33,622 nt of DNA from positions 1 to 33,622 of the forward strand of contig JABWAJ010000003.1 of assembly GCA_013361075.1 (NCBI GenBank), written 5' to 3'. Position numbers and translations under genes: made by a program. The notes beneath the pieces were generated by a model that was not told the DNA's origin, ran no database searches, and was given only the letters and a program-made list of their open reading frames with translations. Shown piece after piece: positions 1-33,622 of this stretch. The DNA comes from Saprospiraceae bacterium. GTDB lineage: Bacteria > Bacteroidota > Bacteroidia > Chitinophagales > Saprospiraceae. Position 1 is the first letter of the stretch, and the number at the start of each line of letters is the position of its first letter.

Positions 1-119
1 TGGATTATGCCGTTCAGGCCATTACTGCCGGGGTGAACCACATGCGCGACTTAAGCCCAATTTGGGAAATGTACAAAGAAGGCATAGATGTTAACTCCAT
101 TGTTTGGGAGTCGCACTAA
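1..119 (+). CDS. iscS: Cysteine desulfurase IscS, C-terminal end (partial)
   Basis: The window opens inside a reading frame (first full codon at base 3) that ends with a TAA at 117-119. The 38 visible residues start DYAVQAITAGVNHMRDLSP and end NSIVWESH, which resembles the C-terminal tail of IscS, the PLP enzyme that takes sulfur from cysteine and passes it to the IscU scaffold. The catalytic lysine and the active-site cysteine loop lie outside the window. iscU starts 54 bp downstream on the same strand, the usual isc order, which supports the call. The short visible part is why confidence is not higher; a NifS-type desulfurase is the main alternative. Confidence 0.82.
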   Translation, partial: DYAVQAITAGVNHMRDLSPIWEMYKEGIDVNSIVWESH

Positions 120-173
120 AATAAATATCAGCAACAATTCTCTATCATTGCTCAATTGATAAAACTTAGCGTC

Positions 174-593
174 ATGGCTTATTCAGATAAAGTTCTCGAA
201 CACTTCAAACACCCGCGCAACGTGGGCACTTTAGACAAAAGCAGCAAAAACGTGGGTACAGGCCTCGTTGGTGCTCCGGAATGCGGCGACGTGATGCGCC
301 TTCAGATTGAGGTGGACCCGTCAACCCAAACGATTGTGGATGCCAAGTTCAAAACGTTTGGTTGCGGATCGGCCATTGCTTCGTCTTCTTTAGCCACCGA
401 ATGGATCAAAGGCAAAACCATTGATGAAGCGGTTCAGATCAGCAATATGGACATCGTGGAAGAATTAGCGCTGCCGCCTGTAAAAATTCACTGCTCGGTT
501 TTGGCGGAAGATGCCATCAAAGGTGCCATCAAAGACTACCGTGAAAAGAATGGCCTGGCCGTTAATGTCGAACAGGCAGCTGCGACCGTATAG
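174..593 (+). CDS. iscU: Fe-S cluster assembly scaffold IscU
   Basis: This is the scaffold on which IscS-derived sulfur and iron are built into [2Fe-2S] clusters in the cytoplasm. I chose the ATG at 174 (MAYSDKV, the usual IscU start) over the TTG at 156 in the ORF track; it gives 139 aa, close to the family length. The three cluster-ligand cysteines are present at about C37 (APECGDV), C64 (TFGCGS) and C107 (KIHCSV), with the conserved Asp39. The LPPVK motif recognised by the HscA chaperone is intact at about residues 100-104. It sits between iscS and iscA. No hscA, hscB or ferredoxin gene is seen in the window, so the isc cluster here looks reduced. Confidence 0.95.
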   Translation: MAYSDKVLEHFKHPRNVGTLDKSSKNVGTGLVGAPECGDVMRLQIEVDPSTQTIVDAKFKTFGCGSAIASSSLATEWIKGKTIDEAVQISNMDIVEELALPPVKIHCSVLAEDAIKGAIKDYREKNGLAVNVEQAAATV

Positions 594-607
594 TCAATAA
601 GGTGCAA

Positions 608-700
608 AAGGCAAGGGGCAAATTGGCAAAAGGCAAAAACATCGTAATGTTTGAAGTTGCCTTTCGACAACTTACGGGTTTGCCAATTTATCCCTTGCTT
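608..700. repeat. Imperfect long inverted repeat between iscU and iscA
   Basis: The arm at 608-629 and the arm at 680-700 are near reverse complements of each other (shared core AAATTGGCAA plus a GCAAGGG block). Inside them are further nested pairs, including AAACAT/ATGTTT around 637-652 and AAAGGCAA/TTGCCTTT. Together the 157-bp gap could fold into one long imperfect hairpin. It may be a small fold-back repeat, or a structure that separates iscU and iscA expression. No terminator-like T tract follows it. Confidence 0.6.
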
Positions 701-750
701 CTTGACATTGTCTATGATCTAATATCTTAAATCTAACATCTCCATCGGTC

Positions 751-1077
751 ATGTTATTCGTAGCAGACAGCGCCAAAGAAAAAATTCTGGAAATCAAAAA
801 GAACGGAGCCCTCAGCGATGATTACTTCGTGCGGGTTTCAGTCACCAGTGGCGGGTGCTCGGGACTTTCCTATAAAATGGATTTTGACAACGAGTCGAAG
901 CCTAACGATCAGGTATTTGAAGACAATGGAACCAAAGTAGTTACCGACCTGAAAAGTTTTCTCTACCTGTTCAATTCCACGCTTGAATTCTCCGGTGGCC
1001 TCAACGGCAAGGGATTTGTGTTTAACAATCCCAATGCAGCGCGTACTTGCGGGTGCGGAGAAAGCTTCGCCGTGTAG
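751..1077 (+). CDS. iscA: HesB/IscA family Fe-S assembly protein
   Basis: This is an A-type carrier that accepts clusters from IscU and passes them to client proteins. The 108-aa length matches the family. The three conserved cysteines are seen as C36 (SGGCSGLSY) and the C-terminal C100-x-C102 in RTCGCGES. It follows iscU on the same strand after 157 bp that contain a long imperfect inverted repeat, so co-transcription is likely but the spacing leaves room for an independent signal. Sequence alone does not separate IscA from ErpA or SufA; the isc neighbours favour IscA. It converges on the DUF4837 gene with a gap of only 20 bp. Confidence 0.92.
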   Translation: MLFVADSAKEKILEIKKNGALSDDYFVRVSVTSGGCSGLSYKMDFDNESKPNDQVFEDNGTKVVTDLKSFLYLFNSTLEFSGGLNGKGFVFNNPNAARTCGCGESFAV

Positions 1078-1097
1078 TAGTAATTAATTAAGGTGCC

Positions 1098-2186
1098 TTA
1101 GTATTTCACCCCGGAAATGATGTACTCCAGCTGCTGCATGTAGTTGCGCTTGTCTTTACCCGGTGCGTGCAGAAAAGCATCAACAAACAGCAAATCTTTT
1201 TTGTCGGGGTTGTAAATCAGGTAGCTGACAAAAGCTCCCCCCATATAGTCGTTGACAATTTCCCAAATGCCACGCGCTTCCAGCACATAATTGTTATTCA
1301 GGGTTTTCGCAGATACGTACATCGGCAGGTCGGTGTCGTTGATGCGCATGTAGGTGTTGGCTTCGGAAGTGGTAATGTACTTTCGGCCAATGCTGTCGCG
1401 GATGGCCTTGATGCCTTCTTTGCTGAGCTGTTTTTTATCGGTATAGGGTACCCGTTTCAGGATCAGGTTACTGCTGATTGCATCGGTCTCCATCCGCATC
1501 CAGATCACCTCTCCGTCGCTCACAGCCTGGAAGTATTTTTCAGGAACGCGCATTTCAGCGTCCATTTTGGTTTTTACTTCCTCCATTAACTTCCGGTTTA
1601 CCTCATTCCCGAAAAATGCAGTGGCTTCAATTCGGGCCATGTTATCTTTATCGAGCCGTTTGGCAGCTGCCGCAAAATTATTTTTGATGCTTTCGATCAA
1701 GTCGTCATCTGAGTGTGCGTATTGGTAAATCAAAACCTGGTCTTTGGCCCATTTGTCCCGGCCTACCAAAGAGCGCAGTTTTTTGTCTGTTTTCGCCTGC
1801 TGCGCTTTTTCTTCCCCGATATCGCTGCGGATGAGCTGGCTCACGGGCGAATCTGCTTCATTCAGGTTGCCCACAATGAGGTAATGCTTCAACTGTTTGC
1901 GCAAAGGCTCTTTGTTCAGGTCTTCTACCGAAAAAAAACGGAGGTCGTAGATGGGCTCCGGCTGCGGCAAAATTGGATAAGCGGCAGAATAATAATAGCG
2001 GATGGTGTCCCCAACGGGGCCGTCCCAGATGCGTTTATCGGTAACGACTGCGATTTCATTAACTTTGCCATAAGCCGTGGGGACGATCCCGAGGCTTCTT
2101 TTGGCATCCGTCGTACAGGCTGTCGTCAGGGAAATAAGAAAAAAAGCGAGGGCTGACCCTAAAAAAAAACGAGCGATATGATTCAT
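1098..2186 (-). CDS. DUF4837 family lipoprotein
   Basis: The 362-aa product starts with a lipoprotein signal peptide: a hydrophobic core from about residue 8 to 22, then the lipobox LTTAC with the lipidated Cys at 24. The N-terminal mature part (GKVNEIAVVTDKRIWDG followed by VGDTIR) has the look of DUF4837, a family found mainly in Bacteroidota whose function is not known. It is expected at the outer or inner membrane facing the periplasm. It is a single gene convergent with iscA and separated by ~190 bp from moxR, which lies upstream on the same strand, so a shared transcript is possible. The family call rests on memory of conserved wording, not on a search. Confidence 0.75.
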   Translation of the reverse strand: MNHIARFFLGSALAFFLISLTTACTTDAKRSLGIVPTAYGKVNEIAVVTDKRIWDGPVGDTIRYYYSAAYPILPQPEPIYDLRFFSVEDLNKEPLRKQLKHYLIVGNLNEADSPVSQLIRSDIGEEKAQQAKTDKKLRSLVGRDKWAKDQVLIYQYAHSDDDLIESIKNNFAAAAKRLDKDNMARIEATAFFGNEVNRKLMEEVKTKMDAEMRVPEKYFQAVSDGEVIWMRMETDAISSNLILKRVPYTDKKQLSKEGIKAIRDSIGRKYITTSEANTYMRINDTDLPMYVSAKTLNNNYVLEARGIWEIVNDYMGGAFVSYLIYNPDKKDLLFVDAFLHAPGKDKRNYMQQLEYIISGVKY

Positions 2187-2373
2187 TTACAAATATCTTT
2201 TCGGAAGTTGAAGGTACTGCATTTGTATCAGATCAGATGCGTTTTTAAGTAGTTTTGGCGCATGGGAATAGCAAGAAGAATCAGACAAATCCCAGGGATT
2301 CACCTAAGCAAGACGGCATTCAGGCCTTTGTATGGCCTCCGCCGGGTTTGACTGATTGGGCAAACAGCTCTTC

Positions 2374-3345
2374 TTAAAACAACCCTTTAATGATCGCTTC
2401 TTCCGTGATGCCTTCTGCTTCTGCTTTGTAATTGCGCACGATGCGGTGGCGCAGCACGTAGTTGGCAATTTCCTGAACGTCTTCGATATCCGGAGAATAT
2501 TTCCCGCGTACAGCGGCATGGCATTTTGCGCCAAGCACCAGGTACTGTGACGCACGCGGGCCTGCACCCCAGGAAATGTATTCATTTACTTTAGCCGTGG
2601 CTCTGGCCGTGCCGGGGCGCGTTTTACTCGTCAGGTTCACTGCGTATTCCAGCACATTGTCGGATACCGGAATTTTGCGTACCAACTGCTGGAAGTGAAG
2701 AATTTCCAGCGAAGTAACCACATGCCTGAGTTGGTAATCCTGAACCCCTGTTGTGCCTTTCACCACGCGGATTTCTTCTTCATAAGAAGGGTAGTCCAGT
2801 GGAATGTTGAACATAAAACGGTCGAGCTGGGCTTCCGGGAGCGGATAAGTCCCTTCCTGCTCGATGGGGTTTTGCGTAGCCAGTACAAAAAACGGAGCAG
2901 GCAATTGATGGCGCTCGCCGCTTACAGTTACTGAGCGTTCCTGCATGGCTTCCAGCAGGGCTGCCTGCGTTTTGGGCGGAGTCCGGTTGATTTCATCGGC
3001 CAGTACGATATTGGCAAAAATTGGACCGCGGTTGAACCGGAAATGGCGGTCTTCGCCCAAAATTTCCGAACCGGTGATGTCCGTTGGCATCAAGTCGGGT
3101 GTAAACTGAATGCGTTTGAAATCCAATTCCAATACATCTGAAATGGTACTGACGAGGAGCGTTTTAGCCAGCCCCGGCACGCCAACCAGCAGGCTGTGGC
3201 CATTGCTGAACAACGAAATGAGGACTGCTTTGACGACTTCGTCCTGACCAATAATGACTTTGCCGATTTCCTTGCGCAGTTCTTTAAACGAAGCCGCAAG
3301 GGCGTCTACTGCTTCCACATCTGATTTGTAACTGATCTGGGACAT
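2374..3345 (-). CDS. moxR: MoxR family AAA+ ATPase
   Basis: MoxR ATPases are cytoplasmic chaperone-like AAA+ proteins that often help activate or assemble metal- or VWA-domain protein complexes. The Walker A motif GVPGLAKT is at about residues 55-62 and the Walker B region VLADEINRTPP at about 114-124, followed by the typical ATQNPIEQEGTYPLPEAQLDRF stretch. The ORF track starts at 3552, but the ATG at 3345 (MSQISYKSDV) is better: it has an AAAAAAAGGA ribosome site just upstream and gives 323 aa, a normal length. The extra 69 N-terminal residues look like untranslated leader. No DUF58 or VWA partner gene is adjacent, which is unusual for this family. Confidence 0.92.
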   Translation of the reverse strand: MSQISYKSDVEAVDALAASFKELRKEIGKVIIGQDEVVKAVLISLFSNGHSLLVGVPGLAKTLLVSTISDVLELDFKRIQFTPDLMPTDITGSEILGEDRHFRFNRGPIFANIVLADEINRTPPKTQAALLEAMQERSVTVSGERHQLPAPFFVLATQNPIEQEGTYPLPEAQLDRFMFNIPLDYPSYEEEIRVVKGTTGVQDYQLRHVVTSLEILHFQQLVRKIPVSDNVLEYAVNLTSKTRPGTARATAKVNEYISWGAGPRASQYLVLGAKCHAAVRGKYSPDIEDVQEIANYVLRHRIVRNYKAEAEGITEEAIIKGLF

Positions 3346-3742
3346 GTCCTTTTTTTGTTTTATACAGCGGTTCCGGCACGAGAGGCTTGCCGACAGCCAG
3401 GTTGATGATTTATTTTTATAAATGATTGATTCTGTCAACATCATGAAAGCGCTCGCAGGGCGGGCGTCAATCGGGCGGCTAAATTCTGAAAAATTCAGCA
3501 ATCGCAAAGGATTAAACGCGACAAATAGCCACAAGGTTATAAAAGACAGCAAGTTTTATGCCGGAAAGTCCCGGGAGGCAATCATTATCCCCCCTGTCGG
3601 GGGACAAACAGACCGGTTTTAAAGTTGTTATCGAAACAATAATTTCAAAGGGCACAGGTTTTAAGTAGGCAACAAAAAAACTGTTGGCTTGTATCGTTTA
3701 CTTTTATGGGCAAATTTATTCGCCTGTATAACATCTATCCGC
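3346..3742. other. Intergenic region between divergent moxR and porZ-like genes
   Basis: This ~400-bp stretch separates two divergently transcribed genes and should hold both promoters. I see no perfect TAnnTTTG box with a well-spaced upstream TTTG, no RNA gene and no convincing ORF. The ORF at 3422-3622 has no recognisable product and no clear ribosome site. A short GC-rich run (CCCCCTGTCGGGGG) at about 3591-3604 can form a small hairpin. Confidence 0.4.
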
Positions 3743-6118
3743 ATGCGAAAAATCTTACTCCTGACCCTGCTGACGGCCGCTTCCGGAGCCGTCATTTTTG
3801 CTCAGAATATTTTGCCTATAGGCCAGTGGCGGTCTCATCTGCCTTACCGCGTCGGACAATTCGTCACCCAAAGTGCGGATAAAATCTACTACGCCACCGA
3901 CCTGTCCATTGTCACTTTAGACAAAGAAGACCAGGCATCCGATTTTCTTGCAAAGGTAAATGGCCTGAGCAATACCGGCATCAGCATGATCCGCTACAAC
4001 CGCTTTAGTGATGTGTTGGTCGTCGTGTATAAAGACGCCATTATAGACTTGATAAAGCCGGAAGGTACTTCGGTAATGCGGCAAATCCGAAACTTCGCCA
4101 ACTTCAGCGGTGAAAAAAGGATCAACGATATTTTTATTGAAAACGACTCCATTATCTACCTTGCGGCTACTTACGGCGTGTCTAAGATCAACATCAAGGC
4201 CGAAGAATTTGTCTTTACTACTTTCACAGATGTAGAAGTTCGCAATGTGCAGCTCTACAACGGGGAAGTGTATGCTGCAACCGAAGACGGCATCTACCGG
4301 GTATCACCGGCCACCAGCAATATTGACGATTTCAACAACTGGAAACTGCTCGGCCCGGATCATGGCTTTCCTGCCGATTACAGTTCCAAAGCTATGGTAA
4401 GCTTTGACGGGCAGCTGATTGTAGATGTGAACGATACACTTTTTGTAGTCAACGACGGCGCATTGGCCTACTGGCATACTGAAGCGGCAGAAAACTATGG
4501 CATCTACTTTCTCACCGCAGAGGGCGCACACCTGCTGGCCGGGTATCGGTGTTCTCAACCAGGGTGTGTTTTTGGTAAAGTGCTGGTTTTTAATCCAGAT
4601 GGTACATTCTTTCCCGCTCCTCCCGGTTGTGTGAATATTCCGACCACAGCAGTGGAAGACGAGCAGGGCAGGATCTGGTTTGGCGAATTATTCCGCGATT
4701 TTCGGGTTTCCTACAATCCGTCGGGGGATGTTTTTTGCAGCCTTTTTTCTTTCGAATCCCCCTATTCCGAAAATGCATGGGCCATGACGGTTGAAAACAA
4801 CCAGTTTTGGCTGGCATCCGGGGCTTTGAACCAGCAATTGGGTTATCGCTTTCTGGAAGATGGATTTTCTTCTTTCATTGATGGGGAATGGACCATCTAC
4901 AACCGCCAGACCAGGCAGGAAATGCGCGGCATGGATGGCAGCTCCGATCCGGGATTTACATCCGACGACCTGCGCGACATTCTGGCCATTGCGGTCAGCC
5001 CGGTTTCCGGTAAAGTATACGCCGGATCCTATCTGGAAGGTTTAATCGAATTCGATCCTGCACTGGATAAAATGATGGTTTTCAACCAAAGCAATTCCAT
5101 CCTTCAGGGCGCGCTTCAGGACGAATCCCGTACGCGCATCAGCGGATTGGCTTTCGACGACGAAGACAATCTTTGGATCAGCAACCACCGGGCAGTCAAT
5201 GACAAACCCATTGTCAGGCTTGCCAAAGACGGCACCTGGAAAAGTTTCGGTGCCAATTGCGGCCAGATCGAATTGTTTCAGGTAGACGTGGATCAGAGTA
5301 ATTTCAAATGGTTTGTGACCGGCGCCAGCCAGGGAGTCATGGTTTTTGATGAAGGAGAAGAAGACCTTGATACGGATGACCGGTGCCGGAATTTTACAAC
5401 TTCCAACAGCAACCTGCCTACCAATGCCATCAATTGCCTGGTCGTTGACCTGGATGGCGACGTATGGGTAGGCACCTCTGAAGGAATTGTGATTTTTGAA
5501 TGCGGTTCCAATGCTTTCGACGGCAGTTGCCGGGGCACCCGCCCGATTGTGGAGGTGGACGGTTTTGGGGCTTACCTTCTTGAGACCGAAAACGTCAAAA
5601 CAATCGCTATAGATGGCGCCAACCGGAAATGGATCGGAACCGAAAATGGCCTTTATCTGATTTCGGCAGATGGCTCAGAACAAATTGCCCGCTTCACCGT
5701 GGATAATTCGCCGCTATTCGACAACATCATCCAGAGCATTGCTGTGAATCAAAAAACCGGCGAAGTTTTCATTTCTACACAAAAAGGAGTACTGTCTTAC
5801 CAGAGCGACGCCATCGAAGGCAACCGGGTTCACAGCGCCAAGATTGAGGTTTACCCCAACCCGGTATACTCTGATTACGACGGCCCGATCGCCGTTAGAG
5901 GCCTTGCCAGGGATGCTGTTGTAAAAATTACAGACATCCATGGCCGACTGGTGTACGAGACCAAGGCTTTAGGCGGGCAGGCCGTTTGGGATGGTCGCGA
6001 CTACAACGGGCGTCGTGCTGCCACCGGCGTTTACCTCATTTTTAGCTCCAGCAACCCCCGGTTTTCCGGTTTTGGCAACCCCGACGCTGCTGTAGCCAAA
6101 ATTGTGCTGGTCCACTGA
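3743..6118 (+). CDS. porZ: PorZ-like T9SS beta-propeller protein
   Basis: PorZ is a surface protein of the type IX secretion system that helps deliver the anionic lipopolysaccharide used to anchor secreted cargo. The product (791 aa from ATG 3743, MRKILLL) has a Sec signal peptide ending near VIFAQN. After it comes the strongly PorZ-like opening IGQWRSHLPYRVGQ and DKIYYATDLSIVTLDKED. The body contains many propeller-type blades (DGIYRVS, GRIWFGE, GDVWVGTSEGI, RKWIGTENGLYL). The last ~85 residues (VYPNPVYSD to YLIFSSS) form a T9SS C-terminal sorting domain. I preferred ATG 3743 to 3689 because it places the signal peptide at the N-terminus. A histidine-kinase-type propeller sensor is excluded by the lack of any kinase domain. 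Confidence 0.85.
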   Translation: MRKILLLTLLTAASGAVIFAQNILPIGQWRSHLPYRVGQFVTQSADKIYYATDLSIVTLDKEDQASDFLAKVNGLSNTGISMIRYNRFSDVLVVVYKDAIIDLIKPEGTSVMRQIRNFANFSGEKRINDIFIENDSIIYLAATYGVSKINIKAEEFVFTTFTDVEVRNVQLYNGEVYAATEDGIYRVSPATSNIDDFNNWKLLGPDHGFPADYSSKAMVSFDGQLIVDVNDTLFVVNDGALAYWHTEAAENYGIYFLTAEGAHLLAGYRCSQPGCVFGKVLVFNPDGTFFPAPPGCVNIPTTAVEDEQGRIWFGELFRDFRVSYNPSGDVFCSLFSFESPYSENAWAMTVENNQFWLASGALNQQLGYRFLEDGFSSFIDGEWTIYNRQTRQEMRGMDGSSDPGFTSDDLRDILAIAVSPVSGKVYAGSYLEGLIEFDPALDKMMVFNQSNSILQGALQDESRTRISGLAFDDEDNLWISNHRAVNDKPIVRLAKDGTWKSFGANCGQIELFQVDVDQSNFKWFVTGASQGVMVFDEGEEDLDTDDRCRNFTTSNSNLPTNAINCLVVDLDGDVWVGTSEGIVIFECGSNAFDGSCRGTRPIVEVDGFGAYLLETENVKTIAIDGANRKWIGTENGLYLISADGSEQIARFTVDNSPLFDNIIQSIAVNQKTGEVFISTQKGVLSYQSDAIEGNRVHSAKIEVYPNPVYSDYDGPIAVRGLARDAVVKITDIHGRLVYETKALGGQAVWDGRDYNGRRAATGVYLIFSSSNPRFSGFGNPDAAVAKIVLVH

Positions 6119-6132
6119 TTCAATTGCCTGCG

Positions 6133-7146
6133 ATGTCCGATTTGCCCCTTATCAGCATACTCATGCCGGTTCGAAATGCAGCACCTTACCTGGAAGCCTG
6201 CATCGAATCAATACTTGGGCAAACCTACTCCCATTGGGAATTGCTCCCCGTTGACGATGGTTCGGAAGACGACAGTCTGGCCCTGCTGGAACGGTTTGCA
6301 GCGCTTGACCAACGCATTCGGGTCAACCGGCACCCCGGGCACAGGGGCATTCCTGCGGCTTTACGGCTTGCTTTTTCACAAAGCCGTGGCTCGCTCCTCA
6401 CGCGCATGGATGCGGACGACTGTATGGTACCGCAAAAACTGGCGCAACTTTGCAACTTGCTGCAACATAACGGCCCCGGCCACGTAGCGACTGCCCCTGT
6501 AGCCTATTTTTCTGATACAGTTTTGGGGCCCGGTTATCTCCGCTATCAGAACTGGTTGAACGACCTGATGCAAACGGGGCGTCATTATGAGGATATTTAC
6601 AAAGAATGTGTGCTTCCGTCGCCTTGCTGGATGGCGTTTCGGGAGGATTTGCTGCGCTGCGGTGCTTTTGTTGCAGCAACGTATCCCGAAGATTATGACC
6701 TCTGTTTTCGATTTTACAAAGCCGGTTACCGCATTGTGGCAGCGAACGAACCGCTGCACTTCTGGCGGGATCATGCCAGCCGGGCTTCGCGCAACGAACC
6801 ACAGTACGCCAACCAAAGTTATTTTGATCTGAAATTGCCCTATTTTCTGGAACTCGACCACGCTCCCGATCGCCCGCTGGTACTCTGGGGGGCCGGGAAA
6901 AAAGGGAAACAAATTGCAAAACGGCTCGCTGAAAAAGGAATTTCCTTTCACTGGGTTTGTGATAACCCCGCAAAATGGGGCATCCGGCTTTTTGAAACCG
7001 AATTAAAAGACTTTCGGTGTGTTTCGGAAATGGTTCGCCCTCAATTGATCATTGCAGTAGCCGCACCGGACGGGCAGGCAGAAATTTTGAGATTTCTCCA
7101 ACAGCATACCTACCGCCCGGGGGAGGATTATTTCTTTTTTTGTTGA
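6133..7146 (+). CDS. Family 2 glycosyltransferase with C-terminal nucleotide-binding-like domain
   Basis: This is a GT-A fold sugar transferase, probably acting at the cytoplasmic face in surface glycan assembly. The opening PLISILMPVRNAAPYLEACI and the DDGSEDDS motif are typical of GT2; MDADD at about residues 94-98 is the metal-binding DXD region, and YPEDYDLCFR is the usual acceptor-side ED motif. From about residue 247 there is a separate segment (VLWGAGKKGKQIAKRLAE) with a Gly-rich Rossmann-like turn. That segment resembles the nucleotide-binding half of PglD-like proteins and is an uncommon addition. The ATG at 6133 is preferred over the TTG at 6124. It follows porZ after 14 bp, so the two are probably co-transcribed. 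The sugar substrate cannot be told. Confidence 0.85.
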   Translation: MSDLPLISILMPVRNAAPYLEACIESILGQTYSHWELLPVDDGSEDDSLALLERFAALDQRIRVNRHPGHRGIPAALRLAFSQSRGSLLTRMDADDCMVPQKLAQLCNLLQHNGPGHVATAPVAYFSDTVLGPGYLRYQNWLNDLMQTGRHYEDIYKECVLPSPCWMAFREDLLRCGAFVAATYPEDYDLCFRFYKAGYRIVAANEPLHFWRDHASRASRNEPQYANQSYFDLKLPYFLELDHAPDRPLVLWGAGKKGKQIAKRLAEKGISFHWVCDNPAKWGIRLFETELKDFRCVSEMVRPQLIIAVAAPDGQAEILRFLQQHTYRPGEDYFFFC

Positions 7147-7200
7147 CTTGTTTCTCTCCGCGTAATGACCGTTTGGGAGGCTTTGTCCATCGCGCAGGCT

Positions 7201-8037
7201 TTAGTTTTTTCTTTTGCGCTTCCCGTAATCCGGGCAACGCAAATCACCGAAATAATAGACCAATGCGATATTGGCAATGGCATAAGCGTCATTATTGCTG
7301 CTGTTGCCCCGCTGGCGGCCTTCTTCGCCAATAGGGCCATCGTTGGCACCCGGAATGGAGATTGAGCGATCTGAAAGGGCTACGGCAATTTCGCCGCGTG
7401 TTTTCAGCAGGTCGCTTTTGTCCGGATAAACGGTACTGACATCGTCCAGATAATCCGTAAACAACTGACGAACCCCCAACTCGAAATTAAGGCTCCACTC
7501 GTAACTCAGGTCGAGCTTCATGCCCATCCCAAAAGCCAGGCCGCCATGAATGTTGTAGTATTCTTCGCCTTTAAACTGCCCTTCTGTACCGAGGGGGCGC
7601 AGTTCGTAGATCTCGTCGCCGAGTCGGGCTTTGGGATTGAAATGAAACCCGGTGAGGCCCAGAAAAATATAAGGCGTAAAATAATTTTCCCGGCTGCCGT
7701 GGATGTATGGCAAAAAATTGAATTCAAACTGTGTCGTAAAGTCCACGATAGACGACTCAAAACTGAGATTTCTGGCACGTTCGAACACATTTTTAGATCG
7801 GGCGTCGTCGGCTTCAACCTTACCTACTCCCACTGAAAATTTCATACACAGGCGCTCGTTAAAATTGTAGCGTGCAAGTATTCCGGCTGAAGCACCAGGC
7901 GTGCCTAAGTTATAGCTGGTATTCAAATCTCCAAAATACCAGGACGCGCCGGCCCACGGACCGCCTTCCCAGCCCTTCTGGGCCCAAATCTGAAGAAACA
8001 TTACTGTTGCAAGGATAACTAAACCTGTCTTTTTCAC
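7201..8037 (-). CDS. DUF6089 family outer-membrane beta-barrel protein
   Basis: The 278-aa protein starts with a short Sec signal peptide ending at about IWAQ. The mature part (GGPWAGASWYFGDLN, then FNFLPYI and YFTPYIFLGLTGFHFNPKA) has the alternating aromatic pattern of a small outer-membrane barrel and matches the style of DUF6089, a Bacteroidota family of unknown role. The C-terminus, after the strand ALVYYFGD, ends in a basic KRKRKN tail, which is unusual for a barrel that should end in an aromatic residue. A TAACTTTG -7 box lies on the minus strand about 50 bp upstream. It converges with the glycosyltransferase gene. Confidence 0.78.
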   Translation of the reverse strand: MKKTGLVILATVMFLQIWAQKGWEGGPWAGASWYFGDLNTSYNLGTPGASAGILARYNFNERLCMKFSVGVGKVEADDARSKNVFERARNLSFESSIVDFTTQFEFNFLPYIHGSRENYFTPYIFLGLTGFHFNPKARLGDEIYELRPLGTEGQFKGEEYYNIHGGLAFGMGMKLDLSYEWSLNFELGVRQLFTDYLDDVSTVYPDKSDLLKTRGEIAVALSDRSISIPGANDGPIGEEGRQRGNSSNNDAYAIANIALVYYFGDLRCPDYGKRKRKN

Positions 8038-8084
8038 CGTTAAAGTTTGAGTGATGGATGTGCCCGCTTACCATTTCGGACGGG

Positions 8085-8092
8085 CAAAGTTA
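8085..8092 (-). promoter_or_regulatory. -7 promoter box (TAACTTTG) for the DUF6089 gene
   Basis: On the minus strand this octamer is a perfect TAnnTTTG, the -7 element used by the main sigma factor of Bacteroidota, 47 bp before the DUF6089 start codon. A TTTC at 8111-8114 lies 18 bp upstream and could serve as a weak -33 element. Only the -7 box is clear. Confidence 0.5.
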
Positions 8093-8158
8093 TTAATAAA
8101 CGGCAAAAGGGAAATGCGTGGTATGGCATTAACCCAAAGGAAGCCGGATTGCGCCCGC

Positions 8159-8911
8159 CTATTTTTCGGGCTCCCGGATTCCAATGACTGCCATCATGCG
8201 GCCGGTTAGTCCATGTTCGCGGCGGTGCGAAAAATAATCTTCAGGATTCAAAACGGTAGAGTAGGGCGACACTTCAATTTGAGACTCCGGGATGCCCCAT
8301 TGGAGCAAAAGGGCTTTGTTGGCAGCTTTCAGGTCAAGGGTAAATTTTTCGCTGCCTTCGAGCTGTGTTTTAAAAGCTGCATCAAAATGCCGGGCTACCT
8401 CCACTCCCACTTCGTACGAACATTCGTCAATGCAGGTTCCGACCCAGGCGTAGCAATCGGCTGCCTGTGTTCCAAATTTTGTGTGCATGGCCTCAAGCGT
8501 TTTGCGCACAATGCCCAGTGCTGTGCCTTTCCAGCCGGCATGAACCGCAGCAACGGCCTGTTGGCCTGTATCGTAAATCAATACCGGTGTACAATCGGCG
8601 ATCCCAACCGTAACAAACAAGCCCTTTTTTTGGGTGATGAAGGCGTCGTATCCCTCCTGCAATCCCGGAGCTGTTGCCACAAAAACCTGGTCTCCGTGAA
8701 CCTGATGCCCTCCGCTTATCGTATCTTCACTTATGCCTAAAGCTGCAAAAAACCGGCGGCGGTTTTCGCGAACATGCTGTGGAGCATCGTTGGTGTGGAG
8801 CCCGAGGTTGAGTGATTCGTACGGAGCAGGACTAACACCGCCGTGCCGGGTGCTCTCTGCGGCGAGCACTTCGGGAAAGGCGCTAAGGAGTTTGGAAAGC
8901 CGGTAAATCAT
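8159..8911 (-). CDS. pgeF: Peptidoglycan editing factor PgeF (YfiH/laccase-domain family)
   Basis: The family removes wrongly built muropeptide precursors carrying L-Ser in place of L-Ala, and its members also show purine nucleoside and multicopper-like activities in vitro. The 250-aa length is normal. The metal-site motifs are visible: GGHQVHGDQV (His), VGIADCTPVLI (Cys) and AAVHAGWKGTA (His). The C-terminal part has the usual HRREHGLTGRMMAVI. The N-terminus (STRHGGVSPAPYESLNLG) is the standard opening of the fold. The gene stands alone on the minus strand, divergent from the exported hypothetical protein at 9109. Product naming follows current family usage. Confidence 0.93.
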   Translation of the reverse strand: MIYRLSKLLSAFPEVLAAESTRHGGVSPAPYESLNLGLHTNDAPQHVRENRRRFFAALGISEDTISGGHQVHGDQVFVATAPGLQEGYDAFITQKKGLFVTVGIADCTPVLIYDTGQQAVAAVHAGWKGTALGIVRKTLEAMHTKFGTQAADCYAWVGTCIDECSYEVGVEVARHFDAAFKTQLEGSEKFTLDLKAANKALLLQWGIPESQIEVSPYSTVLNPEDYFSHRREHGLTGRMMAVIGIREPEK

Positions 8912-9108
8912 GTGCTTTTGGCAAGCAAGTTACGTCGCAGAAAGTACCAAGCGGTCATTTTTTAGTAAGAAAGATGTGCTGCCGGGGTGTTCATCTTTCC
9001 AAATACTTGTTTGTTAATGCTAAATTTCGTAATATCGTGACGCCAATTTGCGTTGGCCTGTGAACAATTCTTCTGTATTGACTGTACTCATTTCAGAATA
9101 TAGCGGGT

Positions 9109-9927
9109 ATGAAGTTACAAATCAACATTGCATTGCTGTTCTCACTGTTTGCTCTGCCAGTTTTGGCGCAACAGCAACTCCCTTCCGGAAAGAACTATTA
9201 CGAAGAAGGTCCGGCAGGAATTGTTTATCAAAAAGAGATCACTTTTGACATCAAGCTGCATACCAACGGCCTGATTGCGCTGGGATTTAATTCCGGAAAG
9301 CTGAAAAATTACTACCAAACCCGCTTTTTTAATGTTGAAATCGGCGAACTGAAGCACCACAAAGAGTACCGCCAAAGCTTTGACTTCCGGGCACCGGCAG
9401 CCAACAGCATTGCCCGTTCTTTTATTTTTGGCAAACAAAACAACTTCTATGTGCTGCGGGGTGCTTTTGGCGAAAAGCGCTACCTTTCTGACAAAGCCAA
9501 GCGCAAGGGAGTTGCCCTGGGCATTGTGTACTCAGGCGGCCCTTCTTTAGGCATTCTGAAGCCTTATTACCTCGAACTGATCCGGTCCGATCCGGACGGA
9601 GGCAACAGTTTCTACATCCGCAGCGAAAGGTATTCTCCGGATAACGAAGATCTTTTCCTGGACATCAGCCGGATTTACGGATCTTCCGGCTTCACCAAAG
9701 GCATGGGGCAATTGTCGGTAGTTCCCGGTCTGAACTTTAAAGCAGCCCTGCATTTTGACTGGGGCGCATTTGACGAGTTTGTCAAAGCGTTGGAAGCAGG
9801 CATCATGGCCGATATTTATTTCAAAAAAATTCCCATTATGGTGGAATCGCCAACGGTTCCCAATACAGAAAACCGGGCGTTTTTCATCAACCTTTACCTA
9901 ACTTTGCAGCTTGGCAAACGCACGTAA
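9109..9927 (+). CDS. Exported conserved hypothetical protein (probable outer-membrane barrel)
   Basis: I do not recognise a named family. The 272-aa protein has a clear Sec signal peptide (MKLQINIALLFSLFALPVLAQ) and a mature part rich in alternating hydrophobic and aromatic residues. It ends in a strand-like FFINLYLTLQLGKRT, as expected for a small outer-membrane barrel. Strand-like blocks such as FNVEIGEL and FYVLRGAFGEKRYLS support this. The ATG at 9109 gives the complete signal peptide. The gene is followed by a long palindromic intergenic element and then lipA on the same strand. A link to lipoate metabolism is not supported by anything in the protein. Confidence 0.7.
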   Translation: MKLQINIALLFSLFALPVLAQQQLPSGKNYYEEGPAGIVYQKEITFDIKLHTNGLIALGFNSGKLKNYYQTRFFNVEIGELKHHKEYRQSFDFRAPAANSIARSFIFGKQNNFYVLRGAFGEKRYLSDKAKRKGVALGIVYSGGPSLGILKPYYLELIRSDPDGGNSFYIRSERYSPDNEDLFLDISRIYGSSGFTKGMGQLSVVPGLNFKAALHFDWGAFDEFVKALEAGIMADIYFKKIPIMVESPTVPNTENRAFFINLYLTLQLGKRT

Positions 9928-10109
9928 GAGCTTGCTCGGGAATTCCTCAATTGGCTGCGTATGACAAATTTTATTTTATACTTCGTTGGATTTTTTGACT
10001 ACGTCGAACTTACGTTTCAAGATAGCTGCCGGCTATCTCTGCAAAATCCGCCTTGTCTAAAACAAAATTTCCTCACCCTCGCTCAATCAGGAAATCCCGA
10101 ACAAGCTCT
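9927..10109. repeat. 183-bp fold-back (MITE-like) inverted-repeat element
   Basis: The outer arms AGAGCTTGCTCGGGAATTCCT (9927) and the reverse complement of 10089-10109 match at about 19 of 21 bases. Weaker complementarity continues inward (AAATTTTATTTTA against AAATTTTGTTTTA). The centre holds a clean hairpin AGATAGC-tgccg-GCTATCT at about 10020-10038. The whole element fills most of the gap between the exported hypothetical gene and lipA. No transposase is present, so it may be a non-autonomous mobile repeat or a large RNA structure in the lipA leader. Confidence 0.65.
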
Positions 10110-10217
10110 AAGCATTTGCTCATTTGTTCGCTGCAGGCAACCTATTGGCATCGCCAGTTGTTTGTTGTCTGTCTTTAGTAACAGACATCTTCTGCTAAAG
10201 GAGGAAAAAGGGCCATC

Positions 10218-11114
10218 ATGTTAGATTTACCCATTGTAGAAAAAGAATCCTCTCCACGCCGGCCAAACTGGTTGCGTGTGAAACTTCCCATTGGCGAAAG
10301 CTATAAAAAGGTTCGCAACCTCGTTGATGAATACAACCTGCATACCATTTGCCAAAGCGGCAATTGCCCGAACATGGGCGAATGCTGGGGCGCAGGTACG
10401 GCAACTTTTATGATTCTGGGAAATACCTGTACCCGGTCCTGTTCGTTTTGCGCGGTGAAAACCGGGCGACCAACGGAATACGACGCCGACGAACCACGCC
10501 GGGTCGCAGAAGCCATCCAACTGATGGGGGTAAAACACGCCGTCATTACTTCTGTTAACCGCGACGAACTGAAAGACCGCGGTGCAGAAATCTGGTACCA
10601 GACGGTGCATGCAGTTAAAACCGTTTCGCCGGAAACAACCATCGAAACGCTCATTCCCGACGTGAAAGCCAACTGGGAAGCGCTCGAACGCATGATCAGT
10701 GCGGGCCAGGAAGTCGTTTCCCACAACATGGAAACGGTAGAGCGCCTGTATCGGAAAGTACGCCCGCAAGCCAAATACGAGCGGAGTCTGGAACAAATTC
10801 AGCGGACCAAAGCTTATGGAAAGCGCACAAAATCCGGCATCATGGTCGGTTTGGGCGAAACAGAAGAAGAAGTGCTGCGCGTGATGGACGACCTGCTGGC
10901 CCATGGCTGCGACGTGCTCACCATTGGTCAGTACCTGCAACCAACCAAAATGCACTTAGAGATTGCGGAATATGTGCACCCGGATACGTTTGCATTTTAC
11001 AAAGAAGCAGGCCTTGCAAAAGGCTTCGATTTTGTAGAAAGCGGACCTTTGGTGCGGTCTTCATACCATGCGGAGCGGCATGTGTTTGCTTCTAAAAACA
11101 GTTTATCTTTGTAA
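10218..11114 (+). CDS. lipA: Lipoyl synthase LipA
   Basis: LipA is a radical SAM enzyme that inserts two sulfur atoms into protein-bound octanoyl groups to make the lipoyl cofactor. The auxiliary cluster motif is C45-x4-C50-x5-C56 ([12 protein letters not shown]), and the radical SAM cluster motif is C71-x3-C75-x2-C78 (CTRSCSFC). The C-terminal RSSYHAE supplies the serine ligand of the auxiliary cluster. The 298-aa length is typical. The ATG at 10218 has a strong AAAGGAGG site 10-15 bp upstream. A toxin-antitoxin pair starts 12 bp after the stop codon and may share its transcript. Its need for Fe-S clusters fits with, but is not linked to, the isc genes at the left edge. Confidence 0.97.
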
Positions 11115-11126
11115 AAACATTCAGCT

Positions 11127-11387
11127 ATGACTACGCAACAAATCCGCCATTCTATTCACGAGATCATAGACGAGACCGAAGACCAGGCTGTATTGGAGGC
11201 CTATTTTTCCATTTTGAATAATATTCTGAAAATGCAGGAGTCTATGATCGTGGCTTATACTATCGAAGGAACTCCCTTAACAGAAAAATCGTACATAGAA
11301 GAGGTTGTAGCCGCCAGTCAACGAGTTAAGTCCGGGAAATTTATCCGACACGAAGAATTTGAGGAACAAGTTAGAAAAGGAATATGA
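11127..11387 (+). CDS. Putative antitoxin of a RelE/ParE-type module
   Basis: The 86-aa acidic protein lies directly upstream of a ParE/RelE-like toxin gene and overlaps it by 4 bp (ATGA), the usual antitoxin-toxin layout. The N-terminal helix-rich part (IHEIIDETEDQAVLEAYFSIL) and the C-terminal HEEFEEQVRKG resemble Bacteroidota antitoxins that pair with RelE-type toxins. I see no clear DNA-binding motif such as ribbon-helix-helix, so autoregulation is uncertain. Start: ATG at 11127, 12 bp after the lipA stop, with no strong ribosome site, which points to coupling with lipA translation. The call rests mostly on context. Confidence 0.75.
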   Translation: MTTQQIRHSIHEIIDETEDQAVLEAYFSILNNILKMQESMIVAYTIEGTPLTEKSYIEEVVAASQRVKSGKFIRHEEFEEQVRKGI

Positions 11388-11710
11388 GCGATGGACTATA
11401 CGATGTTTGTTGGGATTTTAAAGCAGGAGAAGACCTTGATCAGATTTATAAATACCTGCTTGAAAATGCTTCAGAAAACGTAGCGAAAAAAGTCAAAAAA
11501 GAAATAGTTTCTGCAGTTAGCCATTTGCGTCAGTATCCTGAAAGTTACCCGCTCGATCCGCTATTGCGTTCCCGGCCTGAAAAATTTCATTACATCCGGA
11601 TTTGGAAATATAAAATCGTCTATGAATTCACTGGCAAAGAGTGCATTATCACCCGGATATTTCATTTTAGTCAGGATTTGAATAAAGCTTACGAGGATTT
11701 TGATAAATAA
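11384..11710 (+). CDS. RelE/ParE family toxin
   Basis: The 108-aa protein has the RelE/ParE fold signature: the N-terminal AGEDLDQIYKYLLENA, a helical middle (VKKEIVSAVSHLRQYPESYP), then the strand block FHYIRIWKYKIVYEFTGKECIITRIFHFSQD. The last of these is the part that carries the active or target-binding residues in the family. Members either cut mRNA at the ribosome or poison gyrase; the sequence does not decide between them. It overlaps the antitoxin gene by 4 bp. A perfect 15-bp palindrome covers its stop codon region. Such pairs move often between genomes, and its position just behind lipA looks like an insertion. Confidence 0.85.
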   Translation: MSDGLYDVCWDFKAGEDLDQIYKYLLENASENVAKKVKKEIVSAVSHLRQYPESYPLDPLLRSRPEKFHYIRIWKYKIVYEFTGKECIITRIFHFSQDLNKAYEDFDK

Positions 11711-11723
11711 CTCATAATGAGTT
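11709..11723. repeat. 15-bp perfect palindrome after the toxin gene
   Basis: AACTCAT-A-ATGAGTT is a perfect 7-1-7 inverted repeat that begins in the toxin stop codon. It may be an operator, a small 3' stabilising hairpin or the edge of the inserted toxin-antitoxin segment. The sequence shows only the symmetry. Confidence 0.45.
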
Positions 11724-11764
11724 GACAGCGATTATATTCCCCTCACTGTGGCAATAATTCTCTC

Positions 11765-12235
11765 ATGCAAAAAATACTCGAATTACAATACGATCTGATC
11801 AAAAGCTCCAGAAGCGTGTTGCTCGACTATTGCGAAACCCTGAGTCCCGAAGCGTTTCTCACCGAAAACTCCTCTTTTGGCCGGGGAAGCGTTCGAAACC
11901 TGCTGGTACACAATGCCAATACCTATATTGGCTGGCTGGGCATCCGGGCTTTGAAACAGGACCGACCGTTTATTGCTTATGAATCTCTTTCAAATGTAGA
12001 GGAAATACGGAAGCTTTATCAGGAAGTGGATGCTCTGGTCGCTGACTTTATTGCCGCTTTCTCGGAAGATTACCTCACGGCGACAGAGCTTGACCTCGGA
12101 GATGAAATGATTGCAGCCAGCCCGTTTCAGTTGTTTACCCACGTCATTACCCACGAATTTCACCACAAGGGGCAGATCCTTTCTTTGAGCCGGCATTTGG
12201 GGTATGTGCCGGTGGATACCGACATCATGCGATAG
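11765..12235 (+). CDS. DinB family protein
   Basis: DinB-like proteins are four-helix bundles with a three-histidine metal site, and many act as thiol transferases; the substrate is often unknown. The 156-aa product shows the expected histidines: one in the second helix (LLVHNANTYIGW) and two in the last motif HVITHEFHHKGQIL. The length is normal for the family. The ATG at 11765 is the first good start, though its ribosome site is weak. It is not closely coupled to the toxin gene upstream (54 bp, with a palindrome). No neighbour suggests a pathway. Confidence 0.88.
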   Translation: MQKILELQYDLIKSSRSVLLDYCETLSPEAFLTENSSFGRGSVRNLLVHNANTYIGWLGIRALKQDRPFIAYESLSNVEEIRKLYQEVDALVADFIAAFSEDYLTATELDLGDEMIAASPFQLFTHVITHEFHHKGQILSLSRHLGYVPVDTDIMR

Positions 12236-12328
12236 TAGCTGTATTTAATCCGCTTCATCCCTTAAACTTTGGTGTTTAACGTGAACCTGGCCACAAGTGA
12301 CAAAATGAGGGTAAATTTTTGTCTAAAA

Positions 12329-12413
12329 TTTCCCGCCAAGGGCTCGCAAAGGACACTACGAGTGGTGTCCTGCTTTGCGGACATAGCGTATCCTTAGCGC
12401 TCTTTGCGGGAAA
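12329..12413. repeat. Nested inverted repeat of the CGCAAAG type
   Basis: An outer pair (TTTCCCGC at 12329 and GCGGGAAA ending at 12413) encloses an inner hairpin (GCAAAGGACAC at 12346-12356 with GTGTCC...TTTGC at 12365-12378). The GCAAAG/CTTTGC units recur several times. It lies in the 245-bp gap after the DinB gene, which otherwise holds no gene. It may be a dispersed fold-back repeat or a bidirectional terminator between the DinB and nucleotidyltransferase genes, which converge here. Confidence 0.55.
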
Positions 12414-12480
12414 CAACACCTCGCAATGGACACCGAAGAAGCACTTTTAAAATCCAACTAATTGACTGGTTTAAAACAGT

Positions 12481-13482
12481 TTATGGCGAGCTGAAATCAA
12501 TCTCTGTGTTGTCTCCAATATTCAAACTATGCCGCAGGCCGGTAATGGCCGTATCGTTACCTACCACCGATTGTTGAAGGATCACTTCTTTGATGGAGGC
12601 ATAATTGCCGATGATGGAATCCTTGATGATGGCGTTCGCGATGCGCGTATTGCTGCCGATGGTGACGTGTGGTCCCACAATAGAATCGGCGATAGAGCAG
12701 TCTTTTCCGATGCTTACCGGATGAATGATGATGGAATTGTCGAAAGGTGGAAGGTTGTCAGAGGCATAGCCTTCGCGGTCGAGCAGGATCGCGTTGGTTT
12801 CCAGCAGTACTTCTTTTTTGCCACAATTGAACCAGTTGTCTACCGGAAAAGCGTGCAATCTGGCACCACGGGTAATCATGCGCATGAGCGAATCGGTGAG
12901 CGGGAACTCCCCTTCGGTACGGATGTTATTTTTAATGTTGTAATCCAGCGCATCAATCAAAGCGGACACTTCCTTGATTTTGTAAAAACCTACCAGGGCT
13001 AAATCTGATTTTGGGATGCGCGGTTTTTCTATCACGCGGCGAACGAGCCCGGTTTTACTGCATTCTGCCACGCCGTATTCCCTTGGGTCGCTTACTTTTT
13101 TTACACCAAGGCAAGAATTGGGGTGCGCAACAATTTTATTGAAATCAGCGTCTACAATGGCATCCCCGAAAAAGATAAAAACCTCCGATGCGTCAGCAAA
13201 AAGCGCTTTAGCGGTCCAGATGGCGTGTGCCGAGCCGAGGCGGTCTTCCTGCACGACAAAAGCCGTATTGAGGTGCGGATATTGCCGCTCGACATAATCC
13301 TTGATTTTTTCCCCAAGGTAGCCGATCACAAAAACAAAGTCTTCGATGCCTACTGCTGCCAATTGGTCTATGATGAAAGAAATAATGGGTTTGCCAGCCA
13401 CCGGAATCAGTGGCTTGGGCTGCGTGTACGTTAAAGGGCGGAGTTGTGTGCCGGCACCGGCAACCGGAATGATGGCCTTCAT
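12481..13482 (-). CDS. Sugar-1-phosphate nucleotidyltransferase with left-handed beta-helix tail
   Basis: The enzyme joins a nucleoside triphosphate to a sugar-1-phosphate to make an NDP-sugar. The N-terminal nucleotide-binding loop AGAGTQLRPLTYTQPKPLIPVAGKP is clear, with GDAIVDADF as the metal-binding region near residues 110-118. From about residue 245 there are hexapeptide-type repeats (IGKDCSIADSIVGPHVTIGSNTRIANAII) of a left-handed beta-helix. I start at ATG 13482 (MKAIIPVAG), which has an AAGGA site, rather than at 13602 in the ORF track; this gives 333 aa. The exact sugar and nucleotide (dTDP-, UDP- or GDP-) cannot be told. It is divergent from the SDR gene with an 88-bp shared promoter region. 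Confidence 0.88.
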   Translation of the reverse strand: MKAIIPVAGAGTQLRPLTYTQPKPLIPVAGKPIISFIIDQLAAVGIEDFVFVIGYLGEKIKDYVERQYPHLNTAFVVQEDRLGSAHAIWTAKALFADASEVFIFFGDAIVDADFNKIVAHPNSCLGVKKVSDPREYGVAECSKTGLVRRVIEKPRIPKSDLALVGFYKIKEVSALIDALDYNIKNNIRTEGEFPLTDSLMRMITRGARLHAFPVDNWFNCGKKEVLLETNAILLDREGYASDNLPPFDNSIIIHPVSIGKDCSIADSIVGPHVTIGSNTRIANAIIKDSIIGNYASIKEVILQQSVVGNDTAITGLRHSLNIGDNTEIDFSSP

Positions 13483-13570
13483 AGAGGGAGTTCCTTCTTG
13501 CAATATTGCACAAGCAAAGTAAGCATATTTTTTATTAGAAAACGTTTGATGCACATAAAATCCTGACAAC

Positions 13571-14584
13571 ATGATCCTCGTTACCGGCGGAACCGGCCTC
13601 ATCGGTGCACATCTTTTATTCGAACTGGCCCATAAAGGGCAACAGGTAACTGCGCTTCGGCGTGCAGGCAGCAGCGACCATGTTGTCAGAAAGGTCTTCC
13701 GCTATTATGCCGACAACGGAGAATCCCTGCTGAAAAACATCACCTGGCGGGAAGGAAACATTACAGATAAAGTCTCCCTTCAGGCTGCCTTTGACGGCAT
13801 AACAGCCGTATACCACTGTGCCGCCGTTGTTTCATTCGACCCGCGTGATGAAGCGCACCTCATCGAAACCAATGTGCAAAGTACCCGAAACATTGTGTCC
13901 CTTTGCCTGGAAAACGGGGTTCAAAAGCTTTGCCACCTTAGCTCGGTAGCTGCTTTAGGGCGCGACCGAAACGACCATCAGGTACATTTTACGGAAGCAG
14001 CGCCTTTAGAAAGCGATGCCCAGGCTTCGGCATACGCCCGCAGCAAGGCTTTGTCGGAGCAGGAAGTGTGGGCCGCTATGGACCAGGGGTTGAACGCCAT
14101 CATTGTGAACCCAACCATCGTTATTGGCCCTGGTGACTGGAATAAAAGCAGCGCCAAACTCATTTCTACCATTTGGAAAGGATTGAAATTTTATACCGAA
14201 GGCAGCAATTCATTTGTGGATGCAAGGGACGTTGCTGCTGTGATGGCGCGGTTAATGGAACGGGGTACTTTTGGCGAGCGGTTTATCGTCACGGCCGAAA
14301 ACCGCCCATTCCGGGATGTTTTCAACCTGATTGCCGACCAGCTTGGTGTGGCGCAGCCTTCCATTAAAACAAAACCCTGGATGGGTGAACTGGCCTGGCG
14401 TGCCAATGCTTTTTACAGCAAACTGACCGGTAAACCGCCCGTCATTACCCGCGACGCCGTAGCAGCAGGGCACAAACACTATACTTTTTCCAATGAAAAA
14501 ATCCGGAAGCACCTGGAATATGAGTTTATTCCCCTGCAAAAATCGGTAGAAGATGCCTGTCGGATTTTTCTGAAGGAACATTAG
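13571..14584 (+). CDS. Extended SDR family NAD(P)-dependent epimerase/reductase
   Basis: The 337-aa product opens with the Rossmann motif VTGGTGLIGAHL, has the SDR active-site serine region LCHLSSVAALG and the catalytic YARSK (Tyr and Lys), and keeps the family length. Such enzymes act on NDP-sugars, sterol-like compounds or dihydroflavonol-type ketones. The C-terminal half (ADQLGVAQPSIKTKPWMGELAWRANAFYSKLTGKPPVITRDAV) is more like the dihydroflavonol-4-reductase and 3-beta-HSD-like branch than classic UDP-glucose epimerases. The neighbouring nucleotidyltransferase would fit an NDP-sugar substrate, but the two are divergent. Substrate unknown. Confidence 0.88.
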   Translation: MILVTGGTGLIGAHLLFELAHKGQQVTALRRAGSSDHVVRKVFRYYADNGESLLKNITWREGNITDKVSLQAAFDGITAVYHCAAVVSFDPRDEAHLIETNVQSTRNIVSLCLENGVQKLCHLSSVAALGRDRNDHQVHFTEAAPLESDAQASAYARSKALSEQEVWAAMDQGLNAIIVNPTIVIGPGDWNKSSAKLISTIWKGLKFYTEGSNSFVDARDVAAVMARLMERGTFGERFIVTAENRPFRDVFNLIADQLGVAQPSIKTKPWMGELAWRANAFYSKLTGKPPVITRDAVAAGHKHYTFSNEKIRKHLEYEFIPLQKSVEDACRIFLKEH

Positions 14585-14638
14585 CCAGGTGCCGTTTTTG
14601 TCCTCTATTTTGCTAAAGGAGATTTGCACGGGCATGGC

Positions 14639-14671
14639 TTTCGTCTTTTCCTTGTGAACGCTGTACATTTG
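14639..14671 (+). promoter_or_regulatory. Candidate Bacteroidota promoter for the Omp28-like gene
   Basis: TACATTTG at 14664-14671 is a perfect TAnnTTTG -7 box, with TTTC at 14639-14642 placed 21 bp upstream in the -33 position. The start codon (GTG 14699) is 27 bp downstream of the -7 box, giving a very short leader. Confidence 0.5.
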
Positions 14672-14698
14672 TACCGGAAAATTTAAACAAAGAATCCT

Positions 14699-16546
14699 GT
14701 GGAGGCAAGCTGCACAATAAAAACCCGGGCATGGATCACTGCAATATTCGCAGGCGTCTTCATCATGCCATTATCTGCCCAGGCTCCGCCGGTCAGCACC
14801 CTGCCTCAAAATAAAAATGCTGTTCTGGAAATTTATGATGGCATTTACTGTACCTATTGTCCGCAAGGCCACCAAATCGCTGAAGAAATTTTCAACGATG
14901 CGCCCAATGACGTCGTCCTGATCAGCATCCATAGCGGGCAATACGCATCACCAGATCTTGGTGATCCCGATTTTCGCACTGAATTTGGTGCTGCACTGGC
15001 CGGTCAAACGGGGCTCACCGGCTATCCGGCAGGAACTGTGAACCGCCATGTTTTCCCGGGTCTTCAGCAGGGCCTTCCCGGCAATACAGCCATGAACCGG
15101 ACTTTCTGGGAAAATGCAGTCAATCAAACCCTTGCACAACCGGCAGCAGTCAACCTCGCTGCGTCAGCTACCATTGATGTAGCTGCCGGCCTGCTCACTG
15201 TAAATCTGGAGTTTTACTACACCGCATCCAGTGGGCTGCCCACTAATTTTTTGCATGTAGCGTTGCTTCAAAACCACATCGCCGGACCCCAAATCGGCGG
15301 GGCTTCAGGTGATTTTTACGACCATAACCACGTACTTCGCCACCTCCTGACCGGGCAATGGGGGCAAGCCATCGGTACAACAACGGCGGGTTATTTTGAA
15401 GGCCGCCAATACACCTATGCCCTCCCGGCAGACATCCGCGACATTCCTTTGGATGTTGCCAATCTGGAGGTCGCTGTATTCATTTCAGAAGGCCATCAGG
15501 AAATCCTCAACGGCATTTCGGTATCGCCGGATTACATCATGCCCCATGCTGTTAATGCCGGTCTTCTTTGCGTCAAATCCGATCCGGTCGTCTGCAATTC
15601 GGAACTCTCCCCGTCACTACGCATCCGAAACGAAGGCAGCTCGGTGTTGAACAGCCTTCAACTCAGTTACCAGGTGAATCAGGGGCCTGTACAACAATAC
15701 AATTGGTATGGTTCGCTGGAAACTTATGAATGGGCCGAAATAACCCTGCCTTCTGTAACGTTTGCCCCTGCTGCTGCCGACAACCTGATCCGCATTTTCA
15801 GTACCAGCCCGAACGGCACGTCAGACGAGTGGCCAGCCAATGACACCACAGAAGTTATTTTCCACAATGCTCCCGTTTGCAATACCATGACCATCAAGGT
15901 AGAATTAAAAACGGATGCTTACGGCTACGAGACTTACTGGGAATTGATTGACGACCAGGGCGTCGTGTACGATTATGGGGGCAATGGAAGTGTTGCTGCC
16001 AATGGTGGAGGTGCTCAGACGGCATTGCCTTCAGATCCGGGCGCTTATGGAAATCACCAGTTCATCTCCAGATACATAGACGTTCCCGCTGAGGGCTGCT
16101 ACTACCTGCGTCTGCTCGACGATTATGGCGATGGCATGTGCTGTGACTACGGAAACGGTTATTACCGGATTAAAAATGCTCAGGGCATTCATTTGGTAAG
16201 CGGCGGAAGTTTTACAACAGAGTACTACGAACCGGTAATTGTACAAGAAGTATTGGTTGCTGCAGCAGAGGTTTCTGCCGGGGCGCCGGATGCTGTTATT
16301 TATCCCAATCCCGTCGGGCAGGGAGCTGTGTTGTTTTGCGAGGTTTCGCTGCCTGAAGCCCAACAGGTAACCGTCAGTATTTTTGACGTTTCCGGGCGCA
16401 ACATGGGCCAAACTGCCATTTATCACCTTCCCGCAGGCAAAAGCGATATCCGGCTTAGCACAACCCACCTCACAGAAGGCGCTTATCAACTTTGGTTAAC
16501 GAGCGATTCCGGTCATTTTGGCAAGGTATTTGTCGTATCCCGCTAG
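14699..16546 (+). CDS. Omp28-like thioredoxin-fold protein with T9SS sorting domain
   Basis: The 615-aa product begins with a Sec signal peptide (AWITAIFAGVFIMPLSAQA) and then a thioredoxin-like domain with the CxxC motif CTYCPQGHQIAEE at about residues 51-63, as in Omp28-related outer-membrane proteins. A CARDB-like middle part (CNSELSPSLRIRNEGSSVLN) follows. Next is a Cys-rich module (DDYGDGMCCDYGNGYYRI) common in T9SS cargo. The protein ends in a type A sorting domain (VIYPNPVGQGAVLF to GAYQLWLTSD). It should be exported by T9SS and kept at the cell surface or released. The start is the GTG at 14699, because no in-frame ATG precedes the signal peptide. It may act as a surface thiol-disulfide protein, but no activity is proven. 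Confidence 0.85.
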   Translation: MEASCTIKTRAWITAIFAGVFIMPLSAQAPPVSTLPQNKNAVLEIYDGIYCTYCPQGHQIAEEIFNDAPNDVVLISIHSGQYASPDLGDPDFRTEFGAALAGQTGLTGYPAGTVNRHVFPGLQQGLPGNTAMNRTFWENAVNQTLAQPAAVNLAASATIDVAAGLLTVNLEFYYTASSGLPTNFLHVALLQNHIAGPQIGGASGDFYDHNHVLRHLLTGQWGQAIGTTTAGYFEGRQYTYALPADIRDIPLDVANLEVAVFISEGHQEILNGISVSPDYIMPHAVNAGLLCVKSDPVVCNSELSPSLRIRNEGSSVLNSLQLSYQVNQGPVQQYNWYGSLETYEWAEITLPSVTFAPAAADNLIRIFSTSPNGTSDEWPANDTTEVIFHNAPVCNTMTIKVELKTDAYGYETYWELIDDQGVVYDYGGNGSVAANGGGAQTALPSDPGAYGNHQFISRYIDVPAEGCYYLRLLDDYGDGMCCDYGNGYYRIKNAQGIHLVSGGSFTTEYYEPVIVQEVLVAAAEVSAGAPDAVIYPNPVGQGAVLFCEVSLPEAQQVTVSIFDVSGRNMGQTAIYHLPAGKSDIRLSTTHLTEGAYQLWLTSDSGHFGKVFVVSR

Positions 16547-16573
16547 CCAAAGGTTAAATAAGCTTTAACGGCA

Positions 16574-16605
16574 TTGACAGTACGCCATACAAGGGTGTAC
16601 CTTTG
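16574..16605 (+). promoter_or_regulatory. Bacteroidota promoter for the small T9SS-tailed protein
   Basis: TTGACA-like TTG at 16574-16576 and a perfect TAnnTTTG box (TACCTTTG) at 16598-16605 are separated by 21 bp. This is the same spacing as in the tRNA-Asp promoter further right. The start codon lies 43 bp downstream. Confidence 0.6.
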
Positions 16606-16648
16606 TGGCAGGAAAAGCCAATTTGTCAACTGTTGTATAAAATGAACA

Positions 16649-17383
16649 ATGATGAGATTACTGCTACTTGCTTTATATATTGCGCTGTTGATTCACCCTG
16701 CTGAAGCGCAGCAGCTGGTGACGGTCAGCAACACTTCCGTAGAAAAGAAATTCATTGCTGACCTGCGCGATGCCTCCCTCAGCCTCGAATTGCGCACTAA
16801 AATTACCAATACCAGCAACCAGAACATTTCCCTTAAGTGGAACAGAACAGTCATCAACCAGCCTTTTGAGTGGGAAACACAGGTTTGCGACAAAAACTCC
16901 TGTTATCTGCCTGCTTTTAACACCAATTACGACCCTGCTGCCGGCATTCTTGTGCCCGTGACGCTGGCGCCGGGTGCATCTTTTGACCTTCTGCTTCATA
17001 TATTCCCGAACAGAACCGCAGGAACCGGAGTTTTTGACATTGACATTTCGCTGACGGGCAAGCCGGAAACAACCATTTCGACGGTCTCTTTTTCTACTGT
17101 GGTGGAAAGCATTTCGGCTACGACGGAAGTGACCAATAAAACCGAATTGAAGATTTTTCCGAATCCGGCAATTGACTATTTCGAGCTGGTTAACAACAAC
17201 TTAGTGGATAAAGTAGTCATTTACAACCTGATTGGCCGCAAAATCCGGACGTTTGATGCTTCAAACGGACGACGTTATAACATTAGCGATATTCCGTCGG
17301 GCATATACCTGGTTGGGCTGCTCGACGAGCAAAATAATCTGCTAAAAACGCTCCGTCTAAGCAAAAAGACCCTTCGCCCATAA
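16649..17383 (+). CDS. Small secreted protein with T9SS type A sorting domain
   Basis: The 244-aa protein has a signal peptide ending at about HPAEAQQ. The beta-rich domain (FIADLRDASLSLELRTKITNTSN to DIDISLTG) looks immunoglobulin-like, with one Cys pair (VCDKNSCY). It closes with a type A sorting domain (LKIFPNPAIDYFELVNN, then DIPSGIYLVGLLDE). This indicates transport through the outer membrane by T9SS. I do not recognise a specific family for the Ig-like part. Start: ATG 16649 (a second ATG follows at 16652). It is preceded by a well-spaced promoter and is convergent with the glucokinase gene. Confidence 0.8.
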   Translation: MMRLLLLALYIALLIHPAEAQQLVTVSNTSVEKKFIADLRDASLSLELRTKITNTSNQNISLKWNRTVINQPFEWETQVCDKNSCYLPAFNTNYDPAAGILVPVTLAPGASFDLLLHIFPNRTAGTGVFDIDISLTGKPETTISTVSFSTVVESISATTEVTNKTELKIFPNPAIDYFELVNNNLVDKVVIYNLIGRKIRTFDASNGRRYNISDIPSGIYLVGLLDEQNNLLKTLRLSKKTLRP

Positions 17384-17403
17384 AGGCATAAGCAAATTGC
17401 GGG

Positions 17404-18165
17404 TCAAGGCTGCTTTGAAATACAGTGGTGTGCATAAAGCGCAGCCCCTACCGTACCCGCAGCGTTGAGCGATTGAGCCGGTGTTACACGGCACTCTGTA
17501 GTAATGAAACGCCGGTAGTTTTCGAAATCCCGGCTAATACCACCACCTATGATGATGAGGTCTGGAGACAAAATCCTTTCGATGTAGCAAAGGTATTCAT
17601 TGATGCGGCCCCCCCATTCTACCCAGGAAAGTCCTTCTTTGTCTTTTACAGAGCTTGCCGCATAGCGTTCGGCGATCATGTTATGGAGCAGGATGTGGCC
17701 AAACTCCGTATTGGGGGCCAGTTTGCCATCCAGAAAAAGCGCAGTTCCGATTCCTGAACCTAAAGTTATCAGCAATACCGTTCCTTTCTGGTCTTTGCCC
17801 GCGCCAAAAGTCATTTCTGCCATACCCGCTGCATCGGCGTCGTTGGTAGCAAAAACCTGGCACCCGGAGGTTTCCGAAAAAATTTGCTCGATGTTGACGT
17901 TTATCCAGGATTTATCAATATTCGAGGCGGTAAGGGCGACGCCTTTTTTTACAACCGAAGGAAACCCACACCCAACCACACCCTGGTAATTGTCGTGCAT
18001 TTTAACGAGTTTCGCAAATGCGATGGCCATTGCCTCGGGGGTTGCGGGTTTTGGGGTTTCAACCCGTTGCCGGTCGGCTACAAGTTTCCCTGTCTTTACG
18101 TCCACAATGGCACCTTTCATCCCGGAAGCGCCGACATCAATCCCTAATATTTTGTGTTCCTGCAT
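17404..18165 (-). CDS. ppgK: Polyphosphate glucokinase (ROK family)
   Basis: The enzyme phosphorylates glucose with inorganic polyphosphate (and often ATP) as donor, in the cytoplasm. The phosphate-binding loop [15 protein letters not shown], the [11 protein letters not shown] segment, the [10 protein letters not shown] active-site region and [13 protein letters not shown] are typical of the polyphosphate-using branch of the ROK family. The zinc-binding CxCGxxGC of many ROK regulators and glucokinases is absent, as expected for this branch. The 253-aa length fits. ATG 18165 has an upstream AGG. It follows the PKD-cyclophilin gene after 16 bp and is probably the last gene of the operon. Confidence 0.9.
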
Positions 18166-18181
18166 AACCTGATAGTTGCTG

Positions 18182-19066
18182 TTACTTGATCAGCCGAATC
18201 TTCATGCGTACGTCCTTGGCCGGGCGATCCCGGCTATCTGTCTGTACTGCAGCGATTTCATCAATGACCTCTAATCCTTTTATTACCCTGCCAAAAACGG
18301 TGTATTCCCAATCCAGAAAAGGTGCGCCGCCTGATTCCAGATAAGCCTGGCGTTGGGCTGTGCTGTAACGTTTCCTTTTTTGTGATTCCAATTGATCGAG
18401 CGTTTGGTTGTTGACCGACCTGCCGTGTACGATGTAAAACTGCGAACCGGAAGAGCGCTTTTGCGGATTGACCTGATCGCCCTGGCGAGCTGCAGCCAAT
18501 GCACCTTTCAGGTGGATGAGTGTATCGGCGAATTCAGCCTGAACGGTATAATTTGGGCCACCTGCTCCCAGCGATTGTCCGGGTTTTGCGCGTTTTGAAT
18601 CGGGGTCGCCCCCCTGAATCATGAACCCGTTGATGACCCGGTGGAACAGCAGGCTGTCAAAATACTTCTGCTCTGTCAGTTTGACGAAATTCTCCTGGTG
18701 CTTTGGCGTAGAATCGAATAGTTCGACCAGCATGTTGCCGTATTCAGTCTCTATTTCAACCAAACATTTATTGGGCGGTTTGACGTTCAACTCCATTTTG
18801 GCCGTTTTCGTTTTTTTACCCTGAATGGCTTTTAGCTCAACCGTATAAAACCCGGAAGCTTTGTATTCATGGGTTGGCGCTGCTTCGGTGGAGGTATTTC
18901 CGTCTCCAAAATGCCATTCGTAGCGTTCCGCTTTTTCAGATTGGTTGGAAAATTGAATGGCGGCGGGCGCCATGGCCGGTCCCGAATGCGTAAAGCGCGC
19001 AACGGGGCGGTTACAGGCAAAAAGCAGTGTGGCACTTGCCAACAAAAAGAAAATTCGCTGGAACAT
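18182..19066 (-). CDS. PKD-domain lipoprotein peptidyl-prolyl isomerase (cyclophilin)
   Basis: Cyclophilins catalyse cis-trans isomerisation at proline. This 294-aa form is a lipoprotein (signal peptide, lipobox LLFAC with Cys at 18). A PKD domain at about residues 22-95 follows (YEWHFGDGNTSTEAAPTHEY), then a cyclophilin domain (VEIETEYGNMLVELF, LFHRVINGFMIQGGDPDS, SGSQFYIVHGR, YTVFGRVIKGLEVID). The FHR arginine of the active site and the GSQF motif are intact. The PKD-cyclophilin fusion is uncommon and may help bind surface or periplasmic partners. It is a close paralogue of the gene just upstream on the same strand; the PKD domain is the main difference. Confidence 0.9.
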   Translation of the reverse strand: MFQRIFFLLASATLLFACNRPVARFTHSGPAMAPAAIQFSNQSEKAERYEWHFGDGNTSTEAAPTHEYKASGFYTVELKAIQGKKTKTAKMELNVKPPNKCLVEIETEYGNMLVELFDSTPKHQENFVKLTEQKYFDSLLFHRVINGFMIQGGDPDSKRAKPGQSLGAGGPNYTVQAEFADTLIHLKGALAAARQGDQVNPQKRSSGSQFYIVHGRSVNNQTLDQLESQKRKRYSTAQRQAYLESGGAPFLDWEYTVFGRVIKGLEVIDEIAAVQTDSRDRPAKDVRMKIRLIK

Positions 19067-19094
19067 GGAACACGTAAATTATGGATTATGCTAA

Positions 19095-19140
19095 GTTTAT
19101 GCCCGAAACAGGTGGAATAATCCTTGTTTCGGGCATAAAC
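19095..19140. repeat. Perfect 16-bp inverted repeat between two cyclophilin genes
   Basis: GTTTATGCCCGAAACA at 19095-19110 and its exact reverse complement at 19125-19140 enclose a 14-nt loop. The stem starts 20 bp after the stop codon of the upstream cyclophilin gene (minus strand). No T tract follows, so it is a weak intrinsic terminator, mRNA stabiliser or processing site at best; partial termination within the operon is possible. Confidence 0.7.
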
Positions 19141-19160
19141 GCGTGCAAAGAAAAGAAATC

Positions 19161-19805
19161 TTACTCTAAGATACGCACTTTCATACGGACATCCTCCAGT
19201 GGGCGGTTGCTTGCGTCGGTTGGAACCGCTGCAATTTTATCCAAAACATCCAAGCCTTCTACAATTTCTCCGAAAACAGTATAATCATTGTCCAAAAAAG
19301 GCGTCCCTCCGATCTCCTTGTACAACTTGCGCTGCTCCGGGCTGTAGCGAATATTTTGGCGGCGTTCGGTTTCGTCTAAGTAGTTGTCGTCAATTTTTTG
19401 TCCCTGAACTAAGTAGAACTGTGAACCAGACGACATCTTTTGCGGATTGTTGTTGCGCGCCGCTGCCAGGGCTCCGCGAAGGTGAGGGGCACCGATTTCA
19501 GCGTCAAGCTGATAGCCCGGGCCACCCATTCCCAGAGGCGCACCCGGAGGGGCATTGCGGGAGTCGGGGTCGCCGCCCTGTATCATAAACGCACTGATAA
19601 CACGGTGAAACAGAAGGCTGTCGTAGTAGCCTTCTTTGGCGAGCTTAATGAAGTTGTCGCGGTGTTTGGGGGTCGTGTTGTACAACATGACTTTCATGTT
19701 CCCAAAACCCGTTTCAATGACGGCGTAGGTATTTTTTTCTTTCGCGCACGAAGACAGAACAAGGGAAAAAATACCAAACAGGAGTAGTGTGGTTAAACGA
19801 TTCAT
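19161..19805 (-). CDS. Lipoprotein peptidyl-prolyl isomerase (cyclophilin)
   Basis: The 214-aa product has a lipoprotein signal peptide with lipobox LSSC (SLVLSSCAKEKN) and a single cyclophilin domain: VIETGFGNMKVMLYN, LFHRVISAFMIQGGDPDS, SSGSQFYLVQGQ and YTVFGEIVEGLDVLDKIA. The insertion before the last strands (ETERRQNIRYSPEQRKLYKEIGGTPFLDN) is shared with its downstream paralogue, which suggests an in-place duplication followed by gain or loss of the PKD domain. It should act in the periplasm, tethered to a membrane. It follows the 128-aa gene after 29 bp on the minus strand. Confidence 0.92.
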   Translation of the reverse strand: MNRLTTLLLFGIFSLVLSSCAKEKNTYAVIETGFGNMKVMLYNTTPKHRDNFIKLAKEGYYDSLLFHRVISAFMIQGGDPDSRNAPPGAPLGMGGPGYQLDAEIGAPHLRGALAAARNNNPQKMSSGSQFYLVQGQKIDDNYLDETERRQNIRYSPEQRKLYKEIGGTPFLDNDYTVFGEIVEGLDVLDKIAAVPTDASNRPLEDVRMKVRILE

Positions 19806-19834
19806 AATTTATTACGCATTAGTTGGTTTCCAGT

Positions 19835-20221
19835 CTATTCTTCTTCTTTTAGTGAAGCTGTCTCCGCTTCAAGCTCTTTGAAATAGCGAACAGACAACTC
19901 TTTTAGCAAACTTTCCTGATCTTCGACGCCTTTTATGCCCGCAGGTCTCAACATTTTCCAATGGGGCCATCCATCGGCATCCCGCCCCACGAATTCATAG
20001 TACCCATCGTAGCTCAGCAATTTGCAAACTGCGATGTGCATCAAATCTTGTTTTTCTTCTTTGCTGAAGGATTGTTGCCAGCGGCCCAGTTCCTGAATGC
20101 CAATGAGGAACAACACCGCGTTCAGATCGGGCAGTGTTTCCTTTTTGAAAACATCCTGCACAAAATGCCGCACCTTCAGCCATTCAAAGTCAAGCTCCCA
20201 TTCTTCCATTGTTGTTGTCAT
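19835..20221 (-). CDS. Conserved hypothetical protein, 128 aa
   Basis: I do not recognise a named family. The protein is acidic, mostly helical in appearance and without a signal peptide or membrane segment, so it is likely cytoplasmic. Its start ATG directly follows the stop codon of the LolC/E-like permease gene (TAAATG), which points to translational coupling and perhaps a shared role. Visible blocks include DFEWLKVRHFVQDVF and FVGRDADGWPHWK, with many aromatic residues. The gene is real by position, length and codon pattern, but function cannot be given. Confidence 0.75.
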   Translation of the reverse strand: MTTTMEEWELDFEWLKVRHFVQDVFKKETLPDLNAVLFLIGIQELGRWQQSFSKEEKQDLMHIAVCKLLSYDGYYEFVGRDADGWPHWKMLRPAGIKGVEDQESLLKELSVRYFKELEAETASLKEEE

Positions 20222-21439
20222 TTATTCCTCCCGCATCAGTGCAGGCACCCGCTTTGCGCGCATAGCGGGGGGGAGGGAAGCCAGCAAACCAATGAATAAG
20301 ACCGTTAGCGCAACGATCAAAAAATCCAAAACCCGGGTGCTGATCGGATAGGCTTCGATGATGAAATCTCCGGGTATGGTAATGATGCCGACCGTTTTTT
20401 GAAGGATGACCACCACAATAGCAATGATGAAACCGACAACAACCCCGGCCCCGCACAACAGAAGCCCCTCGGCGAGAAAAATGTTGCGAACGGTATTGTC
20501 TAATGCTCCCATTGATTTGAGGATGGCGATGTCTTTTTGCTTTTCCAGCACAATCATCCAGAGTGCCCCCACAATGTTGAAAGCAACCATCAGCATCATC
20601 AGACTCACAATGGCAAAGCTGAGCCATTTTTCCATTTTCATCAAACGGAAAAACGCCTCTTCCTGTTCATAGCGGTCTTTCACAATGAAGGCATCCCCTA
20701 TCAGGTTTTTTACAGCCTGCTTGACCGCCGGAGTACTTGCGCCGGGTTCGACTTTCAGTTCAATAGAGCTGGCTTCGTTGTTGAATCCCAATAAATCACG
20801 CGCAAACTCAATGGAAGTGATCACATACTGGTTGTCAAAATCCTGCTGGATGACAAATGCGCCTGCAGGGTAAGTAAACCGCTCGCGGAACTGGTTTTCC
20901 ATCGGTCCGGTTTCCTTCCGTTTGGGCATGTACACGGCAATGGGCGTAAAAGGGTCGTTGATGTTGATGCCCAGCTTGTTGTGCATGCCTATGCCCAGTA
21001 CGGCCATGTTTACTTTTCCGTCTATCAGTTGAAAACGGCCATTCCAGATGGAAGAATCCATTTTAGCCACCTTGTTGTAGCTGCTGTCTACTCCTTTCAG
21101 AATCCCGACTTCCTGGTTGTCTTTATAAGAAAAAAAAGCAACTTCTTCCACGGTTTGGGATGCGTAGGCCACCCCTTCTGTACCCCTGATTTGGTCAAGC
21201 AGGAGGGTATCAGCCGGGAAATTTTTGCCTTTGGCAGGCATAATTTTCAGGTCGGGATTAAAATTGCCATACATCCCGGTGATCAGGTCTTCAAATCCGT
21301 TGAATACCGACAGCACCAAAACCAGCGCGGCGGTGCCAATGGAGACACCGAAAACGGCAATGCCAGTGATGATGTTGATGGCATTGGTAGATCTTTTGGA
21401 TGCCAGATAGCGCCGCGCAAATTTAAGGGGAAGGTTCAT
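20222..21439 (-). CDS. LolC/LolE-like ABC transporter permease (FtsX family)
   Basis: The 405-aa protein has the topology of lipoprotein-releasing permeases. One membrane helix near residues 22-48 (INIITGIAVFGVSIGTAALVLVLSVF) is followed by a long periplasmic domain and three C-terminal helices (about 275-300, 325-350 and 370-390). The opening LPLKFARRYLASKRS and the C-terminal PPAMRAKRVPALMREE are typical of the family. LolC/E proteins release outer-membrane lipoproteins from the inner membrane. This fits the two lipoprotein genes downstream, but no LolD ATPase gene is in the window. It lies 41 bp after dapA. Confidence 0.87.
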   Translation of the reverse strand: MNLPLKFARRYLASKRSTNAINIITGIAVFGVSIGTAALVLVLSVFNGFEDLITGMYGNFNPDLKIMPAKGKNFPADTLLLDQIRGTEGVAYASQTVEEVAFFSYKDNQEVGILKGVDSSYNKVAKMDSSIWNGRFQLIDGKVNMAVLGIGMHNKLGININDPFTPIAVYMPKRKETGPMENQFRERFTYPAGAFVIQQDFDNQYVITSIEFARDLLGFNNEASSIELKVEPGASTPAVKQAVKNLIGDAFIVKDRYEQEEAFFRLMKMEKWLSFAIVSLMMLMVAFNIVGALWMIVLEKQKDIAILKSMGALDNTVRNIFLAEGLLLCGAGVVVGFIIAIVVVILQKTVGIITIPGDFIIEAYPISTRVLDFLIVALTVLFIGLLASLPPAMRAKRVPALMREE

Positions 21440-21480
21440 TACAGAAACGGTCCGGTTTTAAGTGAAGAAAGTAGCCGGTT

Positions 21481-22392
21481 TCATACCGGTACACGAGGGC
21501 TTGCTGCGGCCACCTGGTGCATTTCCTGTTGCAATTTTTCTTTTGTCGCTTCCGATAATGCGACCAGGGGCAGGCGTACCTGCCGGGTGCAAAAGCCCAG
21601 TATTTCGAGTGCAGCTTTGATGCCGGCCGGATTTCCCTCTGTGTACAACCAGGGGTGAACGTCCAGCAAGGCGTCATTGAGGCTGCGCGCCGTTTCGAAG
21701 TCCCCTCTGAGCCCCGCGTGCACCATTTCAGAAAACTGTGCAGGGTAAGCATTGCCGATCACCGAAATGACGCCGTCGCCGCCGCAACCCAATATGGGGA
21801 GCGTGAGCGGGTCATCGCCCGAAATGACCAAAAAACCTTCCGGCCTGCGTTTCAAAATTTGCATCGCCTGTACCAGATCGCCGCTTGCTTCTTTTACCCC
21901 GATGAATTTGGAACTGCTGTTGGCCAGACGAAGCAGCGTATCTGCACTGACATTGGAGGCTGTTCTGCCCGGCACATTGTAGATAATCAGTGGCAGCGGA
22001 GACGCTTCAGCAACAGCCATGTAATGCTGGTAGATGCCTTCCTGATTGGGTTTATTGTAAGAAGGGCTGCTCGACATAATGGCCGAAACGCCCTGGAAAT
22101 CATAACTTTTGAGCTCTTCCACCAGCCGGGCCGTATGGTTGCTGCCGAAAAAACCCGCAACGACCGGTACCCGGTTTGCCGTCACTTTGATGGTAAAATC
22201 CAGTACTTCCCGGCATTCCTGCGCACTGAGCGTGATGGCCTCGCCGGTTGTACCCAAACAAACGAGATAGTCAACTCCGCCCGTAATGATGAACTCGATG
22301 ATCCGCCCCAACGCCGGATAATCAATTGTTTTATCCTCATGAAACGGCGTGATCAGTGCAACGCCGATGCCTCTAAACTTCAATGGGGACAT
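21481..22392 (-). CDS. dapA: 4-hydroxy-tetrahydrodipicolinate synthase DapA
   Basis: DapA condenses pyruvate with aspartate semialdehyde, the first committed step of lysine and diaminopimelate synthesis. The Schiff-base lysine is in FIGVKEASGD (about K167), the catalytic tyrosine in IIYNVPGRTASN (about Y138), and the Thr pair in CLGTTGEAITLS (about T48-T49). At 303 aa it has the normal length. The start overlaps the upstream DUF6913 gene by 20 bp, which implies coupled translation. Allosteric control by lysine cannot be judged from the sequence here. Confidence 0.96.
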   Translation of the reverse strand: MSPLKFRGIGVALITPFHEDKTIDYPALGRIIEFIITGGVDYLVCLGTTGEAITLSAQECREVLDFTIKVTANRVPVVAGFFGSNHTARLVEELKSYDFQGVSAIMSSSPSYNKPNQEGIYQHYMAVAEASPLPLIIYNVPGRTASNVSADTLLRLANSSSKFIGVKEASGDLVQAMQILKRRPEGFLVISGDDPLTLPILGCGGDGVISVIGNAYPAQFSEMVHAGLRGDFETARSLNDALLDVHPWLYTEGNPAGIKAALEILGFCTRQVRLPLVALSEATKEKLQQEMHQVAAASPRVPV

Positions 22393-22933
22393 GCTTTGCG
22401 TTTGTTTTTTTTAGCACCGATTCCATTTGCTCAATGAAATGCGGCAGAGAAGGTCGCCGGGAAACATCAATCATGAGGTCGAAATACCACTCGCTGTCCA
22501 TCTCCGGACCCACTTTAAAGCTGGCCTGTGACAAAGCCACGATATAGGTAGCCGGTACTTTGGCTTTCGTATCCAGGTTGATGAGCATATCAAACTTCTG
22601 ATCTATAAAAGCCTCTACATGCTCACTCTTGGGGCACAACGCCCAGTTCAGCTGTTTCCGTCCGAAAGACAGAAAAGGCAGGCTGGAACTATCTTCCGGC
22701 TGGTCTTCCAGATAAAAACCCATCAGCTGCACTTTTTTATTGCGCTCCCTTAGCTTTTGAGCATACCGCAGAACAATTTCCCGGGTAGCCGGCTCCGTGG
22801 CATCGAACAACAAGCCGATGCTCTGGCAGGAGTCGAGGTTAACCGGCTTTCTGGATGCCGGTGCGGGTCTGGTGCGCAGTCGCTTTTCCAGGAAGTAGCG
22901 GTGGGCAGCCAGTCGTATATGGTGAGGAATCAT
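22373..22933 (-). CDS. DUF6913 family protein
   Basis: The 186-aa protein fits the DUF6913 style of Bacteroidota: SIGLLFDATEPATREIVLRYAQKLRERNKKVQLMGF, then a middle SFGRKQLNWALCPKSEHVEAFIDQKFDMLINLD, and a FKVGPEMDSEWYFDLMIDV block near the end. Function is not known. No signal peptide or membrane segment is present. It overlaps dapA by 20 bp and follows accA after 36 bp, so it sits inside the string linking fatty-acid and lysine synthesis genes. The family name is from memory of this pattern. Confidence 0.75.
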   Translation of the reverse strand: MIPHHIRLAAHRYFLEKRLRTRPAPASRKPVNLDSCQSIGLLFDATEPATREIVLRYAQKLRERNKKVQLMGFYLEDQPEDSSSLPFLSFGRKQLNWALCPKSEHVEAFIDQKFDMLINLDTKAKVPATYIVALSQASFKVGPEMDSEWYFDLMIDVSRRPSLPHFIEQMESVLKKTNAKHVPIEV

Positions 22934-22969
22934 AGCTTGTGGCGGTTGATGTATGTGATGTTTTCCCGT

Positions 22970-23962
22970 TTATTTCTTTTTTGCAGGCGTCACCTCGTTT
23001 TCTTCCGGCAAGGCCAGATCATAAACGCCCATTCCGGCAAATTTATTGATCCGGGCCTCAATGCGTTCGTCCGGGTTCATGTCGATCAACTCTGAGAGGG
23101 ATTTTTTGATTTGTTTTTTCAGCAGCTTTGCCATTTCTTCCGGATTGGAATGCGCGCCGCCGACCGGTTCTTTGATGATGCCGTCAATGAGTTTGTTTTC
23201 AAACATGTGGTCGGCGGTCAGCTTCAGCGCTTCTGCAGCCCGTTCTTTGTAATCCCAGCTGTGCCATAGAATAGAAGAACAGGATTCCGGCGAAATCACA
23301 GAATACCAGGTGTTTTCGAGCATAAAAACCCGGTCGCCTACGCCGATACCGATGGCACCTCCGGAAGCACCTTCTCCAATGATGACACAGATGGTGGGTA
23401 CCCGAAGCTGGGCCATTTCAAAAAGGTTGCGGGCGATGGCTTCTGCCTGGCCGCGGTCTTCGGCCTCAATACCCGGGAAAGCGCCCGGCGTATCGATGAG
23501 GCAAATGACCGGAAAGTTGAAGCGTTCGGCTATTTTCATCAGGCGCAGGGCTTTGCGGTAGCCCTCCGGATAGGCCATGCCAAAATTGCGGTACTGCCGC
23601 ATTTTGGTATTGATGCCTTTCTGGTGGCCAAGGATAACCACCGTTTGGCCGTCAAGGCTGGCTAAGCCACCTACAATGGCTTTGTCATCCTGAATGCAGC
23701 GGTCGCCGTGCAATTCCACGAACCGTTTGCACATCTGGCTGATGTAATACAGGGTGTAAGGGCGCTCCGGATGCCGCGACAACTGCACTTTTTGCCATCC
23801 GGTCAGGTTTCCGTAAATTTCCTTCCGCGTGTTTTTTATCTTGTTTTCCAGTTCTTTGAGCATGTCTGAAACGTCCAACACGCCTTCTTCACCCACTTGT
23901 TTGATCTTTTCAAGTTGTTCGTACAACTTTTCTAAAGGCTTCTCAAATTCCAGAAAGACCAT
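22970..23962 (-). CDS. accA: Acetyl-CoA carboxylase carboxyltransferase subunit alpha
   Basis: AccA and AccD together form the carboxyltransferase that moves CO2 from biotin to acetyl-CoA, giving malonyl-CoA for fatty-acid synthesis. The 330-aa product has the N-terminal helical part ([22 protein letters not shown]) and the crotonase-like core: [65 protein letters not shown] and [16 protein letters not shown]. These are the standard AccA motifs in order. accD is not in the window. A TAACTTTG -7 box lies about 40 bp upstream, so this gene probably opens the operon. Confidence 0.97.
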
Positions 23963-24003
23963 GTGCTTGTTGTTTTTAGTTTCGAGCCTTGAGGCACAAA
24001 GGA

Positions 24004-24011
24004 CAAAGTTA
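24004..24011 (-). promoter_or_regulatory. -7 promoter box (TAACTTTG) for the accA operon
   Basis: On the minus strand this is a perfect TAnnTTTG box 41 bp before the accA ATG. No clear TTTG lies at the -33 distance, so the promoter is only half supported. Confidence 0.5.
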
Positions 24012-24070
24012 GCAATAAGGTGGTAGTTATTGGAGGGCGAGAAAAAAAATGAAACTTTTTCTCCACAATA

Positions 24071-24103
24071 TTTGCTTTATTCTACAATACAAGCATATCT
24101 TTG
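24071..24103 (+). promoter_or_regulatory. Promoter of tRNA-Asp
   Basis: TTTG at 24071-24074 and TATCTTTG at 24096-24103 are separated by exactly 21 bp, a textbook Bacteroidota -33/-7 pair. Transcription would start near 24110, about 30 nt before the mature tRNA. Confidence 0.72.
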
Positions 24104-24141
24104 CACTCGCTTTACAGAACGAAGGTTCTTGCAGCAAAAAA

Positions 24142-24215
24142 GGTTCGGTAGTTCAGTCGGTTAGAATACCTGCCTGTCACGCAGGGGGTCGCGGGTTCGA
24201 GTCCCGTCCGGACCG
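24142..24215 (+). tRNA. tRNA-Asp (anticodon GTC)
   Basis: A 74-nt cloverleaf is visible. The acceptor stem GGTTCGG pairs with CCGGACC. The anticodon stem-loop CCTGC-CTGTCAC-GCAGG carries GTC at 24176-24178, and the T arm is GCGGG-TTCGAGT-CCCGT. The discriminator base is G. The 3' CCA is not encoded (GCTTAG follows), as is common in this phylum. A hairpin terminator lies 25 bp downstream. The gene sits next to a tyrosine recombinase gene, so its 3' half is a likely integration site. Confidence 0.97.
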
Positions 24216-24240
24216 CTTAGATTTTCACAATTCAATTCTT

Positions 24241-24283
24241 GCAAAGCCTGCATCGTAGCCACGATGCGGGCTTTGCTGTTTTA
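24241..24283 (+). terminator. Terminator of tRNA-Asp
   Basis: GCAAAGCC-t-GCATCGT, loop AGCC, ACGATGC-g-GGCTTTGC forms a 15-bp stem with one mismatch, followed by TGTTTTAT. This is a clear intrinsic terminator shortly after the tRNA. Confidence 0.82.
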
Positions 24284-24319
24284 TGGCCAGCCTTTCAGAG
24301 AAAAACTTTTTGTTTAAAC

Positions 24320-24356
24320 TTGATTATTTTTAATCGTTTTTGATTATTTTTAATCG
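24320..24356. repeat. Tandem 20-bp repeat upstream of the integrase gene
   Basis: TTGATTATTTTTAATCG occurs at 24320-24336 and again at 24340-24356, a period of exactly 20 bp (about two helical turns). Each copy contains the inverted repeat GATTA-tttt-TAATC. The position 38 bp before the integrase ATG suits binding sites for a regulator, an excisionase or the integrase itself. Confidence 0.65.
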
Positions 24357-24393
24357 CGTTTTTCTCACCTCTTTCTAAAAAAATTTAGAGGCC

Positions 24394-25566
24394 ATGAATT
24401 TTAGAAACATCCTTTGGACCTATGCCCCCAGGCAGGACGGTTCGTGCAACGTAAAAATTTATGTGCAGGCGACCGGGCAAAAAAAATACTTCAAAACGGA
24501 CATCTGTGTGCAGGCGAAGGATTGGGACGCCAAAAAAGGGATTGTAAAAACGAGCCACCCGCTTTGCATGCTCTATAACTCGAAGATCCGGGAATTCAGA
24601 AACCGGTTGGAAGAACATTTCCTAAATGGTGGATCATTCGATCAATTCAACGAAACGCCGGAAAAGGCATCCCTGATTGCGTTCGGCAAACAGTTGATCG
24701 CTGAAGCTGAAAAAGGAACGTATCCGCTCCGGCAAAGCACGGTCAACGTTTACAAATCCATCTTAAAAAAGCTGGAACAATATATGGCCATCACGGGTAT
24801 GGATGACCTGGCTTTCAACGACGTGGGGATGGACTTTTATGTAAAATATACCAAACACTTAGAGCAAACCGGCTGCAAATTAGCCGGAATCGGTAAGCAC
24901 ATGAAGTGCATCAAACGGCTGATGAACATCGCCCTGGAACGCAAGCTACACAACAATACTTCGCACCAGGAGCGGGCTTTCAAAGCACACAAAACACAAA
25001 CTTCCACGAAGATTTACCTAAGCGTTGAAGAAATGGCTAAACTGGAACAACTCAACCTTTCCGGCCAGCCAGCACTGGAGCAGGAGCGGGACCGCTTCTT
25101 AGTGCAGTATTATCTGTTGCTCCGGTTCTCCGATGCCATCCGGATCACTAAGGAAATGTTCTTCGAGTTGAAAGGTGCCTATTATTTCCGTATCAAACAC
25201 CAGAAGACCAGCAATGAAGCGGTGGTGCCCGTGAAACCGTCCTGCAGGACGCTGCTGGAGCGCTACGATTATCAGTTTGACTATTCCTCCAATGTGCAGG
25301 CAAACCGGCACCTAAAGACCATCGCGGCCATGGCCAGCATCGCTACAATGGTCACCCAGGACGGGCGCACCCTGATGAAAAGCCAGTTTGTCGGCACACA
25401 CACGGCGCGCCGGAGCGCCGCGACCAACCTGTACCTCCAGGGCGTGGACGTGAAAGTGATCGCTGACCTGGGCGGCTGGGAGAACTTCAATGCCCTAATG
25501 GTCTATCTACGCGCCAGCGGCTTAGAGACAGCGCAAATGGCCGGGAAGTTAGATTTTTTTCAGTGA
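24394..25566 (+). CDS. Tyrosine recombinase / phage-type integrase
   Basis: This 390-aa enzyme would integrate and excise the mobile element next to tRNA-Asp. The N-terminal part (about 10-90) is an arm-type DNA-binding domain (KKYFKTDICVQAKDWDAKKG) and about 95-185 is a core-binding helical SAM-like domain. The catalytic domain shows R244 (LLLRFSDAIR), K271 (RIKHQKTS), H336-x2-R339 (GTHTARRSAATN), W362 in place of the second His (LGGWENF) and the nucleophile Y371 (MVYLRAS). The set is complete. The gene points away from the tRNA and into the element. The ATG at 24394 has AGAGG close upstream, within a small inverted repeat (CCTCT..AGAGG). Confidence 0.93.
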   Translation: MNFRNILWTYAPRQDGSCNVKIYVQATGQKKYFKTDICVQAKDWDAKKGIVKTSHPLCMLYNSKIREFRNRLEEHFLNGGSFDQFNETPEKASLIAFGKQLIAEAEKGTYPLRQSTVNVYKSILKKLEQYMAITGMDDLAFNDVGMDFYVKYTKHLEQTGCKLAGIGKHMKCIKRLMNIALERKLHNNTSHQERAFKAHKTQTSTKIYLSVEEMAKLEQLNLSGQPALEQERDRFLVQYYLLLRFSDAIRITKEMFFELKGAYYFRIKHQKTSNEAVVPVKPSCRTLLERYDYQFDYSSNVQANRHLKTIAAMASIATMVTQDGRTLMKSQFVGTHTARRSAATNLYLQGVDVKVIADLGGWENFNALMVYLRASGLETAQMAGKLDFFQ

Positions 25567-25700
25567 TGCCGGCAAGCATCGCATAAAGTGTTGATAAGAT
25601 TATCATTACAACGAAAGACAAAACCCGGCGACATACCTGAAGCATCGCGTAAAATACGGATGCAACCAGGTAGACATTGATAACAAAAATTTGCACCTGG

Positions 25701-25730
25701 TCGCCGCCGGCGGTGGCTTTTTGTTATCAA
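25701..25730 (+). repeat. Direct repeat copy 1 (region A)
   Basis: TCGCCGCCGGC followed by GGTGGCTTTTTGTTATCAA. It matches the copy at 30670-30702 at 28 of 30 bases apart from a 3-nt insertion there, and has the same orientation. The GC-rich part followed by a T run could also act as a terminator for the integrase gene on the plus strand. Confidence 0.75.
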
Positions 25731-25780
25731 ATTACCGCCCGCAGCAGCAGCTCGAGGCCAGGCCTCAGCGAAAAACTGAT

Positions 25781-25815
25781 AACAAAACAGGCTGCCGGGT
25801 TTCCCCGACAGCCTG
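25781..25815 (-). terminator. Intrinsic terminator of the minus-strand phage-like block
   Basis: Read on the minus strand, CAGGCTG and CAGCCTG (25788-25794 and 25809-25815 on plus) with an inner CGGG/CCCG pair form a stem, followed directly by TTTTGTTATCAGTTTTT. It lies about 35 bp after the last gene of the block (stop at 25849). Confidence 0.75.
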
Positions 25816-25848
25816 CGCCAACAAATTATAATCCCATGAACTTAGGTG

Positions 25849-26148
25849 CTATGCCCAACCTGCATTTGGCGGCAGGTCTAAAATGGCGTTGATTTCTTCC
25901 TCACTGCGGCCGTGAAAGGGGCCGCCTGGCTCAAACAACCACTTCGAGCGTCCGTATAGATTCACAATGGCCACCGTCCAGGCGTTGAGCGCTGCAATGA
26001 TCGCTGTGGCGGATTGTCCTGGCTGCGGCTGCGGTTTTGGCGGCTCGTATGGGTTACGGGGCGGCGCTGTGCTGCGCTTTTGCTGAAACAGGAGCAACGC
26101 GGCCACACCGATCAGGATAAAAGGAACGAGGTTGTTTTTCTTAGCCAT
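25849..26148 (-). CDS. Small membrane-anchored protein with Pro-rich linker (99 aa)
   Basis: Not a recognised family. The protein has one short N-terminal membrane segment (residues 7-21, FILIGVAALLLF), a basic end QQKR, then a Pro-rich linker (RNPYEPPKPQPQPG) and a C-terminal helical part (AIIAALNAWTVAIVNLYGRSKWLF). The anchor closely resembles those of three other proteins of the block (61, 197 and 196 aa). It is the last gene of the minus-strand block and lies 10 bp after the RadC-like gene. It may be a virion membrane protein or another part of the phage-like particle, but that is inference. Confidence 0.7.
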   Translation of the reverse strand: MAKKNNLVPFILIGVAALLLFQQKRSTAPPRNPYEPPKPQPQPGQSATAIIAALNAWTVAIVNLYGRSKWLFEPGGPFHGRSEEEINAILDLPPNAGWA

Positions 26149-26158
26149 AATGCGTTCT

Positions 26159-26749
26159 TTAGATCATTCCTTCGTTTGCAAAGGAGTAATAGCCGTTGGC
26201 GGTGACAATGATGTGATCCAACAGCCTTATATTCAGTGCTGACAGCGCAGTGTTCAGCTTTTTGGTAATGTCCATATCGGCCTGAGAGGGCCTTAAATTG
26301 CCGCTTGGGTGATTGTGCGAAACGATCACACCTGAAGCAAGCGACTTTAAAGCCGCCACGGCAATGATTGGCGGATCTACTACCGTGCCGCTGATGCCAC
26401 CCACAGACATGATCATGTAACCAATCGGACGGTTCGCGTAGTTCAGGAAAACGGCTACAAATACCTCCTGAACCTGCATTCTTCTGCCAATCACTCTTTT
26501 GAGGAAAGCTGCGGAATCGTCAGCGCTTTTAAAGGAATCTTCGCCGATAAAAGGCCCGTTTTTCATGCGCAGGTTGATCTCCCTGGACCTGACAATTGTG
26601 CCGGAACCGGTCGCTTTGCCGTTAATGCCCGGATCGTCAATGACGGGGGGCAATGCACCGGTTGGATAAGCCACGGCACCAATTCCGCTTTGCCTGCGCC
26701 CAAGCAACAACAATGCTCCGAGTCCCAATAAGAGGTGTTCCGCTTTCAT
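26159..26749 (-). CDS. Membrane-anchored RadC-like JAB/MPN domain protein
   Basis: RadC-like proteins carry a JAB metallo-isopeptidase-type fold and are frequent on phages, plasmids and islands; their true role is not settled. This 196-aa form has the metal motif SHNHPSGNLRPSQAD at about residues 144-158, a Glu at about 95 (VQEVFVAVFLN) and the C-terminal LLDHIIVTANGYYSF. Unusually it starts with a short membrane anchor (LLLGLGALLLLGRR, residues 6-19) and a Pro/Gly-rich linker, and lacks the N-terminal helix-hairpin-helix part of chromosomal RadC. Its start overlaps the 901-aa gene by 4 bp (ATGA). Confidence 0.87.
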   Translation of the reverse strand: MKAEHLLLGLGALLLLGRRQSGIGAVAYPTGALPPVIDDPGINGKATGSGTIVRSREINLRMKNGPFIGEDSFKSADDSAAFLKRVIGRRMQVQEVFVAVFLNYANRPIGYMIMSVGGISGTVVDPPIIAVAALKSLASGVIVSHNHPSGNLRPSQADMDITKKLNTALSALNIRLLDHIIVTANGYYSFANEGMI

Positions 26750-29451
26750 GCCGTCAGGTGTTTGTGCCGGGGCCGATGCCCGGAAAGGTTGGCGAATAGG
26801 TTAACTTCCTGTTTGGCATATTGGGCGATATCGCCTTTCTTTTGCAGCAGGTTTTGATACTCGATTCTGGCCCGGGTGAGCTGTGCGCTGATCGGAGCGG
26901 TCAGTTCGAGGATCTGGTTTTCCGTTGCATTCCTGGAACGGTATTCCCGGATTTTTTCATCCAACTGCTTTTGCAGGGCTTTGACCGTTTCGGAAGCTTC
27001 GGCCAATTGCTGATTGTATTGCGCCTCGACCGGCGAAAGGGTCACATTGGCCGCGATGTTCAGGCTATCTTCAAGACGCCCAAATGTACTTCTCCGGTTG
27101 ATGATGGAGGCAAGGCGGTTGTTGAAGTCGCGTTCGTTGCTGATCTGCCCCTGGCGCGTTCCATAACCCAGGTTGTCCACCAGCCAAGTATATAGTTCAT
27201 CTTCGTGAAAATTGGTGAGCAGGCCATATTTTGCCCGTGCGTTGCCGATCCAGCGGGCAATGGTCCGAATATTTCCCTTGCTGGTGGCGTCGGCTCTCTC
27301 CAGGGCTTGCAGTGCTGTGTACGTCTTCCCGGAAGGGTTCAGATAAGACAAAGCAATAATCGTGCTCCAGTTGTCGCCTTCCAGCCGTTTGGCGTCTTTG
27401 TCGGCGTCGCGGCCCTGCATGCGCATGGCCCGGTAATATTCTGCGCGCTCCAGTTCGGTTTCTTTGGTGGAAAGAGTATTGCTTTCCAGGGCAATTCTTT
27501 TGGCTTCCTCCAGGCTGATATTGGCTTCGATTTTAGCCGGGATCTCGCAGAAGTTGCGGCCATCCACCACGGCACCGGCACGACAAAGCCGATTGAAGGC
27601 TTCCAAACGACTATGGCCGCTAAGCATATACAATTTGCCATCCGCCCCGGCCCATAAAATTACCGGATCGAGCTGACTCCAGCGAAAAGCGCCGGCTTTT
27701 ACAGCTTGCACAATGTTTTCGACGCTGCGCTCGCTGTATGGTGTCGCCCGGTTTTGGAACCAGACGCGGCGAATGCTGATAGCCTGAATGGGGATCAGGT
27801 CAATGCCGGTCGCCCGGCTTGTATTTTGCTTCATTGACGGCGGCAAAGAAGCCGTTGGAGCCGATACCGCTTTGGGCAATGAAATTTCTAAAATGGCAAT
27901 GGCCGCCTGCCTTGCATCATTGGTAAGTTGTCGCTGCCAGGCCTGGTTACTTGGTGCCCATCGGAATCCCCTCGATTTTAGTTTGTCACGAAGACTTACA
28001 GGCGGAATGCTGTCAAAGAAAATCTGAAGCCTGTTTTCTTCGATATTTTCCAGGATATAACCGCCATTGAAGTCCAGGCGCTTTTCTCCGCCTTCTGCCC
28101 TTGCTTCCTGGTTTTGTTTTTCAGCCTCCAGGCGTTGCCGGGTCCGTCTGATCTCTGCGTTGTTGTTGGTCAGTTGATAATCCGCAAATCCCGTTCGGCC
28201 TGCAAAGTCTGGCTTTTGTAACTCAATTGCCTGTGCTTCAGAAAGGCCAACTTCTGCCATCAGTCGCGCAGTTACATCTTTACCCGATCGGATGATCTGG
28301 TTTGCCAGTTTCATGCGTTCCTGGGAACTCTCCAGCTTTTGCAATTTCTCCGTGAGTTGCTGAATTGCCGTACTGGATCCGCTGCGGATCGGCTGCTTTG
28401 ATTTTCTTTCGGGGTAGATGTCGCCGTTTTTGCGGATGCGGGCCAAAGCTTTTTCTTCCCAGGCTATAAACTCGCCATAAGCTTTATGGTCGGCGTCTTT
28501 GCGTTTGTTTTGCTGCCTTGTCGGAAAGTTTGAGCCTCCGGTTATCATCATGCTCATGATGCCGGTTCTGCGTTGCAAAATGGCCCTGCGGCGTTCGCTG
28601 TATCTTTTCCGGAAAACTGAAAATTCAGCATCCAGGATGCGAAGTTGTTCAGGCGTCCGACCGGCACTCAATTCGTTGTATAATTGAGTCATGTAGGAGA
28701 TATGCCCTTCAATTTCCTGCTTTGCGCGAACCTCCGGAGAAAAGGAAGTGCCGCGATGTGCATCGTAGGCCAGCCGGTAAGGTATGTCCTTTTCAACGTC
28801 ATGCAGCGGATGACCGGGAGGGAAAGCGGATTCAGGACCGGGAGCCTCCTTTTCCTGCTTCGTTATTGGTTTTAGAGAAGGCGGCAAAGAAGCAGCCGGA
28901 GCGGGTAATTCAACAGGGTTGTTGATGTAATTTTCAAGCTCCACAAGCTTACGTTTTAGGTAAGCAATCGTCCCTGCATCTTCCTTAATGGTAATGGAAA
29001 GTATTCCTGTATTGATGTCGCGGAGTAAATGGCCAATCCGTTGTTGGAGTGTCTTAGGTTGGACTCCGGGTGCAAAATTATCATCAACAATTCCTTTGTC
29101 ATAAGCTAATGCCCTCAGCTTCATATATTTTTCATCCAGCTCCCGACAAACCTTATTTCGGAATCTGCACCGGCCTTCATATTTTGGCCTGACCGATTTT
29201 GGAATTGAAGCAGGGGCAACCTCCTCGCTTTGATTGGGGTTCCGGATAATGATCACTTTAGGCGCTGCGGCTGCATCCCTTCTGAATTGTGCTTCTTTGG
29301 TCGGCCTGCGTTTGGCCTTCATGCAGTTGGGCAGGGCCACGCCGCCATGGCGAGAGCAGCGGCCAGGATTTACGCTGGTCGTAAATTTGCCGTCAGCGCA
29401 TTCTTCGCGGCCTGGCGGCTGTCGGGATACTATGGCACCGATGTAAACCAT
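26746..29451 (-). CDS. 901-aa fusion protein: DUF3761-like motif, DUF3560, ParB-like domain, coiled coil
   Basis: This is the largest complete protein of the element. Visible parts in order: a Cys/His motif at about 18-38 (CADGKFTTSVNPGRCSRHGG) like DUF3761; helical, basic stretches; DUF3560 at about 361-515 (LSEAQAIELQKPDFAGRTGF, FADYQLTNNNAEIRRTR, LKSRGFRWAPSNQAWQRQLT); a ParB/Srx-like domain at about 550-660 (LIPIQAISI and MLSGHSRLEAFNRL); and a coiled coil at about 808-880. Near-identical linkers ASLPPSLKP and ASLPPSMKQ flank the central part. DUF3560 and ParB-like domains are typical of plasmids and phages, often with DNA modification or replication genes. The start (MVYIGAIV) overlaps the stop codon of the 131-aa gene (TAATG). 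The job is unknown; DNA processing or internal virion protein are possible. Confidence 0.85.
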   Translation of the reverse strand: MVYIGAIVSRQPPGREECADGKFTTSVNPGRCSRHGGVALPNCMKAKRRPTKEAQFRRDAAAAPKVIIIRNPNQSEEVAPASIPKSVRPKYEGRCRFRNKVCRELDEKYMKLRALAYDKGIVDDNFAPGVQPKTLQQRIGHLLRDINTGILSITIKEDAGTIAYLKRKLVELENYINNPVELPAPAASLPPSLKPITKQEKEAPGPESAFPPGHPLHDVEKDIPYRLAYDAHRGTSFSPEVRAKQEIEGHISYMTQLYNELSAGRTPEQLRILDAEFSVFRKRYSERRRAILQRRTGIMSMMITGGSNFPTRQQNKRKDADHKAYGEFIAWEEKALARIRKNGDIYPERKSKQPIRSGSSTAIQQLTEKLQKLESSQERMKLANQIIRSGKDVTARLMAEVGLSEAQAIELQKPDFAGRTGFADYQLTNNNAEIRRTRQRLEAEKQNQEARAEGGEKRLDFNGGYILENIEENRLQIFFDSIPPVSLRDKLKSRGFRWAPSNQAWQRQLTNDARQAAIAILEISLPKAVSAPTASLPPSMKQNTSRATGIDLIPIQAISIRRVWFQNRATPYSERSVENIVQAVKAGAFRWSQLDPVILWAGADGKLYMLSGHSRLEAFNRLCRAGAVVDGRNFCEIPAKIEANISLEEAKRIALESNTLSTKETELERAEYYRAMRMQGRDADKDAKRLEGDNWSTIIALSYLNPSGKTYTALQALERADATSKGNIRTIARWIGNARAKYGLLTNFHEDELYTWLVDNLGYGTRQGQISNERDFNNRLASIINRRSTFGRLEDSLNIAANVTLSPVEAQYNQQLAEASETVKALQKQLDEKIREYRSRNATENQILELTAPISAQLTRARIEYQNLLQKKGDIAQYAKQEVNLFANLSGHRPRHKHLTA

Positions 29452-29846
29452 TACCAGTTGCCTTCATTCAATTGAGCCAATTTGATCACGGCAAAGCCTC
29501 CCAGGACATACGCGCCGATGGTCAGTGCTTTCTGCAGAAGCGGTTTTTCCTGCCATGCCTGGTCTTCCAGGGTTGTAACTCCTTGTTGCTCTAATTTTGT
29601 CGTATCGAAGCGGCCCGGATAGTGTTCTACCCAAACAAAACTGCCGTCTTCCTTTTCGATCTGCCACCACAGGTTTTTCCGACCGGTTGTAGGTTCTACA
29701 TAGGAATAAACGAGGCCAATGGCATTGCCCGGCGCTACCGTGTAAAAGGTTGCCTGGCCGTCATAAGGCAGTTTTTTGACATCTACGCGGGTGCGCGCAT
29801 GCAGGGTTTTCCCGATTACCTGGTCTGCACTAATGGTACTTGGCAT
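29451..29846 (-). CDS. 131-aa protein with SH3-like N-terminus and C-terminal membrane segment
   Basis: Not a recognised family. Residues about 5-85 look like a small beta-barrel of the SH3 type (DGQATFYTVAPGNAIGLVYSYV and LWWQIEKEDGSFVWVEHYPG). Residues about 104-122 form one membrane helix (LQKALTIGAYVLGGFAVIK), so the protein is tail-anchored. It lies 2 bp after the peptidoglycan hydrolase gene and shares its stop/start with the 901-aa gene. SH3-like domains often bind cell wall or peptide ligands, which would fit a role beside the hydrolase, but this is inference. Confidence 0.7.
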   Translation of the reverse strand: MPSTISADQVIGKTLHARTRVDVKKLPYDGQATFYTVAPGNAIGLVYSYVEPTTGRKNLWWQIEKEDGSFVWVEHYPGRFDTTKLEQQGVTTLEDQAWQEKPLLQKALTIGAYVLGGFAVIKLAQLNEGNW

Positions 29847-29848
29847 GG

Positions 29849-30442
29849 CTAAAGCATTGAATAAGCTAAATCAAACATCTCGTTAGAAATCACTCCGTTT
29901 CGCCCGTTTTCTACGTCGGCCATGGGGATGGCTAATTTCCGTAAGGTTTCTTTGTTTGCGGTCAATACCTGGTTTGGGATCAGCCCACCGTTGAAGGCAA
30001 CACTTGAAATGTAGCTGCCGGGGTTGTTGCCATCCGAAGCGGGAGCCCAGCGGTTGATGATTTTGTCTAGTGTGTTGTATCCGTCGCCAATGTAATTTTT
30101 CAGGAGCTTGATCATTGCCCGTGTGCCATAGGCGAAGGTTTGGAACTGCTCAAAAGCCGGGTCGGTTCCGTTTGCAATTTTCCCCTGCCAGGCGCTCGAA
30201 GATTTGCGCAAATTGCCGGGGTTGTTGTTGCGCATGCCGCGAGGCAGGCCGGTTTGCCCCAGGTATGACAGGGAGGCCAGGCCGCCGCCAGGCAAAACGC
30301 CACCGCCTCCATCCGGAGGTGGTGTCACAGCGCCTGCCTTGCTTGACAGCAACAAAAGCAGCAAGGCCCCGCCACCGGCAATCATGATCTTTTGTTGCTG
30401 GGACATGTTCCCCAGGAATCCAGCCTTTTTACTTCGTGCCAT
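29849..30442 (-). CDS. Membrane-anchored phage-type peptidoglycan hydrolase (structural protein P5-like)
   Basis: The 197-aa protein begins with a basic stretch and a short membrane anchor (residues 19-33, IMIAGGGALLLLLL), then a Pro/Gly-rich linker, then the catalytic-type domain from about residue 65. The domain opens with RGMRNNNPGNLRKSSSAWQGK, continues with FEQFQTFAYGTRAMIKLLKNYI and has INRWAPASDGNNPGSYISSV. The MRNNNPGN opening and RWAP motif mark a family found in phages, often annotated as structural protein P5 or a lysozyme-like hydrolase that opens the cell wall during entry or lysis. The anchor suggests it is kept in a membrane, not free in the cytoplasm. Neighbours on both sides are 2 bp away. 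Confidence 0.82.
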   Translation of the reverse strand: MARSKKAGFLGNMSQQQKIMIAGGGALLLLLLSSKAGAVTPPPDGGGGVLPGGGLASLSYLGQTGLPRGMRNNNPGNLRKSSSAWQGKIANGTDPAFEQFQTFAYGTRAMIKLLKNYIGDGYNTLDKIINRWAPASDGNNPGSYISSVAFNGGLIPNQVLTANKETLRKLAIPMADVENGRNGVISNEMFDLAYSML

Positions 30443-30444
30443 AG

Positions 30445-30630
30445 CTACGCCGTTTTGTTGCGGATATAATACCGGCCACTAACCGAATTGGGAACATCAG
30501 CCGGTTTTACCGGCTCAACAGCCGGTTCTACAATCGTACTGCCTGCCGGTGTTGGTGCACCCGGCTTTTTTGAAAGCAGGATGATTCCAAGTATTGCCAG
30601 CCCAAACCAAATTTTCTTGTCCTTTTTCAT
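30445..30630 (-). CDS. 61-aa single-pass membrane peptide
   Basis: A basic N-terminus (MKKDKK), one short membrane helix (about 7-20, IWFGLAILGIILL), a KK pair and a Pro/Val-rich tail (TIVEPAVEPVKPADVPNS). No family is recognised. It starts directly after noncoding region B, whose first TGTTATCA copy ends at 30646 (read on the minus strand, TGATAACAAAAGCGGT precedes the ATG). It ends 2 bp before the hydrolase gene. The layout and anchor match the other membrane proteins of the block, and small proteins of this kind are common in membrane-containing phages. Confidence 0.65.
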   Translation of the reverse strand: MKKDKKIWFGLAILGIILLSKKPGAPTPAGSTIVEPAVEPVKPADVPNSVSGRYYIRNKTA

Positions 30631-30750
30631 ACCGCTTTTGTTATCAGTTTACCGTCGGATCTGCGCCGATCGCTGCCGGCGCTGGTGGCTTTCTGTTATC
30701 AATTTGCTTTCCCCGGGAAAGACCTGGTCTTTGAATTTGATAACAAGCCC
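30631..30750. other. Noncoding region B: second repeat cluster
   Basis: This 120-bp gap holds three TGTTATCA octamers (30639-30646 forward, 30694-30701 forward, 30738-30745 reverse) and two overlapping palindromes (CTTTCCccgGGAAAG and AAAGACCtGGTCTTT). It also carries the second copy of the ~30-bp repeat. It interrupts an otherwise almost gap-free minus-strand block and is probably the regulatory or recombination counterpart of region A. Confidence 0.75.
30670..30702 (+). repeat. Direct repeat copy 2 (region B)
   Basis: TCGCTGCCGGC-gct-GGTGGCTTTCTGTTATCAA, in the same orientation as 25701-25730 and 4,969 bp away. Two substitutions and a 3-nt insertion separate the copies. Confidence 0.75.
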
Positions 30751-31128
30751 TTACGCGGCCTGCTTCAAAGTGCCGACCCAATCCTTTGTTTCTTCAAACA
30801 GGATGGTCGCGCCTTCCACCTGGTGATACCATTTTGCCACCAACCGGACGCCGGTTTCGATCCGGGCTTCTACCTGGTCGTTGGGAATGTCGAACTCCAG
30901 GGCGATGAAGTCGGCCAGTTCCTGGGCTTCAATGCTGTCAAGATCCTTCAGCTCCAGCCAACCGGCGTGGGCCTCCTGGAGGATCAAATTCACGTTTGGC
31001 CACTGTTTGACAATGACAAACAGGTCTTCAAACTGCGCGCCGTCTTTGAGCGCTGCGGATACCGTTGTGGCTAAGTTCAGGATGCCAGCAAAGAGTACTT
31101 TTAGTTTTGCAATGCCGAGTTTTTGCAT
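30751..31128 (-). CDS. Hypothetical phage-associated protein, 125 aa
   Basis: No family is recognised. The protein looks soluble and helical, with acidic character (QFEDLFVIVKQWPNVNLIL, LDSIEAQELADFIALEF) and a paired-helix layout. No signal peptide or membrane segment is seen. It lies between the holin-like gene (23 bp upstream) and region B, on the same strand, so it probably belongs to the same transcript as the spike and holin genes. A virion or lysis-related accessory role is possible but not shown. Confidence 0.7.
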   Translation of the reverse strand: MQKLGIAKLKVLFAGILNLATTVSAALKDGAQFEDLFVIVKQWPNVNLILQEAHAGWLELKDLDSIEAQELADFIALEFDIPNDQVEARIETGVRLVAKWYHQVEGATILFEETKDWVGTLKQAA

Positions 31129-31151
31129 GAGTATTCTTTTTAAGAGATGAA

Positions 31152-31514
31152 TTACTTTTTTTTAAAAAGGAGCAATTGGATTAATGCCTTTAAACCGCCT
31201 GGGTAGGCCGCAATCAGGATGCCCCAATTGGTCAGATGATAACTAAGTTTCATGGCCATCAACCCAATCAGAAAACCAAGCCCGCTTAGTAGCTGCTCAG
31301 ACAGCTTCAGGTAGTGCCCGGCAAGCGGTGTCAAATATCCTGCACAGGTGGCGGCTATCAACAGCACTACGACTTTTTGCCCCTTTGTCAGCGTTTTTTC
31401 ATGTGCCAGGCTGATCAGGCCTCCAAAGAAACCCGCAATGCCACTGGCTATCTTGAAGCCGGAAAGGGCGATCCAGTCGAGGATTGTTTCGGTGCTAAAA
31501 CTCATTTGTTTCAT
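31152..31514 (-). CDS. Holin-like membrane protein (LydA-type)
   Basis: The 120-aa protein has three clear membrane segments (about 22-37, 46-64 and 74-90), a possible fourth near 97-117 and a basic tail LLFKKK. The pattern GIAGFFGGLISLAHEKTLTKGQKVVVLLIAATCAGYLTPLAG resembles the LydA-type phage holins (superfamily III). These form pores that let endolysins reach the cell wall. The presence of a peptidoglycan hydrolase gene 0.7 kb downstream fits a lysis pair, although the two are separated by region B. The call is by topology and pattern. Confidence 0.65.
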   Translation of the reverse strand: MKQMSFSTETILDWIALSGFKIASGIAGFFGGLISLAHEKTLTKGQKVVVLLIAATCAGYLTPLAGHYLKLSEQLLSGLGFLIGLMAMKLSYHLTNWGILIAAYPGGLKALIQLLLFKKK

Positions 31515-31532
31515 GTTGCGGGGGGATGGTGA

Positions 31533-33622
31533 TTATTTAGTTAGTTTGAGCGTTATCGTCAAGCCTTCAGCTGTTGCTGTGCCCAATGTGGCGAGTCCTG
31601 TTACGAGGTCTCCCGTTGCTACGGTCATGGGATTTGTTGTGCTGGTAATGTACCTGGTACCGTTCACTATGTTTGAATTAAGGAACCCACTTGTTGGGGT
31701 TCCCGCAGACGTAGTTTTAACAAGCTCTACGGCAATATTGCCCGTTCCACTAACCGCACTTTGGGTTCTGTATGACGCGGAGGTAATTGTATATCCATCC
31801 AAATCAGGAGGAATTACGATAGCGTCATACGAATCAGCCGTAATGGTTTGTTCCTGAAAATTCGTATGCGTAAATGTGAGATAGACCGTTGGCCAGTCAA
31901 AAGTAGTGGCTCCGCCACCGAGGGAAGTTACTACCTGTCCTGCAACAGCGCCATCCCCGTTATCCGGAAAAACAAACGTGTACGAAGTGAGTGATGGAGG
32001 CGGTCTAAGGCCGACAAAATCGCCTTCCTGATTAATTAACCTGATATTTACGTCGGTTCCGCTGGTTATGGAACCAAAAGTAAACAGGTTTATTGCAGGC
32101 GATACCACCAGCCGATTGCCCGCAACATCCCCCAATATATGGCTGCCTGCCTGATTCAAATGCAACCCGTTCCCTCCGGGTGTAGACATCGTAAATGTTC
32201 CCAATAAACTGGCTGATGTACCATTCGCCACCGTGCCCGATCCGCCATAGATGCCGTTTCCGTCGCCGGTGGCATTGATGGTAAGATTGTTAGAAGCTTG
32301 TGAAAACGATACATTGGTTCCCGCTGTCAGTGTTACATCCGTTCCCGTGCTACTATTCAGCGTCACCGGAGAAGATGCTCCCGAAAATGTCAGGTTTGTT
32401 GCTCCAATGGCAGATTCAGCAATGTATTGCCCCGTTCCATCCGAGTTATAGCGCCAAAAGGAATTGGCACCGGGGCGAACGGATGGGTAAGTGACAAAAT
32501 TCAAGGTGCTTGTTTCGTAGGCAAAAATATTCGAGCTGTTGACATTAAGCCCTCGAAGAGAGGTGCCAGCCGCAAAATACTGCATGAGTGCATCAGTTGA
32601 TGTTGCCTGAAATCCCGCGCCGTTGTTTGTGCCCGTATTTCGGCTTTCAAAAAATGCAAGTGCATTTGTAGCCTCAAATACATTTCGAGTCGTGCTCGCA
32701 ATTGTTCTTATGCCTGCGCGTGGTGAAACCTGTGTTCCGGCCCACACTTCAGCGAAGTTTGTTGCAGAAGTTGAAAATTTCGAGGCCCAACCCTGGCCTG
32801 TTGTGCCTGCACCCAATCCGGTAGTTTGATACCCTAAAGTATAGTTTCCGCGTACAAAAGAAACATTCCCGTCGGTTGGCACTGTTACAACCCGGTTGAC
32901 AGCAGCCGGTATAGATCCGTCGCTGTTGTAAATATTCACGGCAGTAGGCCCAAATGTTGAGGGATCTTTCCATTCCAGTCCCGTATTGGTAGCGTTGATA
33001 CCCGGCACAAAATTAGCCTGCGGTGTCCCGGAAATAGGGTGCCGCTTTACATCTTTGTCCGTCACATCATATCCGAGGAAATTTGCAGGTACACCGTCCG
33101 AAAAGAGGTTGTACCGGTCGAGCTCCAGTCTCCCATTGCCTTCAATTGTCATTGTATTGCGAATGAAGGATTCCCCCAACTGCCGGGTATAAAAATTCAG
33201 CGACACATTAGAGGTAGCGCCTCCGCCCTCCTCGTCTAAAGCGTCAATAATTGCACCTACCCTCAAACTATCGCCCACGCCAAAAGGAGCGGCAAACCTG
33301 ATTTTACCAATGGTTGTGCGGGTGGTCGTCGGATTTGTCCGGGCAATGGTGATGCTGTTTTGATCATCCTGCGATGCTCCCGTTCCTCCTCCCGGTGCCC
33401 GGAATAACCAGGTCTTTTCAGGGACCTTCAGATTTCCCCGAACCCATTCAAAGATGGCAGCGCCGCCATTGGTCCGGAATCGAAAGGTTGAATCTGCCTG
33501 GAATCCATAGGTCGTATCCTGGGTAAAGATGCTTGCTTTCCCCATCCTGTAAACAGCCTCATACATGGTCCGGTCAGCGCCCGGATCAACCCAGCGCCAG
33601 TCGTCATCGCCACCGATGTACG
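31533..33622 (-). CDS. Spike / fibre-like beta-rich phage protein (5' end outside window)
   Basis: At least 695 residues are visible. The ORF track starts at the Met at 33566, but the frame stays open to the right edge (codons read YIGGDDDWRWVDPGADRT before that Met), so the true start lies beyond the window. The protein is rich in Gly, Ser, Thr and Asn with repetitive beta-like stretches (NSSTGTDVTLTAGTNVSFS, GNGIYGGSGTVANGTSASLLG) typical of receptor-binding fibres or spikes. The C-terminal ~120 residues (FQEQTITADSYDAIVIPPDLDGY) form a separate domain, perhaps the receptor tip. It lies 18 bp upstream of the holin-like gene on the same strand. A large secreted adhesin is the alternative, but no signal peptide is visible. 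Confidence 0.75.
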   Translation of the reverse strand, partial: YIGGDDDWRWVDPGADRTMYEAVYRMGKASIFTQDTTYGFQADSTFRFRTNGGAAIFEWVRGNLKVPEKTWLFRAPGGGTGASQDDQNSITIARTNPTTTRTTIGKIRFAAPFGVGDSLRVGAIIDALDEEGGGATSNVSLNFYTRQLGESFIRNTMTIEGNGRLELDRYNLFSDGVPANFLGYDVTDKDVKRHPISGTPQANFVPGINATNTGLEWKDPSTFGPTAVNIYNSDGSIPAAVNRVVTVPTDGNVSFVRGNYTLGYQTTGLGAGTTGQGWASKFSTSATNFAEVWAGTQVSPRAGIRTIASTTRNVFEATNALAFFESRNTGTNNGAGFQATSTDALMQYFAAGTSLRGLNVNSSNIFAYETSTLNFVTYPSVRPGANSFWRYNSDGTGQYIAESAIGATNLTFSGASSPVTLNSSTGTDVTLTAGTNVSFSQASNNLTINATGDGNGIYGGSGTVANGTSASLLGTFTMSTPGGNGLHLNQAGSHILGDVAGNRLVVSPAINLFTFGSITSGTDVNIRLINQEGDFVGLRPPPSLTSYTFVFPDNGDGAVAGQVVTSLGGGATTFDWPTVYLTFTHTNFQEQTITADSYDAIVIPPDLDGYTITSASYRTQSAVSGTGNIAVELVKTTSAGTPTSGFLNSNIVNGTRYITSTTNPMTVATGDLVTGLATLGTATAEGLTITLKLTK

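Follow-up and report, generated by a model that had tools for sequence, protein, structure and literature searches.

The window, i.e., the whole stretch of 33,622 bases analysed here, is the entire contig C30 of its source genome. A tRNA-Asp, a tyrosine integrase gene and a block of minus-strand genes running from position 25849 to the contig end together make up an integrated element (Table 1). Because the window ends where contig C30 ends, the right end of the element is missing. The tRNA-Asp(GTC) is the probable integration site; a second repeat of the tRNA end, as the far attachment site, was sought in the fragmented genome and none was found. The integrase is 47% identical, over its full length, to that of a relative contained on one single contig (G104). 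A rare motif, TTGTTATCA, occurs five times in the window compared with 0.3 expected copies, and exclusively in intergenic stretches of the element. Judged by sequence, these copies might be operator or promoter sites.

All five genes for which the original prediction had claimed membrane anchors were confirmed, on the minus strand within 25849-30630. The 901-aa protein encoded among them starts with a DUF3761-like CxDG..CxxHGG stretch, followed by primase-annotated and ParB-like regions.

Table 1. Features of the integrated element in the window
Feature	Position	Strand	Basis or homologues
tRNA-Asp(GTC)	24142..24216	+	ARAGORN, Rfam
Tyrosine integrase, 390 aa	24394..25566	+	Pfam Phage_integrase, Phage_int_SAM_5, Arm-DNA-bind_5
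TTGTTATCA, three copies beyond the 3' end of the gene block	25678..25785	.	Motif count
99-aa protein, N-terminal anchor 7-21, Pro-rich linker, conserved tail PGGPF...LDLPP	25849..26148	-	Homologues L095, L123
196-aa RadC/JAB protein, hydrophobic start 6-17	26159..26749	-	Pfam RadC E=2e-36
901-aa multidomain protein, no anchor	26746..29451	-	PHROG primase E=1e-43, ParB E=2e-10
131-aa protein, C-terminal anchor	29451..29846	-	Homologues L003, L093, L095, L130, C-terminal helix in 4/4
197-aa predicted peptidoglycan hydrolase of PM2 P5 type, N-terminal anchor 19-32	29849..30442	-	Homology to PM2 P5
61-aa protein, N-terminal anchor 7-19, then KK and Pro-rich tail	30445..30630	-	Homologues L119, L091, L123, all anchored
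TTGTTATCA, two facing copies between the 61-aa and 125-aa genes	30638..30746	.	Motif count
125-aa protein, single hydrophobic segment near the N-terminus	30751..31128	-	Homologue L093:10860-11360
Holin-like membrane protein, 120 aa	31152..31514	-	PHROG 2359 holin E=2.7e-15
Fibre-like protein, cut at the contig end	31533..33622	-	Reading frame open to contig end

Terminal hydrophobic segments and their conservation

Each protein was shuffled 5000 times with its composition kept, and the terminal hydrophobic run was scored. The run exceeded that of the shuffled sequences in the 99-aa (p=0.0006), 61-aa (p=0.0008) and 197-aa (p=0.003) proteins, and also in the 131-aa protein (p=0.022), in which the hydrophobic segment is C-terminal, as predicted, and begins near residue 107. 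The hydrophobic start of RadC was weak (12 residues, p=0.10), so that three of the four predicted N-terminal anchors stand out clearly. We dropped an anchor on the 125-aa protein, the segment of which did not go beyond shuffles (p=0.17). A basic pair follows the helix in three of the four N-terminal anchors (SKK, RR, QQKR), the 197-aa protein having a single Lys instead (SSKAGA), and a Pro/Gly linker leads on to the domain in all four, as had been predicted. Otherwise the anchors are alike in composition only and have no sequence in common. The single N-terminal design of the original prediction holds for layout and composition: the anchors are real, but they represent a common design rather than one sequence.

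Terminal hydrophobicity was scored in seven of nine element genes compared with 10 of the 51 genes of the tailed Flavobacterium phage 11b. It was also scored in 12 of the 26 host genes of the window, eight of these encoding classical signal peptides or lipoproteins. Its wide occurrence in the host is due to the large number of host proteins with signal peptides, and by such counts alone the element could not be separated from the host genes of the window. The case for the anchors hence builds on their conservation in relatives and on their lack of signal-peptide ends, not on hydrophobicity.

Related elements were identified within the same family, order and class as well as in IMG/VR, and they include the Saprospiraceae MAG contigs JAIPBE010000011.1 and JAHBTW010000002.1. 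The original prediction had made shared targeting depend on homologues keeping their anchors, and in these elements they are kept. All five members found of the 131-aa family have the C-terminal helix, and all 12 element copies of the P5-type hydrolase a terminal membrane helix, which is N-terminal in 11 and C-terminal in one (L136). The 61-aa and 99-aa families likewise keep their N-terminal helices, among them both 99-aa homologues, L095:8179-8511 (BLASTP E=4e-9) and L123:38-364. A 70-aa protein of L095 looks like the 61-aa protein by eye; this relation was unsupported by BLASTP and was rejected. Terminal helices are also found on wall-cutting enzymes that are not homologous to P5, i.e., the GH108 lysozymes of L095, L125 and L130 and the amidases of L091 and L092. 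Other elements have GH108 lysozymes or amidases in place of the P5 hydrolase or next to it, and most of these enzymes, but not every one, have a terminal helix; in L095, a GH108 lysozyme and a P5 hydrolase occur together, with one helix each.

The N-terminal segments could instead be ordinary Sec signal peptides, which would leave the mature proteins in the periplasm. Protein export is abundant in Bacteroidota, the 197-aa protein has a possible AGA/V site, and the lysozyme homologues of L123 and L094 are signal-peptide-like, ending in FGQ and SGQ. However, exported host proteins have an '..AQ' or lipobox end in seven of eight cases by a motif test, and in eight of eight by eye, and the element's own fibre-like proteins have Bacteroidota-type signal peptides ending in AQ, GQ or SQ (13 of 14 by motif, the last by eye). 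The '..AQ' and lipobox ends are absent from the window anchors and from nearly all homologues of the 61-aa and 99-aa proteins. In addition, basic residues stand just after the helix, one to three of them in the window anchors and two to five in the 61-aa and 99-aa homologues. A C-terminal helix, such as those of the 131-aa family, of L136 and phiCjT23 and of three GH108 lysozymes, cannot be a signal peptide. We hence regard cleaved Sec signals as quite unlikely for the window proteins, in line with the original prediction.

The P5-type hydrolase and the RadC and ParB-like proteins

A profile made solely from the element copies retrieved the PM2 structural protein P5 (E=6e-37), a protein of the autolykivirus 1.249.A (2e-46) and gp10 of phiCjT23 (1e-47). 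The 197-aa protein itself gave matches to families of phage endolysins and of internal virion proteins, and also to the Enc34 endolysin structure 7q47 (E=2e-12). According to Yutin et al. 2022, the homologues of P5 throughout Corticoviridae and Autolykiviridae are lysins, for which a Trp-Tyr-Glu triad was proposed (PMC9502842). In our alignment, where residue numbering is off by two or three from theirs, the active-site Glu and Tyr do not vary among the 15 sequences, and the third position is occupied by Trp or Tyr. From its sequence, the 197-aa protein is a homologue of PM2 P5 and a predicted P5-type peptidoglycan hydrolase. The helix is N-terminal in PM2 P5 and in the autolykivirus protein, and C-terminal in phiCjT23 gp10. 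Other viral contigs contain some 75 further copies of the domain, most of them within large tailed-phage proteins; none of these had a flanking segment at our threshold of 1.8, although some reached 1.5-1.7. Anchored P5-type lysins are already known in lipid-containing tailless phages, and the novelty originally claimed holds for the set of proteins but not for this member.

The 196-aa RadC/JAB protein has an intact HxHPSG..SxxD motif. RadC was absent from all other elements of the set, none of 29 other RadC genes examined has a hydrophobic start, and a viral scan for RadC relatives gave a single match, which was unanchored. As the other elements have no RadC and the 29 genes no such start, we treat the RadC anchor as hypothetical. 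It is conceivable enough to be taken seriously, although we lean against it, that the RadC start is a coincidence on a soluble mobile-element RadC and that the set consists of the other four proteins only. The shortness of the run and its shuffle result fit with this, as does the lack of parallels in other elements and RadC genes. On the other hand, the full pattern is present, namely basic start, hydrophobic run, RR, Pro/Gly linker and domain, and it replaces the usual RadC N-terminal region.

At L003:5532-7289, an anchored P5-type hydrolase is naturally fused to a ParB-like domain via a CxDG..CxxHGG (DUF3761-like) stretch; its ParB part is 44% identical over 351 aa to the 901-aa protein of the window. 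Iyer et al. 2017 list RadC domains and ParB-lysozyme fusions as parts of 'polyvalent' proteins of phages and conjugative elements, which are thought to be delivered with the DNA (PMC5512222). The L003 fusion and the RadC domain resemble these proteins, for which the passages considered mention no membrane anchoring.

A candidate capsid cassette on a second contig

Relatives have a cassette of three adjacent genes for proteins of about 220-300, 140 and 260 aa, present in 25 elements (L137 and L178 counted), nearly all of them in one bacterial order. In the source genome there is a single cassette copy, on contig C675. At the end of this contig lies the beginning of a fibre gene, and the window breaks off within a fibre-like gene. 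Furthermore, C675 (L097) has two copies of the rare TTGTTATCA, at 6393 and 6449. A single contig of G104 carries the integrase, the ParB-like protein, the P5 hydrolase, the 131-aa homologue, the fibre-like genes and the cassette, in broadly matching order. From the fibre-gene ends, the common motif and the single contig of G104, we infer that C675 is probably the other half of the element, joined to the window, and that the N-terminal part of the window's fibre-like protein probably lies at its end.

The cassette proteins gave no match beyond chance in PHROGs or Pfam and none in cultured phages; for the coat candidates, searches of PHROGs, Pfam, PDB sequences, cultured phages and IMG/VR yielded either no match or a single contig. 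A coat alignment of nine sequences was too diverse for a pattern search. A coat-candidate profile had no detectable similarity to the coat proteins of FLiP, phiCjT23 and PM2, and hhalign of 22 coat candidates against PM2 P2 returned a probability of 0.1. A structural model of the 140-aa protein (pLDDT 75) is a beta-sandwich with the SPV1 single jelly-roll capsid protein as best PDB match (prob 0.97, TM 0.44). The model of the larger protein (pLDDT 58) is beta-rich and weakly matches an iridovirus double jelly-roll capsid protein (prob 0.99, TM 0.34). With these pLDDT values, and TM values below 0.5, the predicted folds are hints rather than proof, and they suggest that the cassette probably comprises capsid genes. 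A packaging-type P-loop ATPase was not recognised in the cassette-bearing stretches searched, several of which are incomplete.

Some further observations concern individual relatives. No cassette was recognisable in L091 and L092, although both have the anchored hydrolase along with anchored amidases and subtilisin-like genes; L091 additionally encodes a P-loop ATPase of small size (PHROG terminase-like E=3e-10). An N-terminal hydrophobic segment is seen on the coat candidate in L090, L120, L125 and L126; most others are without it. Sec signal peptides with an AQ or GQ end occur on the fibre-like proteins L090:11475-14960, L093:13851-17625, L095:3647-6130, L119:3687-7786, L123:3446-7359 and L137:12645-15091 and on the fibre start on C675. 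Several fibre-like proteins have a common Cys-containing N-terminal domain (..CW..xxIDSxxxxYxL...G.C.CCG).

A tailless virus with a membrane as a possible origin of the block

Among known systems, PM2 (Corticovirus, Vinavirales) has in common with our element the homologous hydrolase P5 with its N-terminal helix, and numerous short proteins that each have a single terminal helix (P3, P4, P7, P8, P6, gp j) beside the coat gene. It differs in that the coat candidate here is without detectable relation to P2 and no packaging ATPase was recognised; the element here is also larger, with integrase, signal-peptide fibre-like genes, and ParB-like and RadC proteins. The lipid-containing ssDNA phages phiCjT23 and FLiP, both from Flavobacterium, agree with our element in host phylum, in a similar coat size and in having no packaging ATPase. 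The same hydrolase, with its helix C-terminal, is present as gp10 in phiCjT23, and the unrelated structural lytic enzyme of FLiP also has a C-terminal helix. However, their genomes are of 7.6-9.2 kb and their coats not detectably similar. In phiCjT23-like prophages, host Xer acts at dif (PMC9719478), whereas a tyrosine integrase lies beside a tRNA here. Autolykiviridae (Vibrio phage 1.249.A) have the same hydrolase with N-terminal helix, but also a known packaging ATPase and coat lineage (PMC9502842). By description, the Odin group of double jelly-roll viruses (Yutin 2018, PMC5894146) is similar in having no packaging ATPase, a ParB-like protein and a predicted single jelly-roll protein, but is of 7-11 kb; the packaging ATPase is also absent in the FLiP group (PMC5894146).

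We consider it rather probable that the block represents the right-hand portion of a temperate, tailless virus integrated in a Saprospiraceae genome. Its particle probably has an internal membrane, like those of PM2, FLiP and phiCjT23, and the 61-, 99-, 131- and 197-aa proteins would be taken into this membrane. The original prediction had proposed targeting of all five proteins to one membrane. A common membrane targeting is supported for these four by their conserved helices, and not for RadC, for which there is no anchored homologue. One of the four is a wall-cutting enzyme that the inner-membrane virus PM2 also has, and the anchored set therefore probably consists of viral-membrane parts, the virus belonging to a little-known group. 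The homologues of the hydrolase in three phages that contain lipid or have a double jelly-roll capsid, each with a terminal helix, likewise support a membrane in the virion, which we consider likely from the P5 homology and from the candidate capsid cassette with its low-confidence folds. During assembly, the four single-pass proteins would enter the host inner membrane; the shell would assemble there and the proteins would pass into the viral membrane, as in PM2, PRD1 and FLiP-type viruses. Held at this membrane, the 197-aa hydrolase may breach the cell wall during entry, during exit or at both stages, the charges around the helices being compatible with either side for the domains. The 901-aa protein with its ParB and primase regions and the RadC protein would be candidate cargo delivered with the DNA, to which L003, with this ParB domain joined directly to the anchored hydrolase, might be a parallel.

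The anchors might alternatively serve host release rather than a virion membrane, the block then being a lysis cassette of holin, membrane-held (SAR-type) endolysin and small spanin-like proteins. SAR sequences are rich in Gly and Ala, as is the core of the hydrolase helix, and the holin-like gene lies three genes away. P5 is moreover a putative endolysin according to Yutin et al. (PMC9502842), but in PM2 it is annotated as a structural protein. A lysis cassette would leave the anchors on the 99-aa, 131-aa and RadC proteins unexplained. Neither would SAR release be expected with the C-terminal helices in L136 and phiCjT23, nor does it fit with L095, in which GH108 lysozyme and P5 each have their own helix. 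We hence find this explanation improbable. For the tailless virus with an internal membrane, the main misfit lies in the Sec signal peptides on the fibre-like proteins, which do not go with a PM2-like particle built in the cytosol, and in the hydrophobic start of the coat candidate in four elements. It is possible that the particle is built or dressed outside the cytosol. The weak capsid models, the coat-candidate profile without detectable similarity to the FLiP, phiCjT23 and PM2 coats, and the failure to recognise a packaging ATPase also count against this virus.

We may speculate further, though as a whole this seems doubtful, about an undescribed tailless temperate lineage in Saprospiraceae and relatives. 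It would combine a membrane particle, unfamiliar shell proteins, no packaging ATPase and Sec-exported fibres with interchangeable single helices at either end, by which P5 hydrolase, GH108 lysozyme, amidase, RadC or a fusion of hydrolase and ParB would be fixed to the viral membrane and carried as cargo to the next cell. To our knowledge, the only lipid-containing phages known from Bacteroidota are FLiP and phiCjT23, which are small ssDNA phages, together with their prophages. An integrated lineage of larger size that had the anchored hydrolase of PM2 but neither the coat nor the ATPase of that virus would extend the range of membrane-containing viruses known so far, and such prophages are open to testing by induction. 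Enzyme domains swapped onto simple terminal helices would also give a checkable rule for finding virion-membrane proteins in elements of this kind.

Two other gene arrangements recur in the related elements. In many of them, a very Lys/Arg-rich small protein is encoded shortly upstream of the coat candidate, e.g., L097:3348-3617, L090:18170-18442, L095:138-365, L119:11008-11289, L137:9311-9529 and L178:2009-2200; from its composition, it is possibly DNA-condensing. A gene for a LEA_2-like protein and, next after it, one for a transglutaminase-like protein that has membrane segments are found at L095:18485-19680, L178:2204-4284, L120:5411-6501 and L123:11218-13361.
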